The notes beneath the pieces were generated by a model, which searched no databases, was not told where the DNA came from, and saw only the letters and a program-made list of their open reading frames with translations. From NCBI GenBank assembly GCA_033558025.1, contig JAUCEF010000009.1:744001-808000 (forward strand): a stretch of 64,000 nt of DNA, given 5' to 3'. The DNA comes from Phytophthora sp. 'mugwort' (Eukaryota > Oomycota > Peronosporomycetes > Peronosporales > Peronosporaceae). Within the stretch, counting starts at the first letter, position 1; every line of letters begins with the position of its first letter. The position numbers and the translations under genes were made by a program. Below, piece after piece: positions 1-64,000 of the stretch.

Positions 1-1515
1 TTTTCTTCAAGTCGCTGACTTGCTGATAACATTTTTTCAATAATACAATAAGCTTACAACTGCAAATTTGATGGCGATACGATGCAAATTACGAGCTGTT
101 CGCACATTTTGCGTAGTCAATGAAAAGTCCCATCCGTTTAGTAAAATCCTGCTGTACTTGGGCTGGAGACAGTTGTGTTAGAATTTCAAAGTTAGACTTG
201 TGTACCAAGACACCTTGGATTTCTCACCTTCTCACTGGCATTTGCAACAGCTTGAACTGCCTTGGACATTCGATCCTCTGCTACCCACTTGCGAAGTGTG
301 AAAAGTAGCAGTAGCACTTCCATCCAAATAATAGTCACCTGGTAGCATCGCAATCAACGTTTAACACTCTAGTTTGTAGCAAATACCACAGCAAAACAAA
401 ATATCCGAACCGAGTACAGAAGTGCTTCATCTGGAAAATAGCCGGGGAGCTGAAGGATCGTTGGGATGACGCCCGAATACGCCATCCATTTTATGCTTGA
501 CGGCTGGAATGATGACCAACTCAATACGAATAAGAGAATGCTAATAGAAACTCAGTTCACAAATGCTACCAACCTGATGAGAAAGGTACACAATATGCAG
601 CACGAGGAACACGAAGCACGGGAGCGAAATGACCATAAAGGTCATAATAATCCAGCTGAAGAAACGGAAATACGATGCCACTGAGGATCCAAACTGCGCC
701 TCGATCTGCCGAATGTCTGTTGTGAACGGATACAAGTGTCTCCGCAAGAACAATCGAAACTTTTTCCACTTTAAACGAATCCCTCTCACTGCGGCTAGAA
801 TTGTGCCATCCCCCAAACCCGCCTCCAGCATCTCCTGCGCGTCAGCAGCTCCATTCAGTATTTGCCTCATGTCACGCTGCCGTTGATTCTCCATCATTCT
901 TGATCGTCCTCCGACAGCCCCTCCCAGCCCAAGCTTATTTTGCATCATTGCACTGTTGCCCCCGCCGCTACCTGCAGCTCCTCGAAAGCGTAGAATTGTC
1001 TCCTTCTCTTCTTCCCACTCCTCTTGGGCAGAGGCAAGTTCTTGCTGGACAAGTTTCAACTCGTTGTGTAGATTGGAAATCGTAACTTGAGCTTGCGTCT
1101 GTGCAGCTTGAAGCCTCTGCACCATTCGGTCTCGATGCTGAAGCTGTTTTTCCAACAGCTTCAGTTTCTTAGCCACAAGAGCTTGTCTGTATTGCGGCTG
1201 ATGGCACACAAACCCCTCGCTTGTTATCTCAGAGTCGTTTGCATCCCCTACCTCGTCATCTTCATAATTTTCAAAGTTCCAATTGCTCCCATCGGCCGAC
1301 AACGCAGTAAGTTTCGCCACTTGCCTGTCCACGGACGCCTCGATGGCTTCCAGACTCAATGAGTTCCTAGCAAACAGCACGTTTAAAGACCAAAGGTTAG
1401 CATTTTCTCAGCTTCGTTCAGCCGTAGTCGTAACATTTTGGCCATACATCATGCCACTAAAGCCAGGAACATCGTCAGTGTCATCGTCTTCCTGCATCGG
1501 GTTATGTCTCTTCAT
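1..1515 (-). CDS. TMC-like (transmembrane channel-like) protein, 5' part, spliced, runs off left edge
   Basis: Spliced model read from the minus strand: exons 1515-1448, 1366-574, 503-411, 338-228, 162-58, and perhaps 22-1 onward. Introns are 81, 70, 72 and 65 bp, all GT..AG, and phases agree at each junction. The last intron (57-23) would be only 35 bp, so its acceptor may lie outside the window. The encoded N-terminal ~390 residues hold an acidic leader, a coiled coil (about residues 70-140), then the TMC-type segment FGSSVASYF followed by a first membrane helix. Further exons encode PGYFPDEALLYS, the hydrophobic EVLLLLFTLRKW and LLNGWDFSLTT, matching the order of conserved TMC blocks (ending in the WD motif). 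TMC proteins are multipass membrane proteins related to ion-channel/scramblase families; the oomycete function is unknown. The C-terminal half is not in the window. No stop or frameshift is needed, so it looks like a live gene. Confidence 0.72.
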
Positions 1516-1544
1516 GATCCTATCGGATAATGGTAGTTAGAAGG

Positions 1545-1559
1545 CATGTGGCAAAATGA
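1545..1559 (-). promoter_or_regulatory. Oomycete-type initiator of the TMC-like gene
   Basis: The minus strand reads TCATTTTGCC from 1559, matching the YCAYTYY core of the oomycete initiator, about 40 bp before the ATG at 1515. It lies in the short divergent interval shared with the TatD gene. This is a motif match only. Confidence 0.38.
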
Positions 1560-1733
1560 GCACATAGAGTTGACACAAAAGATAAGCGCACTAAGATCTC
1601 TCTCTCTCTCATGCCGTTCGAGCACGACGAACTATCCACCAACCTTTGGTACTACGTGCATGTTCCCACCGCACACCCTACCAAGCAACACCACAGGAAG
1701 TCGCACCACAAACCGTCGTCTAAACCCTCTAAA

Positions 1734-2594
1734 ATGGGTCAAACAACACAGTCCAAATCGTCTCGAGACGCGAATCTGACGCTCTTTGACTTCGACTGCA
1801 ACCTGACGCATGAAGATCTACGCGATGATGTTAAGGCTTTAATACAACAAGCTGAAGCCGTCGGAGTGCAGGGGATGCTGGTGCCTGGCGCTACCATCGA
1901 GGAGTCCCAACGAGCCATCGAGCTCTGCAGACAGCACCCGACCAAGCTCTTCCCGACCGCTGGAGTGCATCCGTATAGTGCACGGGCGATGCCAAAGGAA
2001 GAGGAATTGACTACACTACGAGGTCTCGTGGAATTGGAGGAAGTTCGAGCTGTGGGCGAGTGCGGGCTGGACTACTCGCCGACTTTTCCGGAGCCGGAGC
2101 TCCAGAAAAAATGGTTCGCCGAGCAGCTTAAGATGGCTTGCGCGTTGAAGAAGCCGTTATTTCTACATGAACGACTGGCACATGAAGACTTTATGCATTT
2201 GATTGATGAAGCGAAGAAGGAATGCAATGGATACTTTCCGCCGGCGGTGGTGCACTGCTTTACGGGCAGCGAGCAAGAGCTGAAGGCCTACCTCGCTCGT
2301 GGCGATGATTGGTACATTGGCGTCACGGGATTCATCCTTAAGAAACAGGGAGCTGCGCTGAAGCAAATGGTCAAACACGTGCCGCTGGATCGTCTTATGC
2401 TGGAGACGGATGCGCCGTACATGGGCTTCCCCAAGTGCCGACGTGCTGAGTTTAGCAACCCTAAGAAACAGTACCCGAACGTGCCCAGTGCAATGCCACT
2501 CGTGGCTCAAGCAGTAGCGACTGCTCTCGGTCGCTCGCCGCAGGAGATCGCCAAGATTACGCAAGTGAATGCACGTCGCTTCCTGCGTCTATAA
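1734..2594 (+). CDS. TatD-family metal-dependent deoxyribonuclease
   Basis: A 286-residue protein of the TatD/TATDN metallo-hydrolase family (TIM barrel), Mg-dependent nucleases linked to DNA repair and apoptotic DNA degradation. Visible motifs in order: FDFDCNLT (18-25), the divergent first metal motif like that of E. coli TatD, where HxH is absent; AGVHP (76-80); GECGLD with E109; FLHER with H145; HCFTG with H174; ETDAPY with D226. Length is normal for the family. The reading frame stays open upstream to 1611, but that 41-residue extension is low-complexity and the ATG at 1734 (context AAAATGG) starts right before the conserved domain, so I chose 1734. There are no introns. It is divergent to the TMC-like gene, about 220 bp apart. 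Confidence 0.9.
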   Translation: MGQTTQSKSSRDANLTLFDFDCNLTHEDLRDDVKALIQQAEAVGVQGMLVPGATIEESQRAIELCRQHPTKLFPTAGVHPYSARAMPKEEELTTLRGLVELEEVRAVGECGLDYSPTFPEPELQKKWFAEQLKMACALKKPLFLHERLAHEDFMHLIDEAKKECNGYFPPAVVHCFTGSEQELKAYLARGDDWYIGVTGFILKKQGAALKQMVKHVPLDRLMLETDAPYMGFPKCRRAEFSNPKKQYPNVPSAMPLVAQAVATALGRSPQEIAKITQVNARRFLRL

Positions 2595-2780
2595 CAGAAC
2601 GGCCACGCTGGAGTAGATGCACCACGCGGCATTTTTAGATACTTGTAAGCGTTAAACTATCCTACCCCGACGCAAATATGTACCAAACCACACGTAATAA
2701 AACTGTTCAGGAGTCTAAGCTGCAACAGGAGCACACCCTTCAGCTTATCTTCTCTGCCTATAAAACAATTATCAAAACTT

Positions 2781-3587
2781 TTAAAGCGCGCCAGTGGACG
2801 GGGTGTTGTTGAACGCGATGATGCTTCGCGTATGGGTGTCTGTCTCCGTCGCAGTCCACTCCGAGTCCACGTGCATGTGATGCTCGTCCTCAGCGCTTTC
2901 ACACTCACTGTCCGTACTAAGTGTGCTGCTGTTCGAGGACGAGTGGTGTCCAGCGGGGGAGGCCACGCGAGGCTTGGTGCACTTGTACACGGCCTCGAAC
3001 GTGTCGTCTCGCTCTCGCAGCAGTCGACTGATGTTCTCAGCGATTGTTGCCACGCTGCGCTCGTCATTTGTCACCGCCAAGTCCCACGTGAAGCTCTCGT
3101 AAAAAGCGAGCGTCTGCTCCATCCATTCGCGCTTGTGCTCATTGAGCCGCAGCCGCTCAGGTTCCAGCTCGAGTCGAGCGCAGATGCGACGCCACAACAG
3201 CTCGCGCTCCACCTGCACATGCACCGTGTAGAACTGCACGCCGGCAAAGTCCTGCACCTCCAGCATTTGAGCGTGGATTACAGGCTCCAGCAGGCGGCCG
3301 TTAGCCGAGTAGAGTACGGCGCTGAAGGGCGAGCGGTCAGCGATGAAGACCTGTTTGCGGCCAGGTTTGACGCGGTCGGCTAGCCGCAGTACGCGCTCGA
3401 ACCAGGAGCAGACCCAGGACGTCTCCATAAGTAGCGACTGCGGGTGTAGCGCGTACGCGGGCATGTCCATGAAGGCCTCGTCCAGGATGTTGTACCCCTG
3501 CGCCTCGAACTCCTCGCACAGAGCCGTCTTGCCGCAGCCGTGGCATCCTTCCAGGGCGACGACGACCAGCTTCGACTCGGGCTTCAT
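2781..3587 (-). CDS. P-loop nucleoside/nucleotide kinase-like protein
   Basis: A 268-residue intronless protein. The N-terminus has a Walker A loop, GCHGCGKT (residues 14-21), right after a hydrophobic beta strand (LVVVALEG). ADRSPFSAVLY (83-93) fits the DR(S) motif of deoxynucleoside/thymidylate kinases, and an arginine-rich stretch LLWRRICARLE (130-140) could be the lid that binds phosphates. Residues after about 195 are Ser/Thr/Glu-rich, low-complexity and probably disordered. The fold class is well supported; the substrate is not (deoxynucleoside, dTMP or another small molecule). It is convergent with the TatD gene (186 bp between stops). It starts at the only good ATG before the P-loop. 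Confidence 0.68.
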   Translation of the reverse strand: MKPESKLVVVALEGCHGCGKTALCEEFEAQGYNILDEAFMDMPAYALHPQSLLMETSWVCSWFERVLRLADRVKPGRKQVFIADRSPFSAVLYSANGRLLEPVIHAQMLEVQDFAGVQFYTVHVQVERELLWRRICARLELEPERLRLNEHKREWMEQTLAFYESFTWDLAVTNDERSVATIAENISRLLRERDDTFEAVYKCTKPRVASPAGHHSSSNSSTLSTDSECESAEDEHHMHVDSEWTATETDTHTRSIIAFNNTPSTGAL

Positions 3588-3595
3588 GATTCAGC

Positions 3596-3610
3596 TGTCT
3601 AATGGAATGA
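3596..3610 (-). promoter_or_regulatory. Oomycete-type initiator of the P-loop kinase gene
   Basis: The minus strand reads TCATTCCATTAG from 3610, a good YCAYTYYNNW match, only about 20 bp before the ATG at 3587. Such short leaders are common in oomycetes. Motif match only. Confidence 0.42.
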
Positions 3611-3660
3611 TGTGGGTCGAGAGCACGTTTGGATGTGGGTATTGTTGCCTTTACTAGTCA

Positions 3661-4034
3661 ATGCTTGAAGGGCACTTGAGAAAAGACGCGCGAATCCATT
3701 CCGCCGTGGGATAAATGCACACCTCCCATATTTTTGTCTTAAAAACTGTCTAGAGACAGGTTTTTGAACGGCATTTGTTGAAAACTGCAGTCATTGAGCG
3801 GGTTATTTGTGGTTTTAAATCAAGGTTTTTGAGACTGCACATCCTTGAATTTCGCGCCAAAAAAGGGAGCACATCAAGCTGCGCGCGCGCGGCAACGGGT
3901 AACATTCACCTACCTCACAAAACGTACTTAAGTTGGAATAATTCCCAGGTTGGTTTTCGCGCAAAGCTGTACCGCTATTGACAGAGAGCTTTACTATCCG
4001 GTGCTTCCGCGCTGACGGCGAGGCTGGAGCTTTT
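3661..4034. other. Intergenic; small hairpin only
   Basis: No gene recognised. A short inverted repeat (3741-3765, AAAAACTGTC / GACAGGTTTTT around TAGA) is the only structure seen. Confidence 0.4.
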
Positions 4035-4049
4035 CCATTCCAATGCTAA
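4035..4049 (+). promoter_or_regulatory. Initiator-like CCATTCCAAT before the Cdc48-like pseudogene
   Basis: CCATTCCAATGC matches the oomycete initiator core (YCAYTYYNNW) about 100 bp before the ATG at 4139. It suggests the pseudogene still carries a promoter remnant. Confidence 0.38.
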
Positions 4050-4138
4050 ATAGCTCTGCTGATTGTTGTTCAGTCATGCTGGCCGGTATCTCTAACTCCG
4101 CCGTCGTCACCGTTCTGCCATAGCGTAAAGTAGCCGAC

Positions 4139-4816
4139 ATGTCCGACACTGACGACACGAGCATGATTGGTCAAAAACACGAACCAGTTTATTACGAAGC
4201 GTATTTTAAACTGGAATTGGTCAACTCACCCAAAGGCGCCCACCCAAAGGATCTATCCATGCCAAAGCGGCTTTCTGTAGCAGCAGCCTTCTTGGACGAC
4301 GAATCGAGTGTGTTACTGGAGAAAGGGAGATGTTAGAAATGGGAGTCACGCAGGGTAATGTGGTGCAGGTCACTGATGGTAGGAGCTAAACTGTGGTTCT
4401 TATCCACCTCGACGTCAGTGATGAGGCTCAGCCTCGGGCAGCCCGTGTCAGCACCAACATGCTGCGCAACCTGAATCTCAGCATCGACGACGACGTTACC
4501 GCTACTGCACTTGGCAGCGACGTGCCCAAATGGACGTTTATTCGTATCATTCCCATTGATGATACTGTCGAGAAAGGCTTGCTTCGATAGAGGCTTGCTG
4601 GGTGAGAGACTGTTCGCCAACTACCTGCAACCTTGCACGCCTACGCGTTTCATCCCGTTCAAGACGGAGACCTTTCCTCGCGAACAGTGGAGGAAAGGCG
4701 AGCCGGACGTTGAGTTTGTCGTGGTGGAGATTGATCTGAAGCCGTACTGCATCGTCAGCCTCGTGACTGATATTTTCTACAAAGGAGCACTACTTTCTCG
4801 TCATGATGTGCTCTGA
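4139..4816 (+). pseudogene. Decayed Cdc48/p97-like N-domain fragment
   Basis: Three reading frames together spell the N-terminal cofactor-binding domain of a Cdc48/p97/VCP AAA ATPase. Frame 1 (4139-4336) has KRLSVAAAFLDDESSV. After a frame change near 4333 come GVTQGNVVQVTDG and, beyond an in-frame TAA near 4387, STNMLRNLNLS and the hallmark IIPIDDTVE. A further frame change near 4570-4590 leads to LFANYLQP, VEFVVVEIDLKPYCIV. In p97 these blocks are in the same order with similar spacing. The second frameshift coincides with a net 16-nt insertion bounded by two AGGCTTGCT copies. The AAA modules (D1, D2) that should follow are missing. The fragment is broken and probably a partial gene duplicate. 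Cdc48 unfolds ubiquitinated proteins; this copy cannot. Confidence 0.72.
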
Positions 4817-5258
4817 AGAGCGGGCGATTTAATAAAGTCCACTCTGAAAGTCCACAGATCCAGATCTCATCGGGACGAGGAATATAAGTACCTGTCGCAA
4901 ATTGAGCCTGATGCTACTACGTAAAGCAGATGATGATTTGGCTCGAGTGACTCGATTAACAGCCCATGAATGTATGAGATAACAACAATATCAGTATCGG
5001 AGAATTTGTCAAGACGCAGAAGCAAACTACAATACTATATGTAGAGGGAAATCCAACGTTGTTCCGTTTCTATCGTCGACCTGAACGACATGTTATCGGT
5101 GCAGGTGGTCAAACGGTGCTGCTCGTGTGCCTTGTGCACAGCCGAAAGCAAGATTCATCAGGTTGCAACGTGCATTGCAAAGGTGGCGTGCACAAACTGA
5201 AGGGTGAGGACCGCGTCTCCACCAACACTAAAGTATTTAGCAATTAAGGTTTTAGTGT
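4817..5258. other. Intergenic, no gene seen
   Basis: AT-rich sequence between the Cdc48-like relic and the Ulp1-like element; no conserved coding signal on either strand. Confidence 0.35.
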
Positions 5259-5720
5259 TCACCGTTCCACTGATCGCCCGAATGTTTCTGCTAAGATACC
5301 TATGCCTGAAATACTGCATTGCGTCTTGTATCTTGCCATTAACGCATCGTGCTGAGTGACCGGATAGGAACGCCTCGAAGAAGATGAGACTCCGATACCA
5401 CAATTGTAGTTATCTCGTAAAGAAAACGTGCTGTATGTTTTAATCCTGTAGTGGCGCGAAGGCAACAGTGGTGTAACCGTATTCTGGACCAGTTGGATAA
5501 GTGCAATCAACCTGTCACCGCATGGCTGTAGGTCAAACACAGTAACCACTGACTGGGTTGGGTCAACGATTACTACGCACCAATGATTATCGTTGACGTT
5601 GACAGCCATCAATAGCGCTGGCGAATTATCCTGGTCCTTGGCGTGGATGAAAGCCGTCTGACTTCGAGCAAACGCGATATCCGTTATATGAAGGCGTAGC
5701 TCATTCGATGGTATTGCCAC
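5259..5720 (-). pseudogene. Ulp1-like (C48) cysteine peptidase domain of a mobile element
   Basis: About 150 residues with the Ulp1/SENP peptidase signature: NVNDNHWCVVIVD (catalytic His), VFDLQ (Asp), and DNYNCGIGV (Cys). The oxyanion-hole Gln expected before the Cys region appears replaced (SLRDNYNCG). Upstream frames on the same strand carry HTH-type DNA-binding sequence, so this is probably the C-terminal part of a transposon protein rather than a SUMO protease of the host. The reading frame breaks both before and after it, so it is a relic. Confidence 0.55.
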
Positions 5721-5860
5721 GGCAGGGTGTTCTTTGCGGTACTATCTTATAAGACCGAGAAGAGTTATATCCGAACAAGCTTCGTCAATTTGCTCCTTGC
5801 CGCAGAACGAAACCAGAAACCAATCTAAATGCAGCACTCACAGTCTAAGAAGATGAAGAC

Positions 5861-7106
5861 TTAATCCTCGTGCGGCATACGGGGTTCAGCATTAAAACCA
5901 ATTTCAGGAGAAAATTTGGCGTGTTTCCACTGGGCCACCCAGTGTAGAGCGACATCTAGGTCATCGTAACGATCAAGTAGTCTGTGCCACTTAATCATTG
6001 CATCGATCGTTTCAACGCAATATGTCGTACCACACACGGTGGCGACAACGTTTTTGCGGCCAATGGGGATTCCACGCGTCTTCTGCCAGTTGAATCTGAA
6101 AGCATCAACTGTCTTTCCAATTGACTTCAGTACAGCTGAAGCCAAAACGTCCAAAACATTCTTCGGAAGGAGTTGCGCGCTTGTCAGTTTTGCAAGCACA
6201 CGAAATACTGGTGCGCTTCATTTCGCACACTTTCAGCTTACGAATGCGCGAAGCATACTCCGCGTAAGGTGCACCACCACGGACAGCATCAACAAGCAGT
6301 CGTAGTGATAACAGACGAGGCCTCTTTCCGATCACAACTGCCTGATTCGGTATTTCTGTGTTTTGTCCTTCACGCTGACCACATTGGACATCTTCAGATG
6401 CAATTTCCACCTCGAAATCATGATTTCCACTAGTCGAGTTCGGCGGTAAATCCACAGAAATGCACACTTCTCCAGCTATCGATTCCTCTTCAAACTCAGC
6501 GTTTTCGCTAGTCGCAACCGCGGATAATTCCACTAGACCAGATTCAGCTGCGATTTCCGAGAACGACGTTGCTTGACAGTGATCCGGTGCAGCTAATTCT
6601 GTGTCCGCAGCGTGCTGCACTCCAGGGATATCTCTAGCCCAAACATTCTCCAAAAACCGTCTTATCGAGCCTTGTTGTATTTTGTCCTTGAGCAACGCAA
6701 ATTTGTTGATATTTGTGCAGCCGTAACTCAGGAGTATTTGGTGAGTGACAATCCCACCATCGCGTCTGCACTTATCGTAATAATCTAACACGCGCTGTTC
6801 GTACGGCTTCTCCTTTCGCCTACGGCCACCACCCTTTCCCCTATCACGCCCGCTGATTTGACTTGAGTCTTTAATGTGGTTGAACTGCGGGTCTGACTAT
6901 TTATCAGTCCAGCCAAGTAGAGTCACTGTGTTTACCTCTAGCTCGTTAGAAGCTTGTGTTAGAGTCCACCCCCCTTTGTGCTTTTGCCAGATTCTCAACT
7001 TCTTGCGCAGTGACGTTTGGACACAAGGAGGAAAGGTAGCGTAGCGGTGGAGGTGCGTGTTGTGGTAATGGTGGTGTGGGGGGAGCTTATAGTTGATGGC
7101 CCTCAT
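5861..7106 (-). pseudogene. HTH/CENP-B-like DNA-binding part of the Ulp1-bearing element
   Basis: The minus strand holds three pieces in successive frames. 6897-7106 has a helix-turn-helix-like stretch (LRIWQKHKGGWTLTQAS.. NTVTLLGW). 6105-6791 begins with DYYDKCRRDGGIVTHQILL, like the CENP-B-type second HTH of pogo-class proteins. 5861-6199 is a third piece that continues toward the Ulp1-like domain. Between them is acidic, low-complexity sequence. No DDE catalytic block is visible where a transposase would have one. I read it as one decayed transposon protein of order HTH, HTH, linker, Ulp1 peptidase. The exact family is not known to me. Confidence 0.42.
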
Positions 7107-7132
7107 TGGTGAAACCTGATTCTGATCCTGCT

Positions 7133-7212
7133 CGAGTTAATGTGTATCTCTTCGAGTTAATAAGCATCCCTTCGAGTTAATGTGTATCCATTCGAGTTAA
7201 GGTGCATCCGCG
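7133..7212. repeat. Four tandem 20-bp repeats (CGAGTTAA core)
   Basis: Units start at 7133, 7153, 7173 and 7193, each close to CGAGTTAATGTGTATCCCTT. ACTCGAA motifs follow in the opposite orientation at about 7222-7250. The position at the end of the Ulp1-bearing element suggests a subterminal repeat array. Confidence 0.8.
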
Positions 7213-7399
7213 CTGCGGAATTACTCGAAGTGATACCGAACTACTCGAATTGACATATTCGAATCGATTCTGCTTAGTTATCTATCTATCCGCCTTCCTC
7301 GCTGACGGAAGCGCACATATACACTTTTACGGCTCTTCTTGGTTCCTATGTCTAGATCAACTATGAGTGACGAACAGGTGCTTGAAGTGACTTGGTGCT

Positions 7400-9372
7400 A
7401 GGTCAAAAACACTCCAACATTAGTACGAGCGGCGCACGCAGCGATATAGGCGTCTAGTTTGCCTTCGCCATGCATTTTGCGGAGGTGCTTTAAGATGGAC
7501 GATCCGTTTCTTTCGCTTGATACCGTGTTCGCTAAACAATTCATACAGGCTTGTTTCTGCTTCTTGTCCAACACGTTGAACGTCGTCGGAGTACGTCTCG
7601 GCTATTGGATCCAGAGCAAAGCCGTCCGGCAAAAACCGCTTCATGTAATTTGTGATCTGCTTGTATGAAGATTTCTTCTGTCGCGAATCGCAAACATCCC
7701 ATAGGCGCGGTTGTCATACCACTCGAACCAAATTGCTACCGGAGACTTCGGAGTAGCGTTTGAACCACATGCTTTCGCGTTTAATGCGTTTTTTCGATTG
7801 GGGAACCAAATTCAAGAGGGTTAGCCGGTTCGAAGGGCTAGATAGTTGACCACCGCATTCTACAGTGGCAAGTCGCCCCTCCATCTTGCTGAATCTGTCC
7901 ATCAGCTCTTGGTTCATCGAAACCAACTCCCCAATGACGCATTTCTGGTGATTGATCAGGCGCTCCTCCTTCGTGATTTCTCCAACACTGTCCACCGTCG
8001 CATCCAGACCTTTTCGAGTATCCTGCCGCTGAAGCTGGGAGCTCCACGACAAACTTGCGACTTCGATATACAAAGTGCAAAAAGACAGTCGCGCATTCTG
8101 CTAACGTAAGGGCATTGGATACCGGTCTAGGACTTCCTGAATAAGCACAGCAACAAGGACACCAAACAGTCGATCGTTAATCCAAATCTCGGGGTCTTGA
8201 GTATTGATGCTAGTTTGAAACAACAGGGCAGCGAGGGAGTTTGCTTGAGTCTGTGTCGCCGAGTCCAGCGATGCCAGCATAGGGACTGCGGGTTTCGTAC
8301 ATGAGTCCCAACCACTCAACACCCGGGACACCTTTTGGTCTTCACTTGTTGTGTTGAACACATAGGCAAATGCCTTATTTGTAGCAGCCATATTCCACGA
8401 TCCTCGATCAAAATTCTACTGCGCACAAGTGATGGATCACTATTGGCATGCTCAGCTCCACCACGTCGAAATGAGTGAGAGATAATGTTGGGAGTTGGCT
8501 TTGCGTTTGCTTGTGGTTCCAATGCAGCTTTCACAACGCGATTCACATACGCATGAATCTTTATGGGTTTTCTTTTGGTCCCTAGTTCGGGGGCGTCAGT
8601 AGGTTTAATGCTGAGAGAGCCGTTTTCCAAGGCTTCACGAAGGGGCACATCTACCGGTGCCGACAAGCTCTCGGAGCCGTCATCATATAGCTGAGGGTGA
8701 TCGAGTACTTGCATTGACGGAAAGTCTTGCATCACTAGCGCTGTAGCAATAGCGTGGAGAGGGCAGGTGATAAAGCTGTTCTTGTCAGAAAATAGCGAGA
8801 GTCCTGATTTCTCTGAGGCCTTGACACGAATCAGCCGAACAAAGATAACACCATCAGCGCTCACAGACAAGCAACTCTTTGCCACAAAGCCAAGATCAGA
8901 GGCGCGCCCAAATGTATACCACATTAAGGCAAGTAGTGCAGCATCTTGGTAGTCCTCAGGGCTTGCAGCGTCGTAGTAAAGTCCATCCGTCAAAATTCGC
9001 AGGTCCTCTTTGGTGTAGATAGGTGCCCTCCTGGTTACCCCTTCCTCACTTCGTTTTAGGCAGTAGCGTTCAAGCATTCGGGCCATCTTGAGCAGTTTTG
9101 TTTCAATGGCAGAGCGATTCTTAGGGTACAGATCAAGCATCCAGTTTTAACGTGCCGATAGTAGCTCAACACCGAGTTCTTAGCCAGCGGTTTACCCGCC
9201 CTCCCGTCCACAAAGGCGAGACACACAGCAAGCGGTCCATCAACTTCACAAACGTAGAGCCGTCCTCGTCTCGGAGTAGAGATGGCGATATGAAACCCAT
9301 ATTAACATCTCCTGCCGCCAGGAAGCGTTCGAACGCATTGATCGCTGTCTTCTTCGCTCTTTTTTTAGGCAT
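7400..9372 (-). mobile_element. Crypton (tyrosine-recombinase DNA transposon), decayed
   Basis: The minus-strand coding sequence starts at the ATG at 9372 (MPKKRAKK). Tyrosine-recombinase parts are clear: a core-domain segment KNSVLSYYRHVK near 9170, then MLDLYPKNRS, ALMWYTFGRASDLGFV (first catalytic Arg), SHSFRRGGAEHAN (HxxR box) and, in another frame, ATNKAFAYVFNTTSEDQKV (catalytic Tyr). The C-terminal part has a coiled coil (about 7860-7960) and a tail with RFLPDGFALDP (7600-7644), as in oomycete Cryptons. Frames change at about 9210, at about 9145 (one base short in an A run), near 8400 and in the tail, so the enzyme is dead. Cryptons move by recombination and lack terminal inverted repeats; none were found. 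Confidence 0.75.
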
Positions 9373-9632
9373 CACGAGCGAGCTGTTGCAGGCTCATTGT
9401 TAATTGCAGTCGTTTGTCGGCAGCTGCGAGTAATGAAAATAATATGCGCCAAATTGATGGTTTGTAGGCCTCCCACGCATACCTCGGAGCTCTTGCCGAC
9501 AAAATATGTCGGATGGTTGTCGGTAGAAGTTTAACCTAACCCTAAGTCCAAAAATCGGTTTATTTGTTGTTGGTGGCTATCTCATTGGCAAATATTCACT
9601 TTCTTGAACTTTTCTGAACGCTGTTGCAAAGT

Positions 9633-10931
9633 TTATTTAAGATATTTTTGCTCTGTCGGCAGCTTCGTGATATCTATCCGTATCATCACAACCCAGTCGG
9701 AATGGGTTTTGTTCATGGTGCGGTTGGGTAGGTCATGACTGTGTACCCTTTTCAGCGGTGGGTAAACTTTTCGTTGGTCGCCAAACCACCAAAGTTGCCC
9801 TGCCTCAAATGGGCCCACTCGTGGAAACACAAATGATTTCGGAAGTAAATGGAATTTGACCTTATAGTAGTGAGCCATCTGAGCTTCGAGCTGGCTATCG
9901 GGATGTTGAAGCGTCGACACTTACGCCTGTGATAACCCAGCGCGCACCAGCAGTCTATTAATAGTTGGCCTTAATTGTTCCTTGGTAATATGTCCAGTCG
10001 TCACTCCTTTCACCTCAATTAGGTTGATAATACCTGCTAACAACACCGGCACAACTTGTCAATTGAACTTTGCATCGCAAGAAGCTGCTTGTATAGGTCA
10101 ATATGTGGGGATACCTATCGACTTTATCCCCGGTGACGAACCACTGGCCGTCTCTAAAGCTGAACGAAACTGGTCCATAACTCTGTTGTGCCTGAATAAG
10201 TACGTTGAAAACAGTGGATGGGATGCCGGAAGCGTTTCCCGAAGATGATCAGCATGGTAGACAAGAAAAGCAAAGTCTGAGGACGCCTTTGAGGACACTG
10301 GTATGTTTCGGGCACGGTAAAACATCTATTCCACACAAGCACGCAAAAATGACGTCTTGATTGTTGGGGAAATGGTGAAGAAGAATGGAAAACGCTGCAC
10401 ATTTTAGTGGTAAACCAGCCACAACTCGCCCTGAGTATTGCTCTACCGCAGTTCGTAATGAGATAGCGGTCTTGGACACTCCCAAAGACCAGCCCACCCT
10501 TAGACACACTTGCTATCGATGAGCCTCCCATTGTACCCCTGCGGAAAATGTGGCAACACCCTAGCAAACAGAGTAGGTAATATAATGGTTGAGATCTGCT
10601 ATTGCCGATTAGTTCTCGTAATGTCGTACCAATCCGGGCCTTTAGCTGTGATTCAGTAAATAATGGCGTTTCTGTAAGCCAAAAAAGTGCTAGTGCATTG
10701 ACCCAGCCCGTAGCAGGGCTTAACGGGTTCGCGTGAATATGCCGCGGGTCTTTCGGGCCATTCCCTTCCTGATTTGTCTTGGATCTTGTGCAAAACGCAC
10801 CCGACGCTATTGTCATGTGCGCTCAGGTGCTTAGTCCGGACCGGGTCAGATCTGCTTATCAGATTCCACTGAATAGCGAAGCCAAAATGAGAAAACGCTT
10901 CGTCTTGACGGAACACTGCTGGCTTGCGCAT
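9633..10931 (-). mobile_element. Second tyrosine-recombinase-like element, heavily decayed
   Basis: Several minus-strand frames together look like a different oomycete family with a tyrosine-recombinase core: PKDPRHIHANPLSPATGW (10700-10760), then GSVQDRYL (10470-10500), where Tyr sits at the expected catalytic place, then FAFLVYHADHLRETLP (10230-10290) and LWWFGDQRKVYPPL (9730-9800) near the C-terminus. At least two frameshifts and no intact frame over 225 codons. Assignment rests on motif order recalled from oomycete repeat proteins, so it is tentative; it could be DIRS-like or Crypton-like. Confidence 0.42.
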
Positions 10932-10959
10932 CTCGTGGTAGAGAAAGTATGGAAGATTC

Positions 10960-11019
10960 GATACTTAGATGCCTGCAGCCGCTTCTTAGAATAGAAGCGG
11001 CTGCAGGCATCTAAGTATC
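10960..11019. repeat. Perfect inverted repeat, 27-bp arms, 6-nt loop
   Basis: Arms 10960-10986 and 10993-11019 are exact reverse complements (GATACTTAGATGCCTGCAGC... and its mirror), separated by TAGAAT. It lies just beyond the 5' end of the tyrosine-recombinase relic. Transcribed, it would form a long perfect hairpin. It could be a foldback end, a small-RNA source or a recombination product. Confidence 0.92.
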
Positions 11020-13951
11020 TATCCTAAGAAGAAAGTGGCCATGCTCCTATCGTATGAGAAAGGGATCGCTACTTCTTGTCGGCGGTAGGGATTTTGACGG
11101 CGCTGCGATCCCCTATTCAGCGTGCTGACAACGTTTGTCTTGTGGTTTTCGAGCGAGAATGCATCGGAGCCCTTTGCGGTGACTGTTGAAGGTCAATCTG
11201 GCCGTGTTCCCAAAATATTTCTGTGATTAATATTTTTGTCTCCACTATCCACCGCGATATTGCGCGAAGGCTGCGTGCATTGGCCTGATGCGTCCTTTTC
11301 GACATGCAGGCATCTCGCACGTCCGTTGCCGCGACTTCCTGTCCATCCGATGTTGCCGCAGCTGGAGGCCGCCGTGCTGTAGCTAATGGGGCAACGGAGG
11401 TGGTGCTGCTGACGGGAATCATTATGCTGTTTTTTTCAGAGAGTCGGCGTGCTCTTCCTGCTAAAGGCGCCGAGATGCTCGCCATGCTTTTGCTGTTGGG
11501 GGCCGTCTTGTTGGTGTTACTAGGCGTCGACATGCTGCCGCTGCTGGGAATCACCTAGTTTTTGCCGATGGATGCCACCGTAGTGTTGCTGCTGGCCGCG
11601 CGGTGTTGATGCCGTCGGGCTCTGTCGTGGACATTGTTGGGCTTCTGGTTGGCGTCTGTGGGTCTGACTGAAAGGCTTGATAAATGCGTAGGATTTGACG
11701 AATGAGGATACGTTGAGGAATCTCTAAAACATGCGAGTAAACGGCCCAATATACTAAAACATGTCCCATGTTCAAAAGGTGCTTATAATTTAGCTGCTAC
11801 ATAACAAACAACGTAACGTTAACCGTGTACTGTGCAGTGCGTCAACGAGCGGGGGAATCTATCACCACGATTTCAAGCGCACGTTCTCGTCAGTGACACG
11901 TGGGAGCGTCGGCAGGGTGACGCCGTCAGGTGGGACATCACAACCGCGCAACACCGTGATGCCCCAGCGTTGGGCCGTCCTGATAATGTTGTCATGATAT
12001 CTACGTCGCGGATGGGTTCCTTGATGCTCGACGTGGAGCGTGGCGTGCGGGTCATGGAGAAGGCACAGGGTGACAAGTCCGGTCAAGAGATGAACCCGTC
12101 GGCGGTGTGCGGTCGCGATACCGTCATGCGAGTACTGAACCTGGGTCAGAACGGCGTAGGCTATGACACACGGCAACTATTGCTTCGTGTACAAGAGCTA
12201 TCGCCACTTGTCGGAGGTGTTCATCAGAAAGGTGCTGATGTTGCCGCTGAATGACTTCGAAGTGGTACTCGTCGCTTTCGAGGCGGAACTCTCGAAGTTA
12301 TGCATGCTGTACGTCACCCTAGCGAAACCTATGCAGCCATACGTGAACGTGTAGGTTACCTTTTTCGGGTCATCTGCGGGTCTGGTCTGGACTACGATCG
12401 GGGTTTTATCTATTTTACTTGCAGTCACCAGACCCCGATCCCGGGTCTGGACCATAATAAAACATCAGCTGAACCGAAAACAACTCTACTTTTACCGATC
12501 CGACACTAAACTTTGGACTAATCTTTAACACGCTTCTGTCAAACACAAGCTGTGCACAGGCTATGTGGATGTATTTCCGAAAAAAAAACGCCTACGTTAT
12601 TTGGATCCCGACACAAGATTGCAGCAATTGCGAACACTTATTTTATTATAGCATTCTGTAATTGGGGAGCCATTACTTCAGGCTCCGCGGAGCCCACTAT
12701 CAAACGCCCACCCTCAAGCTCCGCGCAACGGGCTCCGCCTACAGTAGACAATACATCAATCAGTACAACCTCGCCGATGAGGTCTTTTCGACGTCTCCAA
12801 ACATTGGAGACGACGTGTGACGGAGACCAGCGCTCGCTGGTGCACGGAAGAGGGGATTATTGACAAGACTAAGCTCTGCCCAAGCTGCGGTGCTGTCATG
12901 AAATCGTCGTTCGCGCAAGCGCTAGATGTTGTCATTTCTAAATTCGGAACAATCTACGTAGTGGATAAGCCGAAACATCGATGAATTGGCCGACCGGTAT
13001 AGATGGCTGCAACAATTGCAGCTGGATTGCTCCAGATCGGTGTATGCCAACCAACTAACTGCTTTTTAGCTATAACATTAAACAAATACCATGTGCATTG
13101 CTGGACGTCGTGAGTAGCATTATTGTGCCCAAGTTAGTAATTAGGGATATCCCGATATATATAATGTATTGCGCCAAGCTGAAGAACAGGTGCTCCGTCG
13201 GGTCAGAGATCTATCTATTAGACCGAATTATTTGGTAATATATCCGTAAGAAAAACAAGAAGTCTTGTTCTGAAATTTAGACCAGATCCGCAGACGATCT
13301 GATAAAAAATCTACCAACATGTAAAAGAAGCTCATGAACAAGAAGATCGGACATAGTCATCGCAAGTTAAACGAAATGTATTGATGAAAGTACACGAGTC
13401 TGATTTCTTTTTTTTCTTCCTGTCGCGGCTCGTATAACTGCGCTACAAGTTCTCTTCCTCTGGAACAATCCCAGGATCTACTTCGATCGACGACTGTACT
13501 ACTGATGCGCTCATACAAGTACGGATGTTGTGGCCTGGCATCTTGCAGTTCTTGCACAAACGGATTCGATTTTGTAGCTCACCACGACTGGAAATCCGTT
13601 TATTTTTACTTGTAACTCACACGATCGGGGGGGGGGGGGCTGCGTGGGTTAAAGCTCTACGTTCTGTAATATATAAAGGCATATCGACTTTAGCTTCAGC
13701 GAAAGTTTTGCAGTATTTGCTGACCTGGTAGCATGAAGCAAAACGTTCACACAATCTATCAAGTTAGACTCGTGTAGCGATCACGATGGGATTCCGTTTT
13801 GATGAACACATACAAGATTATTTCAGATCTACGCGATCCCGGTGCGGAGACATTGTGTGGACACGATGAACAAACGCGACTTTGGATGTACGAATCGGCA
13901 ACATGATAGTTGCTCATTCGGCTAGATTTCGATCGTATAATTTTGAGCACA
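11020..13951. other. Gene-poor repeat debris
   Basis: No gene I can defend. Minus-strand frames at 11117-11775 are Ser/Thr/Ala-rich, with no known domain. A minus frame at 11862-12176 holds LVTLCLLHDPHATLHVEHQG, vaguely like an integrase zinc-binding region, and could be gypsy debris, but nothing nearby confirms it. 12790-12812 is a small hairpin (CGTCTCCAA / TTGGAGACG). 13627-13639 is a run of 13 G. Confidence 0.4.
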
Positions 13952-15120
13952 CTAGGCGGCTTTGCGGCCTTCTTTCGCCCATTTGTTTTGGCAGTAGGGC
14001 TTAGGAAAAGCCGTTTCCATCACCATTGACATGATGCGGTCATCAAACTCGTAATGTGCGCAGGCTCGAATGCCCTCGACCAAGAACTCGCATTAAAACT
14101 TTCCACAAAGTTCATTGTCCGCCACCCGTATTAAGCCCTTGTATCTATCTTGGTATACAGAACCCCCCTTTCAGAATGAATCGTGCGAAGATACTCTTCA
14201 ACATCTTCCCCATTTGCTGTCCGATCATCATAAGCACATTGTTGCACCCCTTCTCAAATATAGCGCCTTGTAGCTTCCAAAGATACGATTTATGAACTGC
14301 TTTGATGGCTTTGCCCATCTGTAACGTGTTTCGCTCAATATGGATCGTGCAGTGTCTGTAAGGTACATCTGATCAGCTTATTAGTTAATTCAGTGGCAGA
14401 ATGTAGATGAATGAACGTACCGAAGCTCAAGACCGTGTTTCTAGCCAACAGAGACTAACCCTTTGTGTTCACGAGTGCTTTACTTATGACGATTGTCCGA
14501 CGGAATCGCCCTTCTGAATCGGTCTGCGCGTTAGTGATTGGGCCGGGATTCATACGCGCAAATTCCGCTAGCAGCTACGGGATTTTCTTGTAGGCCCTGA
14601 CTCTGTCGGGCGATTTAGTTTGAAGAACCAATCCTTTAGCTTTTAACGCAGTGCTCATGGTGATCGACTATACCGTATTGTTGTTAGACCTGGTTGGCTA
14701 ATCCTCGTGCTGCTGTATCCGGCTTGGCAAACACAGCGCTTCAAAAATGAAGGTAAATTTACAAGCTGGAGGTCAGTATCCTGTGGTACCAAGGTGCAAT
14801 TGACGTGAGTGAGATTCATGGTTACTTTTATTTTAGCCCCAAGTAGTAGTTTCATTATCTGCATACAGCTGCACGAACATCGATCTCGACTTTGAAGAAC
14901 AGTTCATGCGTTTGCGGCCTCCACCTCCGTCGGTAACCACAACCTGCTTCTTGAGAGACAGAGCGTAGTCATGAATTGAATGTAGAGCTGTCTTCCCTTC
15001 AGGAAACGTATGGTCTTCGACAGGGGGGCTAAGAAGCGTGACGAGGGTTCGGAGTCCATTGCTGGTATCCACTCGGCGAGGCTCCAGTTGTCTGTGGGTG
15101 GGCACTGGTCCGCACGCATG
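13952..15120 (-). mobile_element. MULE (Mutator-like) transposase relic 1
   Basis: Minus-strand pieces follow MULE transposase order. Near 14920-15010 is the N-terminal block DYALSLKKQVVVTDGGGG, like the FLR/WRKY-type DNA-binding start of oomycete MULEs. Near 14310-14360 is CTIHIERNTLQMGKAIK (the C..H..RN segment after the second catalytic Asp). Near 14080-14130 is NFVESFNASSW (the ..ES.N.. block after the catalytic Glu), then QNKWAKEGRKAA ending at the stop at 13952. Stops and frame changes occur between the blocks (for example a TAA just before YGWRTMNFV), so it is inactive. Element ends were not found. Confidence 0.58.
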
Positions 15121-16041
15121 TGCCGAAACTACCATTAAATTTGACACACAGTCTATGCTAAGGCTAAGAAGCAGAAACAACCCACTGTCATTTAACATCT
15201 TCAACAAACACCTTTTGAAAATGGGAGCACTAGTAGCCCTATGTTCAACGGGAATGCCCATGCCAGGCGGGAAGCCGGAAAGGCGTTTTGTAAACTGAAG
15301 TCGGAAGAAAATATAGGAGCGCGGCAGTTGGACATGCACTTTCGTAAAGTAGATGCGGTAGTGTAGCAAAACAACCCGGGTTCGTTTTAAATTTACAAAC
15401 GCGTTGATGGCTTCCTCCGTACATGACCAGCGATCTATTGTAATCTCAATGCTTCCGAACCGAGCTGACATGGTGATCTTTATTGACTTTCGTCGAGGGA
15501 ATCTGGCTCATGGCTGTTTCCAATAAAAACGTAAAGCAAGATTGCGTGGGTTATGACATTACGCATCTTTGCGTTGATTAAGACGCCTCCGCTGGTCTCA
15601 TTCTTCGCGAGCCTTATCCAAACGTCGAAGGTAGTCGCTCCGGGCACGTTTCAGGCGTACCTACTCCGGCACCGCATAAGTCTCTTCTTCCGTGTCTCGA
15701 ACGCATATTACTAGTAGCTCGACTTTAAAATCACGTGGATCTTCATCTTCACTCTCACCGTTACTGGCTCGATGATTTGTCATAATCTTGAGCGCACGCT
15801 TTGCCCACCCGCTCTTAAGGAATCGTCCATCTTGCATGGCGCGCTCCTCCTTGAGAGATCATACCAAGACCATACGTTTTCTTCACGATGCTGTCCCCAA
15901 GTCGCCAGCAGAACACCCAGAAGTGCCTGTCCTTGAATCACAAATGGTAAGTCAATATGGTGCATATCCTATTGTAATAACTGGATAGGATCCATACAAT
16001 ACTATCAAGTCGGCCCCGGTACTCAATCAAAACTTACGGTA
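15121..16041. other. Gene-free interval
   Basis: Only short frames on both strands; 15121-15471 (minus) may be an extension of the MULE relic. Nothing else recognised. Confidence 0.35.
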
Positions 16042-17813
16042 AGGTAAAATGCCAGTTGTGGCACGGTTTCGAACCCCCCTGACAAAACACCGGAGAGCTC
16101 ACCGTATGCTCAGAATCTCTCGCATAGGATATTACCACTGGAACTATCTATGAATTCCCCTCGCGGTACATATTTTTGTTGTTTGCAGTCACTTAAGTGC
16201 AAGAAGTTCTGCAGCAGACAAATAAGTCTATTATTTACTTCTATTATGGGCAGCACCAATTAGTTGCAGGACTAGAAAGACTCAGCCATAAGCATCTGCC
16301 AGTAGCCGTTCTTTCGTAACAAGCCGCCTAGCATCGTCGGCCGTTGTACGCTTCCTTTTTTTCGTATCGGAAAAGGCAATAGGGGGAAGCAGCAGGATCT
16401 CGTGCAAACTGCTTCAATGACAGATTCTCTGTGGATTATCTACCGATATCACCCTTGACACCGCCACCCTTATACAACAAACGTGCCCTGAGTTGTATCA
16501 TAGATAGTGGCCATATGCCACACTCTCCGAAGCCATCGGTAGCGCTGTAGACTTGTCCATAAGCCCGTCGGTACGCCGTGCAGGCCATTCGTACTGGATT
16601 CGACTTCCTGATGACAGGGTCGTTGACCGCGCACAGCCGCTCTAACATGAGGTCCTGGACGCATTCCTTATATGGATTGAAAAGTGCAACATCCAACGGT
16701 TGGAACAGGTGCGTCGCATTTGCTGGCAAAATAACAAGCACGATCCCGTACTCCACACTCGTCCTGTATTTGACATGTTTGCTTATCTGCACACATATGC
16801 GTTGTCTACAATAGATCACCACAGGCTTTGTGAGTTGAATAACGTTCTCTTCAAAGAATCTCAGCCATTATACGGAAATGCTCTTATTACTGAAGCCTTT
16901 TGGGGCTCCAGTAATAACCGCTCCATGGATTGAGCTGCAGAGCTGCAATGTCTTTATTGAAGAGGCGCACACCTAGAACGATGATGACCGTCATGCGGAA
17001 GCTTGGATTGGTCTTTACGCCAGACTTTGGCAGAGCCGCGAACAGCTACTACTTTGCGCCGTGCAGTCTTTGGCATGAGCGATGGTTCATCCATGTTAAG
17101 ATGTGGGTATTGTCGATCTTGATCTCGATGAATAGCTTCGCCAACGTGTGGAATAGCGTAGACACCCCCTCCATATCCACAGTTTTACGGACGCCCGCAA
17201 TATACTGCGCATACCTGTTAAAGAGGGAGGGGTTACGCTGGAGGAATCGACGGTACCAGCTTCCGGTCATGATCCTAGGCGGCGTGATACGGGTGGGCAA
17301 TGTCCGCCCCGTGACGACCGAGAGCATCATGCTAGCCTTGGCAATGAGTTCCTCTCACCCTACCGGCATGCCGCTGCGCTGCATAGCAGCAACCCACTCT
17401 GCCAGGTCCCTCTCCAGCTCTGGCGGCATGAATGGCGCTGGTCCCGGCCGTAGTGGTCCGCTGTCAGCAGCTCTATTCGAGTTCCTGAAGAGCGTGGGCA
17501 GGGGTACTGGAGATGGACGCGACCGCTGCTATCTTCTCGCCAGCAGCGGCGCGTTTCAGCGCCAGATACACGTCCGCTTGGCTGCAACTTTCATTTCACT
17601 CCATCTTGGTAAGTGGTTGGCGCCGAATCCGATTGCCCTCTATGTTTCAATGACACCTCTCAGAATGCGTAACAACCATGCAAAGCATGCCAGCAACTGA
17701 TCCAAAACTAGAATAGCCAACCAGTGACGAATACTACTAAATACAGATATCTTATTGGTAAGAAATCGAGTCGTGCCAGGAATTAGCACCGTGCCACAAG
17801 TGGCATTTTACCT
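16042..17813 (-). mobile_element. pogo-like DNA transposon with intact TIRs and TA target duplication
   Basis: A 26-bp terminal inverted repeat beginning AGGTAAAATGCCA lies at 16042-16067 and, inverted, at 17788-17813, with one mismatch. Both ends abut TA (16040-16041 and 17814-17815), the target duplication expected for the pogo/Tc1 superfamily. The 1,772-bp element encodes a minus-strand transposase (separate entry). The near-identical ends suggest a fairly young insertion although the coding frame is broken. Confidence 0.85.
16436..17640 (-). pseudogene. pogo/Tigger-type DDE transposase, frameshifted
   Basis: On the minus strand the Tc5/CENP-B-type DNA-binding part reads WYRRFLQRNPSLFNRYAQY (17200-17260). 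The first catalytic Asp lies in LNMDEPS, followed by KTARRKVVAV (17030-17090, shifted frame), the second in SIVDNAYV (about 16800, shifted frame), then LPANATHLFQPLDVALFNPY (16680-16730), the usual QPLD block before the third acidic residue. At least three frame changes. An open plus-strand frame of 256 codons over 16930-17700 is only its antisense shadow. Confidence 0.7.
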
Positions 17814-17938
17814 TACTTCGAAAAACGTACCGTAGTTTGCGTGATAATACAATTGGTGATTAGGCCCGTACTGTACATGAAATCACGGACGCTATTCAAA
17901 ACCTCATACAAAAAGAAATTAATGGGGGAACGCTGTCT

Positions 17939-18613
17939 CTATATTTCTAGATTCCTATGCTTGTGTAAATTTCTTCCTCTTGTTCTGCACTGATCTCTTA
18001 CGCCGAACCTTGCCAACGTGCTCGAAGCGACGGACGCAATTGCTTCGCATCTAGTCCAGGATCGCCATGGGCACGTTGTAAAACTCGTGATCCCCACCTC
18101 CTTCGTACTACCGATCGAACACAGGACATGGGCTCTTTTCCTCGTCGATACACAGCACGAAGTAATGTTCGCTTCTGCGCTTGCATAAAGACCACGCAAC
18201 GTAAGCACCTGAATCTAACGGGAAACGATTAATGGTCTTCACACCGATCGTCGACATGTCTGCCTTGTTTATTGCAAACACGTTGCGGGCGATGGATCTC
18301 GCCAATCCCGTAGAATCCAGGAAGGACTTGACGTCTCCGTTCGACATTCCCGCCTTTGACTCATCCACATCCGCCGTCCCATGACCTTGCTTTTCTTCGA
18401 ACTCCTCGATGATAAAGAGCGGCATGAGGTCAGTATTGCCGACGACATGCCTCGCAAACCGCATTGCCTTGTAGAAACACTTGCTGTTCGCGGATGCCTT
18501 ATATTTTTGCGGGAATATTTTGTTGATCTGGGCTGATGGTACGTATCTATCCACAAGTCAATACGTAGTATCTCCTTTGAGAAGCCATCTGCATTAAGAG
18601 TAGTCGCCCACAC
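17939..18613 (-). pseudogene. Possible OTU/papain-like cysteine peptidase domain of a retroelement
   Basis: The minus frame 18108-18554 has no true ATG but a coherent sequence: NSKCFYKAMRFARHV (possible catalytic Cys at the start of a helix), about 85 residues later SGAYVAWSLCKRRSEHYFVLCID (possible catalytic His before a hydrophobic strand), then VFD. This Cys...His order resembles peptidase domains carried by oomycete retroelements. Another frame adds an N-terminal piece (18500-18613). No reverse transcriptase is seen next to it. Treat the family as a guess. Confidence 0.3.
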
Positions 18614-19428
18614 CCACGTGGCGCAGAAGTGTTTCTCCTGGTTTGTTCCCTTAATGATTGGTGCACCTTATGACACCATTGCACGAGATTAGCTTCGTAA
18701 GGCTTCTCGTAGCTGTGACCCACGGCGGCCCAAATATCGCAAAAATGTGCGTCGTAGACCTCTTCAGTTTTAGCAATATTCCTCGCTTTGGTTATTGAGT
18801 GACATGCTGGCGGATCCGGTAGCTGCGTCGGCGTCTGTCATGTCCTCACCAAAGGTCTCTCTGGCGTGATCACTATCGGAAAACATATGTTTATGCGGCT
18901 GGAGCCGGCGATTACCATAAGAGGGTACGTCGTCATCGGAATCGCCCAGCTCCTGTCCATACTATCATTCGGCGGACTACACGCTCAATGTAGATCCCAC
19001 GCCTTCACAAGTTTCGACGGTCGAGTCGTTACTGGCAGCAGCCGGAGCTCTCGCCGGAGGTGTCGCTCCCTCCCCGTCTCTGATTTGGTGATTTGCAGTT
19101 AGAATCAACTGTTTTCCTTTTTCTCGAGATTGAATTATGATATTTTCTCCAAGTAAGGTGGGTTTCTTATTTGAAAAATTGTCGTTTGCTTTTACATACA
19201 TTGGGTTTACATTGTAGACGAACACCACGGCGTATTTAGAACTGTTATTACTACTAATAATTACTTTCCAGACCGGAGAACTGGTGTTTATACTTCAGTT
19301 TTGGATTGGCTATTCCCTTTAAGTATCGAAATCCATTCTCTACCAATTAGATCCTCCTCGTCCAAAATGTGCGTGTCAAACTCACATAGCAAATCAACGA
19401 GGGGGAACGAACGCGATCTGATCCCGCC
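18614..19428. other. Intergenic, with a possible initiator
   Basis: No gene recognised. CCATTCTCTACC at 19333-19344 resembles the oomycete initiator and lies about 95 bp before the ATG of the dynein-light-chain-like gene. Confidence 0.35.
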
Positions 19429-20556
19429 ATGGTTTTCTGCGGTGCCGACTTCCAAGTTTCCAAGGCCCCCGTGGCACCCGTGGCCATCCAGGCTGCCGCC
19501 AAGAAGGCGGTGAATGATGCGGCCAAGAAGACGTCGAGCATCCGCGACTTCGCGGCCGAGCTGCAGCGCCGACTGCAGCCGTCAATGGGTTCGGGCTGGC
19601 ATATCCTCGTGGGCGGCGATTTCGCTGTAGATCTGCGCTACGTACGTGATTCTCATATTAACGTGAATATGTATATAAAGTGTGAGGTTCTCATGGTGTG
19701 TGGTGTGTCTATGCTGATACTCTGCAGCGCAAGGGCGCGTGCGTGCTGCTGTTCAGCAAGGCCAGCAAGATGAAGGTACTGCTGTACCGTACGACGCCAT
19801 CGGCGACTCCACGCCCCAAACAGGAGCACGGAGCTCTAGTTGAAGAGAGCGAGGTCCTCAGCACGAAGAGGAAGACTGTGGTCTTCGAGAGCGACATGGA
19901 GGACGTTATGAAGGAGGCTGTGATCGACAAGGCCAAGCGACTCTACAATTACTACGAAGGCGTGGACGATAATGAGACCAAGATCGCTCAAGCGCTAAAG
20001 GTGCAGTGAGCAGTCGTTGGAAATACTATTTTTTATAGATTGGGATATATCATCTAACTGATTGTTGTTAATGCAGCACTCGCTGACGTTCGGGTACGGC
20101 CCTACATGGCAAGTGGTGGTATCGTCTTCGCGTGAGTTGTGTTGCCTGCCAATCGCTGACGAAGGCACTCATGTGGACTTTACGGTAACGAAGCTGCGTG
20201 TGGTAGTGTACCGCCATGCTGGCACCAGTTTGGACCGCCATTTGGACTCGGCGCAGTTTGGCAAGCGCGTCGCTTTCGTTCTCGCTACGATTTGTTTGCT
20301 GCTCTACGGTTTCTTGTCGTTGAACTCGTCGAAGATGATTCAGAAGTGCAAGGGCAGTGCGGCGGTTCCTGGTGACAACATCCCGGTGGATGGCATTGTT
20401 CTGCCTAAAGGCTGCACGGTGGAGGATGTGCAGCGCGCGAATGACCATGCGTGGTGGAAGACTGCCGCGATTATGGGCATGTCGGCGTTCACGATGATAG
20501 CGTCGCTCATCCGCATGTACAGCAAGTCGTTGACCCCGAAGGCTAAACGCGCGTAG
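19429..20556 (+). CDS. Membrane protein with two dynein-light-chain-like domains
   Basis: Three exons: 19429-19641, 19728-20000, 20077-20556. Introns are 86 and 76 bp (GTACGT..CAG; GTGCAG..CAG, the second with a CTAACTGAT-type branch site); all junctions are phase 0; the protein is 321 aa. Residues ~33-95 resemble the LC8/DYNLL fold (LQPSMGSGWHILVGGDF, then an alternating strand pattern ending KVLLYRT). Residues ~133-212 repeat it (AQALKHSLTFGYGPTWQVVV ... LRVVVYRH); the YGPTW block is the most typical DLC motif. Two hydrophobic helices follow (226-244 and 289-309) with a loop between them, and a basic tail (KAKRA). LC8 proteins normally are single soluble ~90-aa domains, so a tandem copy with a membrane anchor is unusual. 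A role in tethering motors or LC8 clients to a membrane is inference. ATG context CCATGG. Confidence 0.72.
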
Positions 20557-21179
20557 AACCAGTGGATCCAGAGGATGAGGAAAGCACACGCTGTTAGAAG
20601 GTAATAGAAAAGTTTAGCTGCGTATCCAATGCAAAATTTTGAGCGACAATTTACCATAATTCTGTGAGGTCTGACAGAATGAGATACATACTTAAGAAAA
20701 GATAGTCATTGCCGGCGCGTAACTTTTTTTCGTTTTCAGAGTGTGAAATCACCAACACTATCGGTTTGTGGGCGAAGCCCCATTACTGTGAGCTCGTTTG
20801 AGGAGTTTTCGGCGTCCCTCGCTTTACTTGCTAATCTTCGAACAACTCTCGACCGTTGCCTTAATTGCGTTTCCCAAAGCTGACAGGGGTTAGGACGAGT
20901 AGCTAAACAGAGAACCTGGGACCTGCGATCGGCCGTGGTGTCCCGGGTGGGAATGACTTTAAAGACATTTACAGATAAGGTTTTGCTTCGCACTTGGTTT
21001 CTACTATAAGCGTTCTTAGCTCAAAAAGTCATTAAACACCCCCCATCTGGGATAAGAAGTATATATAGGGTTAGCAAAGGCTGTACGCTGAAGGATTCGT
21101 TATTATTCGTGGGGCTAGGCTGGGGTAAGGTTGTAAGGAGGGTGATTATAAGGGCAGATATACACAGCATCCAATAATG
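20557..21179. other. Intergenic, no gene seen
   Basis: No conserved coding signal on either strand between the dynein-light-chain-like gene and the MITE. Confidence 0.35.
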
Positions 21180-21543
21180 TACTGTAAAACCTGCGATACT
21201 GCCCCGTGGAGTCCTACGTTTGCTTACATGGTGCACTGTTACAGATGGGGCACTATTAAAGGAATGGGGTATTGAATCTTGACCCCGTCGCGAAGACGAA
21301 CGACTTCACGTTGACGTCCTTGGCCTCACGGAATTCGATTCTCGTGTTGTATTTGCGGTAAAGAAACACAGCGGTCTCAGTCACCATTAGGGACAAGCCC
21401 CGTACAATCACCGGAGCAGAAGGACCCGGCGTTGCTAACCAGGCTCAGGATCAATCAGACATCTAGTCGCCGATAAAGGTCAAATAGAATAGTCTGCCTC
21501 CATGTATTAAAAAGATAGGACACAAATCCCAGGTTTTACAGTA
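21180..21543. mobile_element. MITE with 18-bp inverted ends and TA boundaries
   Basis: 21180-21197 (TACTGTAAAACCTGCGAT) and 21526-21543 are reverse complements at 17 of 18 positions. Each end includes TA, consistent with a TA-targeting (Tc1/mariner or pogo type) non-autonomous element of about 360 bp. There is no coding capacity inside. The termini differ from those of the two mariners and the pogo element in this window. Confidence 0.6.
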
Positions 21544-21991
21544 GATTGAAAAGCTTGGTCACTGGCAAGTCTGGTTAATTGATCGTGAGCGCATGGGCTA
21601 TTCGGGTTCATCACATTCACATTCTGATACTCTAGGAGACCCGTGCCGCTAGACGCGCTAGACGCTCTTCATATGGGCGGGGGCGAGTTCTTGACGCACT
21701 CTGCACATTATGGACAGCCCCATTCCAACAACGCTTGGTGGACATCTAGTGTATAATACTGTACATGATCCTGCAAATTAAAGCAATAGAAATTTAAGCG
21801 GCAGTCATTTGACGTCATCTCTTTGGTGTCATTGAACTCCCGCAGGCGAAAGCCTACTGTTTATGCTTTCGGTTTACGACCGCAGTAAAACTTCAACTTC
21901 AGCTTTTCCAAGCACCAAAGCACTGTCGACGGAGATAAATCCTCAGTCTTTAATTTACATTCAACTGCGCACTGCCTGCTACTCGTGAATA
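21544..21991. other. Upstream region of the GH1 gene
   Basis: No gene seen; presumably holds the promoter of the beta-glucosidase gene. Confidence 0.35.
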
Positions 21992-23634
21992 ATGTTTTCC
22001 TTGCGCTTCATAGGCGTCGTAATGGCTGCCTGCGCCTTTGCGTCGGGTACGGAGACCTGCAATGACGCTTCCGTCACTTCGACCATATCCAACACCACCA
22101 GCTCTCTCACTGGCAGTAGCAGTGGCAACTCGACGTTATGTTTCCCAAAAAACTTCCTCTTCGGTACTGCGTCGTCGGCCTACCAAGTCGAGGGCGGCTG
22201 GAACGCCACCAACAAGGAACCAAGTATCTGGGATAATTTCTGCCGCGATACCTCGAACGGAGTCCCGTGTGCCAACGTGGCCGACGATTTCATCCACCGC
22301 TACGATATAGCGACATCGCTCTGATGAAGAACGACGGCTACGGTACCTTCCGTTTCTCCATCTCGTGGGCTCGTGCCATGTCCTGGAACGAGACGACGCA
22401 GCGCATGCAGGCGAATCCGGAAGGTTTGGCGTTCTACCGTTCACTGGTCAATGAACTGCTGGCCAATGGTATCCGGCCCGTTATGACCTTGTATCATTGG
22501 GATTTGCCAGCTTCCTTGCAGTCGGCGTTCGACCCGCCTGGATGGCTCAACGAAGCGATGATTGACCACTACGTCGACTATGCGACGCTCATCTTCAACG
22601 AGTTCGGACAGGACGTCGAGTTCTGGACGACGTTCAACGAGCCGGCCTCGTTCATCCTCACGGGTTTTGCTTACGGCTACGGTCCCCCAAAGCTCGGCAA
22701 CTCACCTACTAACGCTTATGACGTGGCTCACGTCGTGTTGCTCGCGCACGCTGCCGCAGTTAAGAAATTCCACAAACTACGCGATGCAGGTACCATCAAG
22801 AGCACGGCACGTATCAGCATTGTGATTAATTCCGACTGGGGTGTGCCGTTGAATGATTCTATCACTCAAGATGTGGCTGCGGCTGAGCGCAAGAACCAAT
22901 TCCATCTGGGCTGGTTCTTAAGCCCCTTGACGACGGGAGATTACCCTCTAGTGATGCGTGAACGCATTGGTGACCGTCTGCCAAACTTCACAGAGGAACA
23001 GAGCGCTCTGGTCAAGGGCTCGTATGATCTTCTCATGCTCAATTACTACGCCTCATATGCTACGACAGACTGCGACTCGGACCGCTCGGAGACGAACTGT
23101 TCCAGGTTAACACTTGGATGGGCCACGGATCTGGGCGTTGATGACTCGCGTCGCCCCGAAGGAACTCGTCACGCATATGGCAGTCTCAAGGACCCTAATA
23201 GTTGCAAGACTGACTCCGGTTACCCTCCAGGATACCTCCAGGTCATCCGTTTCCTGCACAAACACGACACAAGTGCCGACATTCTACTGACTGAGAACGG
23301 TTGGTGTGGCAATGAGACGATCAGTAACCCAAACCAAGTCTGGTATCACCGCACGCACCTTGAACAAGTCCACAAGGCCATCAACGAGGAGGACATTCCA
23401 ATTATCGGTTACACAGTGTGGGGATTCATGGATGCCTTTGAGTGGACCAACTACGCCGGACGGCGCGGCCTCTACTTTGTGAACTTTTCCGCCGAGACTG
23501 GACATATCGACGAAAACACTGCTCTTCCCACACAACTTACGCGTATTCAACGCTCAGCAGGTGCGTGGTACTCGAACGTGGCCACCACGGGGTGCTTTGA
23601 GCAGGAGGAAGATGACGAATTATATTTGGTCTAG
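21992..23634 (+). pseudogene. Secreted GH1 beta-glucosidase with one frameshift
   Basis: The coding sequence has a signal peptide (MFSLRFIGVVMAACAFASG), a Ser/Thr/Asn-rich linker, then the glycoside hydrolase family 1 start FLFGTASSAYQVEGGWN. The first frame ends at a TGA at 22322-22324 just after VADDFIHRY; the second frame carries on at once with SDIALMKNDGYGTFRFSISW and runs to 23634. The join falls inside the conserved block, so the cause is a one-base deletion (or two-base insertion) near 22306-22316, not an intron. Catalytic residues are kept: acid/base Glu in WTTFNEP (codon 22639) and nucleophile Glu in LTENGW (codon 23293). Full length would be about 546 aa, normal for GH1. As written it is broken, but a sequencing error or very recent loss is plausible. 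Enzymes of this type cleave beta-glucosides outside the cell, in oomycetes probably of plant origin. Confidence 0.85.
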
Positions 23635-24497
23635 TGGATACTTACTACAAGAGATGCAAATCTCCCGCCTGAAAGTTAATTCACCATGTTGGGCTAGTTA
23701 CTATAGGCCGTCCTTGCAGTTTCCAAGCATTTTTAAGCTTCGAGCTTGATTGATCATGATGCAATAGATGTTGTTTCCTTTTTTTGCGTTAGTGAAATAC
23801 ATGTATTCGCATTCCGAAGAGTCCTCTCGCTCTCTAAACCAGGACGAAAAAGTTATCAAAACTCGTATCTACATAGAAGCGTCTTCATCGCAATCATCAT
23901 GACCAATGGTTACTTCAAGTAACTAGAATAAATCTAGACCAGTGTACTTCAAACGAGTTCTTTGAACTAGGGTAAATCTTCATCTATGAAGACAAAGATG
24001 GTGGCAAGGATTGAGCCTCGAGATAAAGCAAGATGCAAATGGTCCGGTGGAAATGCAGTCATGTGGAAATGGGGGGCCGCAATCCTGCCACTCAGTCAAG
24101 CATTAGAACGACGTCATGGTCAAGCTCAAGCCAAGCTTGTCCATCCCCCACGCAAACGCTTCGGATTCATCAACCTGGGTTTTCTTCTAGCTTCATACAT
24201 AGTGATGACAGAGGTACGCCGACGTTCTTGTGCGTTGTCGCTCACTCGGTGCAGTCTGGAAAGACACTAAAGCTTAGGAATTCTTGGCAATTCCCTTCTG
24301 GAATCAGGACATTCAAGGGACTACAATTTAAACGGGAAAGCGTTCGAAGATTGGCGCCACGCTGCGGACAGACGAACTCGACCAATGTCTATAACTTCCG
24401 AACTAGAAACAGAAGTAGAAACACAGGAGCGGATCTTGGTTGAATGGGAAAATAGTGTTTTCTTCGACTCTTAGCATCTGATACCTCAAAATCCTCC
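23635..24497. other. Intergenic, no gene seen
   Basis: Short plus-strand frames at 23986-24443 lack any known domain; I do not call them. Confidence 0.35.
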
Positions 24498-24812
24498 TTA
24501 TGTCTTCGACTTTGAATCTTGGCGAGACTCGACGTGAGCCCACTCGCACTCAGCTTGAGCCCACAGGTCAATTCCGCCGCCATCACCACGGGGCGTAGCA
24601 TTAGCAGAACCTTGAGACAGGAGGCTAGCACGTTGTGATTGACTACCTTCTACAGCAGCGCCGTCTCCTTCCACCCACACTTGTTCTTCAATTGCGTAGC
24701 TCTGGAGAACCAACGGACTGGTAGCTCCACAGGCGGCACATGCTTCGACGATGAGCTCGTTCTTCAGGGTGCACGCCGGGCATGTCCACGAATCGATTTC
24801 TTCGTCCGACAT
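24498..24812 (-). CDS. Small RanBP2-type zinc-finger protein
   Basis: A 104-residue reading frame from a true ATG (24812). Near the N-terminus is a RanBP2/NZF zinc finger: W9, C11, C14, C25, C28 (W-x-C-x2-C-x10-C-x2-C) in DSWTCPACTLKNELIVEAC. Such fingers bind ubiquitin, RNA or Ran depending on side chains. The remainder is acidic and Ser/Gly-rich with no further domain, ending SKSKT. It could be a complete small adaptor or the first exon or truncated end of a longer gene. No initiator is obvious upstream. Confidence 0.5.
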   Translation of the reverse strand: MSDEEIDSWTCPACTLKNELIVEACAACGATSPLVLQSYAIEEQVWVEGDGAAVEGSQSQRASLLSQGSANATPRGDGGGIDLWAQAECEWAHVESRQDSKSKT

Positions 24813-26629
24813 TCAGACTTGGTAGTGAATTCGTGAATGCCGAGAAATGGGGACAGCTGTGGAAGAACGAGCCATGCATGATTGAGCACGAGTTTTTTTT
24901 AAGATGTCGAGGATGATCGTCAAAAATAAACGCTGTTTCGAATCCTATATTTGCCAAAAATAAGCCCTGAGCATGATCAATCTGTTTTCAACAACCTGCA
25001 GTGTTTTTTTTTTTTTTTGCGTAGAAGTGAGAGAGTTGTACGATGGCAAAGCTTTTAACTGTACGATAACGAAGATTTTAACTTTTAATTACATGTAGCC
25101 AGCAAAACGTCAACTTAAAATATTTTTACAAACGTTAAGTAAGCGGAAAGCTCCCAAGACAGCGTAGAAGGGCGCAATGCAGGCAAACGTTGTCTACACT
25201 GCGAATACATCAATTGAAAAGTTTAGTGTATGCAAAACTTCATAAGTAATCGAGGGGCAAATGTACGTCGTCGACGGAGGAAAATGTCGCTGTAGATGTA
25301 CTCAATGCGAACATATTTCGAGGATTTGTTGGATTTCCGATTAGTAACAGTCGATCCAATACGCCTAGTTGAATTCTCCCGCTTGAAAAAAACAGGCTAC
25401 CTTCGATGTTCTCTTGAGTCTGTAGCTGCTAGACTTGTTGCATTTTTGGACAGAGATAACGCATTCATGCGGCTTACGCTAACAAAAAATACCTTGCAGG
25501 AGAGCTTTAGAATAAAACAGCCTTTTTCAAGACATCATTATGCGATTTTGCGCCTCTTGTCAGAGATTACTTCACCAGGAAAAATAATACGCTTTCGATT
25601 AGTAATGGAGCGATTACCGGCTTCCAACAACCTATTTTTTGCACTCTACATGTAGACTAACTAGTCACAACATATTCGCAATCTCTGTCTCCACCAATTT
25701 TTACACAATTTGTATCCCCATGCTCTGAAATATCGTCCCAAACACTTCATTTTGGACATTCTTGCATGCGAGGTCGGGGATGGCCAACCTTTAGGAGATT
25801 GCATAAACAACATATCTGAGAGAGTAAGAAGACGATAGCTGGGTAATACAAAGAACATTGTCGTATCCATTCGTGATGGCTGTGCGAAAGAACACATCGT
25901 TGAAGTACACAAAAATGCTGTGTACGAAGGAGGATCGAAAAAATGCCGCAAAACCAGGTCGTTAACGCTGCTATCAGCAACAAAATGAGCTCACGATGCG
26001 AAAGATAAGTTGGGGCAAACGCGAGAGCACACGAAGTACATATCAACGATACAAGCCTGAACGGAGGCCAGGAGTGTACAAAGTTACGGGCATTTGAAGT
26101 GCGGGTTAGATGAACTTTGAGTTGAAATACTAGCCAAGAGTAGTACGACGACCGGAGTAGGCAAGAAAGTCACTCCAATAACTGTTCATGAATCACTGGC
26201 CTCCCGTTGATATTTCTCAAACTCGAGGACCTTTTGATGTAGTAATGCCCCATGAACATGTGTCTCTTCTTCCATTTGCTTCCTGGTAAACTCGATATTA
26301 TGTGATGAGTGAGCCGCGCGAGTCAAGGACTGTTCAGATATATAGGTCGTAGTTAGCTGAAGTTTGATCTACGCACGCGACAAAAAATCACGCGACGGAA
26401 GAGAGCAGCTCTTAAAGCTATACAGATACATGTACCCACTGATCAGTAGAAGCTCAGATCTGTTTCAGTCAAGTGCGTTTTGTTATAAAGGTTTTTGGAG
26501 GCGCAAATCCTGCGAGTACCACGTATTCATGGTTAATGTCAGTTGCCCATTTACTGTTAAACCACACACCAAACCTATCGTGTATTATGGCTATGACTAT
26601 ATTCATCCTTCTCTCCTTCCAGCATCCAA
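24813..26629. other. AT-rich interval without recognisable gene
   Basis: A plus frame at 25296-25655 (119 codons) and minus frames at 25661-26046 show no known domain; composition is AT-rich and unlike the called genes. Poly-T run near 25007-25018. Confidence 0.35.
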
Positions 26630-27175
26630 TCACTCAAATTCCTCCGCAAACGCGATCTCCTCTAGAACCTCTTCAGGTGAGCTCGTCTCATGCGTCACCT
26701 TGGCTTCTGCCCACTTGAAAGCCACCACGACCGCCGCAAAGCTTCCAAATGCGAATGCACTATTCAACGCCGCCTTCGGACCATGCCGAATCTGCACTAA
26801 CGTCCCCACGATAGGTGCGGCCATCAGCGAATTCCAGATATCTCTTTTATCCCGCAGTTCCTCGACCCCAAAGGCCGCAACTCGAAACAAACACGTGACA
26901 GTTGCAATGCGCCCTGCTGTTTCTGGTACGGAGACCTTGGCGTGGTCTAATACACGGTGAACGTTTAGCTGCTTCGGAACTGTTCGCATTCCGTCGGCTA
27001 GAGCCAGAACCGACCCAAACATGATGCCATAGACGAACCCCGTGCCTGTGGAGTCGGCCACCGAGCGGCCAATGCGTTGCAATCGAGCATTCCGTGTTTG
27101 TGGCAGACCTTTGTCGTGCCGTTCCCCCTGAGGAGGCAGCAGTGAAGACAGGTCCAGGACGGACTCGAGTACCAT
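26630..27175 (-). CDS. Tim17/Tim22/Tim23-family membrane protein
   Basis: 181 residues from an ATG at 27175, intronless. The central part shows the family pattern of glycine-spaced membrane helices: STGTGFVYGIMFGSVLALADG (~44-63), then RIATVTCLFRVAAFGVEELR (~90-108), NSLMAAPIVGTLVQIRHGPK (~116-135) and ALNSAFAFGSFAAVVVAF (~137-154). The (R/K)..GP..A segment is typical of Tim17/22/23/Pmp24 relatives. The acidic C-terminal tail ends AEEFE. Members act in mitochondrial inner-membrane protein import or, for relatives, in other organelle membranes; which one this is cannot be told from sequence alone. Confidence 0.65.
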   Translation of the reverse strand: MVLESVLDLSSLLPPQGERHDKGLPQTRNARLQRIGRSVADSTGTGFVYGIMFGSVLALADGMRTVPKQLNVHRVLDHAKVSVPETAGRIATVTCLFRVAAFGVEELRDKRDIWNSLMAAPIVGTLVQIRHGPKAALNSAFAFGSFAAVVVAFKWAEAKVTHETSSPEEVLEEIAFAEEFE

Positions 27176-28131
27176 CGGTAGTCAACTGCGTGAGACTTTC
27201 GACAATAATGCCGCAGGAGACGTTGCACGGGACTTAAACTGACTAATGAGGACCGTGTCTCTCTCGCCGACTTACAGTTAACTATAACGGCTGCAGGGTT
27301 GTGCTTGGATTTGAGTCCAGTTGGTAAGATTCAGTATTTTCGAGTAATGGTTCAGCCCCATCTGGACGCGAGAGAAGAAGCAAATCTGAAAGAATGCGGC
27401 AGGGTCGGGGAATTTGCTGTAGAATAGCCTCCAGAATGATTTTTTGTATATTAGTCTGAACCATGTACTTAAGTATATTGAGTTGGAAAATGGTAACGGC
27501 GAGATGATGAGGAGCAAGTTCCGTTTCGAAAATGAAGTTGCTGTCCAAGCATGGACTTCGGGATCAGGCCTCCTGGTTCGACTGGGTTTGAGTCTACGTA
27601 CCCTGCTGCCATGGAAGCTTGAGGATGCCCTTCGCTCTGCCGAGAGCGTGTCTCTACGATTCTGTACGACATTTAACTGGTTGGCTCCCGTCGACGATGA
27701 AATTAAGACGCTAACACACTTTCACTTCCGGTACTGACTGAGCTAAACCGATGTATTTTGGGGCACTACCCAATCGTACTGGAAACCGCCATGCGCTCGA
27801 CGAAAAATAAACGCTATTATGAGCTCGTTGGTACTTGTGGTAGGGCTAGCAGAACTCACGTAGAGCAAAATGGCGAAGGTAATAGTTCTACAGGAGAACC
27901 AAATCATCTGCAGGCAATACGGGCTGCAGCATCACTGCGACCAGGAGGTTTGTACGATGACAGCGAATTCATGCTTTAAACTCGTATAATTCTCAAACGC
28001 TGTAACTATAAAATTGTCCAAAAGCTAAATAGCATTCAGATACTGTATTGTAAATTTAAATACTACTTCGTCTTTTCGGTAAACTGTTAATCCAAGTCAT
28101 AACCCGATCGACGAACCGCGTCGTTGCAGAA
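27176..28131. other. Intergenic; only short frames
   Basis: Frames at 27282-27548 (minus) and 27444-27979 (plus) show no domain. The right part probably includes the 5' end of the Harbinger element. Confidence 0.35.
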
Positions 28132-28943
28132 CGGTGGCAGCACAGCAGCTCCACAGTTTCTGCTATTATCGGTCAAGTACTTCGTGCCGTCGCCGCGCTC
28201 GAGATAGACGTGATCAAGCCACCTTCCGATTCTACTCCAGCTCACATTAGATCCTCACAAAAGTTCTATCCTTACTTCAAACACTGCATTGGGGATTTGG
28301 ACGGTACGATTATTCTATGATTTTTGGCTGTTGCTATATATGCTGACACCTATTATTTTCTATAGGCACTCATATCCCAGTGGTGGTCCCTGAAGCAACA
28401 CGTCAGCCCCGTTTCGAAATCGGAAAGGAGATCTTTCCCAAAATGTGCTCGGCGTTTGCGACTTCGACATGATGTTTTGTTACGCTTTAGCTGGCTGGGA
28501 GGGTTCGGCACACGACGATCGCGTTCTTGCTGACGGTGTGTTTCGCGTGGGTCGCCGCTTCTGGATGGGAATTATTATCTAGGTGATGCCGACTACAGTA
28601 TGAACGATTATACGATGACCCCGTATAGAGGCGTGCGTTATCATCTTCAAGAATGGGCGTCCGAAACCAAAAACCATAGACAAGACAGGAGTTGTTCAAT
28701 TTAAGGCGCTCATTTCTACGAAACGTAATTGAATTGACATTTGGGGTATTGAAAAAGAAATTCCCCTTGTTACGCGCGATGCTACCGCACCCCATTTCCA
28801 AGCAAGTAAAGATCGTCAAGGCGGCTATTATGTTTTACAATTATATTCGAATGGCGGCTGAGGATTTCGGCCCACTCGACGAATCAGACCCATTAGACCA
28901 AACTACCGAGGCATTCCTGATACGAGCGGCACCAGTAATTTAA
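28132..28943 (+). pseudogene. Harbinger/PIF-type DDE transposase, frameshifted
   Basis: Blocks follow Harbinger nuclease order: RWQHSSSTVSAIIGQVLRAV; FYPYFKHCIGDLDG (first Asp); a 62-bp GT..AG intron (28304-28365) that splices G+GC to give DGTHIPVVVPEA; after a frame change near 28420, GVCDFDMMFCYALAGWEGSA (second Asp region) and DDRVLADGV; then, in another frame, YYLGDADYSM and TPYRGVRYHL; finally RNVIELTFGVLKKKFPLL (catalytic Glu), ending at the TAA at 28943. At least three frameshifts. The element's second gene lies convergently downstream. Confidence 0.72.
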
Positions 28944-29051
28944 GATAATGCTGCCATGAATACTCTACGAGATGAGATAGCTGCAAAGATGTGGATTGAT
29001 TACAACGTATACATTGCAGACCCGTGATCAAACGATCGTGGTCTAGCTACT

Positions 29052-29940
29052 CTAACAGCTCAACATGCTCTCGATGAACTCTCTCTTAGTTTCAATGTCC
29101 AGAACTGTGAATGCATCCGCTACTGATGGGTAGTTCATGAAGTACTGCACGCATTTCAGTTTGTTTGAAGGGTCCATATCATCACCGAACTCATCCATCA
29201 AAGTCGCAATTGCTTTCTGCAGCTGGGACAGCTTGGTGGTACGCAGTTTTGTACGTCGTTCCTGTTCCTCAGCCATTTTTTTCTAGTACCAGATATTCGC
29301 TGACCGCTGGTGAGGGAACGTTTTCGACTTGTCTCTTTAGTTATGAATGTAGCCGACACTGGTTCGTGTGACGATCGTGCTAATGATGATGTCCCAGCAG
29401 CGGCAGTGCGCTTAGTTCTGGCGTTCGGAGAGCTCTGAATGCCGTCGCCACTGTCGCCATTGTCGCTGTTGTTGTCTCCATTTAGATCATGAGTAATGAT
29501 CCAGCACCGTCATCGACCGAAGTCTTTGCTGAGGCCATAGCATACTTCCTTGTGGCCACAACGGAACGGAAGATCTCATGGAGCTCGTCATAGAGAGGCA
29601 ATACCTTCGTTCGGTAGTCCATGGCCTTCGGGTGCTCCGCTAGGTACCTGTTCCACACGTCTGTTGGTGCCGTTGGACAGCCAGTGTCTTCGCACCAACC
29701 TAATCCACTGTTTGCTCTTTATATGATGAAAAAACGAGATACTTTTCTCTTGAGCTGCTGTAGCTGGCTTTGCATTTGAAACCTGATGGATGTTCGACTC
29801 GCGCCTTCGTTGGTCACGTTGGCGACGCGAGTCCACGATGCCATTTTGAAGCCAGACTCGTTCCGACCAAGCCGGCGCGATTCTTCGAGGATGGCATTCA
29901 CAAACACGGCGCGGTCGGAGTCAAACCAAATTGAGGCCAT
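29052..29940 (-). pseudogene. Harbinger accessory Myb/SANT-like DNA-binding protein, decayed
   Basis: The N-terminal part (29719-29940) has the Myb/SANT-like pattern of Harbinger companion proteins: FVNAILEESRRLGRNESGFKM, SWTRVANVTNEG, then QLQQLKRKVSRFF. Another frame continues IKSKQWIRLVRR. The C-terminal part (29052-29276) is a helical tail (KLRTTKLSQLQKAIATLMDE .. FIESML). The acidic/serine linker between is broken by frame changes. In active Harbinger elements this protein brings the nuclease to the ends. Confidence 0.6.
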
Positions 29941-31376
29941 TGTGGTGACTGTGTTAATAATCTAGACACGATGTTGCCTTAGGGGCGCTGTAAGCTTAGG
30001 ATAAGACCCGCCTGTGGTCAGAAAGCGAAGTACTTTCAGCCTGAGATCAGCCAGCGAAGCACATTCAGATAAGGTTTGACGATGGCCAGTCTAACATTTG
30101 CATTGAGTTTAGAAGTTGCCGAATTTGGCGATGCTCGATTTACAATGCCGAATATAAATTATGACGCGCCGAACAGTTCACGATTTGGCTCAAAGCAGCA
30201 TTTCGAAATCGAGCATAAAAAATGCCAGGAAATTAAGAATTGTGGTTTGCCAACGCACCCCTGGAAACCGTTGATAATGCTCGAATGCCAGCGCATTCTT
30301 CTCAAAGGGAATATCGTTCTAAGCACTTTCCATTTGTTGCATCACCAAAACCTGTTGACCTTGTCGGCAAACATAATTCTTCCAAATTGATGGTCATTGG
30401 GCTTGAACCCATACCAAGTTATCATGTTTCTCTTCGTGTCAAACTACATGACGACCGACAATTCGGAAAATCGTTGCCTACCGGAAAGAAGGTTCTTTCT
30501 TCGACGATTCCTAAGTCCGCACACGCGGCACTGTCGTAAAAATCTGATCGCGTATGGAGAGTGCCGTTCGGTTCGAGTCCTGGCCAGCCCTAATTGCCAC
30601 TGTATCTTGCAGCTTCTCCTCTCCAAACTCGGCTGGATGCCTCAACAATTAGTGCTTTTCTCTTCTTTCAGCCATGACCGACCTTCAGTGTCCTAGCATT
30701 CCCTTGTTCCTCATTATGGGCTTGAAAACTGAGTGTGCACTCGCGTTGGTACTATACGTTGATCTCGACGTTAATGCCCTCGAGTCTTGTCGATACAGTG
30801 GCGGTTTTCGACGCCGCGCAGTGTTATTGGGAGGCTTCTTTGTAGACAAAAGCTTTAGTTTTGTTTCCCGCTTTTTTTACTTGGAAAGTTCCATTTCACC
30901 GTATCACCACCACACAAATATAGTTTCGTCAACTAAAATCTGATCTCTATTTTAGATGTAGACTCCAAAATGGACGAAGGGTGTGAATGATGTAAAGTTT
31001 TCATCGATACATGAAACTCCTATAATTTCCATTTTTGTGCACCGTGGACGATGCCAGGAGTCCATATGTTCATCAGAAAACGTGACAAATGCTATGAATG
31101 GACTGTTTGGAATCCGCGACGAACTTGCCACTCTTGGTTTAGCTTATGACCACGTTCAAGACACCAACTTGTGACAACCTTTAGGGAATCAAAGTAATCG
31201 TAAGCTCCTCAAGAACACCACACATTGTCAATGATGGTTAACACAGAATTGTCCAAAGATGCACCTGCTGGAAGCTCCTCAGAGCGTCAAAAGAATCCGC
31301 AAAAAGTATCTCGATACCGAGATTTCAACCGAAATCACTGAAAAAGCCACGACTTCAACACACACACCAGCATCCT
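29941..31376. other. Gene-free interval
   Basis: No recognised gene. 30011-30073 holds two imperfect copies of a ~34-bp unit (AGCGAAGTACTTTCAG / AGCGAAGCACATTCAG). Plus frames at 30076-30696 show no domain. Confidence 0.35.
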
Positions 31377-32971
31377 TTGATCCGGAAAAACACTAATCGC
31401 CGGCGGTCTAGACGTCTTCTGCGACGATATCATGACTGGAAAAGTGCTCATTTATATCTGGGGCGGTATTCTATCGAGAAACTACTAAATTTTGAGGAGT
31501 ACCAGCTCAATACGAGTTCCGCAAGAGTTTTCGCGGTCATCACCCTAACACCTGTACTCGGGTTTGCTGCGGTTCTCATTCTCAGCCATCCCTCTTCACA
31601 ACCCGTTGTTTCCTGTAACTTCGAACACAGCTCAGTTTATCCAGTCTTGGCTCTCATTCAGTGTGGTAACTTTTGGGATACTCTTGTACATGAGATGCAC
31701 GCTCGCGTTACCAAGAAAAATATACTCCCACCGAGAGTGTGTGCTGATTTCGCTTTTGACTGCGGGTTTGAATGAGCTGCTGATGCTGATAGTGTCAGTA
31801 GCGTGGCGATTCCCGATTCCACTTCGTGGGTTATTAGCTACTCCTTCATATGCCTTGATTTTCGTGGTTGTCCACGCCAAGATTTTGCGCTCAAGGCTTT
31901 GCTATTATCAACACAAGATTAAAGACTATCTGCCTCTATATTCTCAACTCTCAATATTTGTCCTCTTCGAGGGGGTGACTACCATTTTCAAGCACGCACC
32001 AGTGTGGGGAAAAGTAGCGATTGCTGTTCTTTTCCCAGTCCTACGAGCTTCTCTTAAAGCCGTACTGTGGTCTGTCGCGTGGCCGCTTCAAAATATCAGC
32101 ACCGAAGTCACCATGTGTGTAGTCGAAGTTTTCGGCTCTATTTTCCAAAGTGTTTGTCGTCAAGGCGCGTGTTCAAGGATTGCTGCGGGAGTTTTTATTA
32201 TGGTGCATTTGCTTCAAACTGTTGTCGAGCTAGGAATGTATCTAGATCGTCATTTCGTCGTGGATGGACGTCAAGCCACGCAGACCTGTTCTAAGATCGT
32301 TGAAAGTGCTCTTTTTCCCGGTGTGTTGGCAGACAATAGTGGCAAGAAAGTTAGTCAAAGTGGCGTGGAAGCAAGGAGTGCTCGAGCAGGTGTCTCCGTG
32401 GCGTTGTCAGCTCCAGACCCCGTCCAAAAATCGGGAAGTTTGTCGAATCGACAGGCGTGTCTCGACCCTCGTGCACCCAATGGGATTGGAAGTTACTACA
32501 ATTGAGTTTGGATATTCAGACCGCGACTCGGCAATGCGCTCACGAGGGATGTCGATGCCATTAAGACGAACGATCGTCGATGATATCGAAATTGCTCATC
32601 GTCATCATGCTACGTTATTAACACAGACGCTTTATCTGCTTAACGCGTCCGAGGTGATTATATCGGGCGAGTACTTCGACGTTGCCTGCTCTCCAGCTTA
32701 TCTGATGTATGTGTTCGTGGCGTACCATTTGCTCAGTGCCAAGTATATGATTTCTTTCATTGGGTTGGCACGTGACGAGTTCTGGAAATCGATCGTGTTG
32801 CTAGCTATCTATGTCACGGCGGGAGGGTCAGTAATGATCTCGCACCTTTTGCTTGTTCGGGCGAAATTTGGGTTCTCAACTTTGTATCAGCTCGCTTTTG
32901 TTCTGGAGAAATGCTGGATGGGCGTGCAAGAGAAAATGGTTGGTTGTCTTATGCTGATATTTTATTCTTAA
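31377..32971 (+). pseudogene. Multipass membrane protein of an oomycete-expanded family, frameshifted
   Basis: Three consecutive frames form one protein. 31377-~31590 has a basic start (RRRSRRLLRRYHDWKSA), SIEKLLNFEEYQ, and a first helix VFAVITLTPVLGFAAVLIL. ~31590-32480 carries about five hydrophobic segments (for example SVVTFGILLYM, PSYALIFVVVHA, SIFVLFEGVT). ~32480-32971 has ASEVIISGEYFDVACSPAYLMY, FWKSIVLLAIYVTAGGSVMI and GFSTLYQLAFVLEK. Two frame changes break it. The layout (basic N-terminus, paired helices, late YQLAFVLE block) matches a large family of uncharacterised oomycete membrane proteins. Function unknown; this copy looks dead. Confidence 0.55.
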
Positions 32972-33584
32972 CACCGTTCATCAAGGCACAGTACATTTGT
33001 AAACTAGCTATTGGAGCTCCTTACCTAAACGACTATTGTTCGCTGTAGGCATTGACGTCTCGCTTAGATTCGACTGGGAACAAGTTTTAGATAGCTTTCA
33101 ATGCACGTGATTCAATGACAAATTTAGATAGATGAATTAAGAGGACTTTAACAGCTCTATCCCCAGAAGAGACGGCGAGCTTCCGCGTGTTTCTCTTCAT
33201 GTACGAAGGTCTTACGAGTCACGTTTTAGAGCAGTGTCACTAAACTCGGACGTCAAAACCCGTCGACCACTGAAGTATCGCCGGAGTCGTCATCCTAGGT
33301 TCTTGCTGCCCTACCACTATAAATAAATTGCTGTCAGCTCTGTCAAGACTCGTGTACTCCTCACTCATTTTCTGTAGCAACCGTCAGCATGTTGCTATAC
33401 ATGCGTTGTGGCCAGGGGCTATGGGAAATATATACTTGCATCCCCGTGTGTGCAGATTCCGATCTTGACAGGTCAAGAACTGCTGCCGATTATCCTCCAG
33501 CTCAAAGCTTTCCTGCACGATCCAGAATCGCACGTCCTTCGGCGACAGTTTCATATTAATATATATTAAACTACAAGTACTTAA
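32972..33584. other. Intergenic, no gene seen
   Basis: No conserved frame; 3' flank of both neighbouring genes. Confidence 0.4.
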
Positions 33585-35963
33585 TTACAAACGCACTGCA
33601 ATTAAACCTTTTGCACTGCTCCGAGCACGTTTAATCGTCAAGAACTTCTTCTCGTTGGTTACAACGTCCGTCCTTTTCAAAAACCACTTGGTGATCTCAA
33701 CGTAGCCCATGTACGATGCGTAGACAAGAGGTGAAGCTAGAATCGTCTCCCAAGCTTCTGGATCACTGAAATCAGTTCGTCGGATATGCAACGCAATCGT
33801 ATCGTTGATATTGCCGTCACCTTCTTCAATATATTGCACGAGTTCCTCAAATTGTTCCAAATCACCTTCGCTAAATCGCACAGCGTCGTGGTACGGATAC
33901 GACTCCAGGTCTGCTTCACCCATTTCACAAGGGGGAATCGACGGATCCATGACGTTTTCAGTAGAATGATTCGATGTTCTACACACTTTCACTTGCTCGT
34001 CCTTGGCCATTCCTCCTTCGGTTTGTGTTCGTAGAACTGCAGCTAAAACGATTGCCTTGAAGCGGAGAATAGTGTTCTTCGCTGGTATTAATGGAGGAGA
34101 AGAATCCATATCTGGTGGTACATGTGGTTGAGGAAAACTTTTAACTATTGTCGAGGTACCAGCCCGTTCAAGTTGCACGGCATCCCTCAGCACTACAGCA
34201 AACTCCACTGGATCAACGTCTGAGTCAATAAGTACAGCTTCCACTCCGTCCTTAAATATGAATGTACTCGTTTTCTCAGCGAGGAAATCAGCCATTTTAC
34301 TTGAGTTCATGGTGGTGAGAGCGCCCAGCAACTTTGTCGGGTCCCAAAGATCAAAAACCGCCCCGAAAATGTCCCTGATAACCAACCCTCCGCACATGGC
34401 CAACGCTGACGAAACGAGCGAAATCAGTCGATCGCGCGCTCGTCGCTTGAGTTCAAATTCTTCGTTTTGGATTAACGCTTCTCGTAGAGCATTCAACTGC
34501 GAGTGGAGTAGCCCGACATTATTTTCTCCTGCAGTGACTCGGCACTCCACATCGTGAAGAGAGCGTTTAATCTCTCGAACCCACTCGGAGTTTTCTACAT
34601 TCACTTTGGTCGCTTTCAGGTCCCACTCGACAAGTTCCGCGTCAGAAATGAATTCTTGGCGTCTGCATTCTTGCAATCCCATCTTGAAAAATACTGCTGC
34701 GCGGTCGTCGAACACTAATTTCTCGCGAATGACTTGCTCGAAGGTCTCGAGCAGCACTGCGTGCATTTCAGCTTGACTCAGAGCTCTGAAGCCCAGACTG
34801 AGGATGTGTCGTAGATCATACACGCTAGTCAGGTGTGCGAGTAGTGGGGTCAGTGTCTCCAAAGTCACTTCTTTTGAGTTGAGTAGCATTGCTGTCCGGT
34901 CTGAAAACGCACGCTTCTTCATATGTTGAAGGAGCATCCAGCACAATTCGTTATCGGCCCCGCTGTCAAGTGCAATGTCCAGCGGTAACTTGCCGTCGAG
35001 ACCCACAGACAGGGGATTTAAACCGCATTCAATAAGCAAATACTGGACAAGCGCACAAGCATTCAGCGAAGCAGCAAGATGCAGAGATGTCCAACAATCC
35101 CTGAGCTTTATTATCTGGATCCATTCCGGGTCTCCGATGCCTTCAAGGAGCTCCTGTAACCGCCGTGTATTTCTCGTTTGCATCACCTGAATCAATAGAT
35201 CTCTCTCGTAACCTTCACCAAGTTCAGTAAGTGTTGAACGCCACACGTCATCATCCGTATTTTTGATACCAACTTGAATAGATCTGTACTTGGATAGCAT
35301 GTCTTCCAGAACATCTTCACTTAAAGTTGCTCGAAGGATAGTTGCTACAGCCTCCAGGTGCTTCGCTTCCAGAGCGTCATCAATACAGAGCAAGTCTACG
35401 CTTGAGTTACTCGCTACAGAATTCCTCCAACAAGCTGACATCGCATCTGCATTCGTGGACTTGCCAACTGCCTCCACATTCGCGTATGCATCCAGCAACT
35501 CAACAAACTTATCGTGATCGGGGCCAGACTGAATAAATGCCTTTGCAACCTTCCCAGACTCACTGCGCACCATCGGATCTGCACCATTGGCCAACAGCTC
35601 AGCTGTGACCTCGAGCAGATTCCTCTTGATCGCGCAGTGTAGAGGAGTTCGCCCCATGAAGCCGACCTTGTTTGCATTCGCGCCGCGTTGGGCTAAAAGA
35701 ATCGCCGCTGCTGTCTTCTTGCCGTTAATCGCTTCATGAAGAGCTGTGAGTCGACTGGAATTCACGAGCTCCATGTTGGCTCCATGCTCTAATAGTAGCT
35801 CCAGCATTGCGATGTTGCCTTTCGCAGCTGCATCCATCAGAGGCGTCGACTTGAACCCTCGACGCTCGTTCACATCGTCTCTAAGCTCCAGACGGCGCCG
35901 AGCGCCTTCCAAGTCTCCACGCCGAACGTAGTCAGTAACGGTGTCGGGCGAGAAAAGCCCCAT
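33585..35963 (-). CDS. Ankyrin-repeat protein (792 aa)
   Basis: Intact single-exon gene from the ATG at 35963. Residues ~35-150 hold four ankyrin repeats (STPLMDAAAKGNIAMLELLL, LTALHEAINGKKTAAAILLA, RTPLHCAIKRNLLEVTAELL). A further pair lies around 290-340 (TSLHLAASLNACALVQYLL) and a degenerate one near the C-terminus (SPLVYASYMGYVEITKWFLK). Residues ~455-525 are charged and probably coiled coil. There is no catalytic domain, signal peptide or transmembrane helix, so it is probably a cytosolic scaffold; partner unknown. An initiator-like TCATTTTCTT lies about 33 bp upstream. Confidence 0.85.
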   Translation of the reverse strand: MGLFSPDTVTDYVRRGDLEGARRRLELRDDVNERRGFKSTPLMDAAAKGNIAMLELLLEHGANMELVNSSRLTALHEAINGKKTAAAILLAQRGANANKVGFMGRTPLHCAIKRNLLEVTAELLANGADPMVRSESGKVAKAFIQSGPDHDKFVELLDAYANVEAVGKSTNADAMSACWRNSVASNSSVDLLCIDDALEAKHLEAVATILRATLSEDVLEDMLSKYRSIQVGIKNTDDDVWRSTLTELGEGYERDLLIQVMQTRNTRRLQELLEGIGDPEWIQIIKLRDCWTSLHLAASLNACALVQYLLIECGLNPLSVGLDGKLPLDIALDSGADNELCWMLLQHMKKRAFSDRTAMLLNSKEVTLETLTPLLAHLTSVYDLRHILSLGFRALSQAEMHAVLLETFEQVIREKLVFDDRAAVFFKMGLQECRRQEFISDAELVEWDLKATKVNVENSEWVREIKRSLHDVECRVTAGENNVGLLHSQLNALREALIQNEEFELKRRARDRLISLVSSALAMCGGLVIRDIFGAVFDLWDPTKLLGALTTMNSSKMADFLAEKTSTFIFKDGVEAVLIDSDVDPVEFAVVLRDAVQLERAGTSTIVKSFPQPHVPPDMDSSPPLIPAKNTILRFKAIVLAAVLRTQTEGGMAKDEQVKVCRTSNHSTENVMDPSIPPCEMGEADLESYPYHDAVRFSEGDLEQFEELVQYIEEGDGNINDTIALHIRRTDFSDPEAWETILASPLVYASYMGYVEITKWFLKRTDVVTNEKKFLTIKRARSSAKGLIAVRL

Positions 35964-35984
35964 GTCTCCCTACAGTGTGTTAAG

Positions 35985-35999
35985 ATTTTAAGAAAATGA
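35985..35999 (-). promoter_or_regulatory. Oomycete-type initiator of the ankyrin gene
   Basis: The minus strand reads TCATTTTCTTAAAAT from 35999, matching YCAYTYY, ~33 bp before the ATG at 35963. Confidence 0.4.
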
Positions 36000-36198
36000 G
36001 TCGCCGACTCGCAACACCTTTTTACCTTTAGGTTTTACTTTAATGTCGGAGAAGCCGGATAAGAGCTACCCAGATGCTGGCAATGCGCATGTCTGGCAGC
36101 AGGAATGACCAATCGACGCGAACGACTATGCAGCACCAGCTGGGCCTTGAGTAAGTATTATTTCATATTATGTATTAATATAGTACTAATACCACGTA

Positions 36199-37765
36199 CA
36201 GTTCACGACAGTGGTATATGAACACCATCGGTCTCTCCAGTTTTTATCAAATTGTGTTTTCATTCGCTGAAATTACCCTGGATTATAACGAATTGCAAGA
36301 TCTGTCGATTGCACCAACTTTTGATGCTGAATTCCACCCGGTTTTAAAAAACGATGAGAAATATTACTTCACGAGGTGCGACACAATATATGAACATAAC
36401 TTCCACATGACCGAAACATTTGTTTTAAAGCATTATGGATGCGATTCACGCGTTGCTAATACGAAATATATGCTCCCCGGCGCACTAATACCCGGATACA
36501 GCGTTTGCGCATTGGTAGGATTAGATCTGTGAGCGTCTTGGGAGGAATTACAGCTCATGCCGCCAAAACCGCTTTCTTCAGCTCGTCTTTCGTGTTGTAC
36601 TGCTTCCCGCCTTCGTAAACTTGCTGGGTCATGATTCCCCATAGATTCTCAATAGAATTGAGGTCTGGGGACAAAGCTGGCCAGTCCATAACGTCGATCC
36701 CTTGAGCCTGAAGCCAGTTCATCGTGTAGCGGGATTTGTGGATGGCCGCATTGTCTTGTTGAAAAATATGGTTTTCCGCATCTATGAACGGTTCAAATGC
36801 GTGAGTACGGTGCTTACATACTTGACGGAGTCTTGGTTACCATCCACGAACTTCAATTCAGACTTGGTGTCCGCACGAAATGCTCCCCAAATCATGACAC
36901 CACCAGCACCAGTATGACGACGGAGGTTGAGCTCCTTAGGGCGACGCGTGTCGACCCATTCGTAGCGCATGCCATCCGGGCCATTCGGGTTCCACTTCTT
37001 CTCATCGCTGAACGCCACTTGACACCACGCTTCGTCATCCTTAAGACCCATACTCTCGGCCCACTTGACCCTTGCTTCTCGGTGGCGCTTCGTCAACGCT
37101 GGAGCGGCACCACGCTTCTTGTACTTGAGCCAGCTCACCGACTTGATCACGCACTGAATCGTACGCACGCTGAGCACCAACTTGAGCTCTTCTTTCACTT
37201 TTTTGCGGACAAACGGAGCACGGACACACAGCGGATGATGTGCCGCTTCTCACGCGCAGTCACTTTCGACACGCTTCCAAGCCGTTTCTTAGGCTGAAAA
37301 TTGGCAGGCGCCCTCAACACATTCTGCACGGCACCGACAGAGCGTGCGAACACCTGTGCGATGCCCCGGACCGAAAAACCGCGCAGTGAGAGCGTCTGAA
37401 TTGACTCGCGTTTTTTGTCGGACAGATGCGAAGCTCGTGCCATCGTTGGCGAATTAAAAAGTGGCGCCACGATTGGTGAGATAGCAGTCTGTATAGTAAA
37501 CACATTAACAACACGTGGCCAGGGTTGTGGATCAAACTTACGCAAACTTTCCGCAAACCCGAAGTAATATACATATATTGTGTCACACCTCGTGAAGTAA
37601 TATTTCTCATCGTTTTTCAAAACCGGGTGGAATTCAGCATCAAAAGTTGGTGCAATCGACAGATCTTGCAATTCGTTATAATCCAGGGTAATTTCAGCGA
37701 ATGAAAACACAATTTGATAAAAACTGGAGAGACCGATGGTGTTCATATACCACTGTCGCGGACTG
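36199..37765 (-). mobile_element. Tc1/mariner element A with 194-bp inverted repeats
   Basis: The ends 36199-36392 and 37572-37765 are near-identical inverted repeats of 194 bp starting CAGT, flanked on both sides by TA (36197-36198 and 37766-37767), the mariner target duplication. The element is 1,567 bp and sits between the ankyrin and ABC-F genes, 81 bp from the ABC-F stop. Long TIRs also encode the shared open frame beginning MNTIGLSSFYQ in both orientations, which is a repeat artefact, not a gene. Left of the insertion, a GTAAGT at 36149 after a short plus frame (from the ATG at 36043) hints that the element may have landed near or in a small gene. Confidence 0.85.
36456..37443 (-). pseudogene. 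Mariner A transposase, two frameshifts and one stop
   Basis: Starts at the ATG at 37443 (MARASHLSDKKRESIQTLS) with a helix-turn-helix (FSVRGIAQVFARSVGAVQNV). The frame breaks in an A run near 37200, then KSVSWLKYKKRG and the first Asp in VAFSDEKKWNPNGPDGM. It breaks again near 36790, followed by HIFQQDNAAIHKS (second Asp) and PALSPDLNSIENLWG (third acidic residue, Glu). A TGA at 36555-36557 stands where Trp is expected, before the normal C-terminal block. All catalytic residues are recognisable but no frame is intact. Confidence 0.78.
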
Positions 37766-37845
37766 TACTAACGTTATGCACAAAACCGGGTTAATACAAT
37801 ACTTCGATAGTATCTTTCTACCATTTCTTAGGGGTAATCAACTCG

Positions 37846-40374
37846 TTATATGCGTCCGAGCGAAGCCATGCGGCTCTCTTCCTTTTCTTGGTAAGCCTTC
37901 ACCCCGTCAAGTGGCACGAGAGACACCATGCCCTTCTTCTTGCTCACCTCAAAGGCACGGACTCGGCCGCACACGTGTTTGTCGCCGTCTTCCTCTCCAC
38001 GTTCGCTTCCATTCGTGAGGATATCCAGGAAATGCAGATCGTGCGAAATCAGCACCACCGCGCCCTGGTACTTCCGCAGTGCCTCGCCCAATAACTGGAT
38101 CGTGTTCATATCCAAATGGTTCGTAGGCTCATCAAGCAACAGCACATGCGGCGGGTACGGAAACGTGGCCCACGCCAGACCCACTCGTACCAATTGCCCA
38201 CCAGAAAGAGCGTTCAACGGAACTGCCACAACGGCACTACCAGAAATGCCAAAGCTGCTCAAATGCCCTCGCATTTTGCCCTCGCTCGCGGACACCCCGG
38301 CCACCACTTCTGTTGGCATCGGTAGAGATGCTGCTTCATCCGTTTGCAGCCGTGTGCGCAACAACTCCAGTGGAGTGAGACCTCGAGACCATTCCTGACG
38401 CTTGAGATCCTCCACGTTGTGTTGCATCAGTGACGCAATCCGCGCTCCGTGGAAATACTCGACCTTGCCGCCTTTCGGCGCTAAGACCTTGCTTACCAGC
38501 TTCATGAAGGTCGTTTTGCCTGCGCCATTGCGACCCACAAGCACGATCTTGTCCCCATAGTTAATGGTAAGGTTGAGTTTCTCCAGTACAAGCGGCATCT
38601 TGGGTTTGTCCATATCAGCATCAGGTGGTAAATCGTATCGGAATGACACGTTCTCAAGCGAGATCATTGTTGTGTTGTCCAGCTTGGTGAGATTCCGAAT
38701 CTGAGGAGGATCGCTGGACAGAATACGCGACGCTGAGCTGGCACTGTTGCCGCCGTCGGTCTCGTCATATTTGGCTTGATCCTCAGCCTGATCGCGATCC
38801 GTGAGAAAGTACCCAACACGGTCGCGATTTAGTTTAAAGCGAGTGCCCTTCGCACTCCGCTCGTTGCCAATGCGTTCCATTTTCTTCTTCTTTGATGCTG
38901 CAACTTGCATCTTTTTGTCGTCCTTCGACCGTGTTGCTTGCTGAGAGAGTTTGGAAACCATCGCGCTTATCTGTTCCGTCTTCTTGTCCAGTTTGGTTTG
39001 CAAACGAGCGTTAAACTGCCGCTTCCTGGCCATTGCCAGCTCGAACGAGTCATAAGTGCCTTCGTAGTACGCTAGTGACTTGTCAAACCCACGAAAGAAA
39101 ATAGTCTCCTCCGTCACGGCATTCAGGAAGAATCGGTCGTGCGATACAACTACTAGCGTTACAGGCGTCCCCAGCACGTCGTCGAGAGTGAGCAAGTAGT
39201 TCTTGAGCCACAAGATCGAGGGCGTATCCAAGTGATTCGTTGGCTCGTCCAGTAGCAAGAAATCCGGCTCCATGAATAGCACACGAGCTAGAAGAATACG
39301 CACTTGCCAGCCACCACTCAGTGAAGACAGCGGCGCATCCTGCTTAGCAGGACTAACACCCATACTCGTCAGTATTTGTCGTGCACGCGCTTCCATCGAT
39401 GCTTCGTCCAGTATCTTCAACTCTTGTTGGAACTCTTCCATCCTCTGATGGATCTCACGCAAGATATCCGTCTCATTAGCTGCTGCTATGCTCTCGTGCT
39501 CTTCATCACCCGACAACGTCGTAAATTGCAGTCTTTTACGCAACTCTGCCGTATTGTGCTCGGCTTCCAGCAGCCTCAATCTCGCATCCCTACCAAGCAT
39601 ACCACTACGCTTGATCGCGATCTTACTAGCAGCTTCCTGGGCTTGCTCCGCCTCCATCACTTGAACCGTCAACAGCGCATGCAGTAACGCGGCCTTATCA
39701 GTAGCAAACTTATCCCCCTCCTCCGCCGCTGAAGACTCCACTAGCACCGCCTGCAGTACATCAATTTTATGCTGTAACTCAACAACCCTCGTATCTGCAC
39801 TCAAGACCGTGTGCAGCACCGACTGATGCGCCGCCTCGGGCGATAACGACGACGTGTCCAGCTGGTTCACGTACAGGATCTTGAGCGACGTCGGAAGACC
39901 TTCTACCAGTCCGTCCGCCAGTGCCGTGAGCAGCGTGGACTTGCCGATACCATTGGGTCCCACAAGGCCATAGCGAGTGCCATAATTGAGCTTCAATTGG
40001 GTGTCTCTCAGTAGCTCCACGACGCCCACGGGGTCCGCAGTCTCATCGGGTGACGAGGTCCCAATTGCGAGAGTGAACTGGTTGAGTAAAACGTTCTTGC
40101 CGAACTCGTCGAAGGTGACAGTGTGGAACCGACTTTGCTGTGATGTTGCAATGATAACAGGATTTTTGCGGACATTGGCGTCGACCTCGGGGGCCTCGGA
40201 ATCGACTTTGATACTGCTGGACTTCAACTTGGAATGGGTTAGCGACCGCTTGGAGCGTTTCTCGCCGCGTTTCGAGCTGCGTTTTTCCTTGCGTGAGAGC
40301 AACGCGCTGAGATCGAGCGAGTTATTGGAAGAGGCGCTGCGGCCGCCGTCGAGGCGGTGCATCGTGGGCAGCAT
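37846..40374 (-). CDS. ABC-F family ATPase (two nucleotide-binding domains, no membrane domain)
   Basis: 842 residues from the ATG at 40374 (the open frame extends 14 codons further only from a TTG). A basic Ser/Lys-rich N-terminus (to ~70) is followed by NBD1 with Walker A GPNGIGKS (139-146), signature LSGGW (~350), Walker B LLLDEPTNHLD (~375). A linker with a charged helix pair (RKRQFNARLQTKLDKKTEQI) is the ABC-F hallmark. NBD2 has GRNGAGKTT (~613), LSGGQLVRVGLA (~722), LLLDEPTNHLD (~745). ABC-F proteins act on the ribosome in translation control (Gcn20/ABCF-like) rather than in transport. A large insertion in NBD1 between Walker A and signature is a variation. Intronless. Confidence 0.93.
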   Translation of the reverse strand: MLPTMHRLDGGRSASSNNSLDLSALLSRKEKRSSKRGEKRSKRSLTHSKLKSSSIKVDSEAPEVDANVRKNPVIIATSQQSRFHTVTFDEFGKNVLLNQFTLAIGTSSPDETADPVGVVELLRDTQLKLNYGTRYGLVGPNGIGKSTLLTALADGLVEGLPTSLKILYVNQLDTSSLSPEAAHQSVLHTVLSADTRVVELQHKIDVLQAVLVESSAAEEGDKFATDKAALLHALLTVQVMEAEQAQEAASKIAIKRSGMLGRDARLRLLEAEHNTAELRKRLQFTTLSGDEEHESIAAANETDILREIHQRMEEFQQELKILDEASMEARARQILTSMGVSPAKQDAPLSSLSGGWQVRILLARVLFMEPDFLLLDEPTNHLDTPSILWLKNYLLTLDDVLGTPVTLVVVSHDRFFLNAVTEETIFFRGFDKSLAYYEGTYDSFELAMARKRQFNARLQTKLDKKTEQISAMVSKLSQQATRSKDDKKMQVAASKKKKMERIGNERSAKGTRFKLNRDRVGYFLTDRDQAEDQAKYDETDGGNSASSASRILSSDPPQIRNLTKLDNTTMISLENVSFRYDLPPDADMDKPKMPLVLEKLNLTINYGDKIVLVGRNGAGKTTFMKLVSKVLAPKGGKVEYFHGARIASLMQHNVEDLKRQEWSRGLTPLELLRTRLQTDEAASLPMPTEVVAGVSASEGKMRGHLSSFGISGSAVVAVPLNALSGGQLVRVGLAWATFPYPPHVLLLDEPTNHLDMNTIQLLGEALRKYQGAVVLISHDLHFLDILTNGSERGEEDGDKHVCGRVRAFEVSKKKGMVSLVPLDGVKAYQEKEESRMASLGRI

Positions 40375-40375
40375 G

Positions 40376-40390
40376 CTGATGGTGAAGTGA
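40376..40390 (-). promoter_or_regulatory. Initiator-like site of the ABC-F gene
   Basis: The minus strand reads TCACTTCACC from 40390, matching the YCAYTYY core, 16 bp before the chosen ATG at 40374. It supports that start over the upstream TTG. Motif match only. Confidence 0.35.
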
Positions 40391-40416
40391 GGATTGGAAT
40401 ATGTGACGGGGTACAA

Positions 40417-41322
40417 ATTGTCAAGGACCAGGTACCGCTTTGATGGTACCGCACGGAAGCTTCAGTGAAGGTGCTTTGCGGTGATATCCGGGACTATACG
40501 TGTATACGCAGAACTGAGTTTGATGTGTGTACCGACATTTCGTTACCATAAGGGCTCCCTTTGTCAAAAGGCCAATCGTGAAATGGCCAATTAAAATCGG
40601 GAAATCTCCAGCCCATGTTATTAGTAGCCTGTTTTATACATGACTTTTACCATGTCTGTAATTTATAAATTTCAGGCGTTTTTAATTTCAGGCCTCCCCG
40701 CCACTCACTCGTTCTGCCACGCGTCGTGAGATGCGGAAGCTGGCCCCCAAGCAACCGCGCTGCCGACGAAGCCCTGGGAGCCCTCCCTGCCTGCCGACTG
40801 GACTGGTATGTTCCCCGTCTCAGTCAAGAAGACTGTGCCCACCTACAGTGAAAGTATTGGGGCATATTCACCCAGTGACTTCGTGTTATGCCAGGTCCTG
40901 CACGAAAAAACGCTCGTGACCTCACTTGACTTCACTTGCTGTCCGGAAGCCTTCCCTGTGTCCTTACCCCCCCCCCCACCACCACCACCACCACCACCTC
41001 GCAATTGAGGTGCGAGGTTTCGTATGCGTAAGTGTACATCGTGCTGTATTGCTTCCCGCCACGTTTGTTGGAATTTTCTTGAATCGTATGCAGACTCGTG
41101 GAGTACGACTGCGGGTTTGTTCGAGACTTCGAAAGAACTGGAGGAGGCTGGCGAGAAACTCAGGTATGATATGAGGGCTCTATGAGTGCGTGTGCACGTT
41201 GCGTACGCCATACTATCGAAGTGTTCATACTGTAGTATGAGCTAGTTCAGTATGCTAATAGGGGGGGATAGCCATGTTTTGGATATGTATTTTTTCGCCA
41301 TGCATCTTCTGCAGACATTAAC
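40417..41322. other. Upstream region with possible exon remnants
   Basis: 40967-41000 is a C run followed by CCA repeats. On the plus strand, 41006-41163 could hold two exons around a GTAAGT..CAG intron (41029-41092), giving VSYALVEYDCGFVRDFERT and a GTATGA donor, but I cannot connect them to a full gene. An antisense frame with a poly-Gly run is a shadow of the C/CCA repeat. Confidence 0.3.
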
Positions 41323-42260
41323 ATGGCGCGCACAAAGAAGACTGCCCAGATTTTGCGTTTCTTGCTGGATAAGTCGTGTGTGGAGAAGCGACCCCCAGAG
41401 GTAGTCAACTTGGCCTATCGCCTCCCAGAGTCAGTGGTGATTGAAGCACTCGCTCTTATCCAGCAAAGATGCCCTTTCGGAGACGCAATGGATCTCACAA
41501 CGCCACTAGATGCTACCGACTAGTGTTGGGTCGTTAGAATAGACGGAGCAGGAGATGTCACGCAAAGACAACTCATGGCGATGCAGTACATATGGAGTTT
41601 GAATGATATATGTATTAAAGGAAACCTGTGTTACTCATGGTTGATGAGCGACGTAGATGGACAGTCTCCATTTGAAGATGTAGGAACGCTGGCAAAGCGA
41701 TTATATGATGCGTTGCCCTTTGAGCGTCTCCCAGGGTTTGGTGACGGCATTGATCTCGATTGAACTCATCTCTTTGCGCTCGAGAGGGCGCTTGGTACCA
41801 CGACAATTTTATCATGCTTTATGATTGCTCTGGCGGACAAGTACCCGAGCGTGACGATAACTTTCTGCCGGCGTTGCGCACACCTTCACCGAAGAAATTC
41901 AAGCACCTTCTGCCGTCGACGGTGAGCTTGCTGTCCGCGGCGACCAAGGACCTGATTTTTATGCCCCTGAATGTCAATGACACGCACTGGATGTGGATTT
42001 TGGTGCATCGACCAAGATGTACTATCTACTTCTACGATAGCTTTGATAAGCGGGTAAACCAGGACCTGCTGGCCGTTTTGGCTGCTGAGCTCAAGACATT
42101 GAGTCTTTCCGAGTCTTATCAAATAGGCGCCGCCCACAGCCCCATTCAGAAAGATGGTGACAATTGTGGGCTTTTCATTTGCCTGCAAAGCCCACAATTG
42201 TCACCGTTCTTCCTTGGGGAAGAAAGGACGCCAAACAAACAGGCAAATGAAAAGCGGTAG
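41323..42260 (+). pseudogene. Ulp1-like (C48) peptidase of a mobile element, second copy
   Basis: Plus-strand pieces at 41323-41523, 41575-41763 and 41760-42260. The last has the peptidase domain: PLNVNDTHWMWIL (His), IYFYDSFDK (Asp), and PIQKDGDNCGLFIC (oxyanion Gln and catalytic Cys). All four active-site residues are present, unlike the copy at 5.3 kb. Right after NCGLFIC the sequence turns into an inverted copy of itself, so the C-terminus is lost. Upstream pieces are separated by stops. Probably transposon-derived, as for the copy at 5.3 kb. Confidence 0.5.
42156..42255. repeat. Nested inverted duplications at the end of the Ulp1-like frame
   Basis: 42156-42174 and 42187-42205 are exact 19-bp inverted copies (GGTGACAATTGTGGGCTTT and its complement). 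In addition 42170-42185 and 42240-42255 are exact 16-bp inverted copies. The two pairs overlap in the coding sequence of the catalytic Cys motif. Confidence 0.9.
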
Positions 42261-43377
42261 TGACTACTCGACAAAAGGTTTGCAACGCCTCCGGTAGGAT
42301 GCTGCGACCATGATGAACTTCAGCGATGCCATTAAAGCCGAAGACGCAGACACTCAGTAAGCACAACAGCTAAGACCGTTAATACATGTTTGCATCTTTC
42401 ATCCATGTTTGAATTGGCCATCCATGGTTCCTATGAGTTAACCAAGTGGATACATTATATGTGATGGGTTCGAAGTATGCCATATAAGTGAAAATACCAG
42501 TCCGACAGCACAGCTTCTCAAACAGTCTTCAGTTTTAATGTCGTGGCGTCAACATGATTTGACTATGTTTCGACATAGCGCGAACATAGTAATCGTATAT
42601 TACGTCTTTCGTAAGATATTGGTTTGGTATTCTATTTTGTGAAAACACGGTGAAAACATGGCTCACACGGACATTTCCCATGATTTCCGTTACCTAACCA
42701 TTTTAGAAAGCATGGACCCCCCCTAACCGCCATTAAATTGCGGCAATTTGGGAGGTGCAACTCGGTTTTTGTCAAAGGCAAGATTTACAGTAACAGTGTT
42801 TCAAAAGTACGGAACCCAGCGAGGGGTTGGGAACATTCATTTCTGAATTGACCTCGTTTCAGCACAATGGTGCGCCCGCACGTAGGAGGCGGAGGGCGAA
42901 AGCTAAAGTTGTATGCTCGAAAACCGTACTCCTATACAGATAAATAAACCTATATAGAGATTCTGGTAGTCTTGACAGTCGTGTGCAGGTAGGTTTTGGT
43001 ATTATTGCATGCCCACTGAAACTGAAGAAGCTAAAAAGAGTAGGTAGATGGGTACGAGAGCGCTCTCATATTGAGAGCATATGCTTACAGGCGAAAAGGC
43101 GGTATGCAGAAGTCTCAAAAGCGTGGCCAAGGCACGGTATTGTCAGCCGAAGCGTAGGAGCAGATTTTTACGACTCGTAGAACAAGCAAATTTACACGCA
43201 TTCATAGACTACGAGACGGACTAACCAAATTACAACATATAATATCCTGTTTGAATTACTGTACCTACGGATAAATGCCTTTTAAGGATAAGGTACTTAA
43301 AAGTACCTTTTCACGAACCGTTAAATAGCGGAGCCTACCATTATGCAGGTCGGTCGGGTATTCCCGTCTCAACCCAG
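42261..43377. other. Gene-free interval
   Basis: No gene recognised. A short plus frame at 42983-43180 may be the 5' part of the pogo-like relic that follows. A small palindrome GGTACTTAAAAGTACC lies at 43289-43304. Confidence 0.35.
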
Positions 43378-44690
43378 ATGCTAACTCAGAAGGCTCTTGA
43401 AGTCGCTGCGGAGGCGGGCGTGCTACCAAGCACGTTTCGAGCTTCTGCATCTTGGGCTCGGCACTTTTTCCGTCGCCACAAACTCTCGATCCGGGCGCGA
43501 ACTAGGCAAGGCCAAACTACTCCAGCTGATGCCGCTCAAGTTGCATCATCATTCACCGCGAAAGTTCGACAGATGATGGCTGAGCAGGCATTACAGAGGT
43601 GTACAGTGCGGATCAAACAGGTTTAATACTTGTGTGCAATATTTAGTTTCGCATTATTTTACATGAGCGATTAACCTATTGTAGCTGTATGTTTTGTGTG
43701 CTTGCCTCGGAAGACGATCGACTATCGCAACGCTCGAACAATTTGGATTAAATGTGCGGAGAAGGACAAGGAGTGGGCTACAGCAATGTTTCTGGCAGAC
43801 GCCGACAGGAATAAGCGACAACCGTTTCTGGTGTTAAGACGCGGCCGTCCATAAACTCGACGAGAGAGCCGCCCAACACATAATCCGGCATGGGTTTTGG
43901 TCGGACATTGTGGAAATCCATTGACCCGATGCAAAAATCTACAGGCTGTCGTATCTTTGGCAACGCAAAAGATTGGTGAGACTCAGCGCTCTCAGTTGAA
44001 TTTCTAAAGTACCATTTTGTTGGGCGGGGGAACTGTGATAACACCGTTTGCTGTTAGAAATGATTTTTCTGGTCATTGGGTCGAGAATGTAACTCACTAT
44101 GCCGCGTCGATCAAGGTTGTTCTGATAAAGGTATCTCCTAGGTATACTTATGTATGTCAACCGGCTGATATTGCTTGAAAGCAGCAGCAGCAGTGCAGAT
44201 AGAAGCCCCTCGTCAGGCAGCAGTTACCAGCCAGCTAGAACTTGCCAGAGATTTAGAACAAGCAAAGGAGCGCGTGGCATCACAAATTGTTGTGGTCGCG
44301 TCTGGCTTTCCTGCGCCAACCTGGTTTGCGAGCAATAGCAGTGACTGTCGTGAGGAAGACGTTTCGAGTAACGCACAGATCGGCAACGCAGTTACACACC
44401 AAGAACGCGACGAATCGGAGTCGGACACGCCCAACAAGACTCCAACGCAACCAAGTCGACGACGACGATCGCGAAAGAGGGACGGGGCAGCTTTGAACTT
44501 GCTGCTCCGTCGAGGGCCGACATAACCAAGTGGATCACGAATGCTTGGGGAAATCGCACGGCTGCGAGGATAATTGGGTGCTTCAGACGCATCGGCTTGA
44601 TAAATGACACGCGGCCAGCTGAGCATGTTGAATTCAAGACCAGCATCCGAAATCAAATCTGTGCTGGAGTCGCTTTCGGCACTATCACGC
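43378..44690 (+). mobile_element. pogo-like transposase relic 2
   Basis: Plus-strand blocks in pogo order: Tc5-type DNA-binding end SASWARHFFRRHKLSIRART (43443-43500); VYSADQTGL (about 43600, first catalytic Asp); after a likely ~55-bp intron or gap, TIWIKCAEKDKEWATAMFLA (43735-43800); GFGRTLWKSIDPMQK (43890-43930); EFLKYHF; VTHYAASIKVV and YVCQPADIA (44090-44175, the QPAD block); and a C-terminal piece ITKWITNAWGNRTAARII (44525-44580). Several stops and frame changes. It belongs to a different subfamily from the pogo at 16-17.8 kb. Element ends not found. Confidence 0.6.
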
Positions 44691-45484
44691 AATCAACACA
44701 TGAGGAAAAGCGAGTCCACATACCAGTCAAAGTTCCTGTCAAAGCGCGCGTTGTCAATCGCAGAAGCGCGCCTTCCTGCTTCTTTCTGGGCAGTCTTGCT
44801 TTGGATTGACGTGTAGCAATGGCGGATAGCGGTACAATTACATCTCGTTTAGGTACGATTTGTGTAGGTACGAAGCATTTGCGTTTGGCACACTCGTCTT
44901 GAAACCCTACACCCAGATGCATTTGGGTGGGCCTTTATGACGAGTAAATGTCGGTACGCGAGGGTTGATAGGAATATTTTACCGAAACAAGCCCCAAACG
45001 CAATAATTTACGGCTCGTTTAAATACAAATATGAATGGTTGTCACAGTTTCCCGACTTAACTGCACCTTTCACACCATGCTCTCATTGAGCATGGCTGCT
45101 CGGGCCTTTTCTAACGCTCGGGTATCCGGCTTTTACTTCTCACCCTTTCGTCGATATCTTTGCCGAGACAGTACACCTCTACCGCTGTCGATGCAACACA
45201 ATGCGCAGTCAAGTCTCACGCAGCGGCTTAGAAACCTGATCCAGCACGTACGGGGCCAACATATTGACTACCCGGACGTTATGCGCGAGTCTGACAAGGG
45301 TCGCGGCACTCTGCTGCCTAGGGTTCGACCACGGGCTAACAGCATGTACGGCTGGCTAGACTGGATACTTAGTTGAGCACGCGTGAGAATTGTCATACCG
45401 TGTTGTACCGATGTAATGGGGCGTGTTCCTGATGGATGGCCCATGACCAGTTGGAGTGATTAAACAATAAGGGACGCCCACACA

Positions 45485-45612
45485 CTAGGTACGGATCGTA
45501 TTTAGGAGAGAGGACTCACAACTAAGTACGGATCGCACTTAGGCGAGATACACAAGTTGGGTACGAATCATACCTAGGTGAGAAACACCTTTAGGTACGA
45601 ATCGCACTTAGG
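45485..45612. repeat. Four imperfect tandem repeats of ~34-37 bp
   Basis: Copies begin near 45485, 45522, 45557 and 45591; each contains TAGGTACGRATCGYAYTTAGG, itself partly palindromic. Two related motifs (TTAGGTACGATTTG, GTAGGTACGAAGC) lie near 44850-44875. Confidence 0.7.
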
Positions 45613-46190
45613 AACATAGGAGCATGCTAATAAAGACTCAGTTAAATCTAATCTAGAAGTTCGCAAGTCGTGGGAACCCTATCCCACGGATATAGGAAAG
45701 CCAGGCTTTCCTCGCGCGATAAGAAGACAGTGAGACGCAGGGCGTCTGTCTCGGTTAGAAGCTACGTTCAGGCCAGGGTGTGTGTGACCCCCGTCGCAAC
45801 CGACACCACGAATGTGTGGTAGCACCGCTATTCTGTCAAAATATCGAACAGTGCTGTTGCAGCACCAAACGTTGTGGGTGCTTAAACGGTTGTGCGTGAT
45901 TTGCAAACGTGCTTTAAATTCAGACACAAAAGGGAAGCACGGCGAGAAAATGGCTCGTTAATGAGGCCGAGGCGACATTGGCCGAAACTTCGCAATACCG
46001 ACAGTCATGAGGGTACTGCGAATGTATCGTACTTAATATATTCGTACATTCGACTCGTGCGATCTGAGCAGCGCTTGCAAGCGCTTCAAGAGCAAGTAAA
46101 GGCTGCTGTTCCTGTCGACTCATACGGAAAAAAATCTCTTCGAAGTCATGAAGGCCGTTGGACCGCGCCGCTCCGCAAGCAGCAAATGAA

Positions 46191-46316
46191 TATAAAAACT
46201 TAAAAGTTTGTTAGGTTCAGTCACTTCGTTTACGTTATGATTAGCGCTCCCTATATAAAAACTTAAAAGTTTGTTAGGTTCAACCACTTCCTTTACGTTA
46301 TGATTAGCGTTCTCTT
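46191..46316. repeat. 63-bp tandem duplication
   Basis: 46191-46253 and 46254-46316 are two copies of a 63-bp unit (TATAAAAACTTAAAAGTTTG...), differing at only a few positions. Confidence 0.85.
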
Positions 46317-46361
46317 CTCATGGTCTTGTTCGGTTTTCATAAGTTTGAGCATTGATGCGCG

Positions 46362-46984
46362 CTACTTGCTCGCCCTGGTCTTATTGAACTTGCTGACTGC
46401 TAGATCAACCATAATTAGTAGAATATAACTCATTGAAGTTGGTGAGTGCTTGAATGTATGACACAATTGCTGGCATGTAGTGAACATATAGATGGCACAG
46501 TCTTGCTCGTTAGTCTGTTTTGGTTGCATGTCGAATAGAATCACTATAAATCTTCGTGCCTGGCTACAGTGGGCACTACGCGATGACGAAACTCTAATGA
46601 CCCTCGCCGAAAATTTGGGAAGAGCACGAGTCGGTAGTCCTTCCAGTCAAACCATGCAGTCGCATCGCTTCCTACCTCAATCCCGTTCTCAATCTCACAA
46701 TGTATAGATGACCCCAATACCCTCAAAATTCCAGGAACCAGTGTCAGATACTTGTAGATGATGTAGTCCACTATCGAGATCGAAACCCACTCGCAAACAT
46801 TCAGCTGATAAGTATCATCGTGAAAAAATGGAATTGAATGGCCGTGTCGAGCAATCTGTGAGTCAGAGTGATAACCGGGGTAAATCCAAGTCGACTGAGA
46901 CTTGTCTTTCTTTAGCGCACAGATATCTGACGACAGTACTTGCGCAGGTCCGTGAGCCTCACAATTCTGTCCTCCCTCAAGCAA
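46362..46984 (-). pseudogene. Ulp1-like peptidase relic, third copy
   Basis: Minus frame 46544-46984 includes VCEWVSISIVDYIIYKYL, like the start of Ulp1 peptidase domains. A following frame (46362-46544) includes PKQTNEQDCAIYMFTTC, matching the Gln...Asp-Cys-(Gly) active-site block, with Gly replaced by Ala. The His-Trp block between them is not clear. Badly decayed; assignment rests mainly on the Cys block. Confidence 0.35.
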
Positions 46985-47388
46985 CTATCATAGTACTCCA
47001 GTATTATGAACTCGTACGGCTCCATCTTCCCTTTCCGGCCACCGCTATATCGGTTTGGCGGGGCGTCGGGGCTGTCCATGTCGTCTCAATATTTTTACTT
47101 CCAGCACAGCAGTGTTTCCTTGTTTTTTTAACTTCTCCACCGCTGTTTTGATAACCCATTGGTTGACTCTCCACAGTCTGAGTCGGGCTTTAATCTCTGG
47201 GACCGCTGTTTGCTTGCAGGTGCGCTTGGTCATTTCACAATTGGTAGCGGGGAGCCTTGAGCGAAGAGGAGGTGATTAATAAATGGACGGTAGGGGAGAT
47301 CGGTATGGCTACAAAGTCAATCTCTAGAAGTAATTGCGAGATATCAGGCTTACGTCTAGAAATACCCGAATATAATTGCAAATATATG

Positions 47389-47540
47389 ACGTTTGGCGAG
47401 TAGAGATGAAGGTTGGCGACTAGAAGTGAAGTCCGGCGAGTAGAATTGAAGTCCGGCGAGCAGAATGGAAGTCCGGTGAGTAGAACTGTGTACACGCGAG
47501 TAGAACTGAGTACAGGCGAGTAGAACTGAAGTCTGGAGAC
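47389..47540. repeat. 20-bp tandem array, left end of MULE 2
   Basis: About seven units with exact 20-bp period (GGCGAG at 47395, 47415, 47435, 47455, then variants at 47475, 47495, 47515), of the type GGCGAGTAGAACTGAGTACA. Confidence 0.88.
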
Positions 47541-48382
47541 GAACCAATTCAAATCGGGTCACTAGTAGAATAGGCGCGGCACTCTGTCTCTGCCGATGCA
47601 CGAGCTTAAATGCTGTTTAGGAAGTATACGGCATAGGCATCAATTGTTGCGCGGAAGTAAGCTTCACAGAATCAAGCTTGCTGTGACGAGCCTGATCTAT
47701 CGTGCTATTTGTTTGACCCAAACCGTATCGGTTTGTCGACATTACGCGAGGTTCAAAGACCCAAACCTGCAATAAACAACAAAATAGGTAGTTACTCGGC
47801 TCTATATTAGCAATATACATGATAAAAATACAGCTTCAGCGTCGCGTTAGAGATGGGCCACCATTGTCTTTTCCGCCGTACTCCAGCTTGAGCAAAAGAA
47901 ATGTCAGATGTATCTACGTGAACGTCATCGGCAAATATTAGTCTATCTACCAAATGCGTAAGACGATGGATTGAGTGCATGTCGTACCACACAAACTTTG
48001 TATCACATGGCCAAACCTCTGTCAAAATTTTGGGAGGGTCTTTGTAACACTCAACGTCAAGGTTCTCAGTATCCTTAACAACATACGAACGGGGATTGAA
48101 ATACCATCACGTAGGCTAGCAATGTTTTTTTCAAGTGGGGTGCGATACATGAGCAGACGTCAAGATCACTGCGGAAGTATTTTGAGCTAGCGGGTGAGGA
48201 CTCACTCATGCGGGGGGTAATTTTCTTTTTTTATCGTATCACGACCCTCTTTTCTTTGTTTTTCTACCATAGCCTTGCTATGACGATTTCACCCTTACCA
48301 TGCAAAGCAAGGATGATGCAGTAGCATCAGGACTTAATCCATGCTGGTGACAAATAGTGACATATCTCGAGGAATGTCTTCA

Positions 48383-49440
48383 CTACCATGGCAACGCGGG
48401 TACAACCGTTATTGCACGTCCGATGTCGGCGTAGCGCACCAGCGCATTCCCGGACGCTTTCATTATCTTCCTACTAACTATGAGATCACGGCCTTCTCCG
48501 TCTATACAATTCGAGACTCGAAGTGCATGCAGGACATGCGGGCAGGTCCCATAACCGAACCCATACGGACAACACCGCAGACGCAGGTTAACCGGCCATT
48601 CTGTACTAGACCGATGTTGGACCTCCATGTTCGCGTAATTAAAACCCATTTGAGCGGATACCGCAACTCCAACCTCATTGCGCTAATTAGGCGCTACAAC
48701 ATCTTGCTCCGCTGGGTATGAAAGTACATTTAATATCGCGTCACTCGGCAATGTTGTGTAGACAGTGTCACCCCACACCTGAAGTAGGTTTTCACGTGCT
48801 AGCTCCCGTGCGCACCTGATAATCGGCGGCGAAGGTACAATTGCGTTCAAAACAGGTCGGGCCAAGGACGTATCGTGACGGCAGCATTCAAACAATTCAC
48901 GCAGTAGCGTACCCATTTTTAGACACCGATGCATGGTGTAATCTCTCTTTTATAGTACTGTTAAATGTCTCGGCCGGGTTGTTGGTACTGGTCTGACCAA
49001 TGGGTGTAGTAAACATTTGCCAGTTGAAAAAAACGCCCGAACAGCCACTGACGACACATATACTGAGCAAACTGACAAGACCAGGAGTAGTCCACCACTT
49101 CTGCAAGATTTGCCGACGCAGCTGGAAAAAAACTCTGCTCAGATCGTGCAAAGTGTAAGTCGTACAGTCCCCAGACTATCACAAATGATAATTGTGCTGG
49201 ATAACCCTTCAATACCTTGTAGACATTTTCATCACATGAAATTTGGTTTTATTAAGAACTGGAAGCTTGAATTGTGTCCGAATAATATTCTCTAAAAGCT
49301 GTACTTCTAATTTCCATTCACAGCGCGTTGTACTGGGCTGGTCTGCATCTCCCATTGCATATCGTACCATCAATTCCTTTTTAGTTATCCACCAATACAT
49401 TCAACACAATAACATCAATACTGACTCAAAAATCGGTTGA
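48383..49440 (-). pseudogene. MULE 2 transposase with SWIM zinc finger, frameshifted
   Basis: Blocks in MULE order on the minus strand: VRYAMGDADQPSTTRCEW (49300-49380, catalytic Asp in GDAD); FHVMKM then GLYDLHFARSEQSFFPAA (49110-49180); NWQMFTTPIGQTSTNNPAE and TFNSTIKERL (48930-49030, the TNNP.E.FN block with the catalytic Glu); LKMGTLLRELFECC (48885-48930); SWIM zinc finger RLRCCPYGFGYGTCPHVLHA (48520-48585). Frames change at least three times. Confidence 0.7.
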
Positions 49441-49880
49441 GTTTCTTAGGATACGACAAACAAGGCGACCAAGTAAAAACCTCGTGGGCGATCGGAGATC
49501 CCAAGTACTACCGTAGGATACGTCAGGTGATTTAACTTGTAGGTTGCATGACTATGCAGTATAAATTCTTCATGTGGCAGCTGCATCCGCATCATCATCG
49601 CCTTTGTTATTAGTCCCACTACAAATGGGCGGTCGTTAGATCCATACCCCTAACAGAGGCATCCCATCAACACCATGCTCCCAGCTGAACGTGAAAGCCT
49701 GCGAGGCAACTCATTTCCATTGTAGGCTCGGGCACGAACCCAATTCGCAATATTTGCAGCGATCATTAAGCGTAGAAACTGACAAAGTTTTGAACTGTCA
49801 TGCGGCTAGGTAGCTGATCCAACGAGACGACAAATTTTCTTGACATTGCATGTCGGATTCGCATTGGTTTCATCGAGCTC

Positions 49881-49970
49881 CTACTCGCCTGTACTCCGTT
49901 CTACTCGTCTGTACTCCGTTCTACTCGCTTGTACACCGTTCTACTTGCCGGTACTCAGTTGTACTCATCA
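49881..49970. repeat. 20-bp tandem array, right end of MULE 2 (inverted)
   Basis: Units CTACTCGCCTGTACTCCGTT at 49881, 49901, 49921 and 49941, plus a partial fifth; exact 20-bp period. The complement reads GAGTACAGGCGAGTAG, as in the left array. Confidence 0.88.
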
Positions 49971-52900
49971 AATCTCACATATCGTACGCAATTTTTCTGT
50001 CAATGTATTACCTTTCTCCGAAAGGATCTAAGCTCCGTTTTTGTGGTATGGTGCTGGATTTATGGCGTTATTCAGACCTGCACAGGTATTTCTAAAAATA
50101 ATCTATTTTTAGTTGCAACCCTCCGCTCCGTTTTCTGTGACAAGACATAGATAACAAAGTCAGCTAACAGGGCACAAGATGTTCGGAGGTCTTTTTATAT
50201 AATACTATAAAAATTGCTCTGAATGCAGAAAGTGAGCAGAAATTGAGATTTGCAGACCCGCGCATTTCATTGGATACCAACCATGCACAGACCAACAGAT
50301 GCAAAAAACAGACGCTGCATTTCCATCGCGCCCCACAAACTCGTCATGCGAGCTGTGGCTCAGTGTACGATTGACAACCCATTACTTTAGCTTGTTTGAG
50401 GGGAGTGGCGTTGCAAGTGTCGTTGTAAGAGGTGCCGTCTACCTACGATGGTCCATATCTGACCTAGAGGGGATAATGCTCCGTTCGCAGGCACACCAGT
50501 ATAGCTAACCAGAAAGCTTTTGAAAGAGGAGGTAAATGTTCCGTAACATTGCGACTTGGGAACAAAGTATTTTGGTTATCACTACGTCTTAAGTATGAAG
50601 CCATGTCTAGCGGAGAGAAAGTGGTTCTCGCGGCCAAGAAGACGACTACTACGAATCCTAGTACGGCGAGAGTGAAGTGGTCGAGGCACTTGTGACGATT
50701 ACTATTGCTGGACGGGTTTCAGCGAATCTCGAGGTTGATCCGGTTGGCCCGACGATGACGGTACCTAGCTTGGCTGTGCGCACGTCTTTCCTTTGCTCGT
50801 TCGCCGCGGCGTATGTACTCCTTCAGCGTCATTCTGTAGAAATCGGCATCTTGAGCGAAGGGAGGCATCAACGACGTGTGGTAGTTCCTCAAGGCGCAAG
50901 TTATTTTCGCGATCACGTCGAACTTGTCGTGACTCCATCAAAATGTCTCTGACCTGGCCGCCCTCAGCTTTTTCAAGCGGTCGAACTACATCTCGACAAC
51001 AATGCGGTCAGAAGAAACGCGTCTGCTACACTGAATTTCACCGTCGGTAAGCTTGCCATTCGATGTTTGAGCTTTAACTGAATTGTTCTGATGGTCTGAT
51101 CAGACCCTTGGTTTTCCATGTGTACGAAGATAGCCCAGCTTCGCTCGAATTATTCGTGGCCTTTACCGTTTTCTTCGATTCCGAGCTTTCCGGTGGCGCC
51201 ATTCTTGGCTAGAACTTCCGTGTGAAGCTATTTCCGCTCCGCGAAGATGGTATTGTCGTCCGTGCATCCTGCATAGTGCACTGACAGCGACACGTATACG
51301 CCTGGAAGCGCGACAGACGCTTCAAGTTTTAGAACATAAAGATGATGCTGACCTGAATATACGTTTGTGTTGCTTGCACAAATCTTCCACTCGGGCGGTA
51401 AGCCTCTAGGAACTTCACGTCTGTATTGTAGATGCGTATCGGTAGTTCGTGAACAGTTGAGAGTGTTGATGCTGTGTTGTCGTTAAGACCGGCTGGCTGA
51501 AGTGATCCATGAGTGACTTTTCGATCACTTCATCGTCATTTCGCGAATGAAGACGTCTTCCGTCCAAAACCATTGGCATACATGTCCCACTGGGAGTACC
51601 GTTCAGGATGTTCAATGTCAAGAAAAAGGCATCACGCGCGGCACATTTAAATCTCCGACCTCGCCCAACATTCCTGTACGACGAGTTTGCTGGCTGAACC
51701 AGCGGATACAGTGTCTTGAGCTCAGCGTGGGAGGCGTTGGATATGATGCAGATCTCCGATCTTTGATCGGCGAGGAAACAATCGTATATCGGGCTGTCGG
51801 AGTCGATTTTGTCTTCAACCGGTGCACGTACTCGTCATCAAATCTCATTCGCCGATTCTTGCAGTCTCTGCTCCCGACGCGGCATGGAGTTTTACATCTG
51901 GGCCAGGTCCATGGCGGAGCTGATCAACTGGGAATTGCCTCTTGGCAGCGAATTTGAATACGCTACTCAGTTGGCTTATAAATCGAATTGAAGCGCGATT
52001 AAATGCCGTTTTCTTCGATAACTAATAAATGTCGGGTCCATACATGGAGTTGCTGTAAATACTTTCTAGAAGACTGGCCACTACAGCCAAACTGGTATAT
52101 ATTCAGTATTTCCATGTTAAGCTTACCGCCAGCCAATTGCGGTATACTTGGCAGGATGGACATATGAAGTTGTTAGCGAATAGAGATAGTGACACCAATG
52201 TGCCTCATTGAAAAATGAATGAATTGCAGCGTCCCGGTTTTTATCATCGGTGCCAGAATATCTTACGCAGGGGTCACTTCTTCTCCAAATCAAATGCGTT
52301 AGTCTGGTCGTGCCCTACAGAAAGGAGATAGCCATGCCCAACTAAAGTTGAAGCTGACATGGCTACTTTCTGTTGTGATTATGCGTTTACTGTACATGTG
52401 TTACTACTGCCGGTAGTAATTTACTTCCAGTGGCCAGCTAAAGTGCTCTCTGTCACTGTTGACACCAATCCTTCCACATGCGTTTAACTCCGGTGTCTCC
52501 ATTGAACCTTGGATATCGATTTCATGCAAGTGTCCACCTTAATAGCCCTTGTTTGTCCAACTCGAAAAATTGGCATAATGCTGAACACTTCGCGACCACT
52601 ACACTACACATTGCCAATTAGTTACTTCATGCCATATCCACACTAAAGCCACACCAACTCAAATCCATTCATCGTGCTTTATGCTCGACTTCGCGCTTAA
52701 GAAAGCCGACAACGCGCCAAACCTCGGTCGAGGACTCGCTCTACCACCAGCGCCTTGGCCAATCGCGTGCCAGATAGGAACGTGCACCTTTGCATATTTC
52801 TGCTTGGTGTCAAACACGCGCATGTTGAAGCAAAAACACGATCCTTGCGCCAAGTTTTCGCGGGAGATTTTAAACTCAAACGCTTAGCGGGCGGCAAAAG

Positions 52901-53101
52901 CCCGCCAACGCACGCACTCGCGCCCAAACACCCAGCTTCGGCTCGAAAGCGCGCCATATTTTCAGTAGGAAACACCGGAATGACCTGCATGTCCGCCGCC
53001 CCGCGTAAAGAAGTCGCGTGGACGTTGATATCTATGACTTGGTGACCAACCACGCCCTGCCCTCTTCACCAGAATCTTCAGGTCCATATCTCCTGCCAAT
53101 C
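49971..53101. other. Gene-poor interval with one possible transposase end
   Basis: The minus frame 50719-50950 (FDVIAKITCALRNYHT ... KERRAHSQARYRHRR) resembles the C-terminal end of a DDE transposase ("CALHNFH"-type block followed by a basic tail), though the basic tail also recalls a bZIP; confidence is low. Other frames (51415-51960, 52697-53053) show no known domain. The last few hundred bases probably hold the 5' region of the ribonucleotide reductase gene. Confidence 0.3.
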
Positions 53102-53116
53102 TCACTTTCCATTCGG
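53102..53116 (+). promoter_or_regulatory. Oomycete initiator of the NrdD-NrdG gene
   Basis: TCACTTTCCATTCGG fits the oomycete initiator consensus YCAYTYYNNWYTTNV at 14 of 15 positions and lies 51 bp before the ATG at 53167. It shows that this bacterial-type gene has a host-type promoter. Confidence 0.55.
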
Positions 53117-53166
53117 CCAAGTGTCACCAACACACGTACACACCCCAGTCTTTGACTATCATAAAC

Positions 53167-55701
53167 ATGGCCCCATCCCGTTCCATCATCGAAGACAACT
53201 GCACCGAGGTGAACCCCGCCAACGACGTCAAAGCCGCCGGTCTGCCCACCCTCAGCAAGTCCTCGGCCCTCGCTACGGCTGTGTCCCCAGTCATTGACGA
53301 GTACCTGGACAAGATCACGTGGAAGGCCGCCGAGAACTCGAACGTGACGTTCTCGCTGCAGGGTCTGAGTCAGCATATCGCGACCAGCGTTGTCGAGGAG
53401 TACTGGCTGCATAAGCTCTACTCGGAGAAGATTCGTGCGTATGTTAAGGAGAACCGCTTCCACATCCATGATCTAGGCTATCTGAGCGCTTATTGTTCGG
53501 GCTGGAGCACGGAGGACATCTTGATCCACGGCTTCGGTGGCGTACCCAACAAACTCCAATGCCGTCCGCCCAAACACTTTAACACGGCGCTGAACCAGAT
53601 TGTCAACTTCCTTTTTACCCTTCAGGGTGAAATGGCCGGTGCTCAAGCTCTGTCGAACCTGGACACGTACATCGCTCCCTTCATCCGTTTGGACGAACTG
53701 AGCTACACTGACGTCTTCAAGTTCATCCAGTCGTTCGTGTACTCGCTGAACGTGCCGACTCGTAGTGGGTTCCAGGCTCCGTTCACCAACATCTCGCTTG
53801 ACTTGGTGTGCTCCAGCGTTCTAGCAGAGCAGCCCGTGATCATTGGAGGCAAGCAACACCCGACGTGGGTGTACGGCGACTTCCAGGAGGAGATCGACAT
53901 GTTCAACAAGGCGTTCGCCGAGGTTATGATCCAGGGCGACGGCAATGGATCAATCTTCAGCTTCCCCATTCCGACCTACAATTTGTCCAAGGAATTCGAC
54001 TGGGAGTCACCTCGTTTCAAGCCCATGTGGGAGATGACGGCCAAGTACGGCGTGCCCTACTTCGCCAACTTCATCAACTCGGACTTGAACCCCGCAGACT
54101 TTCGATCCATGTGCTGCCGTCTGCGTCTCGATACTCGCAAGCTTCACACCCGTGCCGGTGGCATTTTTGGTGCTACGCCTCTAACTGGTTCGCTTGGTGT
54201 TGTGACACTTAACTTACCGAACCTCGCGATGCGTTCGAAGACGGTGCCTCAGTTCTTTGAGATGATCAAGGAGACGGTCGCTGTAGCTAAGGAATCGCTT
54301 GAGATTAAGCGTAAAGTCATCGAGTCCAACATGGAGCTGTACCCCTACACGCGTTTCTACTTGAAGAGCGTCTACCAGCGTGCCAAGAGCTACTGGGCCA
54401 ACCATTTCTCCACCATTGGTGTCATTGGCATGAACGAGGCCTGCTCCATCTTGCTGGGTCGTGGCATTTACCACAACAAGGACTTTGCTGGCAGTGTGTT
54501 GCAGTTCATTAAGAACGAACTGCAGGAGATTCAGCTTGAGACCAAACACCTCTACAACCTGGAGGCTACACCGGCTGAATCGACATGTTATAAGCTTGCC
54601 AAGATCGACCACGAGCTGTTCCCGGACGTCAAGCTGCCGGAATTCTACACGAACTCCACGATGCTGCCGGTGGACTCGACGGACGACCTGTTTGAGGCAC
54701 TGACCCACCAGGAATCGCTCCAGACCGAGTACACAGGCGGCACCGTGTTCCACGCGTTCCTGGGCGAGCGTCTGTCGAGTTGGACCCAAGCTCGGGATCT
54801 TGTCCGGGCAATCACCACGACGTACCGAATCCCGTACGTGACGTTGACTCCGACGTTTAGTATCTGTCGTACACACGGTTACCTGGCTGGCGAGCACTTC
54901 GAGTGTCCTCAATGTGGAGAGAAAGCGCTAGTTTACTCGCGTATCGTCGGCTACTTCCGCCCCGTGTCGGACTGGAACGCTGGTAAGAAGGTCGAGTTCA
55001 GCATGCGTAAAATCTACACTGCGATCGAAAAAGAGCCCATTGATTTCCAGATTGGCGGCTTCACCAAGACCACGTACACGGATTTCCCGGGCAAACCTGT
55101 CGCCTCGATCCTGTTCACCAAGGGCTGCAATCTCAAGTGCGGTTGGTGCCACAACAGCGATCTTGTGAACGAAAAGCCCGAAAATTTGGACCCACACGCG
55201 ATTCTCGACTATGTGGCTTCCACGGAGCATAGGAGTCTGGTCATTTGTGGTGGTGAACCCACTATCCAGTCTGGTTTGATGCCGTTCCTGCGCCGTGCTA
55301 AGGAGCTTGGACTCACGGTCAAGCTCGACTCAAACGGAAGTAATCCTAATGTCCTCCAGAAGGTTTTCGACGAGCAGCTTGTCGACTTTGTCGCGATGGA
55401 CGTCAAGGCGGACCCCGAGCGCTACGCTGAGGTCGCCGGCAAGGCTCTACGCCCCAAACTACTGAAGAAATCGATCGAGATCATCAAGAAGTCTGGTGTC
55501 GAGCATGAATTCCGTACGACGGTGGTGCCGGGCCTGGTCGACATTGAGGACATTGCGGTGATTAAGGGGCTGATCGGTGAGACCCCCAAGCTTCAGCGTT
55601 TCCGCGCGTCGGAGACTTGCATCGACGCCCAGTTCCGTAAGCATCAAGAGCACAGCGAGGAGGAGTTCGAGGAGATTGTCAAGACTGCTAAGGAACTTTA
55701 A
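53167..55701 (+). CDS. nrdD: Class III (anaerobic) ribonucleotide reductase fused to its radical-SAM activase (NrdD-NrdG)
   Basis: 844 residues, intronless, from the ATG at 53167 (context AACATGGCC). Residues ~40-620 are an anaerobic ribonucleoside-triphosphate reductase: NVTFSLQGL, HIHDLGYLSAYCSGW (active-site Cys 110), NFLFTLQGEMAGAQA, a second Cys pair (RSMCCRL, 316-317), a zinc site (C567, C580, C583: ICRTHG ... FECPQCG) and the glycyl-radical loop SRIVGYFRPVSDW with Gly 595. Residues ~630-844 are the activase: GGFTKTTYTDFPGK, then the [4Fe-4S] motif CNLKCGWC (C654, C658, C661) and GGEPT (695-699) for SAM binding. No N-terminal ATP-cone is visible. In prokaryotes the two are separate proteins. 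The activase makes the glycyl radical that reduces NTPs to dNTPs without oxygen. Bacterial or archaeal origin by transfer, and the benefit in anoxic soil, are inferences. Confidence 0.95.
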   Translation: MAPSRSIIEDNCTEVNPANDVKAAGLPTLSKSSALATAVSPVIDEYLDKITWKAAENSNVTFSLQGLSQHIATSVVEEYWLHKLYSEKIRAYVKENRFHIHDLGYLSAYCSGWSTEDILIHGFGGVPNKLQCRPPKHFNTALNQIVNFLFTLQGEMAGAQALSNLDTYIAPFIRLDELSYTDVFKFIQSFVYSLNVPTRSGFQAPFTNISLDLVCSSVLAEQPVIIGGKQHPTWVYGDFQEEIDMFNKAFAEVMIQGDGNGSIFSFPIPTYNLSKEFDWESPRFKPMWEMTAKYGVPYFANFINSDLNPADFRSMCCRLRLDTRKLHTRAGGIFGATPLTGSLGVVTLNLPNLAMRSKTVPQFFEMIKETVAVAKESLEIKRKVIESNMELYPYTRFYLKSVYQRAKSYWANHFSTIGVIGMNEACSILLGRGIYHNKDFAGSVLQFIKNELQEIQLETKHLYNLEATPAESTCYKLAKIDHELFPDVKLPEFYTNSTMLPVDSTDDLFEALTHQESLQTEYTGGTVFHAFLGERLSSWTQARDLVRAITTTYRIPYVTLTPTFSICRTHGYLAGEHFECPQCGEKALVYSRIVGYFRPVSDWNAGKKVEFSMRKIYTAIEKEPIDFQIGGFTKTTYTDFPGKPVASILFTKGCNLKCGWCHNSDLVNEKPENLDPHAILDYVASTEHRSLVICGGEPTIQSGLMPFLRRAKELGLTVKLDSNGSNPNVLQKVFDEQLVDFVAMDVKADPERYAEVAGKALRPKLLKKSIEIIKKSGVEHEFRTTVVPGLVDIEDIAVIKGLIGETPKLQRFRASETCIDAQFRKHQEHSEEEFEEIVKTAKEL

Positions 55702-56669
55702 GTACAAGAACTGATACGGGATGACAACTTAACTAACTAACAAATTACAGTCCGCTTGTCCATGGATGACATTTACCTTTAACTATTTTTTCAGACAACA
55801 ATAATTTAGCAGTAGGGAGCTGTCAGTTTGGTTGGGGAATCGGATTCAATAAAAAAAATGAATTTATCAGATTTAAATGTCAAAATGCGTTTCTAACAAT
55901 TGGAACATCAAGTTGAGGTTCATGATACACTACGCTACCTACGAATGCGTACAGACGAGATTCTTACTCGTTAGTGCTAGCAGATAACGAATGCGAGATG
56001 ACCCAGGCGGGGCACAATGCCGTCAAATCTTGCGGCCCACATGTTGGTCTCTTGGTTAACTGCATGGGTGCTTGGTGCGGCTCTTGGCGCTCTCGGCCAG
56101 CAGTAGTTAATGGGGGGGAGGCCTGGTGGCCGCCTCGATGCACAACACCATGCTCCTATCCGTGATCCTCAACTGCGCAGCATCTTCTTGTCGGTGTGCA
56201 GCATCAGGATGAACTTGTTGAGATGGCACTCCTGGTACGCAAGTGATAATATCTGATCGTATTTAACCGCTTTTGTCGACGGGTTTTTCTGTCATCTATA
56301 TAGGCGCTAACTCAGTGTAAGTATCGAAGGTTACTGGGGTACAAAGTGACTCAATATGTACCCACTCAAGAGTCGCAAACGCATCTTCATAGACTACTGT
56401 ACCCACCCGTTGTTGAACTTTAATTGGGTACCCAAGCCCCACCCGCCCAGCCTACACACTCAGTTCGGGTACCCACGCATCCACTCAGGGCTAAAAACTT
56501 ATTAACTGCAGTTAATAATATCGCTCTATTAATAACAAGCTTAATCGGGCTTCCCCCCGCATTTGGAAACCAATTAGGGTACCCACACCCACCCATGAGG
56601 CACACAGGTACCGGTGGGTAGGTAGGGTGCCCAATTTAGGGTGCCCATTTGCGAGCTCTGACCCCAGTA
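55702..56669. other. Intergenic, GGTACCC-rich
   Basis: No gene. 56340-56640 has many copies of GTACCCA(C) / GGGTACC in both orientations (for example at 56358, 56400, 56427, 56469, 56578). Ends at the TA target site of mariner B. Confidence 0.4.
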
Positions 56670-58241
56670 CAGTGCTGGCCATATGTATATGCGTGATAGT
56701 ATTTTGCGGTTAAATACGTCAATTCACTACGAATAGCGCTAAAAACACACAGATTTGCTATTGAAGCAACGGGCTATCCGAGCATATATTTTTTTCTCGA
56801 GACGGCCAGTGGTCGTGGAGATACACTAGTGACCATCACTCTGAGGCTGGTAAAAAGTATATGCACACACCAAAGTGTCGTCGTTGTGGTCCTTGTACGT
56901 TGAATTGGAGGCCCCTTAGTACTTTGTTTTCTTACTGTTGCCCTCTCCGACGGCCCCAACACGGTCAGGCATTGAGTCAAGCAGTTTTTGAAGCTTTACA
57001 GCTTCAGGCGTCCCCATGCGCGGCGAACGGCTATTTTCAGCACTTCATCGGTGGTGAACGGCTTACCACCGCAATAAACATCTCGCACAAGCATGCCCCA
57101 AATGTTTTCGATAGGATTCAAGTCTGGAGATAGCGCTGGCCACTCTAAACCGTGACATTAAGGTCCTCAAGAAAGCTCTTCGTGCGGTTAGAGGAGTGAA
57201 TGCTTGCGTTATCCTGTTGGAAGACGTAACTTCCGTCGTGGAATAGCCTCACCAAACGGCAGTAAGTAGCTAGTCAGCGTTTCCTGGTAGTCCAGGGAAT
57301 TTTGGCGCCTTGAAAGGAACGCAATGTGGTCGTGCACTTCGACGAAAAGCCGCCTCAAATCATTACCGACCTACCACGATTCTGCCGACTGAAAAATGCC
57401 TCCTTCTCAGTTCCCAGGTCGTGCCAGTAGTATTGCATTCCGTCCGGACCGTCTAGATTAAGCTTCTTCTCATCCGAGAAGATGACACGATCCCAATCGG
57501 TCCGGGCGCGGATCATAGCCTTTGGCAACTTTCGCCTTGCCAGCTTGTGGCGTGCCTTTAGCATTGGCGTGCGCTGACGCTTTTACGAACCCCATATGAG
57601 GGGTTCGCTGTATCACGCGCCGTACAGTACGCGCAGACACGCTAAGCCGCAGAGAATCTTTAACACCACTAGACGACCTCCAGCCTTTTTGGCTGCAAGA
57701 ATGATTTGATGTTGAGTTCTTGCCGACGCCTTGCGTGGCATTCCGGGCTGTTTAGCCTTCTTCCGCCCATCTCTAGTCTTCCACACGTTGCCTACACCCG
57801 TCGCCGACAAGCCCAAGGTGCTTTCCAATTGCGACAAACGTCCAGCCAGCCTATCGCAGGCCGATGACGGTCCCCTTTTCGACGTTAGTAAACTCCACAG
57901 CTTTAGGCGTCGCTTGTGATCCTTGTAGAAAGTTTTAAAGTGGCTGCTGCGCACCAACAGCACGGCGAGATGCTGGGTTTTCTAATGTAGAGAGTGGTAG
58001 TTTTCAGAACGCTCTAGAACGCCCGCAATGGCGGGAAAAGTGAACGCGCATATACTTTTGACCAGCCTCAGAGTGATGGTCACTAGTGTATCTCCACGAC
58101 CACTGGTCGTCTCGAGAAAAAAATATATGCTCGGATAGCCCGTTGCTTCAATAGCAAATCTGTGCGTTTTTAGCGTTATTCGTAGTGAATTGACGTATTT
58201 AACATCAAAATACTATTACGGTATACATATGGCCAGCACTG
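56670..58241 (-). mobile_element. Tc1/mariner element B with ~195-bp inverted repeats
   Basis: The ends 56670-56864 and ~58048-58241 are inverted repeats starting CAGTGCTGGCC, flanked by TA (56668-56669 and 58242-58243). Length is 1,572 bp. The terminal sequence differs from mariner A except for CAGT, so it is a separate family with the same long-TIR design. It lies 500 bp upstream of the first P450 start codon. Confidence 0.85.
56913..57963 (-). pseudogene. Mariner B transposase, decayed
   Basis: The minus strand carries an N-terminal HTH region (RLSQLESTLGLSATGVGNVW, RDGRKKAKQPGMPRK) at 57730-57900, the first Asp in WDRVIFSDEKKLNLDGPDGM (57440-57500), and PALSPDLNPIENIWGML (third acidic Glu, about 57100-57150). 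A C-terminal LLDSMPDRVGAV lies near 56960-56990. The second Asp block is obscured by frame changes. Dead copy. Confidence 0.72.
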
Positions 58242-58243
58242 TA

Positions 58244-58521
58244 GAAACATTTGAAACTTTTTCGGTGGTAGCTCCGAGTAAGTTTTCTGCCAGCAGGCGT
58301 GTGTACCACCGAATAAGTTTCGTAGCCAGCTGTGTCAAAGACTCTTTTGACTCAAGAGACATTAAGTATCGATTCGTACCGTATTGGCAAGCGTTCGAAG
58401 GCTGCAGTTGCCAATACTTCTTATCGGCGTCTTCGCCATCGAACTCGACCACCTCGCCCTCCTGTGCTGGGGGTTCACTGGCAGTGGACCACTGTACAAT
58501 CCAATTATACGGCCAAGGCAA
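58244..58521 (-). other. Open frame cut by mariner B
   Basis: A minus frame (PWPYNWIVQWSTASEPP ... LTQLATKLIRWYTRLLA) with gene-like composition but no ATG start ends exactly where mariner B begins. I do not recognise the protein. It may be an exon of a gene inactivated by the insertion, or chance. Confidence 0.25.
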
Positions 58522-58704
58522 CTTGATGAGACCTCAGCCTCGGTGAGCACTCACGTCTTTGACGCCAGCATGTCTCGTCCATCTGGCCCCGGTAAACTCG
58601 ATTGCAGTGCAGCACATGTTCTGCTCCGACGTGTCTGTCGTGGTCCCTTGACCCTCGAGCAGCTCACAACGGAACCGACTGTCTCGTCCGCACGACTGTT
58701 GCAG

Positions 58705-58719
58705 CCATTTCCAGTGATC
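58705..58719 (+). promoter_or_regulatory. Initiator-like site of P450 gene 1
   Basis: CCATTTCCAG matches YCAYTYY, ~30 bp before the ATG at 58741. Confidence 0.38.
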
Positions 58720-58740
58720 TCCGCTATCGACTGATTCACC

Positions 58741-60408
58741 ATGCTGCAGTCATTCTTCGGTGACAAACTGAGTCGTCTGAATCCGGTGGTGCCCGGTTTC
58801 ATCGCTGCGGCGGTAATCGTCGCTATCTACTGCACCAGCGGGTCCACCGATCCGCCGACAGTCGAAGATGAAGAGGAACAAGACGGCAAAGCTGTGCCCA
58901 AGCGCGTCCGCTACCTGCCGTCCAAGATCCCCGTGCTGGGCAACGCCATCGAGCTACTGAGCAACTCGGAACGGATGCACGACTGGATCGCCGACCAACT
59001 CGTGCCCTTCGACGGCGAACCGTTCACCCTAAGTCTGCCGGGCAAGGACGACATGATGTTCATTGCCAAACCGGAGCATATCGAGCAGGTGCTCAAGACG
59101 CAGTTCGACAATTTCCCCAAGAGCCAACACATCCACGACGTCTTCTTCGATTTGCTCGGCGACGGCATTGTCATTACCAACGGCGAGACGTGGAAGCGTC
59201 AGCGCCGTGTGCTCGTGAATCTCTTTAGTGCCCGAGCGCTGCGGGAGCACATGACGCCAATCTCGCAAAAGTACGTGGTGCAGCTACGTAAGATCTTCGA
59301 GAAAGCCGCGACGTCAAAGGAGCCCATGGACGCCTTCGGACTCATGCACCGCTACACGCTCGATGTGTTCGCGGAGATCGGCTTCGGTACTCAGATGAAG
59401 CTGCTTGAAGGACGGTACCAACCATTTGCCGAAGCAATTGAGGAGTCCCAGTACATTGTGTCAGCGCGTTTCAAGCAGCCCGATGTATTGTGGAAGATTA
59501 AGCGCTGGCTGAACGTCGGTAGCGAGAAGAAGCTGCGGCATGCGATCCACGTCATTGACGAACATGTCATGGGCATCATATCCGGTGCCATCCAGCGCCG
59601 TCAAGAGCGCAACGAAGCGATTAAAGCCGGGAAGGAAGTCAAACCCGCGGACAAAGATATTGTATCGATTATCCTCGACTCGATGGAGTCCAATAACCAG
59701 GTTGTGGACCCTGTCGAGGTGCGCAACATTGCTACCGCTGCACTGATCGCCGGTCGCGATACAACCGCTGATGCCTTGGGCTGGCTCTTCCACGTGTTGA
59801 GCGAGAACCCACGCGTGGAGGCCAAGTTGCGCTCGGAGCTGTTGAAGTACCTGCCCAAGCTTGCGACGGACGTCAAGTACACTCCTACCGTCGAGGAGCT
59901 GAGCGAGGTGCACTACCTCGAGGCGACGATCCGCGAACTGCTGCGCATCTTGCCTGCCGGTCCGTTAATCGCTACGCATTGCGTCCGTGACACGGTGTTC
60001 CCTGACGGCACGTTCGTGCCCAAGAATACCGATATCGGCATCGCGTTCTACACGACCGGCCGTCTCACAGGCGTCTGGGGTGAGGACCCGCTCGAGTTCA
60101 AACCCGAACGCTTCCTGGACGTCGAGACCAGCGAGGTCACCAAGGTGTCGTCGTCCAAGTTCTGCGCGTTCAGTGCTGGCCCGCGCATCTGCGTGGGGCG
60201 CAATCTGGCGTTCCTCGAGATGAAGATCGTGATCGCCAACATCGTGAGCCGCTTCCACCTCGTACCGGTACCCGGCCTGTCGAAGCCCGCGTACTCACAG
60301 GGCATCACGCTGGGCATGCAGACGCCTCTCACTATGCGCGTCGAGACCCTCACATCACAAGACCCCAGCCTTGCAGCGCAGAGTAGAACAGCAGCGAGCC
60401 ATGCATAA
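58741..60408 (+). CDS. Cytochrome P450 (CYP4/CYP86-like clan), copy 1
   Basis: 555 residues, intronless, ATG context CACCATG. An N-terminal membrane anchor (FIAAAVIVAIYCT, 20-32), an acidic hinge (VEDEEEQ), then the catalytic domain. I-helix oxygen-binding motif AGRDTTAD (337-344), ExxR at E399-R402 (RELLR), PERF-type FKPERF (453-458), and heme loop FSAGPRICVG with Cys 484 as heme ligand. The AGRDTTA form and the LPG/NAIEL start resemble plant and oomycete fatty-acid omega-hydroxylase-type P450s (CYP86-like; in oomycetes possibly the CYP5014 group). ER membrane location expected. Substrate not known. Its Ser/Ala-rich tail is longer than that of copy 2. Confidence 0.93.
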   Translation: MLQSFFGDKLSRLNPVVPGFIAAAVIVAIYCTSGSTDPPTVEDEEEQDGKAVPKRVRYLPSKIPVLGNAIELLSNSERMHDWIADQLVPFDGEPFTLSLPGKDDMMFIAKPEHIEQVLKTQFDNFPKSQHIHDVFFDLLGDGIVITNGETWKRQRRVLVNLFSARALREHMTPISQKYVVQLRKIFEKAATSKEPMDAFGLMHRYTLDVFAEIGFGTQMKLLEGRYQPFAEAIEESQYIVSARFKQPDVLWKIKRWLNVGSEKKLRHAIHVIDEHVMGIISGAIQRRQERNEAIKAGKEVKPADKDIVSIILDSMESNNQVVDPVEVRNIATAALIAGRDTTADALGWLFHVLSENPRVEAKLRSELLKYLPKLATDVKYTPTVEELSEVHYLEATIRELLRILPAGPLIATHCVRDTVFPDGTFVPKNTDIGIAFYTTGRLTGVWGEDPLEFKPERFLDVETSEVTKVSSSKFCAFSAGPRICVGRNLAFLEMKIVIANIVSRFHLVPVPGLSKPAYSQGITLGMQTPLTMRVETLTSQDPSLAAQSRTAASHA

Positions 60409-60770
60409 GTAAACGTAGTAGGTTAATCTACCATAACCCGATCACAAGTGAATGACTTCCATATCCGCTTTTAAGTGCATTGCCATGAAGGTGTTGGTCA
60501 CCAAGACCTCTCCAATGGTATCACTGTAATGGGTGAGATGTGAGACTTTCAAGACCAACCACGTCGACCAGATGATCCATCAGATTCCGTTGGTATCCCA
60601 TGAAGATTGCAGACCTTTACAACACGACGAGAAAGTTTCCCACTGTTTCGAAGACCGTGATCTTAGCCAGCATCTCTTTGCTGCGCGTTCGGGTCTCGTT
60701 TGACTGGATCGTCGACAAATTTGGAATCGGCCGGACCAGTTGCAGCCGCTCCCCTCTCTCGGTCTCCAGG

Positions 60771-62351
60771 ATGCTGCAGTCCATGTTCAAGTCCCCCGTG
60801 ATGCCGAGCCTCGTAACGGCGGCGCTTCTCATCACGCTCTACTGGACCAAGGCTGGTAAGGGTTCGAAGGGTGATAAGGTCAAGCACGCCGTCATCCTGC
60901 CGGGCACACTGCCCGTGCTGGGCAATGCCGTCGAGCTGGCGGCCAATGCGCCGCGCATGCACGACTGGCTGGCCGACCAGTTCGCCGCCACGAACGGCGA
61001 GGCGTTCATCGTGCGGCTGCCCGGCAAGGACGACATGATGTTCATCGCCAAGCCCGAGCATCTGGAAGCCGTGCTCAAAACGCAGTTCGACATCTTCCCC
61101 AAGAGCGAGTACATCCACGACGTGTTCTGTGATATGCTGGGCGACGGCATCGTGGTGACCAACGGCGAGACGTGGAAGCGTCAGCGCAACGTCGTCGTCG
61201 GACTCTTCAGCGCCCGTGCACTGCGTGAGCACATGACGCCGCTCGTGCAAAAGTACACGGTGCAGCTCGTCGACATCCTGGCAGACGCGGCGGCCAAGGA
61301 CACCGCGCTGGATGTGTTTGACCTGCTGCATCGTTACACGTTCGACGTGTTTGGTGAGATCGGCTTCGGAGCCAAGATGGGCTCCATGGACGGCGCCTTC
61401 CAGCCATTCGCCGAGGCGATGGATGAGGCACAGTTCCTGGCCGGTAAGCGCTTCAAGCAGCCCATGTGGTACTGGAAGCTGCGTCGCTGGCTCAACGTTG
61501 GCGACGAGAAGAAGCTTAAGGAGAACGTGCGCGTGATTGATGAACATTTGATGGGCATCATTGCGGATGCCATTGAGCGTCGTCGTCTTCGTGTTGAAGA
61601 GAAAAAAGCCGGACACCCGTCGACTCTCGCTGATAAGGATATCGTCTCCATCGTCCTCGACACAATGGAGTCCCGTGGACTGCCTGTGAACCCCGTCGAG
61701 GTGCGCAACATTGCCGTCGCGTCGATTATCGCCGGCCGCGACACCACTGCGGACTGCATGGGGTGGTTGTTCCACATGCTTTGCCAGAATCCGAACGCTG
61801 AGGCAAAGCTGCGCGCAGAGCTTCTGGCCAAGATCCCCAAGCTCAACACAGACAAACACTACACCCCAACAGTGGAAGATGTCAGCAAGGTGCCGTATCT
61901 GGAGGCGTGCATCCGTGAACTACTGCGTCTCTTCCCTCCCGGACCGTTGATTACTACCCACTGCATCAAGGACACCACCTTCCCGGACGGCACGTTCGTG
62001 CCGGCGAACACCGACATTGGCATCGCACTCTTCTCGTGCGGACGTCTCACGAGCGTCTGGGGCGAGGACTCACTTGAGTTCAAGCCGGAGCGATTCATCG
62101 ACAACGAGACGGGTGAGATCATCCCCATGACCGCGACCAAGTTCGCTGCCTTCAGCGCTGGCCCACGAATCTGCGTCGGACAGAATTTGGCCTTTATCGA
62201 GACCAAAATCGTGATTGCCAGCATTGTCGCCCGCTTTGAGATGATCCCTGAACCTGACCAGAACGTTGCCTACACGCAGGGCATTTCGCTGGGCATGATG
62301 AACCCTCTCATGATGCGTTTAAAGGCGGTTGAAGCGGTCGATGCTGAGTGA
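60771..62351 (+). CDS. Cytochrome P450 (CYP4/CYP86-like clan), copy 2
   Basis: 526 residues when started at the ATG at 60771. The frame is open from an ATG at 60600, but MLQS at 60771 aligns with the start MLQS of copy 1, so I chose it. Anchor LVTAALLITLYWT (14-26); AGRDTTAD (321-328); ExxR E383-R386; FKPERF (437-442); heme loop FSAGPRICVG with Cys 468. Very similar to copy 1 over the catalytic domain (for example the GDGIVxTNGETWKRQR block), so the two are a tandem duplication, 362 bp apart, same strand. No introns. A 398-codon antisense frame over 60663-61859 comes from codon bias and is not called. Confidence 0.93.
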   Translation: MLQSMFKSPVMPSLVTAALLITLYWTKAGKGSKGDKVKHAVILPGTLPVLGNAVELAANAPRMHDWLADQFAATNGEAFIVRLPGKDDMMFIAKPEHLEAVLKTQFDIFPKSEYIHDVFCDMLGDGIVVTNGETWKRQRNVVVGLFSARALREHMTPLVQKYTVQLVDILADAAAKDTALDVFDLLHRYTFDVFGEIGFGAKMGSMDGAFQPFAEAMDEAQFLAGKRFKQPMWYWKLRRWLNVGDEKKLKENVRVIDEHLMGIIADAIERRRLRVEEKKAGHPSTLADKDIVSIVLDTMESRGLPVNPVEVRNIAVASIIAGRDTTADCMGWLFHMLCQNPNAEAKLRAELLAKIPKLNTDKHYTPTVEDVSKVPYLEACIRELLRLFPPGPLITTHCIKDTTFPDGTFVPANTDIGIALFSCGRLTSVWGEDSLEFKPERFIDNETGEIIPMTATKFAAFSAGPRICVGQNLAFIETKIVIASIVARFEMIPEPDQNVAYTQGISLGMMNPLMMRLKAVEAVDAE

Positions 62352-63329
62352 GATTATCGCAAAATTAACATAGTTGATAGTTGTGAAGAAAGACGGCAGG
62401 AAAGTTAAAGAAAGTTATTGTTTGCCGTTTCACTTAACTAGACATAACTTTTTAGCATGCGGTTGTGTTCTTTGGTGCTTTGCGTGGGATTATCGAACCA
62501 CGTTACTAACTTCACCTGGAGTGAAGCAAACTTTGAAGCTTCAGTATCTGGTATTCTGAAAATATGAGGAGCACCAACTTTGACTCCTGATGGATAGGGG
62601 GTTGTGTGTTGTACAAGTATGCAGACAAGTTTGTTTTTCTACTTGAGAAAAAAGCGTTATGATTATGCGAGCTACAATTATGTAGCAATGCATGAGCGTT
62701 ACAAGCAATTGCGATGCTTGCAGAATTTTCGATCAAAGGAGAAGTGATAATATATAACTTATGACAGCGCAGGATAAATAAAACTGATTTCATTCAGCGT
62801 AGGAAGTACGTGCTATTAAGAAATAGTGCCATTATATGCAACCCCCTTCGCATTTGGAATATAATAAAATAGTATATAAAAATATGAATAGCTTATAAAA
62901 GAAGGATCATTTAACCCCTTGGCCGCGGAGGGGTGACAAGGACAGGCTACTAAAATCCCTTATACCCTCCGGGAGGGTATTAGCAATCGTATATATTGAT
63001 TATAGTATGCAATAGTTTAGCAAAGTAGTTAAATGTACCTTTTAAGCCACATTTGTTGCTAACCTCCCTGACGATAATTCCGCTAGAGCGTAGAGGCATG
63101 ATCTGCAGGAAAAGAATCCTCCAATGAACTCATCGCAACACCTTTTATTCAATCCCGAGATTTAGAGAAATCCTCAGCTAGCGCATGTGTGGCCCACACA
63201 GTCACACATTCATCAGGGGAGTTAAGCAAGGTGATCGAGAGACAAGAGAGCGAAGTGCGGAGGAATGGGAGCGTGCACGAAGAAGGTGGAAGCAGACACT
63301 ATGTTAGGAAGTCAATTGCATGCATTCGA
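62352..63329. other. AT-rich 3' flank, no gene seen
   Basis: Only short frames. 62962-62980 is a small inverted repeat (ATACCCTCC / GGAGGGTAT). Confidence 0.4.
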
Positions 63330-64000
63330 TTAGGACTTAGCTATGTTACGATCGCGAGTGTGTGTTGTTGAAGGCGAAAACTCGCCATTCTGCCAAATCA
63401 TTTGCCAGATTTGTGCGCATGTCATTCCCTCGTTCTCTGGGTGTCCTCTAACCTTGTTGCACAGCGTCACCACTCCTTTCTTGCCCTCGGAGCACTTCGG
63501 GCAGTAGAATGTCGATATGCCACCCAGCTTCTTACCTGCCGCCTTGTAGTGCGAGCACACTTTGCATTGGCGCTGCCGAAGTCTCTGTACACCGTTGTTC
63601 ATTCTCGTAGCGGATGTCTGCACGAGCGTGTGGTCGTCTCGAACAGTGATAGCTTGCTCCGGCGCGAAACCTGCGGTTTCTGCACCAGACGATCCGTGAA
63701 GCCCTTCTCAGTCTGGCTGATCAGCTGGTTGTGTAGGTGTGGCGAGAAAGCTGTAGTGATTGAGCCATTTCTTCCGCTATTTCTCCCATACTTGAGTGTG
63801 CACGATGTATGCATTGATGATCGCCATATCTACGAGCCCAAGAAAGGGCTCTTGTAGCACTTCTGGAACCTCCAGGACAAAATACATCTTGTCAGCATAA
63901 CAACCCGATGCATAGGTTGACAAAGTCACTGTACAAAACTTACCATGTTAAAAGCTGCATCGAGTAGGACTGAAGTCTCAACTGATCATGGCGGTCAAAA
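63330..64000 (-). mobile_element. piggyBac-type transposase relic, runs off right edge
   Basis: The minus strand at 63330-63623 carries a C-terminal cysteine-rich domain: RQRQCKVCSHYKAAGKK, FYCPKCSEG, LCNKVRG, MTCAQIWQMIWQNGE, as in piggyBac transposases of oomycetes. Upstream in other frames: LHNQLISQTEKGFTDRLVQK (63640-63750) and, near 63790-63860, FLGLVDMAIINAYIVHTQVW, which fits the last part of the DDE domain (D..NAY). Frame changes and a stop separate the parts. The N-terminal half is outside the window. Confidence 0.6.

Follow-up and report, generated by a model that had tools for sequence, protein, structure and literature searches.

Fused genes for class III ribonucleotide reductase (NrdD) and its radical-SAM activase (NrdG) have been described in eukaryotes. 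The parts of the 2010 paper that we draw on report such NrdDG genes in Phytophthora ramorum, P. sojae and P. capsici and in fungi, with Fusarium/Gibberella/Nectria and S. japonicus as the fungal hosts, and propose one bacterial transfer with later spread (PMC3019208). A 2015 paper is cited beside it as prior literature (PMC4390871, in part). In the portion of another study used here, NRDD is listed as one of the Pfam domains that its comparison finds in anaerobic gut fungi alone (PMC6712302). The gene analyzed here, from Phytophthora sp. 'mugwort', fits the 2010 description: it is the same fusion in the same genus, and nothing material differs from the account in those parts of PMC3019208. The finding of a fused NrdDG is thus correct and already known. 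We add its genome context, separate trees of each half, a placement of the oomycete branch, an active-site comparison and the lack of a pyruvate formate-lyase match in the genome. We are confident that this is a native Phytophthora gene, of putative bacterial descent, encoding a class III (glycyl-radical) ribonucleoside-triphosphate reductase that is C-terminally fused to its own NrdG activase and predicted to work by the mechanism proposed below.

The window is the whole stretch of 64,000 nucleotides that was analyzed; its features are listed in the table. The original prediction of an intact, intronless frame holds, with no intron seen. Pfam and NCBIfam profiles place NrdD and then NrdG in this single frame, the arrangement of the eukaryotic fusion, as had been predicted. 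Pfam NRDD aligns over its full length (profile positions 1–562 of 562, E 3.5e-179), and the NCBIfam NrdD models PRK08270 and TIGR02487 score 852.7 and 489.8 bits against cut-offs of 548 and 326.35. Together with a C-terminal radical glycine and zinc-site residues, this identifies the first half as class III NrdD. The PRK08270 match starts at profile position 97 of 684, and Pfam and NCBIfam scans of the protein found no ATP-cone, which makes dATP feedback by way of such a domain unlikely; in contrast, many of the relatives among the matches listed carry one (PF03477). In the second half, Pfam Radical_SAM matches residues 648–792 (E 1.8e-17) and the NrdG2 activase model TIGR02495 scores 171.5 bits (curated cut-off 131.15), which with the three CxxxCxxC cysteines bears out the predicted activase. 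The predicted structure (mean pLDDT 87.2, pTM 0.73) has NrdD and the pyruvate formate-lyase (PFL) activase as its fold matches in a structure search. The Escherichia coli PFL activase (3cb8) is a separate protein with PFL as its substrate, unlike the fused NrdG half.

Features of the NrdDG locus, in positions of the window.
Feature	Position	Strand	Basis
Initiator-like sequence TCACTTTCCATTCGG (weak)	53102..53116	+	Motif search; 51 bp from its end to the ATG
NrdDG gene (class III ribonucleotide reductase and radical-SAM activase), 844 aa	53167..55701	+	Single uninterrupted frame in the window translation, ATG at 53167, stop at 55701, zero internal stops
NrdD domain, residues 56–617	53332..55017	+	Pfam/NCBIfam profiles; ATP-cone not found
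Cys110, counterpart of active-site Cys125 of T. maritima NrdD	53494..53496	+	Alignment, published numbering; invariant in 12 rows
Met315-Cys316-Cys317, MCCR finger loop	54109..54117	+	Motif reading of translation
Glu466 (NLEATP), candidate active-site glutamate	54562..54564	+	Opposite Glu of T. maritima NIEQ in alignment
Cys567, His570, Cys580, Cys583, presumed zinc site	54865..54915	+	Translation and 12-row alignment
Gly595, glycyl radical site (RIVGYFRP)	54949..54951	+	Motif reading of translation
Linker, residues 618–628	55018..55050	+	Gap between Pfam/NCBIfam domain borders
NrdG2-type radical-SAM activase domain, residues 629–807	55051..55587	+	Domain profiles
Cys654, Cys658, Cys661, CxxxCxxC cluster motif	55126..55149	+	Motif reading of translation
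First cytochrome P450	58741..60408	+	Identity of 85–90% with proteins from several species of Phytophthora
Second cytochrome P450	60600..62351	+	P. idaei orthologue is numbered two away from NrdDG there

A search for protein relatives scored 8000 and listed 120, of which 66 look fused by motif pattern. Those with names come from Phytophthora, many ascomycetes, Brettanomyces and one Pleurotus, and one EukProt transcript (P0025) holds both halves in a single frame. The closest unfused prokaryote-type NrdD among the matches listed is 57–59% identical. The NrdG half searched alone gave four close relatives at 50–60% and then 116 at 39–48%, again among the matches listed. Seven fused metagenome proteins (P0065, P0066 and P0068–P0072) have no contiguous MCCR by motif pattern. 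Alignment of P0065 and P0071 puts a long insert exactly between the two finger-loop cysteines, and PF14890, which we take to be an intein family, matches P0066 and P0068–P0071; the insert in this group is probably an intein. Given bacterial rows as the outgroup, the seven proteins form the deepest branch of the fused group.

Bacteria and archaea carry the same two families as separate ORFs (Aquificales, Syntrophaceae, Gastranaerophilales and others). In the best 80 of at least 593 bacterial and archaeal loci, NrdD is 49–57% identical to NrdDG; 75 of the 80 have both NrdD and NrdG, on separate ORFs in 74. The one apparent fusion among the 75, in Anaeromyxobacter terrae (L133), was rejected as false because its radical loop (about 5450–5950) lies in a frame other than that of the preceding NrdD part. 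No sound fusion was therefore found in the 75 loci with both genes. nrdD and nrdG share a frame in 40 of these 75 and are one stop codon apart in 25, though these counts give no unbiased rate, since pairs in the same frame are favoured when loci are ranked by match. An origin from a giant virus or phage was also rejected, on the loci kept from three scans of viral contigs. There, the alignment query (A2) contributed the best 80 of its 297 relatives, the P0071 query found one locus on a 62-kb contig, and the P0064 query found no locus. All 81 loci have NrdD and 30 have an NrdG-like frame too, but none is fused.

The original prediction called for a phylogeny of each half. We used a quick FastTree of 182 rows, an NrdD tree of 64 of these, an NrdG tree of 76 rows and a joined tree of 63 rows, all unrooted and with bacterial rows picked by similarity; five bacterial rows of the joined tree had no pattern-detected radical loop and hence were not cut there. 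Fused proteins fall on one side of a branch supported at 100/99 (NrdD), 99/97 (NrdG) and 100/100 (joined), with bacterial rows, plus one phage row in the NrdD tree, on the other. In the NrdD tree, the fused group also takes in the NrdD-only rows P0052, P0057 and P0059. The window gene groups with the fungal fused genes, apart from the bacterial rows, and the agreement of the two halves in separate trees fits one fusion event. Where horizontal transfer plus fusion had been suggested, the fusion and its residence in an oomycete stand, and a bacterial origin fits both the identity of the closest unfused NrdD and the separation from bacterial and phage rows; the direction, with trees unrooted, is taken from the account in PMC3019208. 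It is plausible that bacterial genes were fused and transferred: a bacterial nrdD-nrdG pair would have been joined, probably once, and would then have spread among eukaryotes.

The oomycete group is supported at 100/99 (NrdD), 100/98 (NrdG) and 100/100 (joined); it has 11 rows in the NrdD tree, of which the window gene and P0001 are the ones named as oomycete. Two members of the group, P0052 (NrdD) and P0241 (NrdG), are listed as separate proteins, each with a contig of 18016 bases, which may reflect two distinct genes, an intron or a broken frame. All three careful trees place the oomycete group outside a grouping of ascomycetes and Brettanomyces that is supported at 97/90, 99/92 and 98/79. 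The filamentous group includes six rows without a name (P0013, P0014, P0015, P0035, P0039 and P0047) and P0010, labelled Pleurotus ostreatoroseus. This basidiomycete-labelled NrdDG sits inside the ascomycete group in four trees, by either contamination or transfer. The Brettanomyces group includes two rows without a name (P0044 and P0049) and is not one clade in the NrdG tree.

These trees bear on whether the oomycete gene was derived from filamentous ascomycetes. Transfer between fungi and oomycetes is suggested in the parts of PMC3019208 used here, the matches listed contain many fused genes from Fusarium and its kin, and a tree with the oomycetes as sister to every ascomycete sampled could not be rejected (p-AU 0.348). 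Against such a source stands the position of the oomycete group in the three careful trees. For the joined tree, the test rejected a constraint uniting the oomycetes with the filamentous group but not Brettanomyces (p-AU 0.0315, the group having been picked with the tree already in view). We regard a filamentous ascomycete source as unlikely. The quick FastTree disagrees over Brettanomyces, which it puts beside the oomycete group with support 88, and this makes the placement outside the ascomycetes less firm. Our judgement is evenly balanced on the broader proposal that a single origin of the fusion gave rise to a non-bacterial lineage wider than the fungi and oomycetes of 2010, including several deep branches such as the insert-bearing metagenome proteins, with the oomycete gene as a branch of its own and not a gift of filamentous ascomycetes.

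Within the NrdD half, the predicted radical glycine and three zinc-site cysteines are present, and His570 is invariant alongside those cysteines in the 12-row alignment. T. maritima NrdD (4coi, 4u3e) is one of the closest known systems, and NrdDG resembles it in its double-cysteine motif, Tyr-Cys pair and aligned Glu. By alignment and published numbering, His99, His101 and Asp102 of NrdDG correspond to Tyr112, His114 and Asp115 of the T. maritima triphosphate site. The finger loops differ: SCCR in T. maritima, MCCR with a methionine in NrdDG. NrdD2-type (thioredoxin-capable) class III enzymes are defined, in the part of PMC4493059 cited here, by a third active-site Cys and an active-site Glu. 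The window gene has the third Cys in MCCR (Cys316 and Cys317); for the Glu, Glu466 is a candidate by its alignment with the T. maritima residue. Among the fused relatives in the matches listed, the motif pattern finds contiguous MCCR in 59 of 66 and NLEA(T/S)P in 65 of 66. Enzymes with an MCCR finger loop are thought to use formate or thioredoxin (PMC9669993, from section 9). Judged by its residues, the NrdDG active site resembles these enzymes, and Met315 keeps formate possible beside thioredoxin as the reductant.

In the mechanism that we propose, the 4Fe-4S cluster of the activase (C654/658/661) would cleave SAM and abstract hydrogen from Gly595, and the glycyl radical so formed would make a thiyl radical on the finger loop (C316/C317), which would reduce NTPs to dNTPs without oxygen, helped by Cys110 and probably by Glu466, with formate or thioredoxin as reductant. 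A genome search for pyruvate formate-lyase, a formate source, gave no match (its control matched in 3 of 14). Large and small subunit genes of a class I enzyme are also in the genome, and NrdDG, when expressed, may back up this oxygen-dependent enzyme where oxygen is short. The oxygen-independent dNTP supply that had been suggested would follow from the enzyme class. The oxygen sensitivity of class III enzymes counts against the explanation, Phytophthora being an aerobe. Further, P. infestans is reported, in the parts of PMC3019208 used here, to have no class III genes, so the gene would be dispensable in the genus. The same report would suit a relic no longer used and kept by chance, but this is very improbable given the intact frame and the catalytic residues, which are invariant in a 12-row alignment that includes the P. 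idaei protein.

NrdDG is a single-copy gene, at 797167–799698 of contig C9, in an assembly of 86,260,535 bases and 154 contigs. To its left, a dispersed repeat of ~1.9 kb (about 50147–52084; query 49200–53100) has copies on many contigs, mostly at 71–78% identity. To its right, an element of ~1.58 kb (about 56668–58243) has inverted ends of ~196 bp that are 95% alike; 984 bases of it match a copy on another contig at 87%, and further segments of the stretch 55750–58700 recur widely. Mobile elements had been claimed on both sides, and a flanking mariner had been named. Repeats with genomic copies do lie on both sides, but their identity as mariner is not established, with no transposase in the five ORFs put through a domain scan out of 27 listed flanking ORFs. 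Elsewhere in the window, an ORF at 41760–42260 has an Ulp1-type Peptidase_C48 domain, which is often met in transposons. An initiator-like sequence does lie upstream, where an oomycete-type initiator had been claimed, but it is weak evidence, as its core motif TCAYTYY occurs 36 times on the forward strand of the window.

The predicted P450 flank was confirmed, with two such genes to the right of NrdDG. The NrdDG–P450 linkage is kept in P. idaei, answering the proposed check of synteny in related oomycetes. There, NrdDG (PI124_g2531) is 93% identical to the window gene, and PI124_g2529, numbered two away, is a P450 that matches the second P450 of the window at 495 of 563 aligned positions (88%); both list the same 130,567-base longest contig. 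A second P. idaei name set has the same spacing (PI125_g6015 and PI125_g6017). Codon use of NrdDG correlates at 0.90 and 0.95 with the class I ribonucleotide reductase genes of the genome and at 0.86 and 0.93 with the two neighbouring P450 genes, and less with the window's ABC gene (0.72) and ankyrin gene (0.52); a control that compared the NrdDG reverse strand with the first P450 gave 0.52. Contamination from bacteria, or an insertion of bacterial DNA in very recent times, which the absence of an intron and an enzyme class described as mainly prokaryotic in the parts of PMC3019208 used here might suggest, can be dismissed almost with certainty given the single copy, the genomic copies of both flanking repeats, the host-like codon use, the P. 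idaei gene with the same P450 neighbour and the distance to unfused prokaryote-type NrdD among the matches and loci above, as the original prediction had held.

With both the fusion and its transfer in print since 2010, the present value lies in a wider tree, a view of the active site and a testable operon idea. That idea, from the parts of PMC3019208 used here, is that a bacterial operon becomes usable in a eukaryote once its two genes are joined. NrdDG would be a clear example of paired bacterial genes turned into a single eukaryotic gene. If active, it would allow an oomycete that is aerobic and plant-associated to go on producing DNA precursors when oxygen is absent.
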